Below the pieces are notes generated by a model. That model searched no databases and was not told where the DNA came from. It saw only the letters and a list, made by a program, of their open reading frames with translations. From positions 372,001 through 436,000 of the forward strand of contig NZ_QTTQ01000011.1 in the NCBI RefSeq assembly GCF_003384935.1: 64,000 bases of DNA, given 5' to 3'. The translations under genes were made by a program, and so were the position numbers. Of this stretch, positions 1 to 64,000 are shown piece after piece. Numbering within the stretch: the stretch's first letter is position 1; every line of letters starts with the position of its first letter. The DNA comes from Lutibacter oceani. GTDB taxonomy: Bacteria > Bacteroidota > Bacteroidia > Flavobacteriales > Flavobacteriaceae.

Positions 1-2
1 CA

Positions 3-2873
3 GGAGAATGCACAACAATTTATATTGATTTTATAATAGATGCTGGCGCAACAATTGGAAGCACAATTAGTAATACTGCATATTTAAGTTATACTGCCGC
101 TGGAACAGGTGGAGCTCCTGGAGGACTTCCAGTTGACCCTTGCCCTGGAATTAGTTGCCCAACAATAGATACAACAATTCAAAATACTGAAGATGATGCG
201 GAATTTATTGTAGAAGCACCTAAATCGATTCCTTCAATAAAAAAATGTATTGTTGATCCACCAAATGCACTTGTTCCTCCAATTTACCAAATTGGCGATG
301 TAATTACATATAGCATTATGGCAGGAAATTCAGGTGCTGCAGATTTAAACACAGTAATAAATGACGCATTTGGAATTCCTCAAAATTTACAAATAGTACC
401 CGGATCAAGTGTTTTCGAATATTATCCTAACCAAAATGCTGGTTATAAAAATAGTTGTAATCCACCATTTGGAGCACCAGTTCCTCCACCATTTCCTGTA
501 TCGGAAGATGCAACTGATTTACAAAATCCATTTTGGAATATCTCTAATATGCCTGGAATTTGTGAATGGAATAAATCTAATTTTTTAATTATCACTTTTG
601 ATGCTGTAATATTACCACAATTATCTGGCACAAAAACAAATACTGCAACTGTTCCTTTCGGACCAAGTAGTTTAAGTAGCTCGGTAAATTACAGTATAGA
701 TCAGGTTGGTATTTTAGGGATTTTTAAAGAAGCCGATGCAGAAATTGTTGAAAACGGACAATCATTCAACTATATTATTACAGTTTCTAATAATGGAAGT
801 GTACCTTTAGATAACATTGTAATTACAGATCTTTTACCTGATTGTATTTCAATAAATGGACAAATTTCCATAGAAGATGAGTTTGCAACTCCAATTCCGT
901 TTACAACATCAGGAGGTTTAATCATAAACATTAATTCTTCCACACAAATTATGCCTGGAAATGATTTTACAATCACTATTCCAGTTGTTAAATCTGGAGG
1001 AGGAAATTGTTGTAATGAAAGTGTTTCTGTAACTGCAGAAATGACAACTTCAGGAATTGAATTAAATGCAAATTATGGAAGCGAAGAAGCCCCAGCAGCT
1101 TGTGTAACGGGAACAGAATGTTGTGATATTGAAGATTTTGAAGCTTCAATTCAAGAACATAACGGTTCTTTTAATGTTACTATAAATGGAGGAAGTGTTC
1201 CTTTACAAGAAGTAGAAATATCCATGGTGGATTACCATATCGAATATTCTGAAGAAGCTTGTAAACCAACTGATTTAGGTGTTTTTGGTACTTTAACAAC
1301 TTCAACTCCAAATCTTAGTAATTTAATTTTAAATGCTGGAGATAATGGGACAAGCAGTTTAGCGTGGTTGTTAGGAAATCCTTCCATTATAAATTCATCA
1401 GTTAATTTAGATATTTTATATCCTGATGTTTTAAATTTAGACTGTTGTGATGTAGCTTTCTATTTCTGTTTAAAAGTAAAGGTTAAAGATGTAAACTGTA
1501 ATGTTTGCGAAAAAATTATTTGTTTTTCATCTGATGATCAGCAAAATAACCCAGAGCCCTGCGAAATTGACATCAAACCATTTGACCAAGGTCAAAAATA
1601 TTGTATAGGAGATACTATTAATTTAAATTGGTCTGGTACTACACCAACTGGTCAAGTTAATATCTCATTATTTGACAATACAAACGGAGTAGTTTATTCA
1701 GTTTTAGCTACTGGAATTCCAAATACTGGTGCATTTACATATACCATTCCACCATCATTACCTTGTGACCCTCCAAGATCGTGGTCATTAATTGTTGAAG
1801 ATGCTGAAAAATTATGCTTTGATAGAAGTGATCCATTTATTATTGAATGTTGCAATCAACATGGAGATTGTGATTGCGGAGAATGGTTAACAAATAGTGT
1901 TTTAATAAAATGGGATACTAAACAAACTCCATATAAACCAAACCAAAAAATAAACTATCAAAACTATCTTGAAAAGCAATTGGATTGTGGTAACGAAATT
2001 ACTTTAAAACCATTACAAATTTATTCATTTACTGCTCCAAATTATGTGTGTAATCCTGAAAATTGTGATGTTGAATACAAATGGGAGGTTATAGATCCAA
2101 ATGCAATTATTCAGTCTGGAAGTGGCAAAACTTTTAATTATAGTTTTAACACCTACGGAACTTATAAAATTATTTTCACACCAATTTGCGGTGGAATTCG
2201 TTGTGAACCATGTATTATTTATGTAAATATTGAAAAATCAATTCAACATGAACCTGATCCAATCAGTATTCCTTACGAGTTTCCTACTGGAATTATTAAA
2301 GACATATACAATCCGAAAACTGGTAAAACTTGGATGAATAAAAACTTAGGAGCAACTAGGGTTGCAACTAGTTCTACAGATGCCTTAGCTTTTGGTGATT
2401 TGTACCAATGGGGCCGTTTAACCGATGGACATGAAAAAAGGACCAGTGGAACTACATCCTCACTAAGTAGTACGGATAGTCCTGGAAACGGCAAATTTAT
2501 TACAACTTCAACATCACAACAAGATTGGCGTAATCCAAAAAACAATATGCTTTGGCAAGGTGTAAATGGAGCTAATAACCCTTGTCCGTCTGGGTATAGG
2601 TTACCAACAGAAGCTGAACTTAATGCAGAGCGTATAACTTGGGTTTCTAATGATGTAGCTGGTGCATTTGCTTCACCTTTAAAATGGGTTGCTGCTGGAG
2701 CACGCAATAAAAATGGAAGTATTGATACTTCTAGCAAAGGTTACTATTGGACAAGTAATACAAGTGGCAACGATGCAAGATCGTTACGCATCTTTAGTGC
2801 TAATGCAAATATGTATGGAGGTATGATACCAAATAGAGGTGCTGGATTTTCAGTACGATGCATAAAAAATTAG
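3..2873 (+). CDS. Secreted DUF11 / FISUMP-domain surface protein, 5'-truncated by the window edge
   Basis: The frame is open from base 3, so the ATG at 318 is internal and the true start lies left of the window; 956 codons are visible. DUF11-like beta-sandwich repeats are seen at about residues 95-200 (GDVITYSI, then NSGAADLNTVINDAF) and 250-330 (NGQSFNYIITVSNNGSVPLDN). They are followed by cysteine-rich modules, a PKD-like segment (near CDVEYKWEVIDP) and, over about the last 200 residues, a Fibrobacter succinogenes major paralogous (FISUMP) domain with NPKTGKTWMNKNLG, GYRLPTEAEL and a final SVRCIKN. Proteins of this build are exported, and adhesin or surface-layer roles are assumed rather than proven. 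No type IX sorting domain is present; the FISUMP domain is terminal. A hairpin terminator follows. Function is inferred from architecture only. Confidence 0.85.
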   Translation, partial: GECTTIYIDFIIDAGATIGSTISNTAYLSYTAAGTGGAPGGLPVDPCPGISCPTIDTTIQNTEDDAEFIVEAPKSIPSIKKCIVDPPNALVPPIYQIGDVITYSIMAGNSGAADLNTVINDAFGIPQNLQIVPGSSVFEYYPNQNAGYKNSCNPPFGAPVPPPFPVSEDATDLQNPFWNISNMPGICEWNKSNFLIITFDAVILPQLSGTKTNTATVPFGPSSLSSSVNYSIDQVGILGIFKEADAEIVENGQSFNYIITVSNNGSVPLDNIVITDLLPDCISINGQISIEDEFATPIPFTTSGGLIININSSTQIMPGNDFTITIPVVKSGGGNCCNESVSVTAEMTTSGIELNANYGSEEAPAACVTGTECCDIEDFEASIQEHNGSFNVTINGGSVPLQEVEISMVDYHIEYSEEACKPTDLGVFGTLTTSTPNLSNLILNAGDNGTSSLAWLLGNPSIINSSVNLDILYPDVLNLDCCDVAFYFCLKVKVKDVNCNVCEKIICFSSDDQQNNPEPCEIDIKPFDQGQKYCIGDTINLNWSGTTPTGQVNISLFDNTNGVVYSVLATGIPNTGAFTYTIPPSLPCDPPRSWSLIVEDAEKLCFDRSDPFIIECCNQHGDCDCGEWLTNSVLIKWDTKQTPYKPNQKINYQNYLEKQLDCGNEITLKPLQIYSFTAPNYVCNPENCDVEYKWEVIDPNAIIQSGSGKTFNYSFNTYGTYKIIFTPICGGIRCEPCIIYVNIEKSIQHEPDPISIPYEFPTGIIKDIYNPKTGKTWMNKNLGATRVATSSTDALAFGDLYQWGRLTDGHEKRTSGTTSSLSSTDSPGNGKFITTSTSQQDWRNPKNNMLWQGVNGANNPCPSGYRLPTEAELNAERITWVSNDVAGAFASPLKWVAAGARNKNGSIDTSSKGYYWTSNTSGNDARSLRIFSANANMYGGMIPNRGAGFSVRCIKN

Positions 2874-2917
2874 CATAAAAACACAAATTATTCTTAAGTT
2901 TTTATAATTGTTTTATA

Positions 2918-2949
2918 AAAAAGAGTCGGGAAATTTCTCGACTCTTTTT
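2918..2949 (+). terminator. Rho-independent terminator after the FISUMP protein gene
   Basis: Arms AAAAAGAGTCG and CGACTCTTTTT flank a short AT-rich loop. A T-run follows, 45 bases after the stop codon. Confidence 0.8.
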
Positions 2950-2960
2950 ATGTTTTACCT

Positions 2961-2968
2961 TAAATTTG
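2961..2968 (+). promoter_or_regulatory. Bacteroidota -7 box of the thioesterase gene
   Basis: TAAATTTG matches the TAnnTTTG consensus 19 bases before the ATG at 2988. No TTG is found at the expected -33 distance, so this is only half a promoter. Confidence 0.45.
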
Positions 2969-2987
2969 CTTTTTCAAAAAATAATAG

Positions 2988-3437
2988 ATGAATTTTCAGG
3001 TTACTTTCAATACAAAATGGTCAGATTTTGACCCAAACAGACACATGAGACATACTGCATATAATGATTATGCTGCAGAAGTAAGAGTACGTTACTTTCA
3101 AGAACATGGTTTATCAATTAATGAATTTGCCAAACTAAATATTGGTCCTATTTTATTTAAAGAAGAAACTTCCTTTTACAAAGAAATCCATATCGGCGAA
3201 AATATTACTGTAAAAATGGAATTAGAAGGTGTTTCAAAAGGCATAGAACGTTGGCGATTTAACCATCAAATATTCAATAAAGATGGTATCTTATCTGCTG
3301 AAATAAAGGTATATGGAGCTTGGATTGATTTAGTAAAAAGAAAACTAACAGTTCCACCAACTAAATTTATTAAAATTTTTGAAGAACTACCAAAAACCGA
3401 AAATTTTAATGAAATACCTTTAAAAAGTGAAAAATAG
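2988..3437 (+). CDS. Acyl-CoA thioesterase, 4HBT hot-dog family
   Basis: A 149-residue single hot-dog domain of the YbgC/FadM type, expected to hydrolyse acyl-CoA thioesters in the cytoplasm. The N-terminal segment WSDFDPNRHMRHTAYNDYA (about residues 11-29) corresponds to the W-S-D-x-D-xx-x-H-(V/M) signature of the family, with the likely catalytic Asp at 13 or 15 and His19. The length is normal for the family. Its last 11 bases overlap the next gene, suggesting co-transcription with the secreted endonuclease, although no functional link is obvious. The substrate cannot be read from sequence. Confidence 0.85.
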   Translation: MNFQVTFNTKWSDFDPNRHMRHTAYNDYAAEVRVRYFQEHGLSINEFAKLNIGPILFKEETSFYKEIHIGENITVKMELEGVSKGIERWRFNHQIFNKDGILSAEIKVYGAWIDLVKRKLTVPPTKFIKIFEELPKTENFNEIPLKSEK

Positions 3438-4224
3438 AAAAACTATTTATGTTTTTCTAAGCATTTTTTTTGCAGTCCTATTTTTTATTTGGGATAATTA
3501 TTCTTTTGAAGAATTGGCAACAAAAAAGGAAAATATTAAATTATCAACAACTAACTTTTTACCAACTTCAACTACCGGTCAAATTGTGCATCACAATTAC
3601 TATTCATTAAGTTATAATGAGCCCTTTGAACAAGCTGAATGGGTGGCATATAGCTTAACAAGTGATCAAATAGTTTCAACAGATTTTAAAAGACCTTATT
3701 TTGAAAAGGATTCAAAAGTAAAAACAAAAAGTGCACACTATAAAAATTATTCAAATTCTGGATATGACAAGGGACATTTATGCCCTGCCGCTGATAGGCA
3801 GTTTTCAAAATTAGCACATGATGAAACTTTTTTAACAAGTAATATCTCACCTCAAAATCATCAATTTAATTCAGGTATCTGGAATCGCTTAGAGCAAAAA
3901 ACACGGTATTGGGCAACTAAATATAAAAGTTTGTATATAGTTACAGGGGGAATTTTATCAACTGATTTAAAAACAATTGGAAGTGAAAAAGTAGGTGTTC
4001 CGAACTATTTTTATAAAATTATTTTAGATTACCATGAGCCTGAAATTAAAGCAATTGCTTTTTTAATACCGCACGAAGATTCAAACAAAAATCTTTATAA
4101 ATTTGTTACTAGTATAGACGAAATTGAAACATTAACAGGTATTGATTTTTTTTCACAATTACCTGATGATTTAGAAAATAAAATAGAAAAATCTAATAGC
4201 TACAATAATTGGAGTTTTAGATAA
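3427..4224 (+). CDS. DNA/RNA non-specific endonuclease (NUC1 family), membrane-anchored or secreted
   Basis: 265 residues, starting with GTG inside the end of the thioesterase gene; there is no good ATG before the conserved domain. An N-terminal hydrophobic stretch (about 7-22, IYVFLSIFFAVLFFIW) acts as signal peptide or anchor, so the enzyme works outside the cytoplasm. The signature DKGHLCPAADR (114-124) is the DRGH motif with Arg replaced by Lys; His117 is the general base. The Asn-rich metal site follows at SNISPQNHQFNSGIWNRLE (138-156). The family cleaves single- and double-stranded DNA and RNA with a divalent metal and usually serves nucleic-acid scavenging. No immunity protein gene lies beside it, in keeping with an exported nutritional nuclease. 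Confidence 0.88.
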   Translation: MKNRKTIYVFLSIFFAVLFFIWDNYSFEELATKKENIKLSTTNFLPTSTTGQIVHHNYYSLSYNEPFEQAEWVAYSLTSDQIVSTDFKRPYFEKDSKVKTKSAHYKNYSNSGYDKGHLCPAADRQFSKLAHDETFLTSNISPQNHQFNSGIWNRLEQKTRYWATKYKSLYIVTGGILSTDLKTIGSEKVGVPNYFYKIILDYHEPEIKAIAFLIPHEDSNKNLYKFVTSIDEIETLTGIDFFSQLPDDLENKIEKSNSYNNWSFR

Positions 4225-4344
4225 AAAAATAAATTTAATGTAAAACAATAATTTGAACAAACTGAAGGTATTCACATAAGAAAAAGACCTGGAAGAACTA
4301 AAACAAAAAATCTTTATTTAAGTTCAATAAGTAATAAGAACTCC

Positions 4345-4400
4345 AATCACAAATCAAATAAAAAGCCTTCAGATGAAGGCTTTTTATTTGATTTGTGATT
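4345..4400. terminator. Bidirectional terminator with a 26-bp perfect stem
   Basis: Bases 4345-4370 are perfectly complementary to 4375-4400, with an AGAT tetraloop. The GC-containing core GCCTTC/GAAGGC is flanked by A and T tracts on both sides, so it can stop transcription from the endonuclease gene and from the convergent symporter gene. Confidence 0.85.
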
Positions 4401-4416
4401 GTAATAATTTAAAATT

Positions 4417-6069
4417 CTAATTCCAAAATGCGGCGTAAAGTGCAACAATAATAAGCATAACCGCAAATGCTCCAATATTAAATAATGGGCTTGTTTTAAA
4501 TAATTCTTTAGTAATTGGAATTCCTTTTTCATCATCTGCACCTTTATGTTGCATGTAACTTACAAGTGCAATAATTCCGGCAGTTAATAAAACAGTATAT
4601 CCCATTTGATCCATAAAAGGAACATTAACAAAGGCTGAACTAGTAGACCATCCGTTAGGAGCTACTTTAAAATATAATGCTATCGGAATTGAAGCTAAAG
4701 CACCAACAATTGCTGCTTTGTTAGTTGTTTTCTTCCAAAATAAACCTAACATAAATACTGCTAAAATACCAGGACTTACAATTCCTGTATATTCCTGTAT
4801 AAATTGGAAAGCTTGGTCAATACCTCCTAATAACGGAGCCATAATACTAGCAATTATCAACGCAACTGCTGCAGATATTCTTCCTACATTCACTGTAGAT
4901 TTATCACTTGCTGTAGGGTTGATATATTGTTTATAAATATCCATTGTAAAAATGGTAGAAGTTGAGTTTAACATAGAAGCTAATGATGAAACTATTGCTG
5001 CAGCTAATGCTGCAAATGCAACACCTTTCATTCCTGTTGGTAAAAATTGTAATAACCAAGGATATGCTTTATCTGCTTGTTCTAAAGTTGGTAAATTATT
5101 CAAACCTTCAGCGCCTAACCTAGCCATAATTGTAGGATCGTTTACCATAACATAAGCTGCTATTCCAGGAACTACAACAATTATAGGTATGATTAATTTT
5201 AAACCTGCTGCTAATAAAATCCCTTTTTGAGCTTCTTTTAAGGATTTTGCGGCCAAAGTTCTTTGAATAATATACTGGTTAAAACCCCAATAATATAAAT
5301 TCGCAACCCACATACCACCTAATAAAACACCTATTCCAGGCAACATATCGTAATATTTATTGGATTCATCAAAAATCATTGCAAATCGCTCTGGTGTAGC
5401 TTCAAACACAGTTTTAACACCTGCTATAACACCTTCTCCATCTGAAACTGTATTTAAAGCTATATAGGTAGTTACTAAACCTCCTAAAACTAAAAATATG
5501 ACTTGAATTACATCTGTCCAAGCCACTGCTGAAAGCCCTCCATATAATGAATAAGCTGCTGCAAACAATGCCAAACCAATTACACCATACATCATAGGAA
5601 TACCCATAATAGTTTCTAAAGCTAAACTTCCTAAATACAGTACAGAAGCTAAATTTACAAACACATACAAACCAATCCAAAAGACAGCTAAAATTGTTTT
5701 TAAATTGGTTGAAAACCTTTTTTCAACAAACTCTGGAATTGTATATAATCCTTTCTCAATAAAAATTGGTAAAAAATATTTCCCAACAATTATTAAAGTA
5801 ATGGCTGCCATCCACTCATAAGAAGCAATTGCTAAACCCAAAGCAAAACCAGAACCAGACATTCCAATAAATTGTTCTGCTGAAATATTAGCTGCAATTA
5901 AAGAAGCTCCAATTGCCCACCAAGGTAAAGATTTACTTGCTAAAAAATAATCCTCAGCATTTTTCTCATGCCCTTTTTTATCTCTGGACACCCATAAACC
6001 TACACCCAAAATTAATACGGCATAAGCTATAAAAATGAAATAATCCCAAAATCCGAAATTAGTTGTCAT
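4417..6069 (-). CDS. Sodium:solute symporter, SGLT-like (sugar/Na+ cotransporter)
   Basis: A 550-residue inner-membrane protein with about 13-14 hydrophobic helices, the usual size for the SSS family. AANISAEQFIGMSGSGFALG near residue 58 is the conserved second-helix region of SGLT-type members, and the spacing resembles bacterial Na+/sugar cotransporters (vSGLT) more than PutP. It should import a sugar or polyol with sodium. It stands alone between two intergenic regions, so the substrate cannot be taken from its neighbours. The start ATG is followed directly by the first helix (FWDYFIFIAYAVLILGVGLW). Confidence 0.85.
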   Translation of the reverse strand: MTTNFGFWDYFIFIAYAVLILGVGLWVSRDKKGHEKNAEDYFLASKSLPWWAIGASLIAANISAEQFIGMSGSGFALGLAIASYEWMAAITLIIVGKYFLPIFIEKGLYTIPEFVEKRFSTNLKTILAVFWIGLYVFVNLASVLYLGSLALETIMGIPMMYGVIGLALFAAAYSLYGGLSAVAWTDVIQVIFLVLGGLVTTYIALNTVSDGEGVIAGVKTVFEATPERFAMIFDESNKYYDMLPGIGVLLGGMWVANLYYWGFNQYIIQRTLAAKSLKEAQKGILLAAGLKLIIPIIVVVPGIAAYVMVNDPTIMARLGAEGLNNLPTLEQADKAYPWLLQFLPTGMKGVAFAALAAAIVSSLASMLNSTSTIFTMDIYKQYINPTASDKSTVNVGRISAAVALIIASIMAPLLGGIDQAFQFIQEYTGIVSPGILAVFMLGLFWKKTTNKAAIVGALASIPIALYFKVAPNGWSTSSAFVNVPFMDQMGYTVLLTAGIIALVSYMQHKGADDEKGIPITKELFKTSPLFNIGAFAVMLIIVALYAAFWN

Positions 6070-6528
6070 AATAATATATATATAGTTTAGTTAAATTTCT
6101 TAATAAATACACCTTTGTTTTTCTCTTGATCAAAAGTTACATTTAATCTAAAAATTTGCTTAAAGTTTTTCTAAAAGTATCTTGGCTAAAATTGAAAATA
6201 ACCGTTATTTATACATTAAAAATTTAGCAGTTGCTAACTTACTAATTTTTTAATTATTAACTGTTGGTTTTTCTGTAAATAGTTATAACGAATACTCATT
6301 TTTATCAAAAAAAAATAAATTTAGTAGTTAGATGAAATAATTTTTTGTGATTTGTTTGTTTTCTTAAATTTTCTTTAAAATCAAAAAGTAATAAATAACA
6401 TTTTAAATAGTCTGTTTTAAAAAATTATGGTAGAGCGTTAAAATAAAGTTAATACCTAATTTATTTAATTTAATAGCTTTAATTCTGATTACTTTTATTC
6501 TTTAAATTAATTTTACTTAAAATCAATT
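6070..6528. other. 459-bp intergenic region between divergent genes
   Basis: Very AT-rich, with no open frame that looks coding. It must hold the promoters of the symporter (minus) and the Spy-like gene (plus), but I found no complete TTG-N19-TAnnTTTG pair, only weak matches. Confidence 0.5.
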
Positions 6529-7143
6529 ATGAAATCAATTATAAATTATATTCTATTAACATTTTTATTTACGTTTACTACGGTTTTATTTTCACAGCAA
6601 AGAGGAAATAAAGGAAGTTCATTACAGCAAAAAGGTCAAAATTCTCAAATGATGATTCAGGCGATCAACCCTGAGAATATGGCAAAAATAATAATGTATG
6701 ATACTGATGAAATTATTAAAAAACTACGCATTAAAAACGATGACAAAAAAGCTGTTATTATAAGAGCCATTTCAAAACACAACAATAAAATAAATGAAAT
6801 AAAAACATTTAATTATGAAACTTTTGATAAGGTAAAATCCTTTTTAAGCAAAAAGAGAAATGAAGCTGCATTAACTCATGATTTTAGTAATATGAAAGAA
6901 TTTCAGTTACAAGCAAATGAAATGCTAACTCCAATTCGTTCCAAAATAATACTTCAAAAAAACACTTTAAATGCAACTTTTGAAAAAGAACTATCTGAAA
7001 AACAATATAAAACATGGCTAAAATACCAACAAACTGAGCTAAAAAAATTGAATCCAAAAGCTCCTGAAAACCAGCAAAGTAAAAATAGTCAAAAATCAAA
7101 AGGTAGTGGTCAAAAAAGAGGTATGGGCAGAAGCAGCTACTAA
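6529..7143 (+). CDS. Secreted Spy/LTxxQ-like helical protein
   Basis: 204 residues. The signal peptide MKSIINYILLTFLFTFTTVLFSQ is followed by a mature helical, Lys/Gln-rich region. The layout resembles periplasmic Spy/CpxP-like (LTxxQ) proteins of Bacteroidota: long charged helices, a DxxKxxQ-like segment and a late LSEKQYKTWLKYQ, the position of the LTxxQ motif. The last 35 residues (PKAPENQQSKNSQKSK and on) are low-complexity and basic. Spy-like proteins are periplasmic chaperones or metal-stress proteins, but homology here is weak and the family call is an inference. It is a single-gene unit. Confidence 0.5.
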   Translation: MKSIINYILLTFLFTFTTVLFSQQRGNKGSSLQQKGQNSQMMIQAINPENMAKIIMYDTDEIIKKLRIKNDDKKAVIIRAISKHNNKINEIKTFNYETFDKVKSFLSKKRNEAALTHDFSNMKEFQLQANEMLTPIRSKIILQKNTLNATFEKELSEKQYKTWLKYQQTELKKLNPKAPENQQSKNSQKSKGSGQKRGMGRSSY

Positions 7144-7293
7144 GTTCTTACTAACAATTTTATAATATTACAAAAAAGATTTTCAGTTTCAAAAATCTCT
7201 AATTAGGGCGGAGAAACTCCCTTCTAATTCCCTCCGGATAAACTTCTCCTACCTCCACCATAATAATTATAAAACTTATTTAAAATTTTCCAT

Positions 7294-7324
7294 AAAAAAA
7301 GCTCTTCAGTTTCGAAGAGCTTTT
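7294..7324 (-). terminator. Terminator of tRNA-Leu
   Basis: GCTCTTC / GAAGAGC arms at 7301-7320. Read on the minus strand, the stem is followed by a run of seven T, directly downstream of the tRNA. Confidence 0.75.
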
Positions 7325-7325
7325 G

Positions 7326-7407
7326 TGCGGGCGGAGAGACTCGAACTCTCACACCTTGCGGCACTAGATCCTAAGTCTAGCGTGTCTACCAATTCCACCA
7401 CGCCCGC
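7326..7407 (-). tRNA. tRNA-Leu (anticodon TAG)
   Basis: On the minus strand the acceptor arms GCGGGCG (7401-7407) and CGCCCGC (7327-7333) pair perfectly, with A as discriminator at 7326. The anticodon stem CTAGA/TCTAG carries the loop CTTAGGA, so the anticodon is TAG, reading CUA-type leucine codons. A long variable arm and a TTCGAGT T-loop fit class II tRNA-Leu. CCA is not encoded (the next bases read CAA). Confidence 0.96.
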
Positions 7408-7423
7408 TTTATTATTGTGGGTG

Positions 7424-7452
7424 CAAATATACACAATAGTTTAAAATTGCAA
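7424..7452 (-). promoter_or_regulatory. Promoter of tRNA-Leu
   Basis: On the minus strand TTG (7450-7452), 18 bases, then TATATTTG (7424-7431), matching the Bacteroidota sigma-ABfr consensus TTTG-N17-20-TAnnTTTG. It ends 17 bases before the mature tRNA. Confidence 0.8.
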
Positions 7453-7503
7453 AGCAGTTTTTTTAATAATTTTTAAGTTCATTTTATTCCAAATAAAATT
7501 GCT

Positions 7504-7511
7504 TAAATTTG
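7504..7511 (+). promoter_or_regulatory. -7 box of the M20 dipeptidase gene
   Basis: TAAATTTG lies 20 bases before the ATG at 7532. A clear TTG at -33 is missing. Confidence 0.4.
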
Positions 7512-7531
7512 AATGAACAAATTATAATTTA

Positions 7532-8920
7532 ATGGAAAATATAAAATCATACGTACAACAAAATAAAGACCGATTTATTAATGAACTTATTGAATTACTT
7601 AAGATACCTTCTATAAGTGCTGATTCTGCCTATAGTCAAGATGTTTTAAACACTGCTGATGCTATTAAAGAATCGCTATTAAAAGCAGGTTGTGATAAAG
7701 TTGAAATATGCGAAACACCAGGATACCCAATTGTTTATGGCGAAAAAATAATTGATACTAATTTGCCAACTGTTTTAGTTTATGGACATTATGATGTACA
7801 ACCAGCCGACCCAATTAACCTATGGGACTCACCTCCATTTGAACCAGTTATTAAAACTACTGAAAAACATCCTGATGGCGCCATTTTTGCTCGTGGTGCT
7901 TGTGACGATAAAGGTCAAATGTATATGCATGTAAAAGCGCTGGAATATATGACCGTCAACGACAAACTACCTTGCAACGTTAAATTTATGATTGAAGGTG
8001 AAGAGGAAATTGGCTCTTCAAGTTTAGCTTGGTTTGTAGAACGTAACCAAGAAAAATTAAGTAACGATGTTATTTTAATTTCTGATACTGGAATGATTTC
8101 TAACTCACAACCATCAATTACTACCGGATTACGTGGTTTAAGCTATGTTGAAGTTGAAGTAACCGGACCTAACAGAGATTTACATTCAGGTTTATATGGT
8201 GGAGCCGTAGCAAACCCAATAAATATTTTAGCAAAAATGATAGCTTCTTTGCACGATGAAAACAACCATATTACAATTCCTGGTTTTTATGACAACGTTG
8301 AAGAATTATCTTTAGAAGAACGATCTGAAATGGCAAAAGCACCTTTTTCATTGGAAGCTTATAAAAAAGCTTTAAATATTGAAGATGTTTATGGAGAAAA
8401 AGGATATACTACTAACGAAAGAAACTCAATTAGACCAACTTTAGATGTAAACGGTATTTGGGGAGGTTACACAGGTGAAGGCGCAAAAACAGTAATTGCA
8501 AGTAAAGCTTATGCTAAAATTTCTATGCGATTAGTTCCTAATCAAGATAATTTAAATATTACTGAACTTTTTACAAAACACTTCGAAAGTATTGCTCCAA
8601 AAGCAGTAAAAGTAAAGGTTACACCACATCATGGCGGACAAGGATATGTAACACCAATTGATAATATTGGATATCAGGCAGCAAACAAAGCATATACAGA
8701 AAGTTTTGGAGTACCTGCAATTCCACAACGTTCAGGTGGTAGTATTCCTATTGTGGCACTTTTTGAAAAAGAATTAAAAAGTAAAACTATTTTAATGGGA
8801 TTTGGTTTAGATAGCGATGCTATTCATTCACCAAACGAACATTTCGGAATATTTAACTACCTAAAAGGAATTGAAACCATTCCTTTATTTTATAAATACT
8901 TTACCGAAATGAGTAAATAA
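7532..8920 (+). CDS. M20 family dipeptidase (CNDP/DUG1-like)
   Basis: 462-residue cytoplasmic zinc peptidase. Metal and catalytic motifs are in order: GHYDVQPAD (His86, Asp88), ARGACDDKGQ (catalytic/bridging Asp about 125), EGEEEIGSSS (general-base Glu157, zinc Glu158) and a late AIHSPNEHFG with the last zinc His. A lid/dimerisation domain sits between about residues 205 and 370. The length matches cytosolic non-specific dipeptidases, which hydrolyse a range of dipeptides. It is a single transcription unit with its own -7 box and a strong terminator. Confidence 0.9.
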   Translation: MENIKSYVQQNKDRFINELIELLKIPSISADSAYSQDVLNTADAIKESLLKAGCDKVEICETPGYPIVYGEKIIDTNLPTVLVYGHYDVQPADPINLWDSPPFEPVIKTTEKHPDGAIFARGACDDKGQMYMHVKALEYMTVNDKLPCNVKFMIEGEEEIGSSSLAWFVERNQEKLSNDVILISDTGMISNSQPSITTGLRGLSYVEVEVTGPNRDLHSGLYGGAVANPINILAKMIASLHDENNHITIPGFYDNVEELSLEERSEMAKAPFSLEAYKKALNIEDVYGEKGYTTNERNSIRPTLDVNGIWGGYTGEGAKTVIASKAYAKISMRLVPNQDNLNITELFTKHFESIAPKAVKVKVTPHHGGQGYVTPIDNIGYQAANKAYTESFGVPAIPQRSGGSIPIVALFEKELKSKTILMGFGLDSDAIHSPNEHFGIFNYLKGIETIPLFYKYFTEMSK

Positions 8921-8962
8921 AAAAAAGGCTCAAATTTTATTTCTAAAATTTGAGCCTTTTTT
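8921..8962. terminator. Bidirectional terminator with a 19-bp stem
   Basis: Bases 8921-8939 pair perfectly with 8944-8962 around a TTTC loop. A-rich and T-rich flanks suit both the dipeptidase gene and the convergent PhnA-like gene. The first arm begins directly after the dipeptidase stop codon. Confidence 0.85.
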
Positions 8963-9041
8963 TTATTTTTTAGTCTATTCAAATCCTACATACAAATTCA
9001 AACATCCCACGAATAACGTCTCACTTTTCACCTTTCATTAA

Positions 9042-9605
9042 TTACATTTTTTTCACATAATCCGTTATAATAACAATCTGCGTAGGACCAACTTTACCTT
9101 CAATGTATTTTTCGTTGTCACGATCTAACGAAATTCTTCTAACAGCAGTTCCTTGTTTAGCAACCATGCTTGATCCTTTCACTTTTAAATCTTTAATTAA
9201 AACCACAGAATCTCCAGCTTGTAAAATAACCCCATTCACATCTCTGTGTATAATTTCATTACTTTTATCTTCACCAATTCCAGTTGCTTTTGCCCATTCC
9301 AAAGTTTCTTCATCTAAGTACAACATATCTAACAAATCTTGCGGCCAACCTTCAGCTCGTAAACGTGTTAACATACGCCAAGCCATTACCTGAACTGCAG
9401 GAACTTGACTCCACATACTATCATTTAAACATCTCCAATGGTTTGCATCAACATTATCCTCATTTTCAATTTGATCAATACAAACTTCACAGGCTGCAAT
9501 ACTTTCTTTTAAAGGCGCTACTTCAAAACCACTCAATTTCTCTGTAGAACCACATAATTCACATTTAGATTCGCTACGTTTCTCTAATTCCCTTGATAAA
9601 CTCAT
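9042..9605 (-). CDS. PhnA-domain zinc-ribbon protein
   Basis: 187 residues from the ATG at 9605. An N-terminal zinc ribbon is built from CELC (15-18) and ACEVC (about 39-43); the C-terminal PhnA domain runs over the last 70 residues (DVNGVILQAGDSVVLIKDLKVKG). Despite the name, PhnA-family proteins are not shown to use phosphonates, and their role is unclear. The frame extends upstream to a TTG at 9629, but that TTG is the end of the -7 box TATTTTTG of a good promoter, so it would not lie inside the message. Confidence 0.85.
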   Translation of the reverse strand: MSLSRELEKRSESKCELCGSTEKLSGFEVAPLKESIAACEVCIDQIENEDNVDANHWRCLNDSMWSQVPAVQVMAWRMLTRLRAEGWPQDLLDMLYLDEETLEWAKATGIGEDKSNEIIHRDVNGVILQAGDSVVLIKDLKVKGSSMVAKQGTAVRRISLDRDNEKYIEGKVGPTQIVIITDYVKKM

Positions 9606-9626
9606 TTTATATTTTTTATTAAAGTG

Positions 9627-9657
9627 CAAAAATACACTTATTAAATTGTTAACACAA
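9627..9657 (-). promoter_or_regulatory. Promoter of the PhnA-like gene
   Basis: On the minus strand TTG (9655-9657), 20 bases, TATTTTTG (9627-9634), placed 21 bases before the ATG. It decides the start codon of the gene. Confidence 0.75.
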
Positions 9658-9683
9658 CCTCTTTATTCTAATCAATTCCTTTT

Positions 9684-9759
9684 GGGCGTTCCCTACGGTC
9701 GGGCTGTACGTAACAAGTCCTCGCTTAAGCTGTGGGCTTTTCACTGCCATCCCTAACGC
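9684..9759. repeat. Dispersed GGGCGTT...AACGC repeat, copy 1
   Basis: A GC-richer 76-base island in an AT-rich intergenic region. It begins GGGCGTTCCCTACGGTCGGG and ends CCATCCCTAACGC, with GCGTT/AACGC as terminal inverted repeats. A related element lies at 26694-26771 in the opposite orientation. Elements with this signature recur in many flavobacterial genomes (from general knowledge, not searched here). Confidence 0.7.
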
Positions 9760-9869
9760 AATAAATAACTTCAAAACATGTTAATACTATAAGATCTCTT
9801 TTATTTAATACTTCTACAAGATAATAACTTTATAAATTTAACGTTATTTGCATAACAAACTACTATGTT

Positions 9870-10973
9870 ATGCTTAAACAATTTTTTTGGATGTGCTCAG
9901 GTGCAGATACCGATATTTTACAAAACTGCTCAAAAGCTGAACAAACAAAATTCGCTGGAATTGGTGGAACAGTTTTTTTTACTGCTTTAATGGCTTTTAT
10001 TGCTGCAAGTTATGCCCTATTTACCGTATTTGACAATTACTATACAGCTATATTTTTTGGATTGGTTTGGGGCTTACTTATATTTAATTTAGATCGCTTT
10101 ATAGTTTCTACCATAAAAAAACAAGACAATAAATGGAAAGAGATTTTACAAGCAACACCAAGAATTCTATTAGCAATTATTATTGCAATTGTAATTTCCA
10201 AACCTTTGGAAATGAAGATTTTTGAAAAAGAAATCAACCAAGTTTTATTAACTCAAAAAAACGACTTAACATTAGCTAATAAAGAACAAATAGCCAATCA
10301 ATTTACTCCAGAAATTACAACTATTCAAACAGAAATTGAACAGTTAAAACAGGAAATAGCCACAAAAGAACTTGAAACTAATACTTTATATAACACTTAT
10401 ATTTCAGAAGCAGAAGGAACTGCGGGAACAAAATTATTGGGCAAAGGACCTGTTTATAAAGAAAAAAGAGAAAAACACGATGCTGCTTTGGCAGAATTGC
10501 AACAACTGAAAACTGAAAACAAAGCAAAAATAAATGAAAAGGAAAATCAAATTTCAGCTTTAATAAATCAACAAAATGAGCAAATAACAACTACACAACC
10601 AATTATTGATGGTTTTGATGGGTTAATGGCAAGAATAAATGCACTTGACAAACTGCCTTGGTTACCTACATTTTTTATTTTCTTATTGTTTTTAGCCATA
10701 GAAACTTCACCCATTTTCTCAAAATTGATTGCCCCAAAAGGAGAATATGATTTTAAACTACAAGACATTGAGAACGCAGCTAAAACTTGGGTTACACAAA
10801 AAGAAAATCAACGTAATAATGTTTTAAATACTGATACTATTCTAAATGAATCCATTTATAATGAACTAGCTGATGAAGAGGAATTGTATAATTATAAAAA
10901 ACAAAAAGCGCGTGAAATTTTACAATTTCAGGCTGATGCTTTTTATAAAAGTCAGAAAAAAATTGTAGGGTAA
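9870..10973 (+). CDS. DUF4407 membrane protein
   Basis: 367 residues. N-terminal FFWMCSGADTDIL (5-17) is the hallmark of DUF4407. Three hydrophobic segments follow at about 30-50, 53-72 and 92-110, then a long charged coiled coil (about 115-245), a fourth helix (LPWLPTFFIFLLFLAIETSPIFSKL) and a cytoplasmic tail rich in charged residues. Function is unknown; the family is found in Bacteroidota and some actinobacteria. It stands alone. A decayed duplicate of its 3' end lies at about 12661-12736. Confidence 0.85.
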   Translation: MLKQFFWMCSGADTDILQNCSKAEQTKFAGIGGTVFFTALMAFIAASYALFTVFDNYYTAIFFGLVWGLLIFNLDRFIVSTIKKQDNKWKEILQATPRILLAIIIAIVISKPLEMKIFEKEINQVLLTQKNDLTLANKEQIANQFTPEITTIQTEIEQLKQEIATKELETNTLYNTYISEAEGTAGTKLLGKGPVYKEKREKHDAALAELQQLKTENKAKINEKENQISALINQQNEQITTTQPIIDGFDGLMARINALDKLPWLPTFFIFLLFLAIETSPIFSKLIAPKGEYDFKLQDIENAAKTWVTQKENQRNNVLNTDTILNESIYNELADEEELYNYKKQKAREILQFQADAFYKSQKKIVG

Positions 10974-11190
10974 TTTACTACTCTACCGTTAATTATAATA
11001 CTTTGAACGTTTTAGATATTTAAACTTAATGTAACAAACGATTTATACTCGTATGTCACACAAACGAAAATACACTTTTAAAATACCTCTTTCTCCAATT
11101 AATACTTGCATTAAATTAACCTTATCCTTTTTTTATCCGAATAGAGATACCTTGGTAAGCTAATGGGATACCTAATGGCCAAGCAAAAAA
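10974..11190. other. Intergenic region after the DUF4407 gene
   Basis: No open frame and no clear hairpin directly after the stop codon. I see nothing further in it before the terminator of the convergent lipoprotein gene. Confidence 0.4.
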
Positions 11191-11229
11191 TATAAAACCC
11201 CACTTCAATAGAAACTGAAGTGAGGTTTA
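11191..11229 (-). terminator. Terminator of the thrombospondin-repeat lipoprotein gene
   Basis: AAACC-c-CACTTCA pairs with TGAAGTG-a-GGTTT (one mismatch). The minus-strand read-out continues TTTTATATTTTTT. Confidence 0.75.
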
Positions 11230-11262
11230 TTTATTAATTATAACAATATAATTAATAAATTA

Positions 11263-12465
11263 CTATTCAGTATAAAATGCTTTTATTTGTCTTAATTCAA
11301 TATAATCTTCATCACCTAATGATCCATCATTTTTTACATAAAGCATGATATAACGAGTAAATACTCCTGAAAATTGAATTTTTAAGGGGTCAGATACAGT
11401 ATTAGCTTGTCCTATCCCATCAACTTCAGTTCCTTCACCTACTTCAGTGTAAGGAAAAAGTTGACTCCAGTTAGAATCTTCACTAGATGGTGGTGCTGTG
11501 GCATTTGGATATGCATAAGCTTCTATGTGAGTTGCCTTACCATCTGAAAACATCTGAAAAACACTCATCGAGTTTATAAATTGTTCGCTACCCAAATCAA
11601 TTACAAGAATTCCATAGGCATTAAAATCAAAATCATCAATTCCCCACGTTGCTCCTGAATCTTCATCTTGACGGTAACTAAAATCAGGATCGTTTATATA
11701 TGGTGCTTGATCACACAATGAACCTCTAGGATACCAATTATCATTACAGTCAGGATCAGATGATAACTCTTCATAAATATAAGCATTATCACCCTCTACA
11801 GCAATTTCAATAACATCAGCAGAACCTCCAGAAAGATATCCGTTCATGAAATTAACACCTTGAATACCTATTTGAGAACCAGAACAACCGTCACCGTTAA
11901 CTAATTCACCTAATGGAGTCTCAGAACATAAGTCTAGGTCATTAAGAACACCATCATTATCAATATCATCATCACAAACGTCTCCAATACCATCTAAATC
12001 AAAATCTAATTGAGCTGGATTCGAAGTTTCGGGGCAATTATCTACATCATCAGGAACACCATCATCATCGGTATCTCTTTGAGAAACAGAACATCCATTT
12101 GCATCTACTGATTCGTTAGATGGAGTATCAGGGCATATGTCAATATCATCTGTTATACCATCTTCATCGGAATCTTTTTTCTCAAATACAGCTGTAATAT
12201 TTTTATCTGTTGTATCTAAGTTAACAAAAAGTGGATTTACTATTTCTAAAGTAACTGAATTTTTTTCCAAAGACCAACCTTTAAATACATAGTTCTCTGT
12301 GGGTATTGCAATTAATTGAACCATATCAACCTGTCTAATTGTAGCTACAGTTCCCGAGTTTTCGGGAAAAACAGTTGTAGTAACCGTTCCTACAATCTCT
12401 ATTTCTTCAGGTGCACAGGAATACACAAACAACAATAAAAAGAGTGCTTTAAAATAAGTTTTCAT
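11263..12465 (-). CDS. Thrombospondin type 3 repeat lipoprotein with a C-terminal beta-sandwich domain
   Basis: 400 residues. A lipoprotein signal ends FVYSC (Cys17). Residues about 25-95 resemble a divergent InlB B-repeat (AIPTENYVFKGWS ... ITAVFE). Five or so calcium-binding TSP3 units follow (DSDEDGITDD, DTDDDGVPDD, DFDLDGIGD, DIDNDGVLND; about 97-190). The last 200 residues (NGYLSGGSADVIEIAV ... YIELRQIKAFYTE) look like a discoidin/galactose-binding-type jelly roll, in which surface changes would set ligand binding; this last assignment is tentative. It is expected on the outer membrane, binding calcium and possibly glycans or matrix. A terminator follows. Confidence 0.75.
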   Translation of the reverse strand: MKTYFKALFLLLFVYSCAPEEIEIVGTVTTTVFPENSGTVATIRQVDMVQLIAIPTENYVFKGWSLEKNSVTLEIVNPLFVNLDTTDKNITAVFEKKDSDEDGITDDIDICPDTPSNESVDANGCSVSQRDTDDDGVPDDVDNCPETSNPAQLDFDLDGIGDVCDDDIDNDGVLNDLDLCSETPLGELVNGDGCSGSQIGIQGVNFMNGYLSGGSADVIEIAVEGDNAYIYEELSSDPDCNDNWYPRGSLCDQAPYINDPDFSYRQDEDSGATWGIDDFDFNAYGILVIDLGSEQFINSMSVFQMFSDGKATHIEAYAYPNATAPPSSEDSNWSQLFPYTEVGEGTEVDGIGQANTVSDPLKIQFSGVFTRYIMLYVKNDGSLGDEDYIELRQIKAFYTE

Positions 12466-12660
12466 AAATAGTTTGGATTTTGATTTTACAATTTTTTATA
12501 ATAAATCTTAAAATTATTTTTTTACAAATATATTTAAGTGGTAAATATACAAATATAATATTAATGACATAAAAAAAAGAAATTCAACATTTTATGTATT
12601 CAATATGAGTTAAACACATAATACTAATTTAAAATATTTTGCAAGTTACAAACGTGCTAA

Positions 12661-12736
12661 ACAATAAAAACAGGTTGCATCTTACAATTTTAAAGCAGAC
12701 GCATTTCATAAAAGTCAAAAAAGTATTGTGGACTAA
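12661..12736 (+). pseudogene. Decayed 3' remnant of a DUF4407 gene
   Basis: Bases 12695-12736 translate as ADAFHKSQKSIVD followed by a stop. This lines up with the last residues ADAFYKSQKKIVG and stop of the intact gene ending at 10973. The match continues upstream across a one-base shift (TTACAATTT in both) and AAACAA, but with stop codons and a frameshift. About 75 bases are recognisable, and the rest of the copy is gone. The intact gene is 1.7 kb away on the same strand, so this is either an old tandem duplication or the scar of a rearrangement that placed the TSP3 lipoprotein gene here. Confidence 0.7.
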
Positions 12737-12738
12737 AC

Positions 12739-12957
12739 TTATTTCAATTCAAGAACAAGCTCTTTTATTTTAACAGCTTTTTCAAAATGGTCTAATTTAT
12801 TTGTTTTTATCCACCATTCGGCAACTTCCATCAACAACTCCGGGTTTTCATTTTTGTTTTCAAAAAAAGCATAAAATGACAACCCTACATTTTCTCCTTT
12901 TTTTGTAATTTTATCATTACAAACGGTAATTATTTTTTCAATTAAAATCGGATTCAT
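12739..12957 (-). CDS. Small hypothetical protein (72 aa)
   Basis: Not recognised. 72 residues, predicted helical and charged, with no signal peptide, cysteines or known motif (MNPILIEKIITVCNDKITKKG at the start, gap-free to KELVLELK). It lies 16 bases downstream of the S37 peptidase gene on the same strand, so it is probably its operon partner. It ends two bases from the DUF4407 remnant. Confidence 0.55.
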   Translation of the reverse strand: MNPILIEKIITVCNDKITKKGENVGLSFYAFFENKNENPELLMEVAEWWIKTNKLDHFEKAVKIKELVLELK

Positions 12958-12973
12958 TTTTTTTTAAGTCATT

Positions 12974-14293
12974 TTAATTTTCCAAGGGATAAATAGTTAC
13001 ACTATACCCCAACCAATTTTGTAATTTATCATAAATCCTTTGTTGATCTTCTTTAGAAAAATGATGAATTCTAGTGCTGTGAGAACCTCCTTTTAAAACC
13101 ATTTTTAAAGCATCCACATGTGGTTTTGGAGTTGGGGCGCAAGCTCCCCAGGTATCATACTCACCATAAATATAAAGTATTTTTTTTCCTTGATTTTCTA
13201 CAAAATCACGAACTCTATTTATATAATCTGCATTATACGTTAAATCAACATTTTTTGGCGCAAAACGTAAATTTGTTGGCTTTTTAACAACTTCAAGTAA
13301 ATCTTTTACAGGCTCAGTATCAAAACCATAATAACCCAGCTCCGTCAAATGTTGATAATAGGAAGGCAACAAATCGAAATAGGTTTTATCATTGTAAAAG
13401 CTAATTCCAACTATTTTATTTATATAGTTGAAAAATTGAGATGCCGTTGCAGTTTCAGCTGGAATTTCATCACAATTTCCACCCCATTGCCAAAATGAAA
13501 AAGGAAATTCCAATACTGCGTATTCTAAAGCTTCTTCAGTAGATAATTCTGTAAAATTCATCCCTTTTTCTTTAGCATAGTTTGAAATTTCAACTAACAC
13601 TGAATCTCTTTTTATTAAAACCTCTCGTTGAAATTTTGAAATTTTTTCTCTACACGTAACACTTCCAACCGTTTTAATATGAACTGCTGTTCTTGGGTCT
13701 TCCCGAGTATTTATTAAGGGAGCAACATAAGGTACAGCTACCTCAACATCCCAAGGATATTTACTTTTATAAATCAATACTGTTTCTCCTCCTTTGCTAA
13801 TTCCTGTTGAAATCCATTTTCCTGAATAAATTCGTTTTAATTTTGTTACTATTTTATGGTAATCTTCAATTGCCTGGTCATTTTTTAAATATTGCCATTG
13901 AATAGAATCTGGGCGGGATTTCCCATAAAAACGATATTCAACTTGTACTTGATTTCCCTTAAAAATTTTACTTAATTCGTACGTTCTTGGAACTGCATTA
14001 TAGCCTTCAGTAATAATAACTGTTGGTTTTGCTTCGTCTACATGAGATAAATACATATAATGCTTAAAAGTACCTGCCTCAGGATTTTTATGATCTAAAG
14101 GTTGATCTAAAATTATTTGAAACGCTTTTGTAAAATGATCCTTTACTTCCATTTCGGTAACTTCAGCATTTGGAAATAATTTTTCAATTTTTTGTTGAAA
14201 CGTTAAAATTTCAACAGGTTCAAGTTTTATTCTACAACCAACAATTGAAAAACTTATAACAATAAATAATAGTAGGGATTTATAAAATTTCAT
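12974..14293 (-). CDS. S37 family prolyl aminopeptidase, lipoprotein
   Basis: 439 residues with lipoprotein signal (SIVGC, Cys20). The alpha/beta-hydrolase core carries GISKGG (164-169, nucleophile Ser166), Asp in YGEYDTWG (about 376) and His in GGSHSTRI (about 405). These and the overall length match MEROPS S37 (Peptidase_S37), whose Streptomyces members release tri- and tetrapeptides behind proline. It is anchored in the cell envelope, facing peptides before uptake. Its placement beside a hydroxyproline catabolic locus suggests it trims proline-rich (collagen-like) peptides; that link is inference. Confidence 0.8.
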   Translation of the reverse strand: MKFYKSLLLFIVISFSIVGCRIKLEPVEILTFQQKIEKLFPNAEVTEMEVKDHFTKAFQIILDQPLDHKNPEAGTFKHYMYLSHVDEAKPTVIITEGYNAVPRTYELSKIFKGNQVQVEYRFYGKSRPDSIQWQYLKNDQAIEDYHKIVTKLKRIYSGKWISTGISKGGETVLIYKSKYPWDVEVAVPYVAPLINTREDPRTAVHIKTVGSVTCREKISKFQREVLIKRDSVLVEISNYAKEKGMNFTELSTEEALEYAVLEFPFSFWQWGGNCDEIPAETATASQFFNYINKIVGISFYNDKTYFDLLPSYYQHLTELGYYGFDTEPVKDLLEVVKKPTNLRFAPKNVDLTYNADYINRVRDFVENQGKKILYIYGEYDTWGACAPTPKPHVDALKMVLKGGSHSTRIHHFSKEDQQRIYDKLQNWLGYSVTIYPLEN

Positions 14294-14428
14294 ATGTTTT
14301 TATTTATATTTCTCTTTCAACGGAAAAGGGCTCTAAAAATAAGGAAGTTTTTTTGCTTTAAAATCAATTTTAAAGAAATTTTATTTCTTTTAATGCAATT
14401 CTAAAAAAACAAGTGATGGGGTAATTTA

Positions 14429-15502
14429 TTAAACCAGCTTCTTTTCTATGTACTCAGAATTCATAATTCGTAAAGCACCCATATATTTCATTTTAAAGCT
14501 TACCAAGTCACCCACTTTATATTTTTTTTTCGTTTTGCTTAAATCAACAACCAACATATCAGAACTAGCGCCAATAAAGGAAATATTTTTATCAACAGGA
14601 ATAATGAATTCAGTTTTAGAAATATCTAAAAGCCCTATATCTAAAATTCCTCTGCTATGATTTCTTCCATAATCTTCCTGATTAATATCAATTGTTTCTC
14701 CCGATGGGTTTTCTTCTAAATTACCATAAGGGACAATAGATTTTTCGGTTATTTCAATAATTTCAGCAAAAAGCAAAAAAACATCATCCTTCATTTTTGG
14801 AACTGTTTTATTTGAAAATAAATCAACCCCGAAAAATAAGGTTTCTCCAATTCTAAAATGATTAACTCCTTTTGGAATTTGTTTTTTTAATAAAAGTGGG
14901 ATCATAACGGAAGATCCACCAGAAACATAATCAATTTTTTTTCCAAATTTAGCTTCAATCAATTGCTCATATAAACTTAATTGAATTAATTTATCTTTGC
15001 TAGGCATTACCCCACTTAAACAATTTAGATTTGCTCCAATACCTGATACTTTAATGTTAGGCAACTCAAATACTTTTTTATAAAACGCCATTAAATGCTC
15101 ACCCAAAATCCCTTCACGTAGATCACCCAATTCTATCATAATAATAATTCGGTGGATTTTTTCTTGTTTTACGGCTTCTTCAGACAGCCATTTTATGGTT
15201 GTATACTCTGTATTAAAACTAACGTCAGCATATTTTACCACCTTAGCTATGCTTCTTTTTGCAGGTGGTTTTATATATACCGTTTCTTTTTTAGGATTTA
15301 TTGATTTTATCTTTTTTAAATTGGATAATCGAGCATCACAAACTTGTTCATCCCCTAAGGATAATACATATTCAAGATATGTTTTATTTCCACAAAGCAT
15401 CTTTAATACAGGTGCCCATTCAATACCATTTTTTTTAAACAATTGTTGAAGATAACTGTAATTTATTGCTAATGATTTTCTGTTTAATGTTATATATGCC
15501 AT
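14429..15502 (-). CDS. Ornithine-racemase-like PLP enzyme (alanine racemase N-domain family)
   Basis: 357-residue fold-type III PLP enzyme. The Schiff-base lysine is Lys34 in APVLKMLCGNK. The segments IIIMIELGDLREG, GANLNCLSG, VSGGSS, RIGETLFFG and the C-terminal SFIGASSDMLVVDLSKTK with MNSEYIEK resemble clostridial ornithine racemase (Orr) closely. It should interconvert L- and D-forms of a basic or related amino acid; the exact substrate is open. It lies two bases downstream of the alr-like gene, as the last gene of a six-gene operon. Confidence 0.8.
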   Translation of the reverse strand: MAYITLNRKSLAINYSYLQQLFKKNGIEWAPVLKMLCGNKTYLEYVLSLGDEQVCDARLSNLKKIKSINPKKETVYIKPPAKRSIAKVVKYADVSFNTEYTTIKWLSEEAVKQEKIHRIIIMIELGDLREGILGEHLMAFYKKVFELPNIKVSGIGANLNCLSGVMPSKDKLIQLSLYEQLIEAKFGKKIDYVSGGSSVMIPLLLKKQIPKGVNHFRIGETLFFGVDLFSNKTVPKMKDDVFLLFAEIIEITEKSIVPYGNLEENPSGETIDINQEDYGRNHSRGILDIGLLDISKTEFIIPVDKNISFIGASSDMLVVDLSKTKKKYKVGDLVSFKMKYMGALRIMNSEYIEKKLV

Positions 15503-15504
15503 AA

Positions 15505-16653
15505 TTATTTTATAATAGTTCTTGGAATGTCTTTATCAATTCTTGAAAGAACTTCGTAGTTAAGCTGATCTGTTTGATTACAAAATGAAGATAGCGGAAT
15601 ATCCAGATCAGTACTTGATCCAATTAAAATAACTTCATCTTTTATAGTAATTGAATCGCTTGACGTTATATCTACCAGAAACATATTCATGTTAATTGTA
15701 CCTATTACGCTATACCTGTTATTGTTAATGATAACTCTTCCTAAATTACTTAAACTCCTGCTATAACCATAACCATAGCCAATCGGAATAGAAGCTACTA
15801 TAGTTTCGTTTTCTGCTAAATATGAACTGCCATATCCAATAAATTCACCTTTAGATACATATTTTATATCCATTATATAAGATTTCCAACTTAATACTGG
15901 TTTTAAAGGATTTGTATTCATGTTATGTTTAGATATATATTTAATAAAAGCTTCTCTGCTTGGCCATAAACCATATTGTAAAATTCCTACTCTAACCATA
16001 TCATAATTTTTGGTAGGAAATGCTAAAACAGCAGCGCTGCATGAGCAGTGAATTTGTTGTGGAATAATTTCTTGAGATTTAAAATACTTAATTGCCTTAT
16101 TAAATACTTTTTGTTGATGTTTTACCCTAACATAGTTATTTAAACTCTCCGCACCGGCAAAATGAGTACATAAACCTTTTACTTTTATAAAATCTTTATT
16201 CGCGTGTACTAACTGAATAATTTGAACCCAATCTTTTTGATTAAATCCAGTTCGGTTCATTCCTGTTTCAATTTCAATATGAATATTTAAAACCTGCTTT
16301 TTTTCTGTTGCTTTTGAAAGCATTTGTTTTAATCTTGCTAAATTGAAAACAAAAAATTCTATAGCATTATCAATAATCCAATCCTCATCATTACTATTAA
16401 TGTCTCCCATAATTAGTACTGTAAAATCCTTTTTTGCTACTTTAAATACTTGTTTTGCTTCAAAAGAACTATATACAGAAAAGTGATTAACATTAAGTTC
16501 CTGCAGTAAAGGCACCATTTCTGTAATGCTATGCCCATAAGCATTTCCTTTTACTACAGATGATATGGTTACAGATTTATCAATTAATGATTTTATTAAA
16601 TCTATATTATTTTTTAATGCTGATTTACTGATTTGAATTACTGAACTATGCAT
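15505..16653 (-). CDS. alr: Alanine racemase
   Basis: 382-residue two-domain alanine racemase. PLP lysine is in SSVVKGNAYGH (Lys35), with MVRVGILQYGLWP in the barrel. The C-terminal beta domain carries the catalytic tyrosine region IGYGSSYLAENE and IPIGYGYGYSR ... INMNMFLVDIT. Its start ATG overlaps the M20 gene stop by 8 bases (ATGCATAG), implying translational coupling. Alr normally makes D-alanine for peptidoglycan, but this copy sits in a catabolic-looking operon beside a second racemase. Whether it is the only alr in the genome, or a broad-specificity paralogue, cannot be told here. Confidence 0.85.
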   Translation of the reverse strand: MHSSVIQISKSALKNNIDLIKSLIDKSVTISSVVKGNAYGHSITEMVPLLQELNVNHFSVYSSFEAKQVFKVAKKDFTVLIMGDINSNDEDWIIDNAIEFFVFNLARLKQMLSKATEKKQVLNIHIEIETGMNRTGFNQKDWVQIIQLVHANKDFIKVKGLCTHFAGAESLNNYVRVKHQQKVFNKAIKYFKSQEIIPQQIHCSCSAAVLAFPTKNYDMVRVGILQYGLWPSREAFIKYISKHNMNTNPLKPVLSWKSYIMDIKYVSKGEFIGYGSSYLAENETIVASIPIGYGYGYSRSLSNLGRVIINNNRYSVIGTINMNMFLVDITSSDSITIKDEVILIGSSTDLDIPLSSFCNQTDQLNYEVLSRIDKDIPRTIIK

Positions 16654-17800
16654 ACATTAATTTGATTATTGTGTAAAACATCTGCACCCCATAAGGTGTT
16701 ATTTCATCAGGAAAATCATAATCTGGGTTGTGCAAGGCTGGTGTTTGTACACCAGAACCTAACCCAAACATTGCACCTTTAAATTGTTGGGTAAATGTTC
16801 CAAAATCTTCACCCCATTTAAATGGCGTTGGCTTTTTTATAATGTTAAAAGAATTAGATTCAGCTGCTTTTAAAATATAATCTACTGCTTTGTCATTATT
16901 ATTATTTGAATCAAATTCGTAAATCCAATCCAACGTATATTTAAGCTGATGTTTTTTACTAATATTTTTTATTAGGGTAGCAATAATTTCTTTTAAGTCA
17001 TTTAATTGATTTGCTGTCCAACATCGTATTGTAAAATGTAATTCCGCGTAATCAGCTGAAATACCATAATCTTTAGATCCTAAAGTAGCATAAACGGTTG
17101 TAATTACTGAAAATGTTTCATTATCTATATTAGTATCAGCTAAAGCTTTAATAGCAACTATTAATTCTTGTAAAGCTAAATCGGGATTGATACCATTCTC
17201 TGGCTCTGCAGCATGAGAGTTTTTTCCTTTTAAGGTAATTTTTAAACTTGTAACTGAAGGTGTAAACGAATTGGTTTTAATAATAATCGCACCTTTATCA
17301 TAGTCAGGTACATTATGTAAAGCAAAAACAAAATCAGGTTTAATTGATTTAAATTTTTCATCCTCCAAAACTGCTTTCGCACCATTTCCGTTTTCTTCTG
17401 CAGGTTGAAATAACAAAATAACTTCCCCTTTTAAAAGTGGATTTAATTTTAAAATTCTTGCCAAACCAATTAGTATAGTAGCATGTCCATCGTGACCACA
17501 CTTATGAGAAATTCCTGGGTATTGAGATGCATGTTCAAAAGTATTTTCCTCTATAATAGGTAGTGCATCTAATTCTGCTCTAAAGAGAATGGTATCTCCT
17601 TTTAAAGAACCCTTAAAAATAGCTGCTACACCATGCCCTCCTAGTTTAGTTATAATAGTTGTTGGATTACATAGTTTTAACTCATCAACAACTGCTTGGG
17701 CTGTTTGCTTCTCGTTATCTGATAATTCAGGGAATTGATGCAATTTCTTTCGGAAATTTGTTAAATAATTTATTTCTTCAATAACTGATGTATTAATCAT
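16646..17800 (-). CDS. M20 family amidohydrolase (N-acyl amino acid / aminoacylase type)
   Basis: 384 residues. Zinc-site motif SHKCGHDGHATI (Cys101, His103) and QPAEENGNGA (Glu136/137) identify the M20D aminoacylase/IAA-amidohydrolase group, and a late HNPDYDFPDE carries the last metal His. This group removes N-acyl groups from amino acids or cleaves small amide conjugates in the cytoplasm. It is followed with overlap by alr and preceded by a symporter, suggesting import of an N-acylated amino acid or peptide, deacylation, then racemisation. The substrate is not readable from sequence. Confidence 0.82.
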   Translation of the reverse strand: MINTSVIEEINYLTNFRKKLHQFPELSDNEKQTAQAVVDELKLCNPTTIITKLGGHGVAAIFKGSLKGDTILFRAELDALPIIEENTFEHASQYPGISHKCGHDGHATILIGLARILKLNPLLKGEVILLFQPAEENGNGAKAVLEDEKFKSIKPDFVFALHNVPDYDKGAIIIKTNSFTPSVTSLKITLKGKNSHAAEPENGINPDLALQELIVAIKALADTNIDNETFSVITTVYATLGSKDYGISADYAELHFTIRCWTANQLNDLKEIIATLIKNISKKHQLKYTLDWIYEFDSNNNNDKAVDYILKAAESNSFNIIKKPTPFKWGEDFGTFTQQFKGAMFGLGSGVQTPALHNPDYDFPDEITPYGVQMFYTIIKLMYA

Positions 17801-17816
17801 AATAATTTTCTTTAGT

Positions 17817-19220
17817 TTATTTTTTAACGACTAAATACGTTAATAAGGACAGTAAAATCCCTACTAAAATCGGATCAAAACCATATGGGATTTCAACTCC
17901 AATAAATGTTAAAATTAATGTAGAAGACCCTCCAATTATCATTGAAGATAAAGCAGCCACAGGTTTTCTTTTTTTTGATATTAACACCCCTATAACAGGT
18001 ATTAAAAGCCCTGAAACCATAAAGGAATAGGATAATAGCATAAGCTCTAGAACACTTTGCATTGTAGTAGCAATAATTATTGCTATTCCCCCAACCAAAA
18101 AAGTAACAATTTGAGAAACTCTTATAGATTTTTTATTAAGTTTTTTAAACCCTAAAATATCTGTCACAAAATTACCAGATGCTGCCAACAAACAACTATC
18201 TGCCGTGGACATTATTGCTGAAAAATAAGCTGACAACATCAACCCCATTAGACCTACTGGCAATACATGCTTTAAAAGTAATGGCATTCCCATTTCAGGA
18301 TCCATTCCTATTTCGCTTTCAAATCCGTCAGAAATAAAAACTCCTTTTGCAGCCGCTACTCGTGCAAATAAACCTAGAATTACCCCCATAAAAGCCATAA
18401 TTGGGTATTCAAAAAGTCCAGCAATAAACCAAGCTTTCTTCGCAGTTTTTTCATCTTTACAGGCATAGATTCTTTGGTAAAGCGTCATTCCAACAAACCA
18501 AATAGGAACTATAATTACAAACCAATTTACTATTTGTACTAATGAAACATTTTGCAATGAGAAATATTTTTGAGGAAGTATTTTAACAATAGTTTCATAA
18601 CCTCCTAAATAACTATATGCAAAAGGAATCCCTATGAATATTAACCCTACCATTAAAATTATCCACTGAAAAGTATCTGTGTAAATTACAGCTTTCATAC
18701 CGCCAAAAACAGTATAAATAAGTGCTACACCTCCCATTATCAATAAAGCCTGATTCAAATCAAGCGAAGGAAATGTACCAACTGCTAACTTTGCACCTGC
18801 AAGAAACTGTGACGAAGTAAAACCTAAATATCCAATAAAGGAAATAATACCGGCAACCATAGCAACTGTAGTTCCATAACTGTGTTTTAAAAATTCAGGA
18901 AAAGTTAAAAAGCCGTGTAAATTACCTAATTTCACCACCTTTGGAATCAAAAAAACAGCGCTTAACCAAGCACCTATAAGTCCTGTAAAGAGCATCCATG
19001 AACCAGAAATTCCCATAACAAATCCCAGTCCACCTAACCCAATTGAAAATCCTCCTCCAACATCTGTTGCCACAACAGATAACCCAACGTGCAAACTACT
19101 CATTTCTCCCCCACCAATATAGTAATCTTTTACAGTTTCATTTTTTTTAAAAAAATAAAACCCAATTCCCAATACTGCAATCATATAAACCGCAAAAACA
19201 ACAATATCTAAAAAAGCCAT
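17817..19220 (-). CDS. Sodium:solute symporter (SSS family)
   Basis: 467 residues with about 13 hydrophobic helices. It starts at the ATG preceding FLDIVVFAVYMIAVLGIGF. YYIGGGEMSSLHVGLSVVATDVGGGFSIGLGG (about 32-64) is the SSS second-helix region, and the family pattern is nearer amino-acid/organic-acid members than the SGLT type at 4417. It lies in the middle of the racemase operon and is the obvious importer for its substrate with Na+. Gap to the M20 gene is 16 bases, to the GNAT gene 5 bases. Confidence 0.82.
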   Translation of the reverse strand: MAFLDIVVFAVYMIAVLGIGFYFFKKNETVKDYYIGGGEMSSLHVGLSVVATDVGGGFSIGLGGLGFVMGISGSWMLFTGLIGAWLSAVFLIPKVVKLGNLHGFLTFPEFLKHSYGTTVAMVAGIISFIGYLGFTSSQFLAGAKLAVGTFPSLDLNQALLIMGGVALIYTVFGGMKAVIYTDTFQWIILMVGLIFIGIPFAYSYLGGYETIVKILPQKYFSLQNVSLVQIVNWFVIIVPIWFVGMTLYQRIYACKDEKTAKKAWFIAGLFEYPIMAFMGVILGLFARVAAAKGVFISDGFESEIGMDPEMGMPLLLKHVLPVGLMGLMLSAYFSAIMSTADSCLLAASGNFVTDILGFKKLNKKSIRVSQIVTFLVGGIAIIIATTMQSVLELMLLSYSFMVSGLLIPVIGVLISKKRKPVAALSSMIIGGSSTLILTFIGVEIPYGFDPILVGILLSLLTYLVVKK

Positions 19221-19225
19221 GGCAT

Positions 19226-19675
19226 TTAGAGTTGTTTTTTAAGCCGCATTTCTAAGTATTTGTTTTCGAAGCCTAATTTTTCATATAAAATTTTAGCTGG
19301 ATTGTTTGGTTCAACATGCAGTGCGATATCACCATCAGCCAATTCAATTGCTTTATTCATTAGTTTTTTACCAAAACCTTTACCTCTTGCATCTTCATGA
19401 ACAGCTATATAAACAAGTATATTTTCTGGAATGTAACCTGACATCCCTGTCTTATTAACAATTGTAACACCTTTAATTTCGCCATTTTCAAGAAGAGCCA
19501 ACACAAAACCTCCCAATTTTTCTTTGGAATCCTTTACTGCAAAATCAAAACATTTGCTAATATCTTCTGTTTTATCTCCATATTCTTGTAGGTGCTTAAA
19601 TAAAAAAGCAACAATTTCTTTTTTTTCTTTTTCCGTTGGTTTAAATTCTTTGTTATAAATTTTAAAATTGTCCAT
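19226..19675 (-). CDS. GNAT family N-acetyltransferase
   Basis: 149 residues with the acetyl-CoA pyrophosphate-binding motif RGKGFGKKLM (97-106) and the C-terminal NPAKILYEKLGFE typical of the fold. It transfers an acetyl group to an amine; the acceptor is unknown, but the operon context (aminoacylase, racemases) points to an amino acid. Its ATG follows the bS21 stop codon with no gap, so the two are surely co-transcribed. Confidence 0.85.
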   Translation of the reverse strand: MDNFKIYNKEFKPTEKEKKEIVAFLFKHLQEYGDKTEDISKCFDFAVKDSKEKLGGFVLALLENGEIKGVTIVNKTGMSGYIPENILVYIAVHEDARGKGFGKKLMNKAIELADGDIALHVEPNNPAKILYEKLGFENKYLEMRLKKQL

Positions 19676-19870
19676 TTATTGGTTTTCTTGATCTTGTAAA
19701 TGTTGTTTGTAAGAAGCTTTTTCTATTTGCTTTCTTCTTTTTACAGATTTTTTTGTGTAATGTTTATTCTCTCTTAAATTATTTAACAGCTTGGTATTTC
19801 TAGTTTTTCTTTTATAACGTTTTAAAGCTCTATCAATATTTTCACCTTCTTTTACTGGTATTATTAACAT
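19676..19870 (-). CDS. rpsU: Ribosomal protein bS21, divergent copy
   Basis: 64 residues starting MLIIPVKEGENIDRALKRYK, clearly bS21. After residue 22 it departs from the flavobacterial type I remember: Lys at 41 where Pro is usual (KKSVKRRKQIEK), no Gly near 27, and a Gln/Glu-rich tail. Tyr54, which I recall as contacting the sequestered anti-SD tail in Bacteroidota ribosomes, is kept. No Shine-Dalgarno precedes the ATG. It is the first gene of the GNAT-symporter-M20-alr-racemase unit; I would expect the housekeeping rpsU beside xerC/hpf, so this may be a second, specialised copy. Confidence 0.85.
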   Translation of the reverse strand: MLIIPVKEGENIDRALKRYKRKTRNTKLLNNLRENKHYTKKSVKRRKQIEKASYKQHLQDQENQ

Positions 19871-19899
19871 ATATGTATTTTAATTATTTTTGATTTCTG

Positions 19900-19930
19900 C
19901 TAAAATACGAAATTGTTTCTACAGAAACAA
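19900..19930 (-). promoter_or_regulatory. Promoter of the rpsU-racemase operon
   Basis: On the minus strand TTG (19928-19930), 20 bases, then TATTTTAG (19900-19907), one mismatch from TAnnTTTG, placed 30 bases before the rpsU ATG. The TTG is inside the palindrome at 19911-19932. Confidence 0.55.
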
Positions 19931-19932
19931 TT
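19911..19932. promoter_or_regulatory. Perfect 10+10 palindrome over the rpsU promoter (candidate MarR operator)
   Basis: AATTGTTTCT-AC-AGAAACAATT: ten-base arms with a two-base centre, covering the -33 element and half the spacer of the predicted promoter. A protein bound here should block RNA polymerase. The MarR gene ending 160 bases upstream is the nearest candidate regulator. Binding is inferred, not shown. Confidence 0.6.
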
Positions 19933-20028
19933 AATATTAAACAAGCTTTTATGATTTAAATTTAATAAAAAGAACTAAATATCTAATATTTAATATGATT
20001 TATTAATTATTTTTACAAATAACATATA

Positions 20029-20041
20029 GTTTCTGTAGAAC
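20029..20041. promoter_or_regulatory. Second, imperfect copy of the GTTTCTGTAGAA(A)C site
   Basis: GTTTCTGTAGAAC is the reverse complement of the core of the 19911-19932 palindrome with one base lost. It lies 110 bases upstream, just behind the marR stop codon. A second operator or a coincidence. Confidence 0.4.
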
Positions 20042-20090
20042 ATATTTAAAATTAATAAAAAAATAAAAGCAGTAAAATATTAGAGATTAT

Positions 20091-20567
20091 TTACTCAGAA
20101 GGATATTCTTCAGAAGTTATTATTGGTGAAGCATCAACCTCATCAACTTCCATAATATCAGTTAATATATCAATTCCGTCAATAATTGTTTGTAATTTTT
20201 CAGGAGGAAGCGCTTGTAGTTTTTCACTTAATTTTTGTTGAAAAGTTATTGGTGCAGATTGGATTAACTTCATTCCACTAGCTGTTAATGATATTAATGT
20301 AACCCTTTTATCTGAAGCTTTTGGAAGTTTCGCAACCAATCCTTTCTTTTCCAATCTTCCTAAAATTCCAGAAATAGTACTGGCATTTAAGTTTAAAAAT
20401 TCCTTAAGCTTTGCTGCATTTGTTCTAAAATCTTCTTGTTCAGCTAAAAACTGCAAACATAATAGTTGAGGAATACTTACACCTTGCTCCTTTTCAACTC
20501 GTTTACTTTCTAGGTTAACAGAGCGTACAATTTTTCGCAATTTTATTAAAATATCAATAAAAGTCAT
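20091..20567 (-). CDS. MarR family transcriptional regulator
   Basis: 158 residues. The winged helix-turn-helix covers about 45-110 (LNLNASTISGILGRLEKKGLVAKLPKASDKRVTLISLT), the classic MarR recognition helix and DxRxxxxxLT wing. It is the last gene of the epimerase/oxidase unit (24 bases downstream of the oxidase). Co-location suggests it senses a metabolite of that pathway and controls one or both flanking units. The palindrome at 19911-19932 is the best candidate binding site. Confidence 0.88.
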   Translation of the reverse strand: MTFIDILIKLRKIVRSVNLESKRVEKEQGVSIPQLLCLQFLAEQEDFRTNAAKLKEFLNLNASTISGILGRLEKKGLVAKLPKASDKRVTLISLTASGMKLIQSAPITFQQKLSEKLQALPPEKLQTIIDGIDILTDIMEVDEVDASPIITSEEYPSE

Positions 20568-20591
20568 CTGTCAAAAATACATAAAAATTGA

Positions 20592-21833
20592 TTACCTGTT
20601 TTTAAATGCTGAAATATCAATAGATGTTTGCATATCAGAAACTAATTCACTCACAAGTTTTCCAGTTGCAGGAGCCAAACTTAAACCCATCATTGCATGA
20701 CCTGTTGAAATAATTAAATTGGAAAACTTTTTCGATTTTTCAATAATTGGTAAACCCGATGGTGTGCAAGGTCTAAAACCAGACCAAATTGTTTCATTTT
20801 CAGGAGTTTGAATTTTTAATTCTGGGTAAAAATTATTAATTTTATCAATAATTCCACCTAATCGCTTCAAATTTATTCGGGTATCGTTCGTATTCGTTAT
20901 TTCTAAAGTTCCTCCAAATCTAATTGTAGAATTTAAGGGTGTTACTGCCACTTTTCCTTCACATAAAATTGATGGAATTATTGGCGAATCAAGTTGTTTT
21001 GAAACATTAAAACTATACCCTTTTCCTGGCAATAATGATAATTTAACACCTAATTTACTTAAAACCTCTGGACTCCAGGAACCTGCTGCAACCACAAAAG
21101 AATCTGCTTTAATTATTCCTTTATTTGTTTCAATTTCCTGAATAGTATTTTCTACTGATTTAAAATTAACAATTGCTGTTTTTGGAAATAATTCAACATT
21201 CATTTTTAACAATTCTTCTTTTAAGAATTTTAAAAACAGATTAGGTGATAAATGTGCATCCGATTTATAATGAACAGCTCCTAAGGCATTTACATTTGTG
21301 TTTTTTTCTAAATTTTGAATTCCATTTTTATCTAAAAAATCAACTTCTATTCCAAAACGTTGTGCTATTTCAGCTGTTCTAATTTCTTCTTCACCAACTT
21401 TTTCGGTTTGGTACAACATCAATAAACCTTTCTCTTCATATAAAAATTGATCGGATATCTTTGCAAATTCCTGATACAATTCTTTACTTAAAAATGAAAG
21501 ATTTTTTAAATGAGCTATAGAATTATCAACATGGTTTTGATTCGAATTTTTATAAAACTTATAGAGCCAAGTAATCAAATCTAAATTAACGCTTGGTTTA
21601 ATGTAAAACGGACTTTTTGCATTGAACATCCATTTAATTCCCTGATGGATAACACCTGGCTGAGCCAATGGAATTATATGACTTGGAACAATCATACCTG
21701 CATTTCCATATGAAGCTCCATCTAACATCTCAGTTTTGTCAATAACAGTTACCTCATTCCCTTCTTTCGCTAAATAATATGCAGCACACAATCCAATAAT
21801 TCCGCCACCAATAATTACAACTTTTTTACTCAT
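20592..21833 (-). CDS. FAD-dependent D-amino acid dehydrogenase (D-hydroxyproline oxidase type)
   Basis: 413 residues of the DadA/DAO fold. The dinucleotide-binding VVIIGGGIIGLCAAYYLA (5-22) starts the protein, and a C-terminal WSGFRPCTPSGLPIIEKS and TGHAMMGLSLAPATG match DadA-type oxidoreductases. It starts four bases after the 4-hydroxyproline epimerase stop codon. In this setting it should oxidise cis-4-hydroxy-D-proline to pyrroline-4-hydroxy-2-carboxylate, passing electrons to the respiratory chain. General D-amino acid activity is the alternative. Confidence 0.82.
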   Translation of the reverse strand: MSKKVVIIGGGIIGLCAAYYLAKEGNEVTVIDKTEMLDGASYGNAGMIVPSHIIPLAQPGVIHQGIKWMFNAKSPFYIKPSVNLDLITWLYKFYKNSNQNHVDNSIAHLKNLSFLSKELYQEFAKISDQFLYEEKGLLMLYQTEKVGEEEIRTAEIAQRFGIEVDFLDKNGIQNLEKNTNVNALGAVHYKSDAHLSPNLFLKFLKEELLKMNVELFPKTAIVNFKSVENTIQEIETNKGIIKADSFVVAAGSWSPEVLSKLGVKLSLLPGKGYSFNVSKQLDSPIIPSILCEGKVAVTPLNSTIRFGGTLEITNTNDTRINLKRLGGIIDKINNFYPELKIQTPENETIWSGFRPCTPSGLPIIEKSKKFSNLIISTGHAMMGLSLAPATGKLVSELVSDMQTSIDISAFKNR

Positions 21834-21836
21834 CTT

Positions 21837-22847
21837 TTATAAAACTTGAAATCCGTGCGCATAAGGATCGTCTTCATCGTCAATAATAATGGTGTTATAT
21901 CCATATATTTTTGCCCAACCTTGTATACTTGGCACAATTGCTTTTCTATCATCTAAGGTCGTTTCTTCTTCAATGCTACCAATAAATTTAGAACCAATAT
22001 AACTTTCGTGAATGTATTCTTCTCCTTTCTTCAATTTCCCTTTTGCATATAATTGAGCCATTCTTGCTGAAGTTCCTGTTCCGCAAGGTGAACGATCTAT
22101 CGCTTTATCGCCATAAAAAACGGCATTTCTTCCAGATGAAGTTTCATCAATGGGTTTTCCAGTCCACATAATATGACTCACATCTTTAATTGTTTCATCT
22201 TCAGGATGTACAAATAAATTCAGATAATTTTCATTGATTCTTTTTCTAACAATTTGAGAATACTGAATTAATTTACTTGCAGTAAAATCTTGTACTCCAC
22301 TAAAGTTTTTTTGAGAATCTACAATTGCATAATAATTCCCCCCATAAGCTACATCAAAAGTAATTTCACCCAATTCAGGACAATCAATTGTTAAATTTTC
22401 TGCTGCTAAATAAGATTTTACATTGGTTAATTTTACCCAATCTACTTTTTTACCTGTTTGCTGATATTCAATTTCTACCAACCCAGCAGGTGCTTCCATT
22501 TTAAGTTTTCCTGGTTTTTTTGGAGTTACCAATCCCTCTTCAATAGCAATAGTTATTGTACCAATTGTACCGTGACCGCACATTGGCAAACAACCTGAAG
22601 TTTCAATAAATAAAATTGAAAAATCATTAGCTTCATTATGTGGAGGAAATAAAATACTTCCACTCATCATATCGTGCCCACGCGGCTCAAACATCAAGCC
22701 TGTTCGAATCCAGTCGAATTCTTTTAAAAAATGCTGACGCTTTTCGCTCATATTTGCACCTTTTAAATTTGGACCTCCACCCGCAATAACTCTTACAGGA
22801 TTTCCGCAAGTATGTGCATCAACACAAAAAAAAGTTTTTTTACTCAT
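21837..22847 (-). CDS. 4-hydroxyproline 2-epimerase (proline racemase family)
   Basis: 336 residues. Both catalytic cysteines are present: PMCGHGTIG (Cys90) and DRSPCGTGTS (Cys255). Two cysteines separate epimerases/racemases from trans-3-hydroxyproline dehydratases, in which one is Thr. The reaction is trans-4-hydroxy-L-proline to cis-4-hydroxy-D-proline. The oxidase follows, and HypD and KGSA dehydrogenase lie upstream in the same direction, which favours hydroxyproline over proline as substrate. Confidence 0.88.
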   Translation of the reverse strand: MSKKTFFCVDAHTCGNPVRVIAGGGPNLKGANMSEKRQHFLKEFDWIRTGLMFEPRGHDMMSGSILFPPHNEANDFSILFIETSGCLPMCGHGTIGTITIAIEEGLVTPKKPGKLKMEAPAGLVEIEYQQTGKKVDWVKLTNVKSYLAAENLTIDCPELGEITFDVAYGGNYYAIVDSQKNFSGVQDFTASKLIQYSQIVRKRINENYLNLFVHPEDETIKDVSHIMWTGKPIDETSSGRNAVFYGDKAIDRSPCGTGTSARMAQLYAKGKLKKGEEYIHESYIGSKFIGSIEEETTLDDRKAIVPSIQGWAKIYGYNTIIIDDEDDPYAHGFQVL

Positions 22848-22868
22848 TTTTAACTTTATTATACTTTA

Positions 22869-22943
22869 CACCTCCCTAACCCTCCTCTAGGAGGGATTTA
22901 CAAATCACTTCTAAATCCTCCCTTGAGGGAGGTAAGGTGGGTG
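22869..22943. repeat. Inverted CACCTCCCTAACC repeat flanking the DUF559 gene
   Basis: Two 31-base units face each other: 22869-22899 (CACCTCCCTAACCCTCC and on) and 22913-22943 (ending GGTAAGGTGGGTG), separated by 13 bases. Each contains its own small hairpin (CCTCCTCTAGGAGG; CCTCCCTTGAGGGAGG). The GC content is far above the surroundings. It lies between the DUF559 and epimerase genes. Confidence 0.75.
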
Positions 22944-22946
22944 TTT

Positions 22947-23309
22947 TTATTTCAAATCTATAATTTTTGTATTTAATGAATGTAACACATTAAAAATATC
23001 TTTTTTCACTTCTTCATCAGAAAATCGAATAAATTTCACTCCTTCTTTTTCTAACCTGCCCTGCCTTTTGGCATCATAAAAATATTTATAATCATGGCTA
23101 CTTCCATCAATTTCTATTGCTAAACCAATTTCATGACAATAAAAATCCACAATATATTCTAACATTGGAACTTGTCTATGAAATTGTACTTTCAATGCTC
23201 TTTTTTTAATATTATTCCATAATAAAACTTCAGAAAGTGTTGAGTTTTTTCTTAAATATTTCGCATATTCTCTTAGTTTTGGATCATATGGGATAATTTT
23301 ATTTCTCAT
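22947..23309 (-). CDS. DUF559 endonuclease-like protein
   Basis: 120 residues from the ATG at 23309. The PD-(D/E)xK-like DUF559 domain (Vsr-related) is seen: LRKNSTLSEVLLWNNIKKRAL, FHRQVPMLEYIVDFYCHEIGLAIEIDGSSHD and GVKFIRFSDEEV, with Asp and Glu-x-Asp as likely metal ligands. The frame could be opened 39 bases earlier, but that would overlap the DUF885 gene by 50 bases instead of 11. Such genes are often scattered as isolated, repeat-flanked insertions in Bacteroidota, and here one interrupts a catabolic operon. Biological role unknown. Confidence 0.8.
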   Translation of the reverse strand: MRNKIIPYDPKLREYAKYLRKNSTLSEVLLWNNIKKRALKVQFHRQVPMLEYIVDFYCHEIGLAIEIDGSSHDYKYFYDAKRQGRLEKEGVKFIRFSDEEVKKDIFNVLHSLNTKIIDLK

Positions 23310-25029
23310 TTTTAACTTTATTAATATAATCTCGTATCCTTTTTTCAAGAATGGAAAGTGTAACTGTTCCTTCTTCTAAAATTATTTCATGAAAAGCTCT
23401 AATATCAAATTTTGTTCTTAATTCTTTTTCAACCAAATCTCTCATTTCTCTAATTTTCAATTCTCCAATTTTATATGAAAGCGCCTGCCCTGGCCAAGAG
23501 ATATAACGATCAATTTCTGTATTTACTTCATGCAACGATAAGGCTGTGTTGGATTTTAAATATTCAACAGCTTGTTCTCTTGTCCAGTTTTTTGAATGTA
23601 TTCCCGTATCAACAACCAACCTGCAAGCTCGCCACATTTCATAAGTATATTTTCCAAATTTTTGATAAGGAGTTATATAAATCCCCATGTCATTTCCTAA
23701 AAATTCTGAATACAACCCCCATCCTTCACCATAAGCCGACAAGTATAAATTACGCCTAAATTGAGGAATTTCATCACCCAACTCATTATTTAAACTCATT
23801 TGTAAATGATGACCCGGAACGGCCTCATGTAATGTTAAAGAAGGTAAAATATATAATGGTCTACTTGGCAAATTATAGGTATTTACCCAATAATAGCCTG
23901 GCTGTGTATCACTATTTGAAGGACTGTATCTTCCTCCAGTATATTTTGGTGCAATTACCGATGGAACTGGAGTAACCCCATATGGTTTTCTTGGCAAAGT
24001 TTTAAAAAATCTAGGTAATTGTGCATCTATTTTTTTTGCTATATTTCTAGCTTCCTTCAATAAATTATCACCTGTTGTAACGTAAAATTGCTTGTCAGTT
24101 CTTAAAAAAGTTAAAAATTCAGAAAAAGAACCTTTAAATCCAACTTCATTAATAATTTGCTGCATTTCTGCTTTAATTCTTGCAACTTCTTTTAAACCTA
24201 TTTGGTGTACTTCTTCTGCTGAAATAGTTGAAGTAGTATAATAATTAACCCTATTTTGATAATATGCCGCTCCATTTGGTTGATTTGAAACTCCACCTCT
24301 TTCTCTTGTTTTTACAAAATATTCATTCTCGAAAAAATCTTTAATTAATTTAAACTGAGGAATTACCTTTGTTTCAATTACAACTTTCGCAGCAGTTAGT
24401 AGGGAGTCTTTTTGTTCTTGGGAACTGTTAGAAGCTAAATTTTTAAAAGGAGAAAAATAAAAACTATTTGTATAATCATCAACTATTTGACTATTATAAG
24501 TTTCTTCAAAATTATTGAAAATTATTTTTGGTTGTGAAATGCCTTTTTCTAATCCTTTTCTCATTAAAGAAATATGCTGTTCAACAAATAATGGCAACGC
24601 ATTTAATTTATTTAGGTAATCTACAAATTGTTGATGTGTTGAAAAGCTTCTAACTTGATAAGGCAAACTGGTATGAAAACCCGAATCTGATAATAAGGGA
24701 TTTAAATAAGCATCAAATTGGTAAAAATCAATATTTTCTTGAAGTACAAACTTTAATAGCTCTAAAGATATTTTTTCTGATTCAGATAAATCTTCTGAGA
24801 TAACTTTAGATAATTCGGCTAATTCTTTTTTAGCAAAATCAGCCTCTTTTTTATAATATTGCTCGGTATATAATCCTAATGGAAATTCTTTTTCATCATA
24901 GCCTTTATGATTTTCATAAGAATTGATACTCGCCTGTAACTCTGTTGATGCAGCATTATCAGTTTCATTTCCTGATGTGCAAGCAATGAAAGTAATTAAT
25001 AAAATGATAAACCCAGATGTATATTTCAT
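23299..25029 (-). CDS. DUF885 family lipoprotein (metallopeptidase-like)
   Basis: 576 residues. Lipoprotein signal with Cys17 (TFIACTSG). The DUF885 hallmark HEAVPGHHLQ (about residue 410) resembles a zinc-peptidase HExxH-type helix, followed by the conserved AYGEGWGLYSEFLG and a late PGQALSYKIGELKI. DUF885 proteins are presumed zinc peptidases; activity has rarely been tested. It sits 5 bases downstream of KGSA dehydrogenase, in the hydroxyproline operon, so a role in releasing hydroxyproline-containing peptides in the periplasm is plausible but unproven. Confidence 0.8.
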   Translation of the reverse strand: MKYTSGFIILLITFIACTSGNETDNAASTELQASINSYENHKGYDEKEFPLGLYTEQYYKKEADFAKKELAELSKVISEDLSESEKISLELLKFVLQENIDFYQFDAYLNPLLSDSGFHTSLPYQVRSFSTHQQFVDYLNKLNALPLFVEQHISLMRKGLEKGISQPKIIFNNFEETYNSQIVDDYTNSFYFSPFKNLASNSSQEQKDSLLTAAKVVIETKVIPQFKLIKDFFENEYFVKTRERGGVSNQPNGAAYYQNRVNYYTTSTISAEEVHQIGLKEVARIKAEMQQIINEVGFKGSFSEFLTFLRTDKQFYVTTGDNLLKEARNIAKKIDAQLPRFFKTLPRKPYGVTPVPSVIAPKYTGGRYSPSNSDTQPGYYWVNTYNLPSRPLYILPSLTLHEAVPGHHLQMSLNNELGDEIPQFRRNLYLSAYGEGWGLYSEFLGNDMGIYITPYQKFGKYTYEMWRACRLVVDTGIHSKNWTREQAVEYLKSNTALSLHEVNTEIDRYISWPGQALSYKIGELKIREMRDLVEKELRTKFDIRAFHEIILEEGTVTLSILEKRIRDYINKVKNEK

Positions 25030-25034
25030 AATAT

Positions 25035-26615
25035 TTATATGTTAGAATTGGTTCGTTTTCCATCAACAACTCTCAAAATTCCTAATGGATTTTCATTTTT
25101 TAATTCATTTGGCAACAACTCATTTGGCCAACTTTGAAAACTAAATGGTCTCACCCAACGCTTTATCGATTCTGTACCAACTGCTGTAAACCTGCTATCT
25201 GTTGAAGCAGGATACGGTCCGCCATGAACCATTGCCGGACAAACCTCAACACCTGTTGGCACTCCGTTAAAAATAATACGTCCAACTCTATTTTGAAGCG
25301 CATCAACTATGCTTCCGTAATTTTCCAATTCATTTTCAGCTAAAATTGTTCCTGTTAACTGTCCTTCTAATTTTGAAATAATTTCTTCTAATTGAGCTAT
25401 ATTTTCACACTGAACAATCATAGAGTAAGGTCCAAAAACTTCCTGATGTAAATTTGTATTTGCTAAAAAAGTAGCACCTTCAACAGTTGTAATAGCCTGA
25501 CGACCGTAATTGGCAGATAACTCCTTATCTAGAGTTGCCTTAGTTTCTAGTCCTTTTTGCGCTAACATTTTAGCTTTATTATTTTCATAATTCCCAATAA
25601 TATTAGGATGCAGCATACAAGATGGTTCTATCTTTACAATTTCTTCAGATAAAACCTTGATGAAGCTTGACAAGTCATCATTTTTAATTCCCAATATTAA
25701 ACCTGGATTTGTACAAAATTGTCCTGATCCTAAAGTAATTGAACCTGCATAGGTTTTAGCCCAATCAGTCCCTTTAATTTTTGCCGCATTTGGCAAAATT
25801 ACAACTGGATTTATACTTCCCATTTCTGCAAATACCGGAATTGGTTCCGAACGTTGCGCTGCCATATCATATAATGCTCTTCCTCCTCGAATACTTCCTG
25901 TAAACCCAACTGCTTTTACTGCCGGATGTTTTACTAAAGAAACTCCAACTTCAATTCCGCTACTATTTAAATTTGAAAAAACACCATTTGGCATTCCTGT
26001 TTTTTCAGCTGCTTTTATAATTGCCGAAGCAACCAATTCACCAGTGCCCGCATGCATTGGATGCGATTTTACAATTACCGGGCAACCTGCTGCAAAAGCT
26101 GCTGCCGTATCTCCACCTGCGGTTGAATATGCTAACGGAAAATTACTTGCACCAAAAACCACCACTGGTCCTAAAGGAATTAACATTTTTCTAATGTCTA
26201 CTTTTGGAATTGGCTGTCGATTTGGATCTGCTGTATCAATTACTGCTTCTACCCAGGAGCCTTCTTTTACTAAATTTGCAAATGAACGTAACTGGAAAAC
26301 GGTTCTGTCTCTTTCTCCCAAAGCTCTTCCTTCGGGTAAACCAGTTTCTGAACAATATGTTTTTATCAATTCATCTCCTAAATTTTCAATTTCGTTGGCA
26401 ATTTCATTTAAAAATTCACATTTTTTAGCTCCTGTAACTTTTTGAAATTTTTGAAAAGCTTCTGTTGCTAGTTCTGTTGCCTGTTCAATTTCAACATTTG
26501 AAGCTTCCGAAAAAACAAACTCGTTTTCCAGGTTTGTTTGCGGATTGAATGTTTTAAAAGTTTTATTTCCTATTGATGAAAGTAAGTTTCCAATGTAGTT
26601 TTTTCCTGTAATCAT
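25035..26615 (-). CDS. Alpha-ketoglutarate semialdehyde dehydrogenase (NADP-type aldehyde dehydrogenase)
   Basis: 526 residues of the aldehyde dehydrogenase fold. Catalytic Glu264 (VFAEMGSINP) and Cys301 (SGQFCTNPG) are both present, with the cofactor segment FGASNFPLAYSTAGGDTAAAFAAGCPVIVK (about 154-183). The long form with FAEMGSINPVVILP is typical of KGSADH that oxidises 2,5-dioxopentanoate to 2-oxoglutarate, the final step of hydroxyproline (and some sugar-acid) catabolism. It follows the HypD-type gene, separated by a repeat-containing 167-base gap. Confidence 0.87.
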   Translation of the reverse strand: MITGKNYIGNLLSSIGNKTFKTFNPQTNLENEFVFSEASNVEIEQATELATEAFQKFQKVTGAKKCEFLNEIANEIENLGDELIKTYCSETGLPEGRALGERDRTVFQLRSFANLVKEGSWVEAVIDTADPNRQPIPKVDIRKMLIPLGPVVVFGASNFPLAYSTAGGDTAAAFAAGCPVIVKSHPMHAGTGELVASAIIKAAEKTGMPNGVFSNLNSSGIEVGVSLVKHPAVKAVGFTGSIRGGRALYDMAAQRSEPIPVFAEMGSINPVVILPNAAKIKGTDWAKTYAGSITLGSGQFCTNPGLILGIKNDDLSSFIKVLSEEIVKIEPSCMLHPNIIGNYENNKAKMLAQKGLETKATLDKELSANYGRQAITTVEGATFLANTNLHQEVFGPYSMIVQCENIAQLEEIISKLEGQLTGTILAENELENYGSIVDALQNRVGRIIFNGVPTGVEVCPAMVHGGPYPASTDSRFTAVGTESIKRWVRPFSFQSWPNELLPNELKNENPLGILRVVDGKRTNSNI

Positions 26616-26652
26616 TATGGCAGTTTTTATTTTTTTGGTTTCAAAATATTAG

Positions 26653-26674
26653 TTTCGACTCCGCTCAGCGACCA
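26653..26674. repeat. TTTCGACTCCGCTCAG repeat, copy 1
   Basis: A 22-base sequence beginning TTTCGACTCCGCTCAGCGAC. It differs by three bases from 28698-28719. Part of it (CGACTCCGCTCAGCG) is a near-palindrome. It lies in the gap between the KGSADH and HypD genes. Confidence 0.6.
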
Positions 26675-26693
26675 ATATTCATGTTGTTTTTTT

Positions 26694-26771
26694 GTGTTAG
26701 CGATTGCGGCGGTATCCTTTTTACATGGTAAAAAGATGAAGCCAAAAGCGCGACCGCTTGCGGTAACACCC
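26694..26771. repeat. Dispersed GGGYGTT...AACRC repeat, copy 2 (inverted relative to copy 1)
   Basis: A 78-base GC-rich element with terminal GTGTTA/TAACAC. Its reverse complement starts GGGTGTTACCGCAAGCGGTC and ends GCAATCGCTAACAC, sharing the end signatures and the CGGTCGnGCT block with 9684-9759. An internal hairpin (CCTTTTTAC / GTAAAAAG) occupies the middle. It lies inside the hydroxyproline operon, between hypD and the dehydrogenase gene. Confidence 0.7.
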
Positions 26772-26782
26772 AAATTATTAAA

Positions 26783-27697
26783 CTATAAATTTTTATAATC
26801 TGGCAATATAGGTCTAGACTTTAAACCCTCATTTATAATTGCTAAAACTCGATTTCGTTCTTCACCTGCCAAAGGCAAACGAGGTTCACGCACATTTTCC
26901 GTTCCAATACCTGTTGCAACTTCTGCTAACTTTATATTTTGTACTAATTTAGTGCTAATATCTAACTCTAACAAAGGTAAAAACCAACGATAAATTGTAA
27001 TCGCTTCTTTAATTTTCCCCGCTTTTGCTAAATTACAAATTGCTACAGTTTCAGCCGGAAATGCACAAACCAACCCTGCAACCCAGCCATCAGCACCCAT
27101 TAAAATACTTTCCAAAGCTAAGGTATCTACACCACACAAAATAGCGAAACGATCTCCAAAACGATTGCGCATTCTAGTAACATTTGAAATATCTCGAGTA
27201 GATTCTTTTACCGCCTGAATATTCTCACATTCGGCCAATTCAGCCAACATATCTAAGGTTACCTCAATGCCATAATCTACAGGATTGTTGTAAATCATAA
27301 TTGGTAACGGAGTGCTATTTGCTACTTTTTTAAAATAAACAACAGTTTCACGACTATCGGCTTTATAACGCATTGGTGGTAACATCATGAGTCCTTGCGC
27401 TCCATATTCCTTTGCCAAACGAGCAGCTTCAATTGCATCTTTTGTAGATTGTTCCGCAATGTTTATAATTACAGGAATTTTTTTCTGAACAATTTCAACT
27501 GTTTTTTCAATTAGTATTTTCTTCTCATTTTGTGTTAGTGTGCTTGCTTCCCCTAAAGTTCCGCCAAGAATAATTCCGCTTACCCCAGCTTCAACCTGTG
27601 CTTTAATGTTTTTTTCAAAATTTACTAAATCTAATGTATCTTCATTTGTAAATTTAGTCGTTACAGCTGGCATAACGCCACTCCATTGTATACCCAT
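26783..27697 (-). CDS. HypD-type pyrroline-4-hydroxy-2-carboxylate deaminase (DapA family)
   Basis: 304-residue TIM barrel of the dihydrodipicolinate synthase family. Schiff-base Lys164 (QAVKESTRD), Tyr136 (MIYNNP) and the GGTLGEAS motif (45-52) are present. With the epimerase, oxidase and KGSADH in the same direction, the likely reaction is deamination of pyrroline-4-hydroxy-2-carboxylate to 2-oxoglutarate semialdehyde. Other DapA-family lyases (keto-deoxy sugar acid dehydratases) are the alternative. First gene of the unit. Confidence 0.85.
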   Translation of the reverse strand: MGIQWSGVMPAVTTKFTNEDTLDLVNFEKNIKAQVEAGVSGIILGGTLGEASTLTQNEKKILIEKTVEIVQKKIPVIINIAEQSTKDAIEAARLAKEYGAQGLMMLPPMRYKADSRETVVYFKKVANSTPLPIMIYNNPVDYGIEVTLDMLAELAECENIQAVKESTRDISNVTRMRNRFGDRFAILCGVDTLALESILMGADGWVAGLVCAFPAETVAICNLAKAGKIKEAITIYRWFLPLLELDISTKLVQNIKLAEVATGIGTENVREPRLPLAGEERNRVLAIINEGLKSRPILPDYKNL

Positions 27698-27712
27698 GTT
27701 TATCGTTTTTTA

Positions 27713-27720
27713 CAAATTTA
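27713..27720 (-). promoter_or_regulatory. -7 box of the hydroxyproline operon
   Basis: TAAATTTG on the minus strand, 16 bases before the hypD ATG. No TTG stands at the -33 distance, which would fit an activator-dependent promoter. Confidence 0.4.
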
Positions 27721-27752
27721 TACTATCAACGTAACCGAAGTAACCTTATTTT

Positions 27753-27767
27753 TATCATTTAATGATA
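27753..27767. promoter_or_regulatory. Palindrome between hypD and araC (candidate operator)
   Basis: TATCATT-T-AATGATA, seven-base perfect arms, midway between the two divergent -7 boxes (27713-27720 minus, 27787-27794 plus). Position suits control of both directions. Confidence 0.4.
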
Positions 27768-27786
27768 TTATTTTAACTAATTTTCC

Positions 27787-27794
27787 TATTTTTG
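27787..27794 (+). promoter_or_regulatory. -7 box of the AraC gene
   Basis: TATTTTTG, 40 bases before the ATG at 27835; no matching -33 TTG. Confidence 0.4.
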
Positions 27795-27834
27795 AATAAA
27801 AATAGAATAATATTAGCTTACTCACTGAATTATA

Positions 27835-28677
27835 ATGAAAGTTTTACCCTTTAAAATACCTAAACCTGAAAATGTTACTTTATATGTACAACATTATAAA
27901 GGTGAAAATTTTTATGAAAAGTTACATCAACACAAAGAAATTCAGATTAGTGTTGTTTTAAAAGGTGAAGGAACCTACATTATTGGTGACTGTGTAGGTG
28001 ATTTTAAACAACATGATATTTTTGTTTTGGGCGAAAATTTACCACATGTTTTTAAACGTGATGCTTCCTTTGAACAAGAAACTGAAATGGTTTCATTATT
28101 TTTTTCTAAAAACTCTTTTGGTGAAGATTTTTTTGACTTGCCTGAATTTGAATATTTTAAAAAGTTTTTTGACAATGCTATTTTAGGCTACAAGGTGAAA
28201 TCGAATAAAGAAGCTATTTCATTGTTATTATCTAAAATTTATTCCCTTTCAAAATACCAACAATTTATTTCATTTTTAGAAATATTACGCCTTATTTCTG
28301 AATCAGAAAAACGCAAATTATCGTCTTTAATAAACTTAAAAAAATACGCTGGAGATGAAGGTAAACGGATGAGCGATATTTTTCAATATACTATGAATAA
28401 TTTCCAGAAAGAAGTTAGTTTACATGATGTTTCTGATATTGCAAATATGACTCCGAATGCATTTTGTAGGTATTTTAAACAACGTACTAATAAAACTTTT
28501 GTAAACTTTTTAATTGATATTAGAATTGGAAATGCTTGCAAATTACTTTCTAAAAAGAATGATTTAAGTATTACTGAAATTTCTTACAAATCGGGCTTTA
28601 ACAATTTGGCCAATTTTAATAGAAAATTTAAAGCTACCAAAGGTATTACACCTTCTGAATATAGAAAAAAACATTAA
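27835..28677 (+). CDS. AraC family regulator with cupin sensor domain
   Basis: 280 residues. The N-terminal cupin-like half (FYEKLHQHKEIQISVVLKGEGTYIIGD, about 23-50) is the effector domain. The C-terminal double HTH (about 185-280) has IANMTPNAFCRYFKQRTNKTF and the signature FNNLANFNRKFKATKGITPSEYRK. It is divergent from hypD, with 137 bases between the ATGs, so it most likely activates the hydroxyproline operon in response to hydroxyproline or an intermediate. It is paralogous to the AraC protein at 60680. Confidence 0.88.
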   Translation: MKVLPFKIPKPENVTLYVQHYKGENFYEKLHQHKEIQISVVLKGEGTYIIGDCVGDFKQHDIFVLGENLPHVFKRDASFEQETEMVSLFFSKNSFGEDFFDLPEFEYFKKFFDNAILGYKVKSNKEAISLLLSKIYSLSKYQQFISFLEILRLISESEKRKLSSLINLKKYAGDEGKRMSDIFQYTMNNFQKEVSLHDVSDIANMTPNAFCRYFKQRTNKTFVNFLIDIRIGNACKLLSKKNDLSITEISYKSGFNNLANFNRKFKATKGITPSEYRKKH

Positions 28678-28697
28678 ATATAAGCTGTTGGATCTCA

Positions 28698-28719
28698 CTT
28701 CGACTTCGCTCAGTGACCA
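28698..28719. repeat. TTTCGACTCCGCTCAG repeat, copy 2
   Basis: CTTCGACTTCGCTCAGTGAC and two more bases, three mismatches to 26653-26674, same strand. It lies between the converging araC and mmcQ genes. Confidence 0.6.
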
Positions 28720-28737
28720 CTAAAATAATATTAAATT

Positions 28738-29094
28738 TCACAATAAACCCAATTCATTTTGCTTTTTTTTGGTCATTCCTTTCACCACCAAATCATATGA
28801 ATGATCTACCAATTCTTTTATAAATTCATTTGAAATATTTCCTTCAATTGAAATTGTGTTCCAATGTTTTTTGCTCATATGAAAACCGGCTATAACGTCT
28901 TCAAATTCTTCTCTCAATTGAATAGATTTTTCTGGATCGCATTTTAAATTTACCGTTGATGGATGATTTTCTAAACCCGATAAGGCAAACATTTTATCAG
29001 CAACTTTAAAAACCAAGGTTTTTTCATCAAATGGAAAACATTCTGTCACGTACCTTTTTGATAAACAATACTCTCTAAATTCTTCAATATTCAT
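28738..29094 (-). CDS. MmcQ/YjbR family protein
   Basis: 118 residues of the MmcQ/YjbR family, a CyaY-like fold: FREYCLSKRYVTECFPFDEKTLVFKVADKMFALSG, then CDPEKSIQLREEFEDVIAGFHMSKKHWNTISI. Members bind DNA weakly or have unknown roles. It lies 5 bases downstream of the DUF4230 gene and is probably co-transcribed. Confidence 0.85.
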   Translation of the reverse strand: MNIEEFREYCLSKRYVTECFPFDEKTLVFKVADKMFALSGLENHPSTVNLKCDPEKSIQLREEFEDVIAGFHMSKKHWNTISIEGNISNEFIKELVDHSYDLVVKGMTKKKQNELGLL

Positions 29095-29099
29095 AACTA

Positions 29100-29708
29100 T
29101 TAGTCTAACTTTTTAGTTTCAATATTAGGTAAAATCAACTGTGAATAATTTAATTTCCATCCAGTAGTTTCTAATAATTGTTCAATCATTAAAATTGTAT
29201 CCAAAGCTTCTTTTTTTGCCGAATCAATCAATCCACTTTCTGGTATTTTTTCAACAATAAATGATTTTGCCTCTTTGTTTAAACCTGTTAAATCTGCGGC
29301 ATTAAATTTATTAAAATAGCCGTCTACTTTATCGTAATATTTTACCTCAGTTTCAACAGTTAAAATTTTTGGTTCAGGAAAATGGGTGAGAATTATTTCC
29401 TTTTTATTATTATTTGATTCCAGTTTTATTTGAGATAAATCGTACCCAATATGCGCTTTTGCATTAATTAATAAAATGGCTTTCTTTTTACTTGTTACTA
29501 AATTTAAAAAGTGATTTTTAGTGTTTTCATAATGATAAATTTCAGCAAAATCACCTTCCACTGAAATTAACTTACAAACACTTTTAATTTTTTCCATTAA
29601 CACAACCGACTGTTTTTCGGTTTGTTGAGAATTCTTCTTTTTATTAAAAAATTGCATTCCCCAATAGGTAAGCATTACACCCAATAAAGTTCCTAAAAGT
29701 AATTCCAT
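29100..29708 (-). CDS. DUF4230 protein, membrane-anchored
   Basis: 202 residues. One N-terminal hydrophobic helix (MELLLGTLLGVMLTYWGMQFF) is followed by a soluble DUF4230 domain (VCKLISVEGDFAEIYHYEN ... ADLTGLNKEAKSFIVEKIPESG ... AKKEALDTILMIEQLLETTGWKL). The domain is common in Bacteroidota and Firmicutes; function is unknown, and the anchor places it at the cytoplasmic membrane. Confidence 0.8.
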   Translation of the reverse strand: MELLLGTLLGVMLTYWGMQFFNKKKNSQQTEKQSVVLMEKIKSVCKLISVEGDFAEIYHYENTKNHFLNLVTSKKKAILLINAKAHIGYDLSQIKLESNNNKKEIILTHFPEPKILTVETEVKYYDKVDGYFNKFNAADLTGLNKEAKSFIVEKIPESGLIDSAKKEALDTILMIEQLLETTGWKLNYSQLILPNIETKKLD

Positions 29709-29742
29709 AGTTTTTGTAGTTACTCAAATATAAGCATTGTTT

Positions 29743-30882
29743 TTAGATTATAAATAAATCACTTGCAATTCCATCTGCTAAAAACTTTCCTTCTTTTGTA
29801 GTTGTTAAAATGCTGTTACCACGCTCATTTAATTGAATTTTTAATAATTTCTTTTCAATAAAAGGTTGTGCATTTTTTTCTAAATGAATTAAATAGCCTA
29901 ACCCAAATTGTTGTTCAATGCTGTTAAAATCAACGCCCCAAATGGTGCGTAAACCTGTCATAATACACTCGTTAAATTGGTTATTTACTGATAATTTTTC
30001 TGTTTCTAAAGGAAGTTTATTTTCATTTAAAGTCTTTATATATTTCGCATTATTTGAAACATTCCAAGCTCTTTCAGATCCATTAAATGAGTGTGCCGAA
30101 GGTCCAATTCCTAAATAATTTTCACCCAACCAATAAGACATATTGTGTTTTGAAAAATAGCCTTGTTTGCCAAAATTTGAAATTTCATATTGAACAAATC
30201 CTTGCTTTTCAGTTTCCTCAACTAATATATTAAAATGTTGCAGTGCTAAATTTTCATCAACAGGTGGAATTTTTCCTTTTTTAATTAAATTATACAAGGC
30301 TGTTTTTTCTTCAACGGTTAATGCATAACTTGAAATATGTGGAACTCCAAATTCAAAAGCAATTTGTAAATTTTCCAACCACTTTCCATTACTCATATTT
30401 GGAACGCCGTAAATTAAATCGATGGTAATATTATTAAAATAGCGCGTTGCCAAAGACAGCGACTTTTTTGATTCTTCTGCTGTATGAGCACGATTCATAA
30501 ACTTTAAATCATCTTCAAAAAAAGATTGAATTCCAATACTCAACCTATTAATAGGTGATTTTGCCAATTCTTTTATTTTACTTTCAGATAAATCATCCGG
30601 GTTAGCTTCTAAAGTGATTTCTGGTTTCTCAACTACATTGTAGTTACTGTAAATAACTTTAAAAATAGCATCTAAATCTCTAATTGACAACAAAGAAGGA
30701 GTTCCACCTCCAAAATAAATAGTTTCAATTTTTTGATTTTTCAACTCCCCTTTTCGTAACATCAATTCTTTTTTAATTGATATTAACATTTCTTCTTTTC
30801 TTTTTAGTGAAGTAGAAAAATGAAAATCGCAATAATAACACGCTTGCTTACAAAAAGGTATGTGCAAATAAATTCCGGCCAA
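29743..30882 (-). CDS. hemW: Radical SAM haem chaperone HemW
   Basis: 379 residues. The 4Fe-4S motif CKQACYYC (Cys11, Cys15, Cys18) is CxxxCxxC, followed by YFGGGTPSLL and the GLRTIWGVD C-terminal (HemN_C) region. The single-residue differences that separate HemW from coproporphyrinogen dehydrogenase HemN (no extra Cys after CxxxCxxC) favour HemW, which binds haem and delivers it to respiratory enzymes. Confidence 0.88.
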   Translation of the reverse strand: MAGIYLHIPFCKQACYYCDFHFSTSLKRKEEMLISIKKELMLRKGELKNQKIETIYFGGGTPSLLSIRDLDAIFKVIYSNYNVVEKPEITLEANPDDLSESKIKELAKSPINRLSIGIQSFFEDDLKFMNRAHTAEESKKSLSLATRYFNNITIDLIYGVPNMSNGKWLENLQIAFEFGVPHISSYALTVEEKTALYNLIKKGKIPPVDENLALQHFNILVEETEKQGFVQYEISNFGKQGYFSKHNMSYWLGENYLGIGPSAHSFNGSERAWNVSNNAKYIKTLNENKLPLETEKLSVNNQFNECIMTGLRTIWGVDFNSIEQQFGLGYLIHLEKNAQPFIEKKLLKIQLNERGNSILTTTKEGKFLADGIASDLFII

Positions 30883-30931
30883 TTCAATATAATTTTAGAT
30901 TTATCAAAAGTACAACTTAAAAAAAAACTGC

Positions 30932-30957
30932 AAAAGGTGATTTAAGTTACCTTTTTT
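30932..30957. promoter_or_regulatory. Imperfect palindrome upstream of the ABM-like gene
   Basis: AAAAGGT (30932-30938) and ACCTTTT (30949-30955) enclose ten bases and are followed by T's. Being between divergent genes it is an unlikely terminator; an operator for a HxlR- or MarR-type repressor is the more natural reading. The -7 box TATTTTTG of the downstream gene is at 30973-30980. Confidence 0.35.
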
Positions 30958-30996
30958 GTGAAAGTACTGTTGTATTTTTGATAAAAAGCGTTTAAT

Positions 30997-31284
30997 ATGT
31001 ATACATATATAGTTTCATTTAAGGTTAAAGACGGTGAAGGAATTTCGTTTGTTGAACTTCAAAAATTTGAAGAATTAACGGAGGCGAAACCTGCAGGTTT
31101 AGATCATTTTCATATTTTTAAAGATCGAAATGAAGAAAATAGATTCTTTTTAGTTGAATATTGGGATTCAAAAGAAGATAGAGTTAAAATGGAAAATTCT
31201 AAAGAATACCATCTTTTTAGAGAACATAGAAAATTGGTTGTTGACAAAAAATACGAAACTTATGAATGTGATGTAATAGTTTAG
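30997..31284 (+). CDS. ABM-like (antibiotic biosynthesis monooxygenase fold) protein
   Basis: 95 residues, a ferredoxin-like alpha/beta unit that would form a dimeric barrel: MYTYIVSFKVKDGEG, FHIFKDRNEENRFFLVEYWDSKEDRVKMENSKEYHLFREHR. The pattern (E/Y-W-xSxExxxxHxxSxHF-like) matches the ABM family in outline. Such proteins are quinol monooxygenases, haem-degrading enzymes or reactive-species scavengers; no specific reaction can be assigned. It stands alone with its own -7 box. Confidence 0.65.
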   Translation: MYTYIVSFKVKDGEGISFVELQKFEELTEAKPAGLDHFHIFKDRNEENRFFLVEYWDSKEDRVKMENSKEYHLFREHRKLVVDKKYETYECDVIV

Positions 31285-31839
31285 TTACTCTTTTACTCTA
31301 TTTCCATTTTGTTTCACAAAAGCCGACCAACCTGTATAATTTTTACCCGAAGTTATTTTTCCGCTGTTATAAAAATGACAAACAGCAGCGGCTAAACCGT
31401 CTGTTGCATCTAAATTTTTTGGCAATTCTTCAATCTTTAACAAACTCTGTAACATTTTAGCAACTTGCTCCTTACTGGCATTTCCATTGCCTGTAATAGC
31501 CATTTTTATTTTTTTAGGAGAATATTCTGTAATTGGAACTTCCCGAGATAAACCCGCAGCCATAGCAACCCCTTGTGCTCTACCCAACTTTAACATAGAT
31601 TGCACATTTTTACCAAAAAAGGGAGCTTCAATCGCAATTTCATCTGGGTGATACGTTTCAATTAAATGTATGGTACGCTCAAAAATTAATTTTAATTTTA
31701 CATAATGGTCGTTATACTTTTTAAGCATTAATTCATCCAACTGCATTAACTCCATTTTTTTATTTACAATCTTAATCAACCCAAACCCCATAATGGTTGT
31801 TCCGGGATCAATTCCTAATATGATTTTTTCTGAACTCAA
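31285..31839 (-). CDS. ruvC: Crossover junction endodeoxyribonuclease RuvC
   Basis: 184 residues, the normal size. ILGIDPGTTIMGFGLI (Asp11) opens the RNase H-like fold, with EIAIEAPFFGKNVQSMLKLGRAQG carrying the second acid and NLDATDGLAAAVCHF the last two. It resolves Holliday junctions with RuvAB. Its start is 24 bases from the divergent LPG-synthase-like gene and its stop abuts the ABM-like gene. Confidence 0.95.
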   Translation of the reverse strand: MSSEKIILGIDPGTTIMGFGLIKIVNKKMELMQLDELMLKKYNDHYVKLKLIFERTIHLIETYHPDEIAIEAPFFGKNVQSMLKLGRAQGVAMAAGLSREVPITEYSPKKIKMAITGNGNASKEQVAKMLQSLLKIEELPKNLDATDGLAAAVCHFYNSGKITSGKNYTGWSAFVKQNGNRVKE

Positions 31840-31863
31840 TTATTTGTTTATTTGTAAAACCAA

Positions 31864-32802
31864 ATGTACAATATCTTGCACAAATATAAACCCTACCTAT
31901 TATTGCTGTTAAAATTGATAATTGTATTTGGTGCATTTTATTTTATTTACCAAAAATTAAATGACAATCAACTTTTATCTTTTCCTCAATTAAAAGAGCA
32001 ACTATCTGTTCTTATTTCAAACAATACCTGGTTACTTTTAATATTGCTTTTACTTACTGATGTTAACTGGTTATTAGAAATTTTTAAATGGAAAACCTTA
32101 GTTTCTATTGAAGAAAAAATAAGTTTCTTAAGTGCTTACGAACAATGTTTGGCTTCCCTTACAGTATCAATAATAACTCCAAATAGAATAGGCGAATATG
32201 GAGCAAAAGCACTCTTTTTTAAAAAAGACAAAAGAAAAAAAATAATGCTTTTAAACTTAGTTGGAAATTTAAGTCAATTATTTGTAACTGTTTTTTTGGG
32301 AATAATTGGAATGTTTTTTTTTATAAGAAATTTCAACTTTTCAATTCCAAAATTAAATTTTCAAAATATTATAATTTTATTAATTATTATAATTGTTATT
32401 TTCATATTCAGAAAAAGTTTACAACTTCAAAAAATTAGTTTATACTTTAAAAATATACCTCTACTTATATTTATTAAAACACTTAGTTTTTCCTTTTTGC
32501 GTTATGTTGTTTTTTCGCATCAATTCTATTTTTTAACAGCTATGTTCGGCATTGAAACAGATTATTTTACAGTAATGAATTTATTATTCTGTATGTATTT
32601 TATGGCATCAATAATTCCTAGTTTATCAATTTTTGATTGGGTAATTAAGGGCTCTATAGCTGTTTGGTTATTTAGCTTTGTTGAAGTAAATGAATTAAAA
32701 ATTGTAACAATTACTACCATAATGTGGCTTTTAAATTTTGCAATTCCAGCAATTTTAGGAAGTATATTTGTATTAAATTTTAAATTAATTAAAAAAGTAT
32801 GA
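31864..32802 (+). CDS. Lysylphosphatidylglycerol synthase TM-region / UPF0104 membrane protein
   Basis: 312 residues with about eight hydrophobic helices and the conserved NRIGEYGAKALFF segment (about 101-113) of the LPG_synthase_TM (flippase-like) family; there is no catalytic MprF domain. Such stand-alone proteins are thought to move or modify lipid-linked glycans. It overlaps the GT2 gene by 4 bases (ATGA), so the two are translationally coupled. Confidence 0.8.
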   Translation: MYNILHKYKPYLLLLLKLIIVFGAFYFIYQKLNDNQLLSFPQLKEQLSVLISNNTWLLLILLLLTDVNWLLEIFKWKTLVSIEEKISFLSAYEQCLASLTVSIITPNRIGEYGAKALFFKKDKRKKIMLLNLVGNLSQLFVTVFLGIIGMFFFIRNFNFSIPKLNFQNIIILLIIIIVIFIFRKSLQLQKISLYFKNIPLLIFIKTLSFSFLRYVVFSHQFYFLTAMFGIETDYFTVMNLLFCMYFMASIIPSLSIFDWVIKGSIAVWLFSFVEVNELKIVTITTIMWLLNFAIPAILGSIFVLNFKLIKKV

Positions 32803-33926
32803 TGCTGTTTTCTATACTCATATCAATCATATATTTTTTGTTAATTGGATCTTTTATAATTGGTTTTGATAAAGTTAAAACAATTAATCTTGAAAATGTA
32901 TCTGCAAAAAATTCATTTTCAATTGTAATCCCTTTTAGAAATGAAGCAAAAAATTTACCTGAATTATTACATTCACTTTCATTATTAAATTACCCTAAAA
33001 ATCTTTTCGAAATTTTATTGATAAATGATGCATCAACTGATGATTTTAATTCAATAATTCAAAATTTTATTAGAAATAATCCAAACTTAAACGTTTATTT
33101 ATTAAATAACCAAAGAGAAACCAAATCACCTAAAAAAGATGCCATAAATACTGCTATTTCAAATTCCAGATTCAACTGGATTGTTACAACAGATGCCGAT
33201 TGTCAAGTGCCTAAAAACTGGCTACAATTATTCAATCAAACTATCAAACAAGAACAACCATTTTTTATAAGTGCACCCGTAAAATTTAAGGCAGGAAAAT
33301 CATTTTTGTTCCACTTTCAAAATTTAAATTTTTTGAGTTTAATTGGAAGTACAATTGGTGGTTTTGGAATTAATCGCCCGTTTATGTGCAACGGAGCAAA
33401 TTTATGTTATCATAAAAATACTTTTATTGAAATAAATGGTTTCTTTGGAAACTCAAATATTTCAAGTGGTGATGACGTTTTCTTATTAGAGAAAATAAAT
33501 AAAAAATATCCAGAAAAAGTAAAATTCTTAAAATCTATTGAAGCAACCGTTGAAACGAAACCTGAAAATAATTTTAATTCCTTTTTAAATCAACAACTTA
33601 GGTGGGCTTCAAAATCAACAGCTTATAATAACACTTTTTCAAAATTTATTGGAACTTTGGTTTTTACAATGAATTTAACTGTAATTATCTTAGGTTTTTT
33701 AACAATTATTTTTACTAATTATTTGAATTATTTTTTAAGTATCACAGTCCTAAAAATAAGTATTGACGCTGTCTTAATTTTTAAAACTTCCAACTTTTTA
33801 AATAATATTAAATCGTTAAAATATTATTTACCTATAAGTTTACTTTACCCAATTTTTATAATGGTAGCAGGTAGTTTATCCTTTTTTAAAAGCTATAATT
33901 GGAAAGGAAGAACCTTTAAAAAATAG
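32799..33926 (+). CDS. Family 2 glycosyltransferase, membrane-bound
   Basis: 375 residues. An N-terminal helix (about 2-22) precedes the GT-A domain: IVIPFRNEAKNLPELL, LLINDASTDD (Asp77), TTDADCQVP (DAD, 132-134), SGDDVFLLEKI and NQQLRWASKS (QxxRW-like). Two or three C-terminal helices follow. It transfers a sugar from an activated donor to a lipid or polymer acceptor at the inner membrane; the partner membrane protein upstream may handle the product. Confidence 0.87.
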   Translation: MMLFSILISIIYFLLIGSFIIGFDKVKTINLENVSAKNSFSIVIPFRNEAKNLPELLHSLSLLNYPKNLFEILLINDASTDDFNSIIQNFIRNNPNLNVYLLNNQRETKSPKKDAINTAISNSRFNWIVTTDADCQVPKNWLQLFNQTIKQEQPFFISAPVKFKAGKSFLFHFQNLNFLSLIGSTIGGFGINRPFMCNGANLCYHKNTFIEINGFFGNSNISSGDDVFLLEKINKKYPEKVKFLKSIEATVETKPENNFNSFLNQQLRWASKSTAYNNTFSKFIGTLVFTMNLTVIILGFLTIIFTNYLNYFLSITVLKISIDAVLIFKTSNFLNNIKSLKYYLPISLLYPIFIMVAGSLSFFKSYNWKGRTFKK

Positions 33927-33928
33927 TG

Positions 33929-34063
33929 TTATTTGGTGCTAAAAAAACCTGTAATTAAATCTTCTACGTTAAACCATAAAAAAATAATAATTAACAACAG
34001 TATAACTAAAATAATTGCTCGTTTATAATTTGGCTTTTTTCGTTTTTTGAACCTATTTTCCAT
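33929..34063 (-). CDS. Small single-helix membrane protein (44 aa)
   Basis: A short frame from the ATG at 34063. A basic N-terminus (MENRFKKRKKPNYKRA) is followed by a strong hydrophobic helix (IILVILLLIIIFLWF) and a short acidic tail ending STK. It lies 10 bases downstream of mnmD on the same strand and ends two bases from the convergent glycosyltransferase. The positive-inside layout and operon position make it a likely real gene. Function unknown. Confidence 0.6.
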   Translation of the reverse strand: MENRFKKRKKPNYKRAIILVILLLIIIFLWFNVEDLITGFFSTK

Positions 34064-34073
34064 AATCTATTAT

Positions 34074-34736
34074 CTAATATTTTGTTGCTCTTAACATTTC
34101 TCTTTTTCCAGGAGGACCAGGCAATCTTTCAACAGTAAATCCAACGTGTTGCATAGCGCGTCTTACACTTCCTTTAGCGCTGTAAGTTACTAAAACTCCT
34201 CCATTTTTTAAAGCATTAAACATTATTTTAAATATTTCTTCAGTCCATAATTCAGGTTGAACTCTCGCTCCAAAAGCATCAAAATAAATTAAATCAAAAA
34301 AATCAACATCATTAATTTCATTAAAAAACTGCTTTCTTTTTGTTAACATAAATGTTGGAGAAATAGTGTTGCAATTTTCCCAATTTTGTTGGTGCATTTC
34401 TTCAAAAACACATTCAAAATTTTGGGCATTTAATGCTTTCACATAGTTTAATTTTTCTATTTCGTCTGAAGCAACAGGGTAAGCTTCCACTCCAATATAA
34501 TCAATTTCCAAATTTAATTTTGGAACCTCTAAAAAAGTAATAAAACTATTTAACCCTGTTCCAAATCCAATTTCTAAAATATTGATTTTATTATTTGAAA
34601 AAAGTGATAACCCATTTTTTATAAAAACATGTTTTGCCTCTTGAATTGCACCGTGTTTTGAATGGTATTGTTCATTCCATTCTGGCAAATGTATAGTGGA
34701 AGATCCATCAGATGTAATAATTACTTTTCTTTCCAA
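34074..34736 (-). CDS. mnmD: MnmD-type tRNA 5-methylaminomethyl-2-thiouridine methyltransferase
   Basis: 220 residues. The class I methyltransferase core has INILEIGFGTGLNSF (SAM-binding loop), IDYIGVEAYP, and FFDLIYFDAFGARVQPELWTEEIF, the signature of the MnmC N-domain family (DUF752). Being free of the FAD oxidase domain it is MnmD, which does the last methylation of mnm5(s2)U34 in tRNA. It lies three bases downstream of the haem lipoprotein gene. Confidence 0.88.
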   Translation of the reverse strand: MERKVIITSDGSSTIHLPEWNEQYHSKHGAIQEAKHVFIKNGLSLFSNNKINILEIGFGTGLNSFITFLEVPKLNLEIDYIGVEAYPVASDEIEKLNYVKALNAQNFECVFEEMHQQNWENCNTISPTFMLTKRKQFFNEINDVDFFDLIYFDAFGARVQPELWTEEIFKIMFNALKNGGVLVTYSAKGSVRRAMQHVGFTVERLPGPPGKREMLRATKY

Positions 34737-34739
34737 AAT

Positions 34740-35168
34740 TTATTTAATAAGTAATTTTTTTATTCTTGGAATTGGTCCTAAACAAGTAGTTTTATGACAA
34801 GCAACACAAGCGTTTACCATAATATTAAATTGTTCCTTAACTTCATTTTCCGAAGCTGTAAAAACTGCTTGTTGGTTCTCTATAAAAGCCTTTGAAAATA
34901 TTTCAAAACTAGAGTTTCTATCTTTCGGATCTGTTAAAACAGCCGAATGAATGTTTAAAAATTTATCAGAAAACTCACCAATATCCTCTTTATTAATAAT
35001 CTTTTTCTTTAAATTTTCGTTGGTTTTATACATTTCTTCCATAAGCAATGCCATTTCAGAAAACTCATACATTACCAACGCTTCGTCAACTTTTTTTACT
35101 TCATCTTTTTTAATAGTATTACAAGAAATAAAACAAACACACCATAAAAATACAATTGAATACCTCAT
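34740..35168 (-). CDS. Lipoprotein with one c-type haem motif
   Basis: 142 residues. Lipoprotein signal MRYSIVFLWCVCFISC (Cys16) and a single CVACH haem motif (121-125) near the C-terminus, behind an all-helical region: a cytochrome c'-like four-helix layout. It would hold covalently bound haem in the periplasm. Redox partner unknown. No distal ligand can be assigned. It lies 2 bases from the DUF4920 gene and 3 from mnmD. Confidence 0.72.
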   Translation of the reverse strand: MRYSIVFLWCVCFISCNTIKKDEVKKVDEALVMYEFSEMALLMEEMYKTNENLKKKIINKEDIGEFSDKFLNIHSAVLTDPKDRNSSFEIFSKAFIENQQAVFTASENEVKEQFNIMVNACVACHKTTCLGPIPRIKKLLIK

Positions 35169-35170
35169 TC

Positions 35171-35677
35171 TTATTTCACCATTAAAACTCCGTCAGCCTC
35201 AAACGATAAGGTATATTTTGGCTCAGTTATTTTAGCAATTTCTTCTTCTGTTTTACCTGCATCTTCAGCAAAATGACGTAATTCTTCAATTGAAGTTGTA
35301 GTAACAAATGCTTTTCCGTTTACAATCACCTCTCTTCCATCTGAATTAAGAGGCATAAAAAAACCATAATCCTTAAATTTTACAAATGATTCTTGTTCAT
35401 CACCTAAATCCAAATTCATCCAACATCCCTTACTTTTACAAACTGAATTAATGTTTGATGCAAACTTAATATTTAACGTATCTCCAGCTTTTAAGGCTTT
35501 ATATTTTAAAGCCATTTCCTCCTTAGCAATTACATTATCAGCTTCAATTTCATTCCCAAAAGACAAGTAACTAACTTCTTGTTTTTCAACTCCTTTTACA
35601 TCCTTTTTTGCTTTTTCATTTTTACATGAAGCTAAAAAGAACAAGGCTAATACTACTAATACTGTATTTTTTATCAT
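35171..35677 (-). CDS. DUF4920 lipoprotein
   Basis: 168 residues with a lipoprotein signal (FFLASC, Cys18) and the DUF4920 domain: SFGNEIEADNVIAKEEM, VCKSKGCWMNLDL, SFVKFKDYGFFMP and GREVIVNGKAF. The CKSKGCWM pair of cysteines is the most conserved point and could bind metal or form a disulfide. Found mainly in Bacteroidota; function unknown. First gene of a four-gene minus-strand run. Confidence 0.85.
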   Translation of the reverse strand: MIKNTVLVVLALFFLASCKNEKAKKDVKGVEKQEVSYLSFGNEIEADNVIAKEEMALKYKALKAGDTLNIKFASNINSVCKSKGCWMNLDLGDEQESFVKFKDYGFFMPLNSDGREVIVNGKAFVTTTSIEELRHFAEDAGKTEEEIAKITEPKYTLSFEADGVLMVK

Positions 35678-35771
35678 TTCAAATTGTTTAAATTCAACAT
35701 TTTAGGCAAATATATTAAAAATAAGATACCATGATTTAAAAGAATTAAAATTATAAATTAAAAAAAATAAG

Positions 35772-35779
35772 TAATTTTG
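35772..35779 (+). promoter_or_regulatory. -7 box of ilvE
   Basis: TAATTTTG, 24 bases before the ATG; no clear -33 TTG. Confidence 0.4.
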
Positions 35780-35802
35780 TTTAAATAAAATTATAATTAA
35801 TT

Positions 35803-36864
35803 ATGTTAACAAAGGCTTTACAAATAGAAAAAATTGCAAAATCAAAAATTTCGAATGTTGATTTTAGCGATTTAAAATTTGGTCAGGTATTTACTGATCA
35901 CATGTTTGAATGCGATTTTGAAAATGGTGAATGGCAAACTCCTAAAATTAGACCTTATCAAGCACTAACACTTGATCCTTCTGCAAAAGTTTTTCATTAC
36001 GGACAAGCTGTTTTTGAAGGAATGAAAGCCTATAAAGACGAAAATAATGATGTTTGGTTATTTAGACCAGACCAAAATCAGGAACGCATTAACAAATCTG
36101 CTGAACGTTTAGATATGCCTGCTTTTCCAAAAGAATATTTTTTTGAAGGCCTTACCGAATTATTAAAATTGGATAGTGAGTGGGTTCAAAAAGGTGAAGG
36201 AAATGCACTTTACATTCGTCCGTTTGTAATTGCAACAGAAAATTGTGTTTCTGCTTCATCATCAAACAAATATAAATTTATGATTATCTGCTCACCTGTT
36301 CAAGCGTATTATGCTGGTGAAGTAAGAGTTGAAATAGCAGATAAATATAGTAGATCTGCCAATGGAGGTGTAGGTTACGCAAAAGCAGCAGGTAATTATG
36401 CTGCATCTTTTTATCCAGCTAAATTAGCTGCTCAACAAGGCTACCAACAAGTTTTATGGACCGATGCATCAAGCCATGAGTTTTTGGAAGAAGCTGGAAC
36501 TATGAACGTATTTTTTAGAGTGAATGACACTTTATTAACTGCTCCAACTAATGAACGAATTTTAGATGGTGTTACTCGTAAAAGTATTATTCAGTTTGCT
36601 GAAGATAAAGATATTAAAGTTGAAGTGAGACCTGTTAGAGTTTCTGAAATAGTAGAAGCAGCACGCAAAGGAGAACTTTTAGAAATGTTTGGGGCTGGAA
36701 CAGCAGCAGTAATAAGTCCAATCTTAGGTTTTGCACACAAAGGCGAAAAATTTGAATTACCTAAAGTAGAAAATAGTTATGCATCTTTTATCAAAAAAAG
36801 CTTAACAGATATTCAAAGAAATCTTGCCGAAGATAAATTTGGCTGGAGATTTAAGGTACAATAA
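35803..36864 (+). CDS. ilvE: Branched-chain amino acid aminotransferase
   Basis: 353 residues, fold-type IV PLP aminotransferase of the eukaryote-like (BCAT type II) length. The PLP lysine is Lys194 in GGVGYAKAAGNYA, and FHYGQAVFEGMKAY (about 64-77), YIRPFV and EEAGTMNVFF are all conserved. It catalyses the last step of leucine, isoleucine and valine synthesis or the first of their breakdown. It is followed by a hairpin at 36920-36947. Confidence 0.92.
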   Translation: MLTKALQIEKIAKSKISNVDFSDLKFGQVFTDHMFECDFENGEWQTPKIRPYQALTLDPSAKVFHYGQAVFEGMKAYKDENNDVWLFRPDQNQERINKSAERLDMPAFPKEYFFEGLTELLKLDSEWVQKGEGNALYIRPFVIATENCVSASSSNKYKFMIICSPVQAYYAGEVRVEIADKYSRSANGGVGYAKAAGNYAASFYPAKLAAQQGYQQVLWTDASSHEFLEEAGTMNVFFRVNDTLLTAPTNERILDGVTRKSIIQFAEDKDIKVEVRPVRVSEIVEAARKGELLEMFGAGTAAVISPILGFAHKGEKFELPKVENSYASFIKKSLTDIQRNLAEDKFGWRFKVQ

Positions 36865-36919
36865 TCAAATTAGGTATTACTTGCCTAAAATCATAACTTT
36901 TTATAAATTGCATTTGCTT

Positions 36920-36947
36920 AAACAATCGGATTATTATCCGATTGTTT
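36920..36947 (+). terminator. Hairpin between ilvE and nadA
   Basis: AAACAATCGGAT pairs perfectly with ATCCGATTGTTT around a TATT loop. The T-run afterwards is short, so it may be a weak terminator or a leader structure for nadA. Confidence 0.6.
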
Positions 36948-36983
36948 GGCATATTTATTGGTTTGAACCAAGTAAAAAAACTT

Positions 36984-37979
36984 ATGGCTACATTAAAAGA
37001 GGCAAAGAAAAACATACACAAAAAAGGATTTTTAGATATTAAAATACCTAAAAATATTGATTATGTTAAAGAAATAAATAAACTTAGAAAAGAAAAAAAT
37101 GCAGTAATTCTTGCACATTATTACCAAGAAGATGCTATACAAGATATTGCTGATTTTGTTGGTGACAGTTTGGCATTGGCACAAAAAGCGGCAACGACTA
37201 ATGCAGATATTATTGTATTTGCAGGTGTGCATTTTATGGCCGAAACTGCTAAAATTCTGAATCCTAAAAAGAAAGTTTTACTGCCCGATTTAAAGGCAGG
37301 CTGCTCATTGGCAGATTCTTGTCCACCAGCAGATTTTGCAGCATTTAAAAAAGAACATCCAAATCATATTGTAGTTTCTTATGTAAACACTTCGGCAGAA
37401 ATAAAAGCTTTAACAGATATTGTTTGTACATCTTCCAATGCTGAAAAAATTATAAATTCAATACCAAAAGACCAACCAATAATATTTGCTCCTGACAGAA
37501 ATTTAGGTGCTTGGCTAATTAAAAAAACTGGTAGAGATATGTTACTTTGGGATGGTGCTTGTATGGTACACGAAGCATTTTCAATAGATAAAATTTTAAA
37601 TTTATATGCTGAAAATCCAGGTGCTGAAATTATTGCACATCCTGAATCTGAAGCTCATTTATTAAAGGTAGCCAAATATGTTGGCTCAACATCTGGATTA
37701 TTAAACTATGTAAAAACAAGTAAAGCAAAAACATTTATTGTTGCTACGGAAGTTGGTATTTTACATAAAATGAGACAGGACTCACCTGATAAAATACTAA
37801 TACCTGCTCCTGTTGAAGATGATAGTTGTAATTGTAGTGAATGTTTTTATATGAAAATGAATACTATGAGAAAATTGTATTTGTGCTTAAAATACGAGTT
37901 ACCAAATGTTGAAGTTGATCCTGAATTAAGTAAAAAAGCATTGGTTTCAATTGAGCGTATGCTTGAACTTTCGAAATAA
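36984..37979 (+). CDS. nadA: Quinolinate synthase NadA
   Basis: 331 residues from the ATG at 36984. Fe-S ligands Cys107 ([10 protein letters not shown]), Cys193 (GACMVHEAF) and one cysteine of [12 protein letters not shown] (282-287) hold the single-site 4Fe-4S cluster that condenses iminoaspartate with dihydroxyacetone phosphate. An upstream TTG at 36942 keeps the frame open but lies in the stem of the preceding hairpin and adds no conserved residues, so I reject it. nadB follows after 11 bases. Confidence 0.93.
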
Positions 37980-37990
37980 TTATTTCTAAA

Positions 37991-39586
37991 ATGAACGCTG
38001 AAAAAAAAATACACAAAACCGATTTTTTAGTAATTGGTTCAGGAATTGCTGGGCTGTCTTTTGCTTTAAAAACTGCACAACATTTTAAAGACTCCACAAT
38101 TACAATTATTACCAAAAATGAAAAAAATGAGTGTAATACTAAATATGCTCAAGGTGGAATATCTACCGTTTGGGATAAAACAGTGGATTCATTTGAAAAA
38201 CACATTGAAGACACCCTAATAGCCGGAGATGGAATTTGTGATGAAGAAATAGTTAAAATGGTTGTAGAAGATGCTCCAGACCGTTTGCAAGAGTTGATAG
38301 ATTGGGGTACCAAATTCGACAAAACAAAAGATGGAAACTATTCTTTAGGAAGAGAAGGTGGACATTCTCAAGATAGAATTTTACATCATAAAGATATTAC
38401 TGGTGCAGAAATTGAACGTGCACTTATTGAACAGGTTGAAAAAAAGGAAAATATCACTTTTTTAACATACCATTATGCAATTGATCTTATTACTGAGCAT
38501 CAGGTTAAAAAACTTCCAATTAAAAGAAAAGAAAAAATAACTTGTTTTGGAGCTTATGTTTTAGATGAAAAGAAAAGTATTGTTAAAACTTTTTCAGCAA
38601 AAGTAACTATGTTAGCAACTGGAGGTAATGGGCAAGTTTATATAACTACAACAAATCCTGTTGTTGCAACTGGAGATGGAATTGCTATGGCCTATAGAGC
38701 TAAAGCTGAAATTTCTGATGTTGAATTTATTCAATTTCATCCTACAGCTTTATTCAATCCGGGAGAATATCCTGCATTTTTAATTTCAGAAGCTGTGCGT
38801 GGTGAAGGTGCTATTTTAAGAGATTATTATGGTGAACGTTTTATGAAAAAATATGATGACCGTGAAGAATTAGCTTCGCGTGATATTGTTGCCAGGGCAA
38901 TTGATAATGAACTTAAAAAAAGTGGAACTCCCCATGTGTATTTAGATTGTACACATTTAGATTATGAAGCTTTCAAAAAACATTTTCCAAATATTACCGA
39001 AAAATGTATGAGTTTAGGAATTGATGTTCGTAAAGATTATATTCCTGTATCTCCTGCTCAACATTATATTTGTGGCGGAGTAAATATTAATAAAAAAGCT
39101 AAAACTTCCCTTAAAAATTTATATGCTTCTGGTGAAGTTACAAGATCTGGTTTACACGGAGCAAACAGATTAGCTTCAAATTCTTTACTAGAAGGACTTG
39201 TTTTTTCTCACAACGCGTGTGAAAATCTAAAAAAACGATTTCATAAAATTAAAGAACCACAAAATGTTCCTGTTTGGAATGATAGCGGTGTTGTGAAAAA
39301 TATGGAGAAAATTTTAATTACACATGATAGAAATGAAGTAAAAACTATTATGAGTAATTATGTTGGTATTGTACGTTCTAATGAACGATTATTACGTGCA
39401 GAAAGAAGATTAAGAGTTTTGTATGAAGACAATAAACGGTTGTATGACCATTCTGAGCTTTCAACTGATTTGTGTGAACTAAGAAACTTAATAACTACAG
39501 CATATTTAATTACACAGTTTTCAAAAAACAGAAAAGAAAACAGAGGTGGTTTTTATAGTGCAGATTTAATAAAAAAGGAGCTTTAA
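37991..39586 (+). CDS. nadB: L-aspartate oxidase NadB
   Basis: 531 residues. FAD motif DFLVIGSGIAGLSFALK (11-27), TKYAQGGIS, EFIQFHPTAL, HYICGGV and SGEVTRSGLHGANRLASNSLLEGL are the succinate dehydrogenase/aspartate oxidase landmarks. It oxidises L-aspartate to iminoaspartate, feeding NadA in de novo NAD synthesis. Its stop codon is in the loop of the terminator hairpin. Confidence 0.95.
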   Translation: MNAEKKIHKTDFLVIGSGIAGLSFALKTAQHFKDSTITIITKNEKNECNTKYAQGGISTVWDKTVDSFEKHIEDTLIAGDGICDEEIVKMVVEDAPDRLQELIDWGTKFDKTKDGNYSLGREGGHSQDRILHHKDITGAEIERALIEQVEKKENITFLTYHYAIDLITEHQVKKLPIKRKEKITCFGAYVLDEKKSIVKTFSAKVTMLATGGNGQVYITTTNPVVATGDGIAMAYRAKAEISDVEFIQFHPTALFNPGEYPAFLISEAVRGEGAILRDYYGERFMKKYDDREELASRDIVARAIDNELKKSGTPHVYLDCTHLDYEAFKKHFPNITEKCMSLGIDVRKDYIPVSPAQHYICGGVNINKKAKTSLKNLYASGEVTRSGLHGANRLASNSLLEGLVFSHNACENLKKRFHKIKEPQNVPVWNDSGVVKNMEKILITHDRNEVKTIMSNYVGIVRSNERLLRAERRLRVLYEDNKRLYDHSELSTDLCELRNLITTAYLITQFSKNRKENRGGFYSADLIKKEL

Positions 39587-39599
39587 AAGCTCCTTTTTT
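39571..39599. terminator. Bidirectional terminator overlapping the nadB stop codon
   Basis: AAAAAAGGAGCTT and AAGCTCCTTTTTT with a three-base loop that contains the nadB TAA. The symmetric A/T flanks also serve the convergent M13 peptidase gene. Confidence 0.85.
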
Positions 39600-39612
39600 A
39601 TTATTTTATATC

Positions 39613-41709
39613 TTACCAGATTTTAACTCTATCTTCTGGTTTTAAATACATTTTATCACCATCTACAATATTAAAAGCTGCATAAAAAGCATCTACATTT
39701 TGCAATGGCATATAGGCTCTGTACATTCCAGGTGAATGAGGATCTGTTTTAATTAAATTTTTCATAGCCTCATCTCTCATAATAGTTCTCCAAATAGTTC
39801 CCCAAGACATATAAAAACGTTGCTCAGCAGTAAACCCATCTATATCATCAGGCCTTCCATTTTTTTCATAAAAAATTTGCAAGCCATCATAAGCTGCATT
39901 TATGCCTCCTAAATCACCAATGTTTTCACCTAAGGTAAATTCACCATTTAATTTTACATCTTCTAATGCTTGCACAGCACTATATTGATCTGTTAATTTT
40001 TTTCCTAAAGCTGTAAATTGTTCTAAATCTTCATCCGTCCACCAGTTATTTAAATTCCCATCTGCATCAAATCTTGCACCTGAATCATCAAAACAATGTG
40101 AAATTTCATGTCCAATTACAGCACCAATTCCACCATAATTAACTGCCTCATCAGCTTGGTAATTATAAAATGGAGGTTGTAAAATTGCTGCTGGAAAAAC
40201 AATTTCATTATTTACCGGATTAAAATAAGCATTTACAATTTGTGGCGCCATTCCCCATTCAGATCTGTCAACAGGTTTTCCTATTTTCTCCATGTTTTCT
40301 TCAAAATTCCATTTTGAAATGTTTACAGTATTTTGAAAATAAGAACCACCATCTTCAATAGATTTTACATCCAAAGCCGCATAATCTTTCCATTTATCTG
40401 GATATGCAATTTTAACTGTCATTTTATCTAATTTTTCAATAGCTTTTAGCTTGGTTTCAGCACTCATCCATTCTAAAGCGTTAATTCTTTTCTCAAAACC
40501 TAGCATCACATTTTTAATCATTTCCTCAGCTTTTGCTTTTGCTTCTGGCGGAAACTTTTTGTCAACGTATAACTTCCCTAATGCTTCACCAATTGAACCA
40601 TTTAAATTAGCCAATGCTCTTTCATCTCTTGGTCTTTGTTGCTGTACACCACGTAATTCTTTACTATAAAATTCCCAATTAGCTACTTCTAACTCGTTAT
40701 TTAATAATCCTGCAGCTCTATCTATTGCAGTCCAACGTAAGTATAATTTAATATCATCCATTGAACTGGTTGTAAGTATTTTCTCAACTGCTTCCATATA
40801 TTTAGGCTGCATAACAATTACGCGTTCAAGATTATCAATTCCTAAACCTTTAAAATATGTTTCCCAATTAACTGAGGGAGTTAAAGCTGTAATCTCTTCA
40901 ATAGTTTTTGGATTGTATAGTTTTCTGGTATCTCTAGATTCTTCTTTTGTGAATCTTGGCTCAGCTAAGTTATATTCATAATCAAATACCTTTTGAGCAT
41001 TTACTTTTGATACTTCTTCTGAATCTCCAAAATACTGAAGCATTCTTGCAATATGAGCTATGTATTTTACACGTTTTTCTTTAGTATCTTCATCTTGATC
41101 AACATAATAATCACGTGACAAACCTAAACCTGCAGGAGTAACATAACCAGCATTCATTTTACTGTCTTTCAAGTCATTAAAAACTGCAAAACCAAAAAAG
41201 CCACCATATCCATAAGGTGCCATTTCAGTAAGTAAGTTTTGTAAATCATTTAAATTTCCAATAGCATCAATTTTATTTAAAAATGGCATAATTGGGTCTA
41301 AACCTTGTTGATCTCTTGCAACAGTATCCATAATTGATTCATAAAAATTTACTGCCTTTTTTTGATCAGATTCTAAGGTTAAGTTTCCTTGAGCATCTTT
41401 TAATTTAGGGAATTTATCTTCAGCTATTGCCTCACTTAAAATTGTAAGTACATCAGCATCTGTTTTTTTTCTTAATTCATTAAAACTTCCCCAAGAAGTT
41501 CTATCTGCTGGTATTTCAGTTTTATCTAACCAACTTCCATTTACATATCTAAAGAAATCATCATTTGGACGTACAGATGTGTCCATATTTTCGACAATAA
41601 TTCCAGGTATTTTCTCTTCTTCAACTTGTTTTTCCTTTTTACAGGAAATAAATAAGGTTAATGCTACAATTGAAGTGTATAACATTAACTTTTTAATTAA
41701 AATTTTCAT
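39613..41709 (-). CDS. M13 family metallopeptidase (PepO/neprilysin-like) lipoprotein
   Basis: 698 residues. Lipoprotein signal (LTLFISC, Cys23). Zinc site GHEISHCFDD (HExxH) followed about 55 residues later by GENIGDLGGI (third ligand Glu), and the NAYFNPVNNEIVFPAAILQPPFY substrate-site segment; all are typical of M13 endopeptidases, which cut short peptides. It is attached to the envelope, probably periplasmic side or surface. It starts a single-gene unit. Confidence 0.92.
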   Translation of the reverse strand: MKILIKKLMLYTSIVALTLFISCKKEKQVEEEKIPGIIVENMDTSVRPNDDFFRYVNGSWLDKTEIPADRTSWGSFNELRKKTDADVLTILSEAIAEDKFPKLKDAQGNLTLESDQKKAVNFYESIMDTVARDQQGLDPIMPFLNKIDAIGNLNDLQNLLTEMAPYGYGGFFGFAVFNDLKDSKMNAGYVTPAGLGLSRDYYVDQDEDTKEKRVKYIAHIARMLQYFGDSEEVSKVNAQKVFDYEYNLAEPRFTKEESRDTRKLYNPKTIEEITALTPSVNWETYFKGLGIDNLERVIVMQPKYMEAVEKILTTSSMDDIKLYLRWTAIDRAAGLLNNELEVANWEFYSKELRGVQQQRPRDERALANLNGSIGEALGKLYVDKKFPPEAKAKAEEMIKNVMLGFEKRINALEWMSAETKLKAIEKLDKMTVKIAYPDKWKDYAALDVKSIEDGGSYFQNTVNISKWNFEENMEKIGKPVDRSEWGMAPQIVNAYFNPVNNEIVFPAAILQPPFYNYQADEAVNYGGIGAVIGHEISHCFDDSGARFDADGNLNNWWTDEDLEQFTALGKKLTDQYSAVQALEDVKLNGEFTLGENIGDLGGINAAYDGLQIFYEKNGRPDDIDGFTAEQRFYMSWGTIWRTIMRDEAMKNLIKTDPHSPGMYRAYMPLQNVDAFYAAFNIVDGDKMYLKPEDRVKIW

Positions 41710-41791
41710 AATATTAGATTGAATTAATTGTTTGGATTTTTAAAACATATAAAATAACGCTATTTACTTTAAAAGTTGACTTAAAAATTTG

Positions 41792-42184
41792 TTAAGATTT
41801 TTCTTCTAAAATTTCTGAAATATTTGGTTTAAAATAATTAGGTCCTTTCATAACCTTTCCATCTTCACGGTAAATTGGTTTTCCGTTTGCTCCAAGTTTA
41901 CTCATATTACTCCGTTGAATTTCATTAAAAATTGCTTCAATTTTATATTGCATTCCGTGCTCTAAAATAGTTCCACATAAAATATACAACATATCACCTA
42001 AAGCATCTGCCACTTCAACCAGATCATTTTCTTTTGCAGCTTCTAAATATTCTTCATTTTCTTCAGCCATTAAATCAAATCGTAATTTTAGTTTGCTCTC
42101 TGGTAATTTAGCTATTGGCTCATGATTTATTCCTAATCCAAAGGCTTCATGAAACTCTTGTACTGCTTTTATTTTTCCCTTCAT
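41792..42184 (-). CDS. MazG/PRA-PH superfamily nucleotide pyrophosphohydrolase-like protein
   Basis: 130 residues. LKLRFDLMAEENEEYLEAAKENDLVEVADALGDMLYI holds the EExxE and ExxxD metal-binding helices of the all-alpha NTP pyrophosphatase superfamily. Likely hydrolyses a (d)NTP or related nucleotide; the exact substrate is unknown. It lies 28 bases downstream of the SDR gene, same strand. Confidence 0.78.
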   Translation of the reverse strand: MKGKIKAVQEFHEAFGLGINHEPIAKLPESKLKLRFDLMAEENEEYLEAAKENDLVEVADALGDMLYILCGTILEHGMQYKIEAIFNEIQRSNMSKLGANGKPIYREDGKVMKGPNYFKPNISEILEEKS

Positions 42185-42212
42185 TTATTTTATAATTTCT
42201 AATTTGTTAGTT

Positions 42213-42929
42213 TTAAGATATTTTATACAATAATTTTGTTGGTACAATTTTTAAAACAAAAGCTACCAACCTCCAACGTTTTGTTATGTAAGCTTTTTTC
42301 TTTTTATTTTTAATAGCTGAATAAATTTGCTTTGTAGCTTTTTTTAATGAAGCCATCCAAAATGTATCACCTAGAGCCATTGCTGTATCAACAAATCCAG
42401 GTTGAATATCAGTAACATAAATACTTGCTTTACTTCTTTTCCCTTTCATATAAAGCGATTCCAAATAACTTGCTTGAAATGCTTTTGAAGCAAAATATGC
42501 AGGTGTATGTCTATTTCCTCTAATTGAAGCGATTGATGAAATTCCAACTAAATGTCCATAACCTTGTTTTCTGAAAAAATTATAAGCCAAACCATAAATT
42601 TTAGTGGCAGCCAAAATATTCGTGTTTAAAGTTGGTATTTCTTTTTCCCATTCAAGTTTATAATTTGGCTCACCAACTCCAGAACTATAAACAATTAAAT
42701 CTATAGTTTTTAATTCATTTTCAACTTCTTCAAACAGTTTTTCACAAGAATTTAAATTGGTGACATCATGAACCTTTATTAGGTACTTTTCAGGATTGGT
42801 TTCTTTAATTTCATTCAATAAATTTTCACGTCTACCGGTTATTAAAACCTTATAATTATCGTTAACTAAAAGCTTGGAAAGTTCTTTACCTATTCCTGAG
42901 GTTGCTCCAATAATTAATGCATTTTTCAT
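42213..42929 (-). CDS. Short-chain dehydrogenase/reductase
   Basis: 238 residues. NAD(P)-binding ALIIGATSGIGKEL (4-17), IVYSSGVG, catalytic Ser in GISSIAS and YFASKAF (YxxxK) are in place, so it should be active. The C-terminus ends with a hydrophobic, basic stretch (AYITKRWRLVAFVLKIVPTKLLYKI) that could attach to membrane, as in SDRs acting on lipids. Substrate unknown. Confidence 0.88.
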   Translation of the reverse strand: MKNALIIGATSGIGKELSKLLVNDNYKVLITGRRENLLNEIKETNPEKYLIKVHDVTNLNSCEKLFEEVENELKTIDLIVYSSGVGEPNYKLEWEKEIPTLNTNILAATKIYGLAYNFFRKQGYGHLVGISSIASIRGNRHTPAYFASKAFQASYLESLYMKGKRSKASIYVTDIQPGFVDTAMALGDTFWMASLKKATKQIYSAIKNKKKKAYITKRWRLVAFVLKIVPTKLLYKIS

Positions 42930-42943
42930 ATTGAAAATTTACG

Positions 42944-42951
42944 TACTTTTG
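42944..42951 (+). promoter_or_regulatory. -7 box of the 61-aa membrane protein gene
   Basis: TACTTTTG, 22 bases before the ATG at 42974; no good -33 TTG. Confidence 0.4.
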
Positions 42952-42973
42952 ATGTTAAATATACACAATTAAT

Positions 42974-43159
42974 ATGTTTAGCAAAGGACAGCTTATATTT
43001 GCAGCTTTTTTTATAATTGCATTTACTATTTTAATGATTTGGAGTTACAGAAAAGATATTAAAATTCATAAAAAATATTATAAGAACACTTTTATTATAG
43101 TTATTGCTCTTTTCTTAATAGTTGCAATATTCACTTTAATTACTTTTTCATTACATTAA
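42974..43159 (+). CDS. Small two-helix membrane protein (61 aa)
   Basis: Two hydrophobic helices (about 6-22 and 42-60) flank a basic loop (YRKDIKIHKKYYKN) that should face the cytoplasm. No family name can be given, though small proteins of this layout are common in Flavobacteriaceae. It has its own -7 box and lies 58 bases before the SRPBCC gene. Confidence 0.65.
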   Translation: MFSKGQLIFAAFFIIAFTILMIWSYRKDIKIHKKYYKNTFIIVIALFLIVAIFTLITFSLH

Positions 43160-43217
43160 AGTAAGTTAAATTTCTTAGATTTTATTTCGTAAATTAGTTA
43201 TTTAAAAAATCTAAAAA

Positions 43218-44228
43218 ATGAGATTCTTAAAATATATTCTTCTGTTACTTTTAATAGTAGTTATTGGATTTGCTATATATATTGCAACATTGGAATCTGA
43301 ATATAACATTAAACAATCTCGAATAATTAAAGCTCCTGCGGAAGTTATTTTTGATAATATTAATGATTATAAAAATTGGCAATATTGGGGTCCTTGGCTA
43401 GAATTAGACAGTACAATTGTAGCGTCGTATCCTGAAGTAACTTCAGGAGTTGGAGCTTCATACACTTGGACAGGAAAAGATGGAATTGGCTCTATAAAAA
43501 CAATTTCAATTATTCCAAACAAGGAAATTATTCAACAAATAGATTTTGGAACAGGAAGTACTCCCGAAGTTTACTGGGAAATTAAAAATACTGATACTGG
43601 GAATGAAGTTACTTGGGGAATGAGAGGAAACAGTTCTTTTGGAGAAAAAGTTTATTGGTTAACCCAAGGAGGCATAGAAAAAAATATGATTCCAATGTAT
43701 AACCGAGGTCTTGAATTGTTAGAACAACATATTTTAAAAGAAATGGACAAACATTCTTTTAATATTATTGGCGAAGTAGATTATGGAGGGGGATATTATT
43801 TATATCAAACAACTTCTTGTAAAATTAATGTAATCAATAAAAAAATGGCAGAAATGTTTCCGGTTGTTATAAAATTTATGGAAGACAATTCTATTGAAGC
43901 TTCTGGCAAACCCTTTTTATTAACTCATAATTGGGACGAAACAAATAAAACAACTATGTTTTCAACTTGTATTCCTGTAAAAGAACGAATAATTACAACA
44001 GATGATGTTTTAACTGGTTTTTTAAAACCTCAAAAAACATTTAAAACTATTTTTAAAGGAAGCTACACTTACTTAAACAAAGCCTGGGAAGTAGCTTATA
44101 AATCGCTTACTGAAAAAGGACATACTGAGTTAGATGGTGGAGAACCTTTTGAAGTATATACTATTGGTCCAAACGACAATCCTAACCCAGCTAAATGGGT
44201 TACTGAAATTTACATTCCTATAAATTAA
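43218..44228 (+). CDS. SRPBCC-domain plus GyrI-like domain protein
   Basis: 336 residues. An N-terminal hydrophobic anchor (about 4-24) is followed by an SRPBCC/polyketide-cyclase-like domain (SRIIKAPAEVIFDNINDYKNWQYWGPW, about 35-165). A GyrI-like effector-binding domain covers the C-terminal half (YLYQTTSC ... TFKTIFKGSYTYLNKAWEVAYKSL ... DGGEPFEVYTIGPNDNPNPAKWVTEIYIPI). Both fold types bind hydrophobic or small-molecule ligands. The fusion is recurrent in Bacteroidota; the ligand is unknown. Confidence 0.8.
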   Translation: MRFLKYILLLLLIVVIGFAIYIATLESEYNIKQSRIIKAPAEVIFDNINDYKNWQYWGPWLELDSTIVASYPEVTSGVGASYTWTGKDGIGSIKTISIIPNKEIIQQIDFGTGSTPEVYWEIKNTDTGNEVTWGMRGNSSFGEKVYWLTQGGIEKNMIPMYNRGLELLEQHILKEMDKHSFNIIGEVDYGGGYYLYQTTSCKINVINKKMAEMFPVVIKFMEDNSIEASGKPFLLTHNWDETNKTTMFSTCIPVKERIITTDDVLTGFLKPQKTFKTIFKGSYTYLNKAWEVAYKSLTEKGHTELDGGEPFEVYTIGPNDNPNPAKWVTEIYIPIN

Positions 44229-44256
44229 AGGTATTTATTTTAGGTGAAGTCAAAAT

Positions 44257-44320
44257 AAAACTAAACTTGATGATACATCTTAAATAAGAATATTAACCCA
44301 ACTTAGACAAGTTCAGTTTT
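44257..44320. terminator. Possible long-loop hairpin between convergent genes
   Basis: AAAACTaAACTTG and CAAGTTcAGTTTT can pair with one mismatch across a 38-base loop. The region lies between the SRPBCC and tag genes, which converge. Weak. Confidence 0.3.
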
Positions 44321-44328
44321 ACAAAAAA

Positions 44329-44892
44329 TTACACTTCATTATATCTAAAACAATCAATAATATGGTCGTTTACCATACCTGTTGCTTGCATATGAGCATA
44401 TATTACCGTTGAACCAACAAACTTAAAACCACGCTTTTTTAAATCTTTTGAAATAATATCTGAAAGTTCAGTTGTTGCAGGTACTTCTTTTAAAGTTTTA
44501 GGGTTGTTTTTTATAGGTTTTCCGTTTGTAAAATTCCAAATATAGTTAGAAAAAGAACCAAATTCCTTTTGTACTTCTATAAAAGCAACTGCATTTGAAA
44601 TAGTAGCTTTTATTTTAAGTTTGTTTCTAATAATACCAGCATTTTGAATAAGTTCCTCAAACTTGGTTTCATTATATTTTGCAATTTTTTTATAATTAAA
44701 ATTATCAAAAGCTACTCTAAAATTTTCTCGTTTTCTAAGAATTGTAATCCAACTTAAACCAGCCTGAAAAGTCTCTAAAATTAAAAATTCAAATAATTTT
44801 GCATCATCATATACAGGTACACCCCATTCAGAATCATGATATTCCATATAAAGTGGATCTGTTCCACACCAATTACAACGTGTTTTATTCAT
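44329..44892 (-). CDS. tag: DNA-3-methyladenine glycosylase I
   Basis: 187 residues. Zinc ligands Cys6, His19 (YHDSEWG), His177 and Cys181 (NDHIIDC) are those of Tag, together with LILETFQAGLSWITILRKRENFR and the GFKFVGSTVIYAHMQATG region. It removes 3-methyladenine from alkylated DNA in base excision repair. Single gene. Confidence 0.94.
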   Translation of the reverse strand: MNKTRCNWCGTDPLYMEYHDSEWGVPVYDDAKLFEFLILETFQAGLSWITILRKRENFRVAFDNFNYKKIAKYNETKFEELIQNAGIIRNKLKIKATISNAVAFIEVQKEFGSFSNYIWNFTNGKPIKNNPKTLKEVPATTELSDIISKDLKKRGFKFVGSTVIYAHMQATGMVNDHIIDCFRYNEV

Positions 44893-44987
44893 ACTATTAT
44901 TGTTTAATTCACAAGGTAAAATAAAAATTTCAGAAGTAAAAACTGGAATGATTTTTGCGCATTTTAAAGTACTTAAAATACCTGATT

Positions 44988-45389
44988 ATGAGAAAATTAA
45001 TTTATTATTTAGCAATTGGGTTGTTTCTTGTTGGATGCGGCTCAACAACAAAAACTACAACAGATGACACTCAACTTCCTGAAGGAGCAGTTAGAATAGC
45101 AAATGACGATTTAGAATATGAAATAATTATTATTGATCCCGGTTTTGAAACTTATTTATATACTATAGCAAAACCTGCAAATTATTATTCACAATCTTAT
45201 TATGAAACTAAAAATAAGTTTTATGTTACAGAATGGAATATAAGAGCTACAAACCCATTAAGATATAATAGTAAAATTTATGAAAATGTTATTGATTACG
45301 ATTTTAATGTTGATTATGGCTTAGATGTAAATTACAAACTTTACAACTATTTTAAATTTGTTGAACACAATTATGGGCAAAAATTTTAA
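44988..45389 (+). CDS. DUF6146 lipoprotein
   Basis: 133 residues from the ATG at 44988: lipoprotein signal MRKLIYYLAIGLFLVGC (Cys17), then a short linker and the small aromatic-rich domain DLEYEIIIIDPGFETYL ... SYYETKNKFYVTEWNIRATNPLRYN typical of DUF6146 in Bacteroidota. A TTG at 44955 would add 11 residues but spoils the signal peptide and lies in a -7-like box (GATTTTTG). Function unknown. Confidence 0.8.
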   Translation: MRKLIYYLAIGLFLVGCGSTTKTTTDDTQLPEGAVRIANDDLEYEIIIIDPGFETYLYTIAKPANYYSQSYYETKNKFYVTEWNIRATNPLRYNSKIYENVIDYDFNVDYGLDVNYKLYNYFKFVEHNYGQKF

Positions 45390-45394
45390 TACAG

Positions 45395-46699
45395 TTATTG
45401 TTTCTTAGTCGCTAACGAAAACCTTAATACTAAATACCCTAATAAACCTGCAACTAACGATCCAATAATAATTCCCATTTTAGAAGCTGCAATTAAACTT
45501 TCAGTTGTATATGCAAGATTTGCAATAAATAAGGACATTGTAAAACCAAGACCTCCCAATAAACTAACACCTAATAAATTCATAAAATTAGTTCCCTTAG
45601 GTAAATCTGCAAGTTTCAATTTCACTCCAATATAGCTTAACAATAAAATTCCAAAAGTATTCCCTAAAACCAAAGCTAAAGCAATGTTAAAAATTACATG
45701 ACTTGAACCTCCTAACCCATTAAAACTAATAACAACACCTGCATTTGCCAAGGCAAAAATTGGCATAATTAAATACGAAACCCAACCGTGTAAAGTATGT
45801 TCTAAATGCTGTAAGGGAGCATGTACTTTTTCTGAACAATTCTCAATAGCGTCAACTGCCTGAATTTGTTCATTAGTCAATAATTGATTTGAAGTAGTTT
45901 TATTTTTCTGAAAAATTGACAATTGTTTTTTTATTGCATCCAAATATTCTGACATATCTACTTTTCTATGAATTGGGATTGTAAATGCCATTAAAATTCC
46001 AGCAATTGTTGGATGAATACCTGACTTTAAAAATAATAACCAAACAAAAAATCCAATTAAAAAATAAAAATATTTAGAATAGATTCTTCTATAACTTAAA
46101 AATGATACCCCACCAAATAACAGCATTGCATATGTTATTAAATCCCATTGAATATTAGCACTGTAAAATATAGCAATTACTAAAACTGCTCCTATATCAT
46201 CTACAATTGCAAATGCAGTTAAAAATATTTTAAGTCCTAATGGCACACGCTTTCCTAATAACTTTAAAATTCCTAATGTGAATGCAATATCCGTTGCCAT
46301 TGGAATTCCCCAACCTTCAACTCCTGCTTTTCCCTTATTTAACAATAAAAAAATAAGAACCGGAAACAACATTCCTCCTATTGCAGCAAAAATTGGCAGC
46401 GAAGCTTTTCGTAGTGTTGTTAATTCTCCAACCAAAATTTCTCGCTTTACTTCCAAACCTATTACAAAAAAGAAAATAGCCATAAACCCATCATTAATCC
46501 ATAAAATTAATGACTTAGATAAATGAAAATTTGTATCTGCAAAACCAATGGTAAACTTATGATGCCATAAATCTTCATAGATGTAGCCATAGGATGAATT
46601 AGCCCAAACAATGGCAATAATTGATACTAAAAATAAAATAATACTCGATGAAGTTTCTAGCTTAATAAAATGCTTTAAAGAATTGCTAATAAATTTCAT
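45395..46699 (-). CDS. nhaA: Na+/H+ antiporter NhaA
   Basis: 434 residues with 12 or so helices. Family landmarks: FFFVIGLEVKREILVGEL, MATDIAFTLGIL (paired Asp of the ion site precede it in the family as D-D; here ATDIAF and FAIVDDIGAVLVIAIFY carry them) and GGLGFTMSLFIANLAY. A cytoplasmic insert (about 235-290) is longer than in E. coli NhaA. It exports Na+ in exchange for protons, in line with a marine or saline habitat. Confidence 0.93.
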   Translation of the reverse strand: MKFISNSLKHFIKLETSSSIILFLVSIIAIVWANSSYGYIYEDLWHHKFTIGFADTNFHLSKSLILWINDGFMAIFFFVIGLEVKREILVGELTTLRKASLPIFAAIGGMLFPVLIFLLLNKGKAGVEGWGIPMATDIAFTLGILKLLGKRVPLGLKIFLTAFAIVDDIGAVLVIAIFYSANIQWDLITYAMLLFGGVSFLSYRRIYSKYFYFLIGFFVWLLFLKSGIHPTIAGILMAFTIPIHRKVDMSEYLDAIKKQLSIFQKNKTTSNQLLTNEQIQAVDAIENCSEKVHAPLQHLEHTLHGWVSYLIMPIFALANAGVVISFNGLGGSSHVIFNIALALVLGNTFGILLLSYIGVKLKLADLPKGTNFMNLLGVSLLGGLGFTMSLFIANLAYTTESLIAASKMGIIIGSLVAGLLGYLVLRFSLATKKQ

Positions 46700-46758
46700 T
46701 TAACTTTTTAATTGATTAATAATACCTAAATATACGATTTATTAAAAATTTTTAATTA

Positions 46759-46787
46759 AAAAAGGCACTCTAAATGAGTGCCTTTTT
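46759..46787. terminator. Terminator between nhaA and hppA
   Basis: AAAAAGGCACTC / GAGTGCCTTTTT with a TAAAT loop. The minus-strand read-out ends in T's, stopping hppA transcription before nhaA. Confidence 0.85.
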
Positions 46788-46808
46788 AATAATCAAAATA
46801 AAATTATA

Positions 46809-49214
46809 TTATTCTTTTTTAATAACTTCTTCAATTTTATTTACTTTAACTTCAACATCTTTTAATGTTTCTAATTTAGCTTTTACTTCATCTTCAGTTC
46901 CTTCAAAAACTTTTTCTTCAGTTACTATTTCTCCATTATCGGTGATAGTTGTAATAACAGTTGCAGTTACTGTACCATCTTCATTTTTCACCATTTCAAC
47001 TTTTACTTCTTTAGTAACTTCTTTAGCAACCATTTCAGTAGCAGCTTTTTCTTTCACATATGCATTAACATCAACAGCATCTAAAGCAATACTTGGAGCA
47101 ATTACCAATGCTACAACCGACATTAATTTTAATAAAATATTTAATGAAGGACCTGAAGTATCTTTAAATGGGTCTCCCACAGTATCACCTACAACTGCAG
47201 CTTTATGAGCAGCAGTTCCTTTTTTACCTTGTTCTTCAATCATTTTTTTAGCGTTATCCCAAGCTCCACCTGCATTAGATTGAAAAATTGCCATTAAAAC
47301 TCCCGAAGTTGTAACTCCTGCTAAAAGACCTCCTAACATTTCTGCTCCTCCCACAAATCCAACTATTACTGGAACTGCTAGAGCCAATAAACCAGGCAAC
47401 ACCATTTCTCTAATAGAAGCCTCAGTAGAAATTTCTACACATTTTTCATATTCAGCATATCCATCGGCAGCATCAAATATTTTTCTGTCCTCTTCAGAAG
47501 CTTTAGACATATCAGAATCATATTTACGCATAATTTCTAAAGCATCTTTTAATTGTGGAATATCTTTAAACTGACGACGTACTTCTTCAATCATTGCCAT
47601 TGCAGCGCGCCCAACAGCTTTCATAGATAAAGCAGAAAATACAAATGGTAACATACCTCCAATTAACAAGCCAGCCATAATATCAGGGCGAGAAACATCA
47701 ATTGAAGTTACTTTAGCTGTTTTCATAAATGCTGCAAACAATGCCAAAGCAGTTAAAGCTGCAGAAGCAATTGCAAATCCTTTACCAATAGCTGCAGTAG
47801 TATTTCCAACAGCATCTAATTTATCTGTTCTTTCACGAACTTCTTTTGGCAATTCGGCCATTTCAGCAATACCACCAGCATTATCAGAAATTGGTCCGTA
47901 AGCATCAACCGCCAACTGAATACCAGTATTTGCCAACATACCCACGGCAGCAATTGCAATACCATATAAACCAGCAAAATAATGAGAAACCATAATTGCT
48001 GCAGCAATTAATAATATTGGAAACATTGTAGACATCATTCCAACTCCTAAGCCAGCAATAATATTTGTAGCTGAACCTGTTTCTGACTGTTCAACAATTG
48101 AAGTTACGGGTTTCGTACCAGTTCCTGTATAATACTCGGTAACTTTTCCAACACAAAAACCAGCAATTAATCCAGCTAAAGTTGCATAAAAAACACCCAT
48201 TGCTGTATAATTAATTCCATCAGAGATCCAACTATCTGGTAACAAACCTGATTGGGCAATAATAAAATAAGAAGCTATTACCATTAAAAGTCCAGATCCA
48301 AATTCACCTAAATTTAGTGCTTTATGTGGGCTTCCACCATCTTTAACTTTCACAAATAATGTACCTATAATAGACATAACTATACCAACTGCTGCTAATA
48401 CCAGCGGTAAATAAACAGCTCCTAATCCTCCAAAATTTGGGGTAATAATTAAAGCTCCTAAAACCATAGTACCAATAATTGAACCTACATACGATTCAAA
48501 TAAATCGGCTCCCATTCCAGCCACATCACCAACATTATCACCAACATTATCTGCAATAGTTGCAGGATTTAAAGGATGGTCTTCAGGAATACCAGCTTCA
48601 ACTTTTCCAACTAAATCAGCTCCCACATCGGCAGCTTTTGTATAAATACCTCCACCAACACGCGCAAAAAGTGCAATTGATGATGCCCCTAATGAAAATC
48701 CAGAAAGTACATTCAATACCATTGGAATATTTTCAGTTCCTGGCCACATAATTTGGTATACCATAAATAAAGTACTTAACCCCAGAACTCCAAGACCAAC
48801 AACTCCTAATCCCATAACAGCACCACCTGCAAAAGCAACCTCCAATGCTTTCCCTAAAGATGTTCTTGCTGCTTGTGTTGTTCTAACATTTGCTTTTGTT
48901 GCTACCCTCATTCCAATAAAACCAGCTAGGGCTGAGCAAATAGCTCCTACAATGAATGATATTGCGACCATTCCATGTGAACCTACATCATAAGTTCCTT
49001 TGAGATACAATAAAATAGCAACAACTAATACAAAAATTGCTAAAATTTTATATTCAGCTTTTAAAAATGACATTGCACCATCTGCAATATGTTTTGCTAT
49101 TTTAAGCATTTTTACACTCCCTCCGTCTTGTCTTGATACCCAAGAGTTTTTAATAAAAACAAATACAAGTGCTAAAACCCCAAATAAGGGTAAATAATTT
49201 ACTATTAATTCCAT
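46809..49214 (-). CDS. hppA: Membrane-bound ion-translocating pyrophosphatase, K+-dependent type
   Basis: 801 residues, about 16 helices. Substrate motifs [35 protein letters not shown] and DNAGGIAEM, and [21 protein letters not shown], are all present. [10 protein letters not shown] (Ala where K+-independent enzymes have Lys) marks the K+-dependent group, which includes Na+- and H+-pumps. About 60 extra residues at the C-terminus ([18 protein letters not shown] and on) form a charged tail outside the usual fold. It hydrolyses PPi to pump H+ and/or Na+. Confidence 0.93.
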
Positions 49215-49278
49215 TTGATAATTGTTAGGTTTAATTAATTTTTTTTAGTTGGTCTAAAAATAGTAAAATATGGGTGAT

Positions 49279-49318
49279 AAAAAAAGCCAGCTTTAATATA
49301 TTAAATCTGGCTTTTTTT
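49279..49318. terminator. Terminator between ppa and hppA
   Basis: AAAAAAAGCCAG (49279-49290) pairs with CTGGCTTTTTTT (49307-49318). After one mismatch the inside continues as the palindrome TTTAATATATTAAA, so the whole structure is a long rod. Confidence 0.8.
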
Positions 49319-49338
49319 ATTAGTAAATTATTTTACAA

Positions 49339-49872
49339 CTAAATAGTGAAAGTTCTTTTCTTTTTATGCTCACTATTCTCGTATCTCTCCACACATTCAT
49401 GGTAAATTTGAATTGCTTCTTCCGCATTACCCCAACCTCCAACATCAACTTTCTTCTCTTCTAAATCTTTATAAACTTGAAAAAAATGTTCAATCTCTTT
49501 TAATCTATGTGGATTTAAATCATGAATATCATTTCTATTGTTCCAAATTGGATCAGAAACTGGTACACAAATAATTTTTTCATCAGGTCCTTTTTCATCA
49601 GTCATATGGAAAACACCAATTGGTCTCACTTCCATCACAACCATTGGAAATGAAGGCTCAGTACCTAAAACCAATACATCTAAAGGATCCTTATCTAATG
49701 CTAAAGTTTCTGGAACAAACCCATAATCACCAGGATACATCATTGATGAAAACAACATTCTATCAAACCTGATTTTATGCAAAGCAAAATCATATTCATA
49801 TTTATTTCTACTTCCTTTTGGTATTTCTATTAACACATCAAATGTTACTTGTTTTTTTGATTTAGCAGTCAT
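49339..49872 (-). CDS. ppa: Inorganic pyrophosphatase (family I)
   Basis: 177 residues. IPKGSRNKYEYD, YPGDYGFVPETLALDKDPLDVLVLG (the DxDPxD-type metal site) and KVDVGGWGNAEEA are the family I landmarks. It hydrolyses cytoplasmic PPi. It has a -7 box TACTTTTG (49894-49901 on the minus strand) and its own terminator, so it is transcribed apart from the neighbouring hppA. Confidence 0.94.
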   Translation of the reverse strand: MTAKSKKQVTFDVLIEIPKGSRNKYEYDFALHKIRFDRMLFSSMMYPGDYGFVPETLALDKDPLDVLVLGTEPSFPMVVMEVRPIGVFHMTDEKGPDEKIICVPVSDPIWNNRNDIHDLNPHRLKEIEHFFQVYKDLEEKKVDVGGWGNAEEAIQIYHECVERYENSEHKKKRTFTI

Positions 49873-49941
49873 TCTTTATTTTTTAATTTAATGCAAAAGT
49901 ACAAAATTCATACTGTTAGCGTGGTTAATTTAAGATGATTT

Positions 49942-52437
49942 TTAAAAATGAAATCCAAATGCTCCTTTTATTGCAAATTTATTTGCATCTGGCACATCCT
50001 TATAATTTCCTCTCCAACTAAAATCAATCCTAAAAACTTTAAATATATTTCCTATTCCAACACTATATTCATAATAAGGCTTATTGGGAGCTATATAATT
50101 TATATTCGAGGCATTTAATGCTAAATTTTTGTCTGAAATTTCTCCCCATACACCTTTAACTCCCACAATTTCTCTTAAATTAAGTTTTCTTAACAAGGGA
50201 ATTCTAGATAAGAATCTTCCATTAAAATTATGTTCAATATGAAGTGAAGCATAAGTATCAGTTACAAATTCATAATAATCTAACAGTGAATACGTGTTTT
50301 CAATTGTAAAATAAGATTGATTTCCAGGGACAACATTTAACAAACCTAACGGAACTTCTCCAAAGGTTTTACCCACTTCAAAAGTGGTAAACATTCTTCC
50401 AAAACCACCAATTAATATTGGTTGTCTATAATAAAACTGAATTTTCTGGTAATCAAAATCACTATTAAAAACCCCTTTTATTCCTTGTGAATAATTTAAA
50501 AACCAAGTTGAATAAGTATCCGTAACTTCATTTCTTTCAACACCATAACCAATTGTTTTTCTATCTGGAGTATATTTAATTGAAAAGTCTATTTCAGATT
50601 GAATTACATCAGATTTTTTAATATCATTTTCCTTATCAACCCAATAATCTAAATTAAATGTACCAGGAGAAGCTGATTCTAAAGTTCTGTAAGATGCTCC
50701 AATTTTAAATTGCAAATTGTTTTTTGGTTCTATTGACATAAAGAAATTAGACAAATTTATTGAAGTTAATTTGCTATTATCTCCACTAGCAAAAAATGAG
50801 GAAGATGCAAAACTCCTACCTAAAACATCATTAGTGGTTGTTAAACTAACTCCAATTTGCTCAACATCACGTCTATTTCCTCCACCAATTATAAACCTAC
50901 TTTTCGGATTCACCATCCACTTTCCTGACATTCCGTATTTAAACTTATCATCATCAAAACCATATGCTGTATAACCTTGTATACGCCAAGGTTCATTTCC
51001 TCCTAAATAAGTTCTTCCTCCAACTCTTAAGCGCAAACCTTCTACATCATTTTTACCTATTGTAGAATATATGGATCCAAAATCAAACTTATTAAACTCA
51101 ATATATCCTGAACCCAGTATTGAAATGGCATTATAAATTTGTTTAAACTTTGGAACGGTTGTTAGTGTATCTAACATTTTATAGATGCCTAACTCATTTT
51201 CATTTAATTTTTCTTGCCTGCTTTCACTCCAATAATCATCGGCTTTGTTATAAATTTTTTCATCATATACATTTATTTCTTCATTATAGAAGCCTGCATC
51301 TTTTTGTTGATTAAACTTATAATCTTTATACATAGTAGTTCTTCTACCGTAAACACCTTTAGATTTGTCTTTTTTATTCAAACTAAAATCAGACAACATA
51401 TAATCTCGTTTCAATAAAAATACAGAGTCATTTAATACATCAAACTCTTGCTCAATATAAATATCTTTTACCCAATTTATATTGGCGCTTCTGTTTGCTT
51501 GCATATTAATTTCTTTAATTGCAAACGTAGAATCGTTTACCCAAAAATCTCCTTTAAAAGTAAGTTCACTTTTTCGTCTTGGATAATATAAAATATTGTA
51601 ACACCATTTATTATCTATATATGCGCTATCAGTTAACACATAATTATAGGTTGAAATTCCAGATGCTTTTGAAATGGGACTCACAAAACTCTTGTCGAAA
51701 ATTTTAATATAGCTATCATATATATTATAATCTACATACAAATCTTTTATAAAAGCAATTACATTTTGATTGGAATTAAATCCTGAATTTTTATTAGCTA
51801 CTAAATCTTCGCGCAGTTTTTGACCGCCTTTATTTTTACCAAAGGAATTGTAAACAGATTCATTTATAAAAATTGGTAAAAATGCTTTTCCAGTAATACG
51901 AGATGTATCAATACTATTAAAAACAAACTCCATTCCTTTAAACAGTTTCTTCTTCATAAAAACACTGTCTACATTATTCATATCAAACTCTAGTTTCTCA
52001 TACTTTTCGTATTGATATTGATCAAATAAGTAGATTCCATTCTGACGCTCTTTAGCCCAAACTTTCTTTAAAATTTCAATTGCCGGATTTCCCTTTTTCT
52101 TAACTTTACCGCTATAAATAAACACCTCATCTAATTGAGAAGCTTCTTCCTTTAAAATAATTTTTAAATTAAAATCTCTACTTTTTATTGAAATTATTTT
52201 GGTTTCAAAACCCAAAAAAGAAACTTCAATTCGATTGAAATTTTCTTCTGTTTCTAGATAAAACTTACCATTTTCATCTGAAACTGTACCTGTTGTTGAA
52301 CCTACAAAAAGAATATTTGCAAATGGAATAGTTTGGTTTTGTTCATCTAAAACAACACCACTAATTTTAACTTGGGAAAAACCAACAGAAAAAATGAATA
52401 AAAAGAGGATGTTTATAATTTTTAAAATTCTTCTCAT
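49942..52437 (-). CDS. DUF5686 outer-membrane protein with carboxypeptidase-like regulatory domain
   Basis: 831 residues. A signal peptide (ILFLFIFSVGFSQ) is followed by a CarboxypepD_reg-like beta domain (VKISGVVLDEQNQTIPFANILFVGSTTGTVSDENGKF, about 23-60) and by DUF5686, which ends with a long series of amphipathic beta strands and a terminal aromatic (AFGFHF), as expected of an outer-membrane barrel. Members occur throughout Bacteroidota; cargo unknown. It is read after pdhB but is separated by a terminator. Confidence 0.85.
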   Translation of the reverse strand: MRRILKIINILFLFIFSVGFSQVKISGVVLDEQNQTIPFANILFVGSTTGTVSDENGKFYLETEENFNRIEVSFLGFETKIISIKSRDFNLKIILKEEASQLDEVFIYSGKVKKKGNPAIEILKKVWAKERQNGIYLFDQYQYEKYEKLEFDMNNVDSVFMKKKLFKGMEFVFNSIDTSRITGKAFLPIFINESVYNSFGKNKGGQKLREDLVANKNSGFNSNQNVIAFIKDLYVDYNIYDSYIKIFDKSFVSPISKASGISTYNYVLTDSAYIDNKWCYNILYYPRRKSELTFKGDFWVNDSTFAIKEINMQANRSANINWVKDIYIEQEFDVLNDSVFLLKRDYMLSDFSLNKKDKSKGVYGRRTTMYKDYKFNQQKDAGFYNEEINVYDEKIYNKADDYWSESRQEKLNENELGIYKMLDTLTTVPKFKQIYNAISILGSGYIEFNKFDFGSIYSTIGKNDVEGLRLRVGGRTYLGGNEPWRIQGYTAYGFDDDKFKYGMSGKWMVNPKSRFIIGGGNRRDVEQIGVSLTTTNDVLGRSFASSSFFASGDNSKLTSINLSNFFMSIEPKNNLQFKIGASYRTLESASPGTFNLDYWVDKENDIKKSDVIQSEIDFSIKYTPDRKTIGYGVERNEVTDTYSTWFLNYSQGIKGVFNSDFDYQKIQFYYRQPILIGGFGRMFTTFEVGKTFGEVPLGLLNVVPGNQSYFTIENTYSLLDYYEFVTDTYASLHIEHNFNGRFLSRIPLLRKLNLREIVGVKGVWGEISDKNLALNASNINYIAPNKPYYEYSVGIGNIFKVFRIDFSWRGNYKDVPDANKFAIKGAFGFHF

Positions 52438-52440
52438 AAT

Positions 52441-52472
52441 AAAAAAATCCTTTCAAGTAGCACTTGAAAGGA
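52441..52472 (-). terminator. Terminator of pdhB
   Basis: TCCTTTCAAGT / ACTTGAAAGGA, an 11-bp perfect stem with AGC loop. The minus-strand read-out runs into seven T's, four bases before the DUF5686 gene. Confidence 0.85.
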
Positions 52473-52496
52473 ATTATTAACGCAAATATTATGCCT

Positions 52497-53477
52497 TTAT
52501 TTTATATACATTACATCTTTAACCGCTTTAACAACATCGTTAAAGTTTGGTAACCATTCTTCTAATAATACTGGAGAATATGGTGCTGGTGTATCTGCTG
52601 TTGTAATTCTTCTAATTGGCGCATCTAAATAATCAAATACATTTTCCTGAACTTGAAATGTAATTTCTGAAGATACACTTGCAAAAGGCCAAGCCTCTTC
52701 TAAAATAACCAACCTGTTAGTTTTTTTAACTGAAGTAAAAATTGCTTCAAAATCCATTGGTCTTACAGTACGCATATCTAAAATTTCACAAGAAATTCCT
52801 TCTTTTTCTAAAATTTCTGCAGCTTTATATGCCTCTTTAATTATTTTTCCAAAAGAAACTATTGTTACATCCGTACCTTCTCTTTTAATATCAGCTACAC
52901 CAATTGGTAAAACATACTCTCCTTCTGGAACTTCTCCTTTATCTCCATACATTTGTTCAGATTCCATAAAAATTACTGGATCATCATCTCTAATTGCAGC
53001 TTTTAATAAGCCTTTTGCATCATAAGGATTTGAAGGAACTATTACCTTTAAACCAGGAGTATTTGCAAACCAATTTTCAAAGGCTTGTGAATGTGTTGCT
53101 CCTAATTGTCCCGCAGAACCTGTTGGTCCTCTAAAAACAATTGGACAATTTAACTGTCCACCAGACATTTGTCTAATTTTTGCAGCATTATTAATAATTT
53201 GATCTATACCAACTAATGAAAAGTTGAAAGTCATAAACTCTACAATTGGTCTATTTCCATTCATTGCAGATCCTACCGATATGCCGGCAAAACCTAATTC
53301 TGCAATTGGAGAATCAATAACTCTTTTAGCTCCAAATTCATCTAACATTCCCTTTGACGCTTTGTATGCACCATTATATTCTGCAACTTCCTCACCAATC
53401 AAAAAAATTGACTCATCTCTACGCATCTCCTCGCTCATTGCTTCACAAATAGCTTCTCTAAATTGTATTGTTTTCAT
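52497..53477 (-). CDS. pdhB: Pyruvate dehydrogenase E1 component, beta subunit
   Basis: 326 residues from the ATG at 53477 (MKTIQFREAICEAMSEEMRRDE). E1-beta landmarks: GEEVAEYNGAYKASKGM, FNFSLVGIDQIINNAAK, FRGPTGSAGQLGATHSQ, GLKVIVPSNPYDAKGLLK and the C-terminal EEAWPFASVSSEI. It completes the thiamin site with E1-alpha, whose gene is not in this window. The TTG at 53501 that would add eight residues lies in the -7 box and is rejected. Branched-chain E1-beta is a weaker alternative. Confidence 0.9.
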   Translation of the reverse strand: MKTIQFREAICEAMSEEMRRDESIFLIGEEVAEYNGAYKASKGMLDEFGAKRVIDSPIAELGFAGISVGSAMNGNRPIVEFMTFNFSLVGIDQIINNAAKIRQMSGGQLNCPIVFRGPTGSAGQLGATHSQAFENWFANTPGLKVIVPSNPYDAKGLLKAAIRDDDPVIFMESEQMYGDKGEVPEGEYVLPIGVADIKREGTDVTIVSFGKIIKEAYKAAEILEKEGISCEILDMRTVRPMDFEAIFTSVKKTNRLVILEEAWPFASVSSEITFQVQENVFDYLDAPIRRITTADTPAPYSPVLLEEWLPNFNDVVKAVKDVMYIK

Positions 53478-53498
53478 TATATCTTTTTTAACGAATTG

Positions 53499-53529
53499 CA
53501 AAAGTAAGCAATTCTAAATTTACTATCAA
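53499..53529 (-). promoter_or_regulatory. Promoter of pdhB
   Basis: On the minus strand TTG (53527-53529), 20 bases, TACTTTTG (53499-53506), 21 bases before the ATG. A full match to the Bacteroidota consensus. Confidence 0.75.
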
Positions 53530-53552
53530 AAAAATAATACTTTATAAAATTT

Positions 53553-53570
53553 TACTATGCGTGCATAGTA
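53553..53570. promoter_or_regulatory. TACTATGC-GT-GCATAGTA palindrome upstream of etfBA
   Basis: Eight-base perfect arms with a two-base centre, between divergent pdhB and etfBA. It covers the -33 position for a near-consensus -7 box TATATTCG (53588-53595) of etfB. It looks like a TetR- or MarR-type operator; the regulator is not in the window. Confidence 0.5.
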
Positions 53571-53652
53571 TTTTTAAAAAAAAGTAGTATATTCGTAAAA
53601 ATTAAATGAATAAGTCATTAAATTTATATAAAAAATCCAAATAATTAATAAA

Positions 53653-54399
53653 ATGAAAATATTAGTTTGTATTAGTCACGTTCCAGATACTACTTCAAAA
53701 ATAAATTTTACAGAAAATAACACAAAATTTGATAGTAATGGCGTGCAATTTGTTATAAATCCTTATGATGAGTTTGCTTTAACCCGAGCCATGTGGTTTA
53801 AAGAAAAACAAGGCGCAAGTATTACAGTTGTAAATGTTGGGAACGCTTCAACTGAACCAACTTTGCGTAAAGCTTTAGCTATTGGAGCTGATGATGCTAT
53901 AAGAGTAAACACAGAAGCAATTGATGGGTTTGCTGTTGCAAAAGAATTGGCTGAAGTTGTTAAAAATGGTGCATATAACTTAGTGTTAGCTGGAAAAGAA
54001 TCTATTGATTATAATGGAGGAATGGTTCCAGGAATGGTAGCTTCTTTATTAGATTATAATTTTGTAAATGCCTGTATTGGTCTAGAAATTGAAGGAGAAA
54101 AAGCTACTATTTCAAGAGAAATTGATGGTGGAAAAGAAGTTTTATCCTGTAATTTACCTTTAATAATTGCCGGACAAAAAGGTTTGGTTGAAGAAAAAGA
54201 TTTACGTATTCCTAATATGCGAGGTATTATGATGGCTCGTAAAAAACCGCTTACTGTTGTTGACCCAATAAATAATGAAGCAGGAACAGCATCTGTTTCA
54301 TTTGAAAAACCAGAAGCAAAATCATCTTGTAAAATGATTGACGCTGATAATGTGGGTGAATTGGTGAATTTACTTCATACCGAAGCAAAAGTTATTTAA
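53653..54399 (+). CDS. etfB: Electron transfer flavoprotein, beta subunit
   Basis: 248 residues. MKILVCISHVPDTTSKINF, NPYDEFALTRA, LVLAGKESIDYNGGMVPGMVAS and LRIPNMRGIMMARKKPL are typical of EtfB, which binds AMP and pairs with EtfA. The complex takes electrons from acyl-CoA dehydrogenases to the quinone pool. etfA follows after 35 bases. Confidence 0.94.
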   Translation: MKILVCISHVPDTTSKINFTENNTKFDSNGVQFVINPYDEFALTRAMWFKEKQGASITVVNVGNASTEPTLRKALAIGADDAIRVNTEAIDGFAVAKELAEVVKNGAYNLVLAGKESIDYNGGMVPGMVASLLDYNFVNACIGLEIEGEKATISREIDGGKEVLSCNLPLIIAGQKGLVEEKDLRIPNMRGIMMARKKPLTVVDPINNEAGTASVSFEKPEAKSSCKMIDADNVGELVNLLHTEAKVI

Positions 54400-54434
54400 T
54401 AAATAGTTCAACGATTAAACAAAATATAAAAAAT

Positions 54435-55397
54435 ATGTCAGTTTTAGTTTTTGCCGAATCATCGGAAGGAAAATTTAAAAAATCTTCGTTTGAACTTACT
54501 TCATACGGAAAAAAAGTTGCTGAGCAATTAGGAACAAATTTAGTAGTATTAACTATTAATGCTACTGAAAACGAAACACTTTATAAATATGGTGCTGAAA
54601 AAGTATTACAAGTAACAAACAATGCATTAGTAATTTTTAATGCAAAAATATATGCAAATGTTGTTAAACAAGCTGCTGAAAAGGAAAATGCCCAAGTTGT
54701 AATTATTGATTCAAATGCGAATGGTTTATATTTAGCGCCACTTGTTTCAGTTAATTTAAATGCAGGTTATGCTAGTAACGTTATGGCTTTACCAAGTTCA
54801 ACTTCACCTTTTATAGTTAAGCGAAAAGCTTTTTCAAGCAAAGCATTTAGTAATTGTGAAATTTCAACAGATATAAAAGTAATTGCATTGGCCAAAAACT
54901 CTTATGGAGTTTTTGAAAATGAAGTTTCCGGTGTTATGGAAGCATTTTCTCCAGAAATAGAAACTAGTAATTTAACTTCTGAAAAAATTGAACAAACTAC
55001 AGGTAAAGTAACTATTGCCGATGCCGATATAGTTGTTTCAGGAGGAAGAGGACTAAAAGGCCCTGAAAATTGGGGAATGGTTGAAGAATTAGCTTCAATT
55101 TTAGGAGCAGCTACAGCTTGTTCAAAACCAGTTTCAGATTTAGGCTGGAGACCTCATAGTGAACACGTTGGACAAACAGGAAAACCTGTTGCATCAAACT
55201 TATACATAGCAATTGGAATTTCAGGCGCAATTCAGCATTTAGCAGGTATCAATTCATCAAAAGTAAAAGTTGTTATTAATACAGATGCAGAAGCCCCATT
55301 TTTTAAGGCTGCAGACTATGGAATTGTTGGAGATGCTTTTGAAGTAGTTCCAAAATTAATTGAAAAGTTAAAAGAATTTAAAGCAAATAACGCATAA
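54435..55397 (+). CDS. etfA: Electron transfer flavoprotein, alpha subunit
   Basis: 320 residues. The C-terminal FAD domain has VVSGGRGLKGPENWGMVEELASILGA, SKPVSDLGWRPHSEHVGQTGK and AIGISGAIQHLAGI, and ends KAADYGIVGDAFEVVPKL. It carries the FAD of the EtfAB heterodimer. A strong terminator follows. Confidence 0.95.
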   Translation: MSVLVFAESSEGKFKKSSFELTSYGKKVAEQLGTNLVVLTINATENETLYKYGAEKVLQVTNNALVIFNAKIYANVVKQAAEKENAQVVIIDSNANGLYLAPLVSVNLNAGYASNVMALPSSTSPFIVKRKAFSSKAFSNCEISTDIKVIALAKNSYGVFENEVSGVMEAFSPEIETSNLTSEKIEQTTGKVTIADADIVVSGGRGLKGPENWGMVEELASILGAATACSKPVSDLGWRPHSEHVGQTGKPVASNLYIAIGISGAIQHLAGINSSKVKVVINTDAEAPFFKAADYGIVGDAFEVVPKLIEKLKEFKANNA

Positions 55398-55422
55398 TTT
55401 TATTAAATTGTGCCTCATTATA

Positions 55423-55473
55423 AGGCTGTCTAATTTTTGGACTAAAAGTCCTTTGATTAGACAGCCTTTTTTG
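55423..55473 (+). terminator. Terminator of etfBA
   Basis: AAGGCTGTCTAAT (55423-55435) pairs with ATTAGACAGCCTT (55457-55469), with an inner GGACT/AGTCC step, followed by six T's. Confidence 0.9.
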
Positions 55474-55486
55474 CTAATTTTAACAT

Positions 55487-56098
55487 ATGAGTTTAGTACG
55501 CCTAAATATTAAAGGAATATCTTACAGTCAAACACAAAGTGGAGCTTACGCATTGGTTTTAAGTGAAGTAAATGGAAACAGAACTTTACCAATAGTTATT
55601 GGTGCTTTTGAAGCACAATCAATAGCAATTGCTTTAGAAAAAGAAATAAAACCTCCAAGACCACTTACACATGACCTTTTTAAAACATTTGCCGATAGGT
55701 TTAACATTATTATAAAACAAGTTATTATTCATAAATTGGTTGATGGTGTTTTTTATTCAAGTTTAATTTGTGAACGTGATAAAATTGAAGAAATTATAGA
55801 TACAAGGACTTCTGATGCCATTGCATTAGCAACAAGATTTAATGCACCTATTTTCACTTATGAAAACATTTTAGATAAAGCTGGTATTTATTTAAAAATG
55901 AAAGATGAATTAAGTGCAGGTGAAGAAGATGATTTAGGAATTGAGCAGCTAATTGAAGAGCCTGAACCTACAAAAAAATCAACTTTTTCAAAAGACACCT
56001 TGAAACAATTAAATGAAAAACTCGATAAAGCCGTACAAAATGAAGATTACGAATTGGCTGCAAAAATTCGTGATGAAATCAACAAACGTACTTCCTAA
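55487..56098 (+). CDS. Bifunctional nuclease family protein (DUF151) with UVR motif
   Basis: 203 residues. The DUF151 domain (residues 1-135) has LPIVIGAFEAQSIAIALEKE and RTSDAIALATRFNAPIF; the last 35 residues form a UvrB/UvrC-type UVR helix pair (LNEKLDKAVQNEDYELAAKIRDEI). The combination is usual in Bacteroidota. Plant members have DNase and RNase activity; a bacterial role in repair or translation is unproven. It begins 14 bases after the etfA terminator. Confidence 0.85.
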   Translation: MSLVRLNIKGISYSQTQSGAYALVLSEVNGNRTLPIVIGAFEAQSIAIALEKEIKPPRPLTHDLFKTFADRFNIIIKQVIIHKLVDGVFYSSLICERDKIEEIIDTRTSDAIALATRFNAPIFTYENILDKAGIYLKMKDELSAGEEDDLGIEQLIEEPEPTKKSTFSKDTLKQLNEKLDKAVQNEDYELAAKIRDEINKRTS

Positions 56099-56113
56099 TA
56101 ACATTTACTAAAT

Positions 56114-57508
56114 ATGATAAAAAAAATTGGCGTGTTTGCCTTATTGCTTTTTAGTTTAACTTCCATAAATGCTCAAGAAACAATTTCAAATTCCATAATA
56201 GAAAATCAAGGATTTTCAATAACTTCTTTATGGAGAGGCGCTTTAGGAATGATTTCATTATTATTTATTGCTTATTTATTTAGCAGTAACCGTAAAGCTA
56301 TTAATTGGAAAACTGTTGGAGCTGGTTTAACAGCACAATTACTAATTGGAATTGGAGTTTTAAAAATTGGTTTTGTTCAAGCTATTTTTGAATTTGTTGG
56401 AGGTATTTTTACAAATATTTTAGATTATACTGCTGCAGGAAGTGAATTTTTATTTGGCGGTTTAATGAATAGCGAATCCTATGGATTTATTTTTGTTTTT
56501 CAAATTTTGCCTACTATTATTTTCTTTTCAGCATTAACTTCATTATTATTTTACTTAGGAATAATTCAGCTTATTGTTAAAGGAATGGCTTGGTTACTCA
56601 CCAAGCTACTACATATTTCAGGTGCAGAAAGTTTATCTGTTGCCGGAAATATATTTTTAGGACAAACTGAAGCTCCTTTAATGATAAAAGCATATTTAGA
56701 ACGTATGAATCGTTCTGAAATATTATTAGTAATGATTGGAGGTATGGCAACTGTTGCAGGTGGTGTTTTAGCTGCCTATATTGGTTTTTTAGGTGGAAAT
56801 GACCCTGTTTTACGTTTGCAGTTTGCTAAACATTTATTAGCGGCATCTGTTATGGCAGCCCCTGGAGCCATTGTAATTTCAAAAATATTATATCCTCAAA
56901 CTGAATCTATAAATACCGATGTTAATGTGTCTCAAGATAAAATAGGTTCAAATATTTTAGATGCTATTGCAAATGGTACAACTGAAGGTTTAAAATTGGC
57001 TGCAAATGTTGCAGCAATGCTTCTGGTATTTGTAGCTTTAATAGCTATGATAAATGGTATTTTGGGTTGGGTTGGAAACGTTACAAATTTAAATGATTGG
57101 ATGGCGGCAAATACTCCATATCAAACATTTACACTGGAATCAATTTTAGGAACAATTTTTGCTCCTTTAATGTGGTTAATTGGAGTTGCAAAAGAAGATA
57201 TAATGCTTATGGGACAGCTGTTAGGCGTTAAATTAGCTGCTAGCGAATTTGTTGGATATATTCAGCTTGCTGAACTTAAAAACGTAGCTAACATAACACA
57301 TTTTACCTATAATAAATCTGTGATAATGGCTACCTATATGCTTTGTGGTTTTGCAAATTTTGCTTCAATAGGAATTCAAATTGGAGGAATTGGATCTCTT
57401 GCACCTGGCCAACGTAAAACATTATCAGAATTTGGTATGAAAGCATTAATTGGTGGCTCAATAGCTTCGCTACTTTCAGCAACCATTGCAGGAATGATTA
57501 TTGGGTAA
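56114..57508 (+). CDS. nupC: Concentrative nucleoside transporter NupC
   Basis: 464 residues. Unlike E. coli NupC it has a signal-like N-terminus (MIKKIGVFALLLFSLTSINAQ) before the core helices, as is common in Bacteroidota. CNT motifs include NIFLGQTEAPLMIKAYLERM, GGMATVAGGVLAAYIGFLG and YMLCGFANFASIGIQIGG. It imports nucleosides with H+ or Na+. Its placement directly before thyA and folA is fitting for pyrimidine salvage. Confidence 0.92.
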   Translation: MIKKIGVFALLLFSLTSINAQETISNSIIENQGFSITSLWRGALGMISLLFIAYLFSSNRKAINWKTVGAGLTAQLLIGIGVLKIGFVQAIFEFVGGIFTNILDYTAAGSEFLFGGLMNSESYGFIFVFQILPTIIFFSALTSLLFYLGIIQLIVKGMAWLLTKLLHISGAESLSVAGNIFLGQTEAPLMIKAYLERMNRSEILLVMIGGMATVAGGVLAAYIGFLGGNDPVLRLQFAKHLLAASVMAAPGAIVISKILYPQTESINTDVNVSQDKIGSNILDAIANGTTEGLKLAANVAAMLLVFVALIAMINGILGWVGNVTNLNDWMAANTPYQTFTLESILGTIFAPLMWLIGVAKEDIMLMGQLLGVKLAASEFVGYIQLAELKNVANITHFTYNKSVIMATYMLCGFANFASIGIQIGGIGSLAPGQRKTLSEFGMKALIGGSIASLLSATIAGMIIG

Positions 57509-57509
57509 A

Positions 57510-57543
57510 AGCCCCCTAACCCCCGAAGGGGAGAATTAGAATT
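57510..57543. repeat. GCCCCCTAACCCCCGAAGGGG repeat
   Basis: A C/G-rich island between nupC and thyA with a CCCC...GGGG hairpin, followed by AGAATTAGAATTG. It is related in style to 22869-22943 and stands out from the AT-rich surroundings. Confidence 0.55.
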
Positions 57544-57568
57544 GCTTTTAACTTTTAAACTTAAATTA

Positions 57569-58393
57569 ATGAAACAATATTTAGATTTAATAAAACACGT
57601 TCAAGAAAATGGAACGGTAAAAGAAGATAGAACAGGAACTGGAACAAAGAGTGTTTTTGGATATCAAATGCGTTTTAATTTAAGCGAAGGTTTTCCAATG
57701 GTAACTACAAAAAAACTACATTTAAAATCCATAATTTATGAACTTTTGTGGTTTTTAAAAGGAGAAACAAATATTGAATATTTAAAACAAAATGGTGTAA
57801 AAATTTGGGATGCCTGGGCAAATGAAAATGGTGACTTAGGTCCCGTTTATGGTCACCAATGGCGTAATTGGAACAGCGAAGGTATAGACCAAATAACCGA
57901 AGTAATTAATACTATTAAAACAAATCCTGATAGCAGACGCATGTTAGTTACAGCATGGAACCCAAGTGTTTTACCAGATACTTCGGTTTCTTTTTCAGAA
58001 AATGTTGCAAACGGAAAAGCAGCTTTACCGCCATGTCATGCATTTTTTCAATTTTATGTAACTGATGGTAAATTATCCTGTCAGTTATATCAACGCAGTG
58101 CAGATATTTTTTTAGGTGTTCCGTTTAATATTGCTTCATATGCTTTATTAACTATGATGATGGCTCAGGTTTGCGATTTAGGTTACGGAGATTTTATTCA
58201 CACCTTTGGAGATGCACATATCTATAGCAATCACAGTGAACAAATTGCACTCCAATTATCTAGAGAGCCAAAACCATTACCACAAATGGAAATAAACCCA
58301 AACATTAAAAATATCTTTGATTTTAATTTTAAAGATTTTACCTTAGTAAATTACAACCCGCATCCGCATATTAAAGGTGTAGTTTCAGTGTAA
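57569..58393 (+). CDS. thyA: Thymidylate synthase ThyA
   Basis: 274 residues from the ATG at 57569. [16 protein letters not shown] (21-36), nucleophile Cys156 in [12 protein letters not shown] and [18 protein letters not shown] are the ThyA signatures; it methylates dUMP using methylene-tetrahydrofolate. A short insert before the active site ([16 protein letters not shown]) lengthens it slightly, as in other flavobacterial ThyA. A TTG at 57542 adds nine residues with no support and is rejected. folA lies two genes downstream. Confidence 0.94.
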
Positions 58394-58431
58394 TATTACC
58401 TAAAAGAAAGCGTTTATTAATAAAAAATAAT

Positions 58432-58638
58432 ATGGATTCTTTACAACTAAAAAATAAAATTATTCAAAGAATTATAGAAATTGACGATGTTGACTTGTTA
58501 AAATCTATTGAAGTTCTGTTTAATACATCTGACAAAAATATTTTAAATTTTTTGACATTTGCGAATGAAAAATTGATGCAAACTAATGAAACTGAAGATT
58601 TTACCGATTATATAAAAGAATGGGTTAAAAGTATGTAA
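58432..58638 (+). CDS. Small helical protein, orphan antitoxin-like (68 aa)
   Basis: 68 residues (MDSLQLKNKIIQRIIEIDDVDLL ... ETEDFTDYIKEWVKSM). The helical, acidic pattern is like the small antitoxin-like proteins placed before RelE-type toxins in Bacteroidota, but no toxin gene follows: the next gene encodes a 2TM protein 10 bases away. Function unknown. Confidence 0.55.
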   Translation: MDSLQLKNKIIQRIIEIDDVDLLKSIEVLFNTSDKNILNFLTFANEKLMQTNETEDFTDYIKEWVKSM

Positions 58639-58648
58639 AAACTTTTTT

Positions 58649-59038
58649 ATGACTGATCAACACGAATTATATGAAAATGCTCGAAACCGCATCAAACAAA
58701 AGAGACGGTTGTATTTACATTTTATTGTTTTTTTAATTGGATCCGTTTTTTTAATCGTTATTAATAAAGTTTTAAAAGTAGAGGAGCAATATGATTGGTT
58801 TGTTTGGGCTATAATTTTATGGCTATTTATATGGGCACTTCATTTTATAAATGTTTTTGTAACAAAAAAATTTATGGGAAAAGATTGGGAACGCAAACAA
58901 ACAGAAAAGTTAGTTCTTAAGCAAGAGTTAAAAATTGCAAAACTTGAAAAAGAAATAGCTCATGAAGCAAAATTAAAAGCTGAAAGCGAACAATATGCAA
59001 CAGAGTTAAAAAAAAAGGAAAACCCGCCAAGCAATTAA
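58649..59038 (+). CDS. 2TM domain protein
   Basis: 129 residues. YENARNRIKQKRRLYLHFIVFLIGSVFLIVINKV and WFVWAIILWLFIWALHFINVFVTKKFMGKDWERKQTEKL form the 2TM domain (two helices with conserved aromatic/charged edges), followed by a charged coiled coil (KLEKEIAHEAKLKAESEQ). In other Bacteroidota this domain is linked with LytTR regulators, but none is here. It sits between thyA and folA. Confidence 0.8.
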   Translation: MTDQHELYENARNRIKQKRRLYLHFIVFLIGSVFLIVINKVLKVEEQYDWFVWAIILWLFIWALHFINVFVTKKFMGKDWERKQTEKLVLKQELKIAKLEKEIAHEAKLKAESEQYATELKKKENPPSN

Positions 59039-59046
59039 AAAAACAA

Positions 59047-59529
59047 ATGATTACAATTATAGCTGCAATAGCAGAAAACAATGCATTAGGAAAAGACAAT
59101 CAGTTAATTTGGCATTTACCTGCAGACTTAAAAAGATTTAAACAAGTAACTCTTAATCACCATATAATTATGGGTAGAAAAACTTTTGAATCTTTAGGTA
59201 AACCTTTACCAAACAGAACAACTATTATTATTACACGAAATAAAAATTATAGTGCAAAAGGTTGTATTGTAGTAAACTCATTAAAAAAAGCAATTGAAGC
59301 ATCTAAAAATGATGAAAATCCTTACATATTAGGAGGTGCTGAAATTTACAAACAGGCTATGGAAATTGCTGATAAATTAGATTTAACTTTTGTACATCAC
59401 AAATTTGAGGCCGATGCATTTTTCCCAGTTATAGATACTAAAATTTGGAAAGAGACATCTAGAGAAGATTTTAAAGCTGATGAAAAAAATAAATATAATT
59501 TCAGTTTTGTAACTTTTGAGAGGAAATAA
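59047..59529 (+). CDS. folA: Dihydrofolate reductase
   Basis: 160 residues. MITIIAAIAENNALGKDNQLIWHLPADLKRFK (Asp27 is the substrate-binding acid), HIIMGRKTFESLGKPLPNRTTIIITRN and YILGGAEIYKQAM are classical DHFR. It regenerates tetrahydrofolate after ThyA, so the unit makes metabolic sense. It ends with a terminator directly after the stop codon. Confidence 0.95.
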   Translation: MITIIAAIAENNALGKDNQLIWHLPADLKRFKQVTLNHHIIMGRKTFESLGKPLPNRTTIIITRNKNYSAKGCIVVNSLKKAIEASKNDENPYILGGAEIYKQAMEIADKLDLTFVHHKFEADAFFPVIDTKIWKETSREDFKADEKNKYNFSFVTFERK

Positions 59530-59556
59530 AAAAGAGGCCTTAAAAAGACCTCTTTT
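59529..59556. terminator. Terminator of folA
   Basis: AAAAGAGG / CCTCTTTT outer stem, one mismatch, then CTT/AAG around an A-rich loop; a T-run on either strand. Confidence 0.75.
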
Positions 59557-59586
59557 AACAAACTATGTTATAAACTCTAACTTATA

Positions 59587-60177
59587 TTATATTTTAATTG
59601 TTTCATAAAATGCTTTTCCATTACTTCTTAAAATCATACTATAACTTCCAGATTTAAGGTTCATTAAATTAAGTTTACGTTCTAAAATTTCTTTATCTTG
59701 TAAAGTTTCACTGTACAGTAAATTATTATTCATATCGTAAAGTAAAACCTCAAGTTTTTCATTATTTAAGGCTAACATTGAAACATAAACAATATCCTCC
59801 GTTTTTCTTATAGTTGGCTTAAAGTGTATAATCTCATCATCATTTTTTAATGCGACAGATTTAGCAGATACTTTAAAAGGAATTACCTTTATTTTAGTTG
59901 AACTTTCTATTTCCATAAAATAATTACCATTTGGTAAGTTGGCTAAGTCATATTTTTTTGAGTTATTATCACTTTGCAAATTTTCTTTATGCAATAAAAC
60001 CCCATAATTATCTCTTACAGAAATTTCAAAAACATCTGAATCTCCACTAAGAGTCAACTGGATTAGTTTGTTTTCAATTAAATTAACTTTAATACCTGGA
60101 TCGTTATTATTAGCCATTGAAATTGAAACTGTAAAAAATGTGATAATCAATAAACTTCTTTTCATTAAATTTTTCAT
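59587..60177 (-). CDS. Secreted two-domain beta-sandwich protein
   Basis: 196 residues. Signal peptide (LLIITFFTVSISMA), then two similar beta-rich units of about 80 residues: FEISVRDNYGVLLHKENLQ ... YDLANLPNGNYFMEIES and LEVLLYDMNNNLLYSETLQ ... LNLMNLKSGSYSMILRSNGKAFYETIKI. Each resembles the small Ig-like modules (as DUF3244 or type IX sorting-like domains) of Bacteroidota. The last unit could itself be a sorting domain, but the usual length and Lys-rich end are absent. It is divergent from the AraC gene at 60680. Confidence 0.65.
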   Translation of the reverse strand: MKNLMKRSLLIITFFTVSISMANNNDPGIKVNLIENKLIQLTLSGDSDVFEISVRDNYGVLLHKENLQSDNNSKKYDLANLPNGNYFMEIESSTKIKVIPFKVSAKSVALKNDDEIIHFKPTIRKTEDIVYVSMLALNNEKLEVLLYDMNNNLLYSETLQDKEILERKLNLMNLKSGSYSMILRSNGKAFYETIKI

Positions 60178-60290
60178 AATAAATAATTTTTAAAATTAGT
60201 ATGGTACAAATATAGATTGGAAAGTTTGATGATACTGCCCCAAAATTTTCACATTTATATACTTTTTTAACCTTCATGTAAATGTTAATT

Positions 60291-60327
60291 TAATATTAAG
60301 TTAATATAGTATATTTTTATGTGAATT
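60291..60327 (+). repeat. TTAAGTTAATATAGTATAT direct repeat, copy 1
   Basis: 29 of 37 bases match 60591-60627 without gaps at an offset of exactly 300 bases; the core TTAAG-TAATATAGTATAT differs in one base. Core position here 60296-60316. Confidence 0.6.
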
Positions 60328-60590
60328 TTAAATAATTTTATATTTTATAAAAATAAAATTATACTCAAAAACTCTCATAACTATTTCTGATACAATGAAA
60401 TAGTTTATTTTTCAATTTTACCATTGCAAAATCCAAAAAATACTAATTATTAAAATTTACTTTTTAATTATTAGCTTATTACATTAAATTATAAAAGCTG
60501 AAAATCTAAAACTGCTTTTTTATGCAATTTTTTAAAGAACTTTACACCTCTTATTTTATATGTTATATTCACACCTAAATTGTGTTAAAT

Positions 60591-60627
60591 AAATGTTAAG
60601 GTAATATAGTATATATAATTGCGAATT
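60591..60627 (+). repeat. TTAAGGTAATATAGTATAT direct repeat, copy 2
   Basis: Core at 60596-60616, about 40 bases upstream of the araC -7 box, a position usual for AraC-type activation. A shorter third match (AAGTTAATATAGT) is at 61829-61841. Confidence 0.6.
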
Positions 60628-60679
60628 GTATATAGTTAAACAAATAATTTATACTTAATTTTGTAGTAAGTAGTTACTT

Positions 60680-61558
60680 ATGAAAAACATTAAACCTACA
60701 TTTAAAAAATTAAACCCAGAATTTGGGAGTTCAATTCGTGTGATGCAACATAATAAAAAGGTTGTGGGCGATTTGCCTTTTTGGCATTTTCACCCAGAAC
60801 TAGAGTTAATTTATGTGAATAAAGCTAATGGTAAAAGACATATTGGAAGTCATTTATCTTATTTTAATAACAGCCAGTTAATACTTATAGGGTCTAATTT
60901 ACCACACAGTGGTTTTACTGATAGATTTACAACAAATGGTACCGAAACCATAGTACAATTTAAAGAAGATTTTTTAGGTGAAAATTTCGTGAATATACCT
61001 GAAATGCAACAAGTTAAATCTTTATTTACAAAAGCAAAAAAAGGTATTTTATTTAATGTTGAAGCAAAAAAAGATATTGGTCCTAAAATAGAGGCCTTGG
61101 TAAATTATAAAGGAATGGATAGAATTATTCATTTTTTAAACATCTTAAAAGAATTAGCTGTTACAAAAAATTACTCATTATTAAATGTTGATGGCTTTGC
61201 ATTTGAAATAGAGCCTCAAGACAATAATAAAATAGATATTATTTTTAGTTTCGTAAACAATAATTTTAAAAGATCAATTCCTTTAGATGAAATTGCTGAA
61301 AAAGTAAGTATGACAGTTCCAGCATTTTGTAGGTATTTTAAAAAATCTACAAATAAAACATTTACACAATTTGTAAATGAATTTAGAATTGTTCACGCAA
61401 CTAAACTACTAGCTGAAAACCAATCTAGCATTACAGAAATTTGTTTTGAAAGTGGCTTTAATAATTTTTCTCATTTTAATAAATTATTTAAAAAATTTAC
61501 AGGAAGTAGCCCTTTAAAATATAGAAATGAGATGAAGCAACTGCTTGTTCAAAAATAA
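60680..61558 (+). CDS. AraC family regulator with cupin sensor domain
   Basis: 292 residues. Cupin half (LPFWHFHPELELIYVNKANGKRHIG, about 33-57), then a double HTH (about 190-285): IAEKVSMTVPAFCRYFKKSTNKTF and ESGFNNFSHFNKLFKKFTGSSPLKYRN. It is paralogous to the AraC protein at 27835 across the whole length. The upstream repeats make autoregulation and control of the divergent secreted-protein gene likely; the inducer is unknown. Confidence 0.87.
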   Translation: MKNIKPTFKKLNPEFGSSIRVMQHNKKVVGDLPFWHFHPELELIYVNKANGKRHIGSHLSYFNNSQLILIGSNLPHSGFTDRFTTNGTETIVQFKEDFLGENFVNIPEMQQVKSLFTKAKKGILFNVEAKKDIGPKIEALVNYKGMDRIIHFLNILKELAVTKNYSLLNVDGFAFEIEPQDNNKIDIIFSFVNNNFKRSIPLDEIAEKVSMTVPAFCRYFKKSTNKTFTQFVNEFRIVHATKLLAENQSSITEICFESGFNNFSHFNKLFKKFTGSSPLKYRNEMKQLLVQK

Positions 61559-61639
61559 ACAACTCCTTTTTTAATAAATTAAAAATTCTCTTAGTATATT
61601 ATTTCTATTAAATAATAGGAATAATACTTTATAAAAAGA

Positions 61640-61671
61640 AAATGAGGTCTACACTCAAATAGACCTCATTT
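61640..61671 (+). terminator. Terminator of araC
   Basis: AAATGAGGTCTA / TAGACCTCATTT perfect stem with an eight-base loop, 82 bases after the stop codon. Confidence 0.75.
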
Positions 61672-61878
61672 AACAAGTTAACCAAATATATAATAGTATT
61701 ATTCGTATTCTTAAACCAAATACCTCAATTATTACACTACAAATATACTGTTGAATTATAGTTTATACTACATCATATTTTCCTACTTTATATATTATTT
61801 TAACACTGTAAGTTGAATTTAATTTCATAAGTTAATATAGTTTAATTTAAGGTTAAAATACTGTATTTAAAAAGTAGT

Positions 61879-63633
61879 TTATTTAATATTTAAAACGAAA
61901 GGAAGTCTGGCTTGAATTCCTTTTACTTTAGAAAGTTGTTTTAAAGATTGGTACATATTATAATACTCCTCTCCTAATTCTTCAATTAAAATCTTTTCTT
62001 TAGATTTCATAAATGGAAAACTATTAAACTTATCTTCAAAATCAAATTTATAATTAGGATAATTTCTCACTTTATAATCGGTTACTTCAGCTAATTCTGC
62101 AGCATATAAAACTGCATCATCTAAATTTCCAAGTTCATCAACCAAACCATTTTCTAAAGCTTCTATACCAGACCATACTCTGCCTTGAGCAACACTATCA
62201 ACTTCCTTAACCAACATTCCTCTTCCTTTTGCTACGCGCTCTAAAAAAGTAGTATATACTTGCTCAACCCCTTCAGTAGTAACTGCTCTAAAGGCATCGG
62301 TCATAGGCTCAAAAACACTATAGTTTGCGCCAGTATTTGTACTAACTTGTTCAGCATTTATACCAATATTATCTGACAATTTATGTATGTTTGGAATCAT
62401 TCCAAAAACACCAATAGACCCTGTAATTGTAGTTGGTTCCGCAAAAATTCTGTCTGCATTACAAGCAATATAATAACCACCTGAAGCAGCTACATTACCC
62501 ATTGAAACAACAATTGGTAATTTATTATTAGCCAATTCCATTTCTCTCCATATTAACTCACTTGCTAAAGCACTACCTCCAGGTGAATTTACTCTTAATA
62601 CAATTGCTTTTACATTTTTATCATCACTTGCTTTCCGCAATGCGTTAATAATTAAATCTTGTCCAATATAATTTTCATCTCCTTCACCGTATAAAATTTC
62701 TCCTTGTGCATAAATTACTGCAATTTTATTAGAAGCAGAAGAGCGTAAACGCCCTTTGCCAGTTGAAATATAATCTTGTAACGTAATTTTATTTAAATTA
62801 TCATCTGTTGAAATGCCTATAGCTAATTTCAATTTATCGGTATATTCATCCAAATATATTTTTCCATCAACCATGGCATTTTCTATTGCTAAGCTTGAAT
62901 TTCTAGCCAATAAATTATCTGCAACGTTATTTAACTCATCAATTGTTTTATTTCTACTTTTAGAAATATCAACAAGCATTTGGTTCCAAATAGATTTTAA
63001 AAATGAAGTAATTTGTTCACGATTATTATCGCTCATTTTATTATATAAAAATGGTTCAACAGCACTTTTATATTTTCCATGACGAATCACCTCCATTTTT
63101 ACTCCAGTTTTATCTTCAATATCCTTAAAGTATAAAACTTCTGAAGAAAGTCCTTTAAAATCGACACCTCCAAAAGGATTTACAAAAACAGAATCAGCTA
63201 CAGAGCTTAAATAATACGTTTTTTGATCGTAAAAATCTGCATAAGCATTTATAAATTTACCCGATTCTTTAAAATCTAAAAGTACATTTCTAATTGCCTG
63301 CGTTTGGGCAATACCACCATTAATTCCTAGCATATATAAACTAATACCTTTAATATTAGTATCAGATTTTGCATTTTCAATGGCATTTACAATTTCATTT
63401 AAACCCATTTTAGCATCACTCAAACCAAAAATATTTTCAAAAGGATCGTCACTTTTTGGTGCATAATCTTTAATTTTAGTATTTAATCTAATTTCTAATA
63501 CTGAATTTTTTTTCACTGTTATTTTTTCACTTTCGGTAATTGCAGAAGCAATTAAAATAAATAGCATAAAAATAATTCCTAACGCTATTAATGTTCCAAA
63601 AATTGAAGCTAATAAATTTCTTAAAAATTTCAT
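61879..63633 (-). CDS. sppA: Signal peptide peptidase SppA (67K type)
   Basis: 584 residues, the long tandem-domain form. One N-terminal membrane helix (ASIFGTLIALGIIFMLFILIASAI), then two protease-like halves: the first contributes Lys (EVIRHGKYKSAVEPF), the second the nucleophile Ser in VAASGGYYIACNADRIFAEPTTITGSIG. It cuts signal peptides released by signal peptidase. On the minus strand a -7 box TATCTTTG (63684-63691) precedes the ATG by about 50 bases. Confidence 0.93.
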   Translation of the reverse strand: MKFLRNLLASIFGTLIALGIIFMLFILIASAITESEKITVKKNSVLEIRLNTKIKDYAPKSDDPFENIFGLSDAKMGLNEIVNAIENAKSDTNIKGISLYMLGINGGIAQTQAIRNVLLDFKESGKFINAYADFYDQKTYYLSSVADSVFVNPFGGVDFKGLSSEVLYFKDIEDKTGVKMEVIRHGKYKSAVEPFLYNKMSDNNREQITSFLKSIWNQMLVDISKSRNKTIDELNNVADNLLARNSSLAIENAMVDGKIYLDEYTDKLKLAIGISTDDNLNKITLQDYISTGKGRLRSSASNKIAVIYAQGEILYGEGDENYIGQDLIINALRKASDDKNVKAIVLRVNSPGGSALASELIWREMELANNKLPIVVSMGNVAASGGYYIACNADRIFAEPTTITGSIGVFGMIPNIHKLSDNIGINAEQVSTNTGANYSVFEPMTDAFRAVTTEGVEQVYTTFLERVAKGRGMLVKEVDSVAQGRVWSGIEALENGLVDELGNLDDAVLYAAELAEVTDYKVRNYPNYKFDFEDKFNSFPFMKSKEKILIEELGEEYYNMYQSLKQLSKVKGIQARLPFVLNIK

Positions 63634-63731
63634 TTAAAATGGTTTTATATTTAAAAAAACTTAAATGTTTATAAGTTGAACAACAAAGATATATTTTTAA
63701 ATAATACTTTTCTTTTCTTTGTAGTCAGTTT

Positions 63732-64000
63732 ATGAAAATATTAAGAACAACATATTTATCATTAGGAAGCAACCAAGGTGATAAACTTCAAAAGTTACAA
63801 GAAGCTATTAATTTAATTGCTGAAAAAATTGGTGCAATTTCAAAAATTTCATCGGTTTACAAAACAGCTTCTTGGGGTTTTAAAAGCGACGATTTCTATA
63901 ATATTTGCATTGAACTTTCAACAGGTTTAAATCCTGAAAGCTTATTAAAAAACATTAATAAAATTGAACAGATTTTAGGCAGAAAACCAAATTTAGATAA
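63732..64000 (+). CDS. folK: HPPK, 6-hydroxymethyl-7,8-dihydropterin pyrophosphokinase (3'-truncated by window)
   Basis: 89 complete codons with no stop before the window edge. TTYLSLGSNQGDKLQKLQEAINLI and ISSVYKTASWGFKSDDFYNICIELST (with LSLGSN and the Y-x-T-x-x-W-G segment) identify FolK, which pyrophosphorylates 6-hydroxymethyl-dihydropterin in folate synthesis. It is divergent from sppA, 98 bases apart. Confidence 0.92.
   Translation, partial: MKILRTTYLSLGSNQGDKLQKLQEAINLIAEKIGAISKISSVYKTASWGFKSDDFYNICIELSTGLNPESLLKNINKIEQILGRKPNLD

Follow-up and report, generated by a model that had tools for sequence, protein, structure and literature searches.

In the marine bacterium Lutibacter oceani (Flavobacteriaceae), a predicted operon of six genes is headed by a paralog of ribosomal protein bS21 (bS21p) that carries no Shine-Dalgarno (SD) sequence, and a housekeeping bS21 gene with an extended SD lies elsewhere in the same genome. 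The best explanation that we can offer, held tentatively and as a serious possibility rather than a probable one, is that an inducible operon for an amino acid derivative would make an SD-free bS21 isoform, with part of the ribosome pool switching to it.

Results

The six open reading frames lie on the minus strand at positions 14429-19870 of the window, the whole 64,000-nucleotide stretch of DNA analyzed. They encode bS21p (19676..19870; 64 aa), a GNAT acetyltransferase (19226..19675), an SSS-family sodium:solute symporter (17817..19220), an M20 amidohydrolase resembling N-acyl amino acid deacylases (16646..17800), an alanine racemase family enzyme (Alr; 15505..16653), and a fold-type III racemase resembling ornithine racemase Orr (Orr-like; 14429..15502). 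The TAA stop codon of bS21p directly meets the GNAT ATG (a gap of 0 bases), the further gaps are 5 (GNAT-SSS), 16 (SSS-M20), and 2 bases (Alr-Orr-like), and M20 and Alr overlap by 8 bases. The first-pass annotation had described this tight packing, with the rpsU stop abutting GNAT and the 8-base M20/alr overlap, and its coordinates proved exact; its view that the genes form one operon-like unit is borne out by the spacing and by the recurring gene order. It had also raised the case of rpsU being expressed alone, for which the 0 bases between rpsU and GNAT leave no intergenic room for a promoter, while a palindrome and a promoter-like element lie upstream of rpsU.

Families were assigned by profile matches to the open reading frames, with a tree for bS21p and AlphaFold2 models for the GNAT and Orr-like proteins. 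bS21p belongs to the bS21 family (PF01165, 59.5 bits against a cut-off of 27; TIGR00030, 49.2 against 28.95), and Alr (PF01168 and PF00842; TIGR00492, 289.9 bits, cut-off 168) and M20 (PF01546/PF07687; TIGR01891, 232.1 bits, cut-off 153.75) likewise score above their cut-offs. The symporter falls within the SSF family (PF00474) and below the cut-off of the PutP model (TIGR02121, 139.9 bits against 515.5), and the GNAT scores below that of RimI (TIGR01575, 33.5 bits against 86.4). The GNAT model (pLDDT 90.9) matched GNAT folds in the PDB, unspecifically, with 513 matches at E<=0.001. The Orr-like enzyme (PF01168) resembles ornithine racemase Orr (NF040742) in its full-length match of 309.7 bits and its fold-type III fold, but the score lies under the curated cut-off of 480. 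Its model (pLDDT 88.3) has alanine and serine racemases as top PDB folds, with a lysine racemase at rank 15, and its K34, invariant in an alignment of 31 sequences, is presumably the PLP lysine of the fold-type III family. Nothing relevant to ornithine racemase operons in Bacteroidetes was found among the literature matches listed. The genomic context includes a hydroxyproline cluster on the same strand, with a DadA-like D-amino acid dehydrogenase (20592..21833; profile match) and a 4-hydroxyproline 2-epimerase (21837..22847; above the cut-off of NF010578).

Upstream of bS21p lies a palindromic, operator-like site, O1 (TTGTTTCTACAGAAACAA, 19913..19930), the core of which is conserved in 15/15 Lutibacter loci. 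Directly downstream of O1, we read a -7-like element (TATTTTAG, 19900..19907, minus strand) with one mismatch to TAnnTTTG, the consensus of the -7 element according to PMC9723704. A second, imperfect palindromic site, O2 (20027..20044), lies 114 bases from O1, and a MarR-family regulator encoded at 20091..20567 on the minus strand (PF01047, 46.5 bits, cut-off 24.6) is a candidate repressor of the operon. MarR is found at 14 of the 15 Lutibacter loci, in two pieces in L052, and is absent from L046; genome G002 keeps the palindromic sites without MarR at the locus, and MarR homologs also occur near GNAT-Orr modules at L187, L198, L216, and L232. The location of this conserved palindrome, over a promoter-like element and immediately before bS21p, points to bS21p as the leading gene of an operon linked to MarR. 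A sigma-70 promoter scan of the region, which does not cover Bacteroidota promoters, stayed at chance level (39 found, 37.4 expected).

Two bS21 genes are present in the L. oceani genome. The housekeeping copy, which neighbors xerC and hpf on contig C1, has an extended SD (GAAAGGAGGTG) and an anti-SD pairing energy of -19.3 kcal/mol, versus +1.6 kcal/mol for bS21p. An exceptionally strong SD, below -13 kcal/mol, marks SD-autoregulated rpsU of Flavobacteriales, which places the C1 copy, and not bS21p, in this class. The anti-SD letters used in all pairing energies are our assumption; searches for the 16S 3' tail, using one pattern for the own genome and a different one for five genomes, gave no match. 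The first-pass annotation had mentioned neither this second, housekeeping bS21 nor the upstream promoter-operator-like element and MarR gene. Its claim that a ribosomal protein heads the set stands, but the head gene is a paralog and the housekeeping bS21 lies elsewhere; therefore, the main bS21 supply of the cell is not tied to the operon, and a tie between translation and a nutrient is reasonable as an inference. A reading of the locus as the housekeeping rpsU operon was rejected, the other bS21 sitting at xerC.

The same split was found across 122 bS21 loci (the own 2, 20 from Lutibacter, and 100 from 48 other genera). Canonical copies, beside acyl-CoA dehydrogenase/xerC/hpf, pair at -17.2 to -22.3 kcal/mol (55/55), and copies elsewhere pair at -10.2 kcal/mol or weaker (67/67; 66/67 at -6.2 or weaker), so that the split by neighborhood is the split by anti-SD pairing. 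For the tree, dN/dS, and divergence work, the canonical and paralog labels were set by a pairing-energy threshold, and neighborhood gives an identical division. Genomes with several bS21 genes were chosen by eye from profile-match rows (99 re-examined, plus G000 and G030); the second match of G083, G097, and G254 is below the curated cut-off, and the count of Flavobacteriaceae genomes with more than one bS21 gene is therefore given as at least 98/249. Loci were read from the first 50 re-examined genomes, all but G083, G097, and the second copy of G176, and from G231, G273, and G277 only of the other 49. A second RpoD-like sigma gene (sigma2) lies directly upstream in 23 of the 67 paralog loci read, and bS21 copy number differs between close relatives. 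The pattern of a second bS21 with sigma2 in Flavobacteriaceae was not found in the open-licence full texts searched, and Bacteroidota are not among the groups with extra bS21 copies listed in PMC9976891.

In the bS21 tree (64 columns), the canonical copies form one clade (support 100/97). Tyr54 is present in 55/55 canonical copies and 63/67 paralogs, bS21p included, and the divergence of paralogs from canonical copies is 0.09 over residues 1-22, 0.56 over residues 23-37, and 0.21 over residues 38-62. Purifying selection acts on bS21p (median dN/dS 0.14; 69 usable of 91 pairs). The divergent segment 23-37 overlaps positions 21, 23, 25, and 28, at which phage bS21 diverges according to PMC9723584. 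The Bacteroidetes phage proteins described there retain Tyr54 or another aromatic residue, as bS21p does, and are proposed to replace host bS21, whereas bS21p is chromosomal and sits at recurring loci. Two of five phage bS21 pieces (L253 and L254) depart clearly from the canonical copies at residues 23-24, and the F-D/E type is retained in the other three. An SD-like site (-12.1 kcal/mol) occurs in L254 and in none of the other four. Since only two of the five depart clearly, the phage parallel rests on PMC9723584. No sign of a recent phage source of bS21p was seen: tblastn against 50,697 phage records matched 10 records at 40-58% identity, all below 60%, the best (58.1%) being a 635-kb uncultured phage.

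The metabolic genes are a separate module. As an operon, GNAT-[SSS]-[M20-alr]-Orr occurs in Bacteroidota mostly apart from bS21, with none nearby in 51/80 GNAT loci (the best 80 of 526 confirmed relatives); the remaining 29/80 lean to close relatives because the best 80 of 526 were taken, and several of the 80 duplicate genomes sampled separately (e.g., L153 = L034). The complete six-gene order, whose conservation the first-pass annotation had proposed as a check, is found beyond the own genome in L153, L163, L169, and L170 among these best 80 loci and in L250, in L163 although Alr is only 42% identical, and this recurrence is more than chance. Cultured species with bS21p-GNAT include Lutibacter flavus, L. 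litoralis, L. maritimus, and Mangrovimonas spongiae. A GNAT match was obtained in 29/249 Flavobacteriaceae genomes, beside a bS21 paralog in 10 of the 29 (by coordinates), and 40/52 non-Lutibacter paralogs read occupy another locus, nearly all lacking the module (the exceptions L075, L090, and L094 carry at least GNAT). Because the module often occurs without bS21 and the paralogs often occur without the module, neither needs the other.

The bS21-module link occurs at two chromosomal sites. At the sigma2 site, YhhQ-AsmA-like-[sigma2]-bS21p-DUF2797-GH3, most genera read carry bS21p but no module; Mangrovimonas, Mesonia, and Salegentibacter have the module between bS21p and DUF2797. Pfam matches confirmed Vut_1 (called YhhQ), DUF2797, and GH3; the AsmA-like label is our assumption, this neighbor having no Pfam match at E 1e-5. 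The other is the RuvC-HemW-YjbR site, a neighborhood common to L251 and Lutibacter. In the module tree (75 GNAT+Orr rows), bS21-linked modules fall in two places, 26 rows (100/100) and L251 with Sinomicrobium, and the bS21 of L251 falls in another bS21 clade in a short alignment. The tree needs two label changes, but one gain with losses in Sinomicrobium and Cytophagales is possible; for this reason, and given the L251 neighborhood common to Lutibacter, two independent origins of the link are not claimed.

Within Lutibacter, GNAT is present in 24/38 genomes, with bS21p directly upstream in 24/24 (by coordinates), and Orr is present in 24/24 GNAT-bearing versus 0/14 other genomes. Thirteen genomes without GNAT have an SD-bearing bS21 only and no bS21p, and neither bS21p without GNAT nor GNAT without bS21p was seen among the Lutibacter genomes examined. 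On a tree of 36 Lutibacter genomes, the presence pattern takes 7 changes, at least 5 of them forced. G001 has no operon, yet its nearest sister MAGs carry it, and the absence may be an assembly gap. Co-retention of bS21p, GNAT, and Orr could have arisen if a single locus was deleted or transferred en bloc.

Discussion

Flavobacteriales autoregulate bS21 via an extended SD that senses bS21-free ribosomes, and Tyr54 of Flavobacterium johnsoniae bS21 stacks on A1534 (PMC9976891). The L. oceani housekeeping copy, at the xerC locus, carries an extended SD of that kind, and its bS21 is of the same family, with Tyr54, whereas bS21p is a diverged, SD-less paralog that belongs to a catabolic operon, with a palindrome of its own in front. 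From these features of the DNA, we propose that the operon would serve the uptake, deacylation, and racemization of an amino acid derivative, linked to MarR and headed by the second bS21. An inducer would free the TTTCTRYAGAAA site of a MarR-type repressor, and ordinary ribosomes with an occluded anti-SD would translate the SD-less bS21p and the downstream enzymes. bS21p would then join 30S subunits, and SD-dependent synthesis of housekeeping bS21 would drop because fewer ribosomes would be without a bS21. Part of the ribosome pool would thus take the other isoform while substrate is present, and the position of the altered segment near presumed mRNA binding suggests a changed initiation preference.

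The main rival of this isoform switch is hitchhiking behind a ready promoter, which we consider possible but doubtful: bS21p would be a dispensable extra dose of bS21 at a regulated place, where GNAT-Orr settled for the promoter and the A-rich start region, leaving a link without function. The sigma2 site, with bS21p alone in most genera read and the module inserted in three, fits this account, as do the varying bS21 copy number of close relatives and the GNAT of G078, which has no bS21 beside it at the position occupied by bS21-GNAT in the congener G273. A functionless link, however, sits less well with its occurrence at both the sigma2 and RuvC-HemW-YjbR sites, with linked modules at two separate positions in the module tree and an L251 bS21 from another clade (short alignment), with the palindrome conserved before bS21p in Lutibacter, and with purifying selection on bS21p.

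Two further accounts concern bS21p and its partner protein. A post-translational ribosome switch, with bS21p or a different 30S protein as the target of the acetyltransferase and the metabolic genes secondary, is quite improbable. GNAT does always adjoin bS21p where the module follows (gaps of -20 to 12 bases in 18 loci, 26 bases in L251), Xanthomarina and Formosa (L175-L178) have sigma2-bS21p-GNAT without Orr at the locus, two genomes of the genus Xanthomarina (G094 and G283) are without any Orr, and the RimI-like similarity, though weak and under its cut-off, is accompanied by RimI and NatC among the many GNAT folds matched. Those fold matches are unspecific, however, and Orr accompanies the same GNAT in 50/51 loci without bS21 (among the best 80 of 526), so that the commoner partner of GNAT is the racemase. 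Since bS21 has been reported in the OLE ribonucleoprotein complex of Bacillota (PMC12054373), it may act off the ribosome, and bS21p could regulate the operon mRNA or another RNA by binding to it instead of serving in the ribosome; Tyr54 and the greater part of the C-terminal half are retained, and PF01165/TIGR00030 membership is clear, which makes this very improbable.

The proposed isoform switch has a partial counterpart in Francisella, where several bS21 homologs per genome lead to heterogeneous ribosomes and a changed proteome (PMC9578407). L. oceani likewise has two bS21 genes in its genome, but belongs to another lineage, and the abstract of that paper describes no homolog heading a catabolic operon and no SD contrast between homologs. 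In its broadest form, the idea is of a nutrient-inducible ribosome: a second bS21 widespread in Flavobacteriaceae, free of SD feedback and altered near the mRNA, would be wired either to sigma2, a second primary-type sigma factor, or to an amino acid operon, the latter in Lutibacter, Mangrovimonas, and their relatives, and induction of the operon would re-equip 30S subunits, silence housekeeping bS21, and change which mRNAs are initiated. We regard this broad form as rather unlikely. Whether bacteria purposely build specialized ribosomes is a long-standing open question, and L. oceani may be a cell that alters its ribosomes when an operon is turned on. Its two isoforms differ in the extended SD, an element known to sense bS21-free ribosomes, and are separable by mass; with a recognizable palindrome before one isoform and sister species with and without bS21p in one genus, the system would offer a clean, testable case.

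Operon anatomy and the second bS21 gene

When the sequence was re-read, the six minus-strand genes described in the first-pass annotation were found as open reading frames at exactly the same coordinates. Pfam and NCBIfam models assign them to bS21 (19676-19870), a GNAT protein (19226-19675), an SSS symporter (17817-19220), M20 (16646-17800), Alr (15505-16653), and an Orr-like enzyme (14429-15502), with intergenic gaps, in that order, of 0, 5, 16, -8, and 2 bases. The Orr-like enzyme matches the NCBIfam ornithine racemase model over nearly its full length, but at 309.7 bits it falls well short of the curated cut-off of 480. Upstream on the same strand, the same databases identify a MarR regulator (20091-20567), a DadA-like dehydrogenase (20592-21833), and a 4-hydroxyproline epimerase (21837-22847). 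Farther upstream come genes for an aldehyde dehydrogenase and a DHDPS-family protein and, in the opposite orientation, one for an AraC regulator; we take these genes to be a hydroxyproline-degradation cluster. A DUF559 reading frame (22947-23348) overlaps the 3' end of a DUF885 gene at 23299-25029.

The leading gene had been presented as rpsU, and it does belong to the bS21 family, but it is a paralog (hereafter bS21p): the genome has two bS21 genes, and the housekeeping copy lies elsewhere, on contig C1, flanked by what we take to be acyl-CoA dehydrogenase and xerC-hpf. GAAAGGAGGTG precedes the ATG of the C1 copy, while the sequence leading into bS21p is A-rich and has no Shine-Dalgarno (SD) motif. 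In Flavobacterium johnsoniae, bS21-less ribosomes run an autoregulatory circuit whose sensor is the extended SD of rpsU (PMC9976891), so bS21p would, judging from its leader, stand outside that circuit.

bS21 paralogs across the Flavobacteriaceae

Of the 249 Flavobacteriaceae genomes sampled, at least 98 carry two or more bS21 genes, as do 9 of ~377 genomes outside the family (class sample of 396 genomes; rows counted by eye). Among 122 bS21 loci (2 from the window genome, 20 from Lutibacter, and 100 from 48 other genera with at least two copies), neighbourhood and SD strength gave an identical split. With the anti-SD letters that we assumed, pairing energies were -17.2 to -22.3 kcal/mol in 55/55 copies beside acyl-CoA dehydrogenase, xerC, or hpf, and -10.2 kcal/mol or weaker in 67/67 copies at other loci (-6.2 or weaker in 66). 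In one paralog (locus L135, genome G159), residue 54 is His and the leader contains GGAGGA, an SD-like site of moderate strength (-10.2 kcal/mol).

The canonical copies form a single clade (support 100/97; alignment of 64 columns). Tyr54, reported to stack on A1534 in F. johnsoniae (PMC9976891), is retained in 55/55 canonical copies and 63/67 paralogs. Divergence between the two groups peaks at residues 23-37 (mean Jensen-Shannon 0.56, vs 0.09 for residues 1-22 and 0.21 for residues 38-62). For bS21 isoforms of Bacteroidetes phages, differences have been reported at residues 21, 23, 25, and 28, which belong to the helix that would bind mRNA, with an aromatic residue 54 retained (PMC9723584); of five phage bS21 pieces that we compared with canonical copies, two were clearly different at residues 23-24 and three were not. 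Median dN/dS among 14 Lutibacter bS21p copies was 0.14, based on the 69 of 91 pairs that were usable.

Of the 52 non-Lutibacter paralog loci, 40 have one or more of four recurring neighbour families, the order being a Vut_1/YhhQ-type transporter, an 889-aa protein, in some cases a second RpoD-like sigma factor (sigma2), bS21p, DUF2797, and GH3. The 889-aa protein, presumably AsmA-like, had no match in a Pfam search. The sigma gene lies directly upstream of bS21p at 23/67 paralog loci (gaps of 9-211 bases) and nearby at three more; L062, L064, L073, L075, and L097 are among the 23 loci with this direct pairing of an alternative sigma factor with an alternative bS21, which occurs in many Flavobacteriaceae genera. 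The pair recalls the rpsU-dnaG-rpoD operon of E. coli (PMC10931766). In a search of 20 genomes, the four with the linked sigma gene (G071, G072, G084, and G094) each had another RpoD-like gene elsewhere. In the window genome, a second RpoD-like sigma factor (G000:C3:635213-636070, 64% to sigma2) does not adjoin the bS21 paralog. Two divergent bS21 copies (L126 and L129) are close to genes for cold-shock proteins and for RpoD-like sigma factors that are themselves divergent; in L126, a domain search confirmed the cold-shock and sigma domains.

The metabolic module with and without bS21

GNAT relatives were searched with an alignment of the GNAT, and the best 80 of 526 loci were compared. Among these 80, 51 had no bS21 nearby (tblastn and HMM), and 50 of the 51 had Orr within the locus; GNAT-SSS-M20-Alr-Orr stands in the same order in other Bacteroidota (L188, L194, L204, and L220). 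The metabolic module is separate from bS21. The remaining 29 of the best 80 have bS21p immediately ahead of GNAT, and their labels are without exception Lutibacter, other Flavobacteriaceae, or Flavobacteria/Flavobacteriales MAGs. In 249 Flavobacteriaceae genomes, GNAT matched in 29; of the 15 matches above 150 bits, 10 adjoin a bS21 paralog by coordinates, and of the 14 at or below 150 bits, none does. In 13 Cytophagales loci (L190, L197, L200, L202, L203, L209, L212, L221, L222, L228, L229, L230, and L231), SSS-GNAT-Orr comes after three genes; in L190, two of the three encode flavoprotein and iron-sulfur domains of succinate dehydrogenase/fumarate reductase. Identical GNAT-Orr pairs in one MAG (L205 and L211) sit on contigs labelled Desulfobulbaceae, are placed among Bacteroidota in the tree, and are perhaps misbinned.

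The search for an rpsU-led gene order in other genomes, proposed in the first-pass annotation, found the whole five-gene module between sigma2-bS21p and DUF2797 in Mangrovimonas (L169 and L170) and a relative (L250). Mesonia and Salegentibacter have a shorter module there, and in Xanthomarina and Formosa GNAT alone is left; Orr had no match in the Xanthomarina-genus genomes G094 and G283. In Lutibacter the unit is found elsewhere, preceded by RuvC-HemW-DUF4230-YjbR and by the hydroxyproline cluster. At the RuvC-HemW-YjbR site of genome G273 (L251), a bS21 of another clade lies 26 bases before GNAT-SSS-Orr, and its congener G078 (L252) has GNAT there without bS21. In a 75-row module tree, 26 bS21-linked modules form a single clade (100/100), and L251 stands apart from it, together with bS21-less modules of Sinomicrobium. 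The link may thus reflect either (i) two gains or (ii) one gain plus losses.

Within Lutibacter, GNAT was found in 24/38 genomes, and in 24/24 of these a bS21 match lies within ~40 bases of it by coordinates; the GNAT-less genomes have a single bS21, the SD-bearing xerC copy, in 13/13 (G306 not among them). Orr is present in 24/24 GNAT-bearing vs 0/14 GNAT-less genomes, although it is fragmentary in G023, split into pieces in G014, separated by several kilobases on the downstream side in G032 and G035, and located on a different contig in G033; SSS, M20, and Alr vary among loci. On an XerC+HPF tree of 36 Lutibacter genomes (G015 and G306 left out), the pattern needs seven changes, at least five of them forced. 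No half state, bS21p without GNAT or the reverse, was seen among the Lutibacter genomes compared for both. An ordinary alternative reading of this joint presence is that a single locus has been deleted or transferred en bloc.

Palindromic sites upstream of bS21p

A perfect GTTTCTRYAGAAAC palindrome lies 49-60 bases before bS21p in 15/15 Lutibacter loci, in a MarR-bS21p spacer that otherwise aligns poorly; it occurs in 35/252 loci, all of the same type as the Lutibacter operon locus. It occupies the spacer between TTG and TATTTTAG, an element that nearly matches the flavobacterial consensus TAnnTTTG (PMC9723704). Since palindrome and promoter-like element precede bS21p, the transcript probably starts with this gene. 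Of the 15 loci, 11 have a second site 113-115 bases upstream of the first and one has it 105 bases upstream; allowing up to three mismatches, none was found in the other three. In the window, a pattern scan places the sites at 19913-19930 (O1) and 20027-20044 (O2), vs 0.25 matches expected by chance; 2/100 shuffles reach two. In Fulvivirga (L216), SSS-GNAT-M20-Alr-Orr follows a MarR of 47% identity and bS21 is absent; the interval from MarR to SSS holds two similar sites, with two mismatches each, an arrangement in favour of MarR as the candidate binder. No comparably close site pair accompanies the MarR homologs of L187, L198, and L232, and in genome G002 the sites are present with MarR absent from the locus.

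Possible role of bS21p

Several explanations may account for a bS21 paralog at the head of this operon. Our tentative preference is that operon induction shifts part of the ribosomes to bS21p. Hitchhiking, in which the module settled behind bS21p, is only slightly less likely. The mixed phage pieces, the three MarR homologs lacking paired sites, and the adjoining bS21 paralog in just 10 of 29 GNAT-bearing Flavobacteriaceae genomes had little effect on the weight given to these two readings. A switch in which GNAT modifies bS21 appears unlikely. An off-ribosome role is more improbable still, Tyr54 being retained in most paralogs.

bS21 isoforms and bS21 autoregulation are each known separately (PMC9578407, PMC9976891, PMC10931766, and PMC10783764). 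A Bacteroidota bS21 paralog without an SD, or one heading a catabolic operon, was not found in the open-licence full texts searched. From gene anatomy and the F. johnsoniae work, we infer that the isoform switch could proceed as follows: substrate would release MarR, ordinary SD-blind ribosomes would make bS21p together with the operon enzymes, and bS21p would fill 30S subunits. SD-dependent synthesis of housekeeping bS21 would then drop, and part of the ribosome pool would switch isoform.
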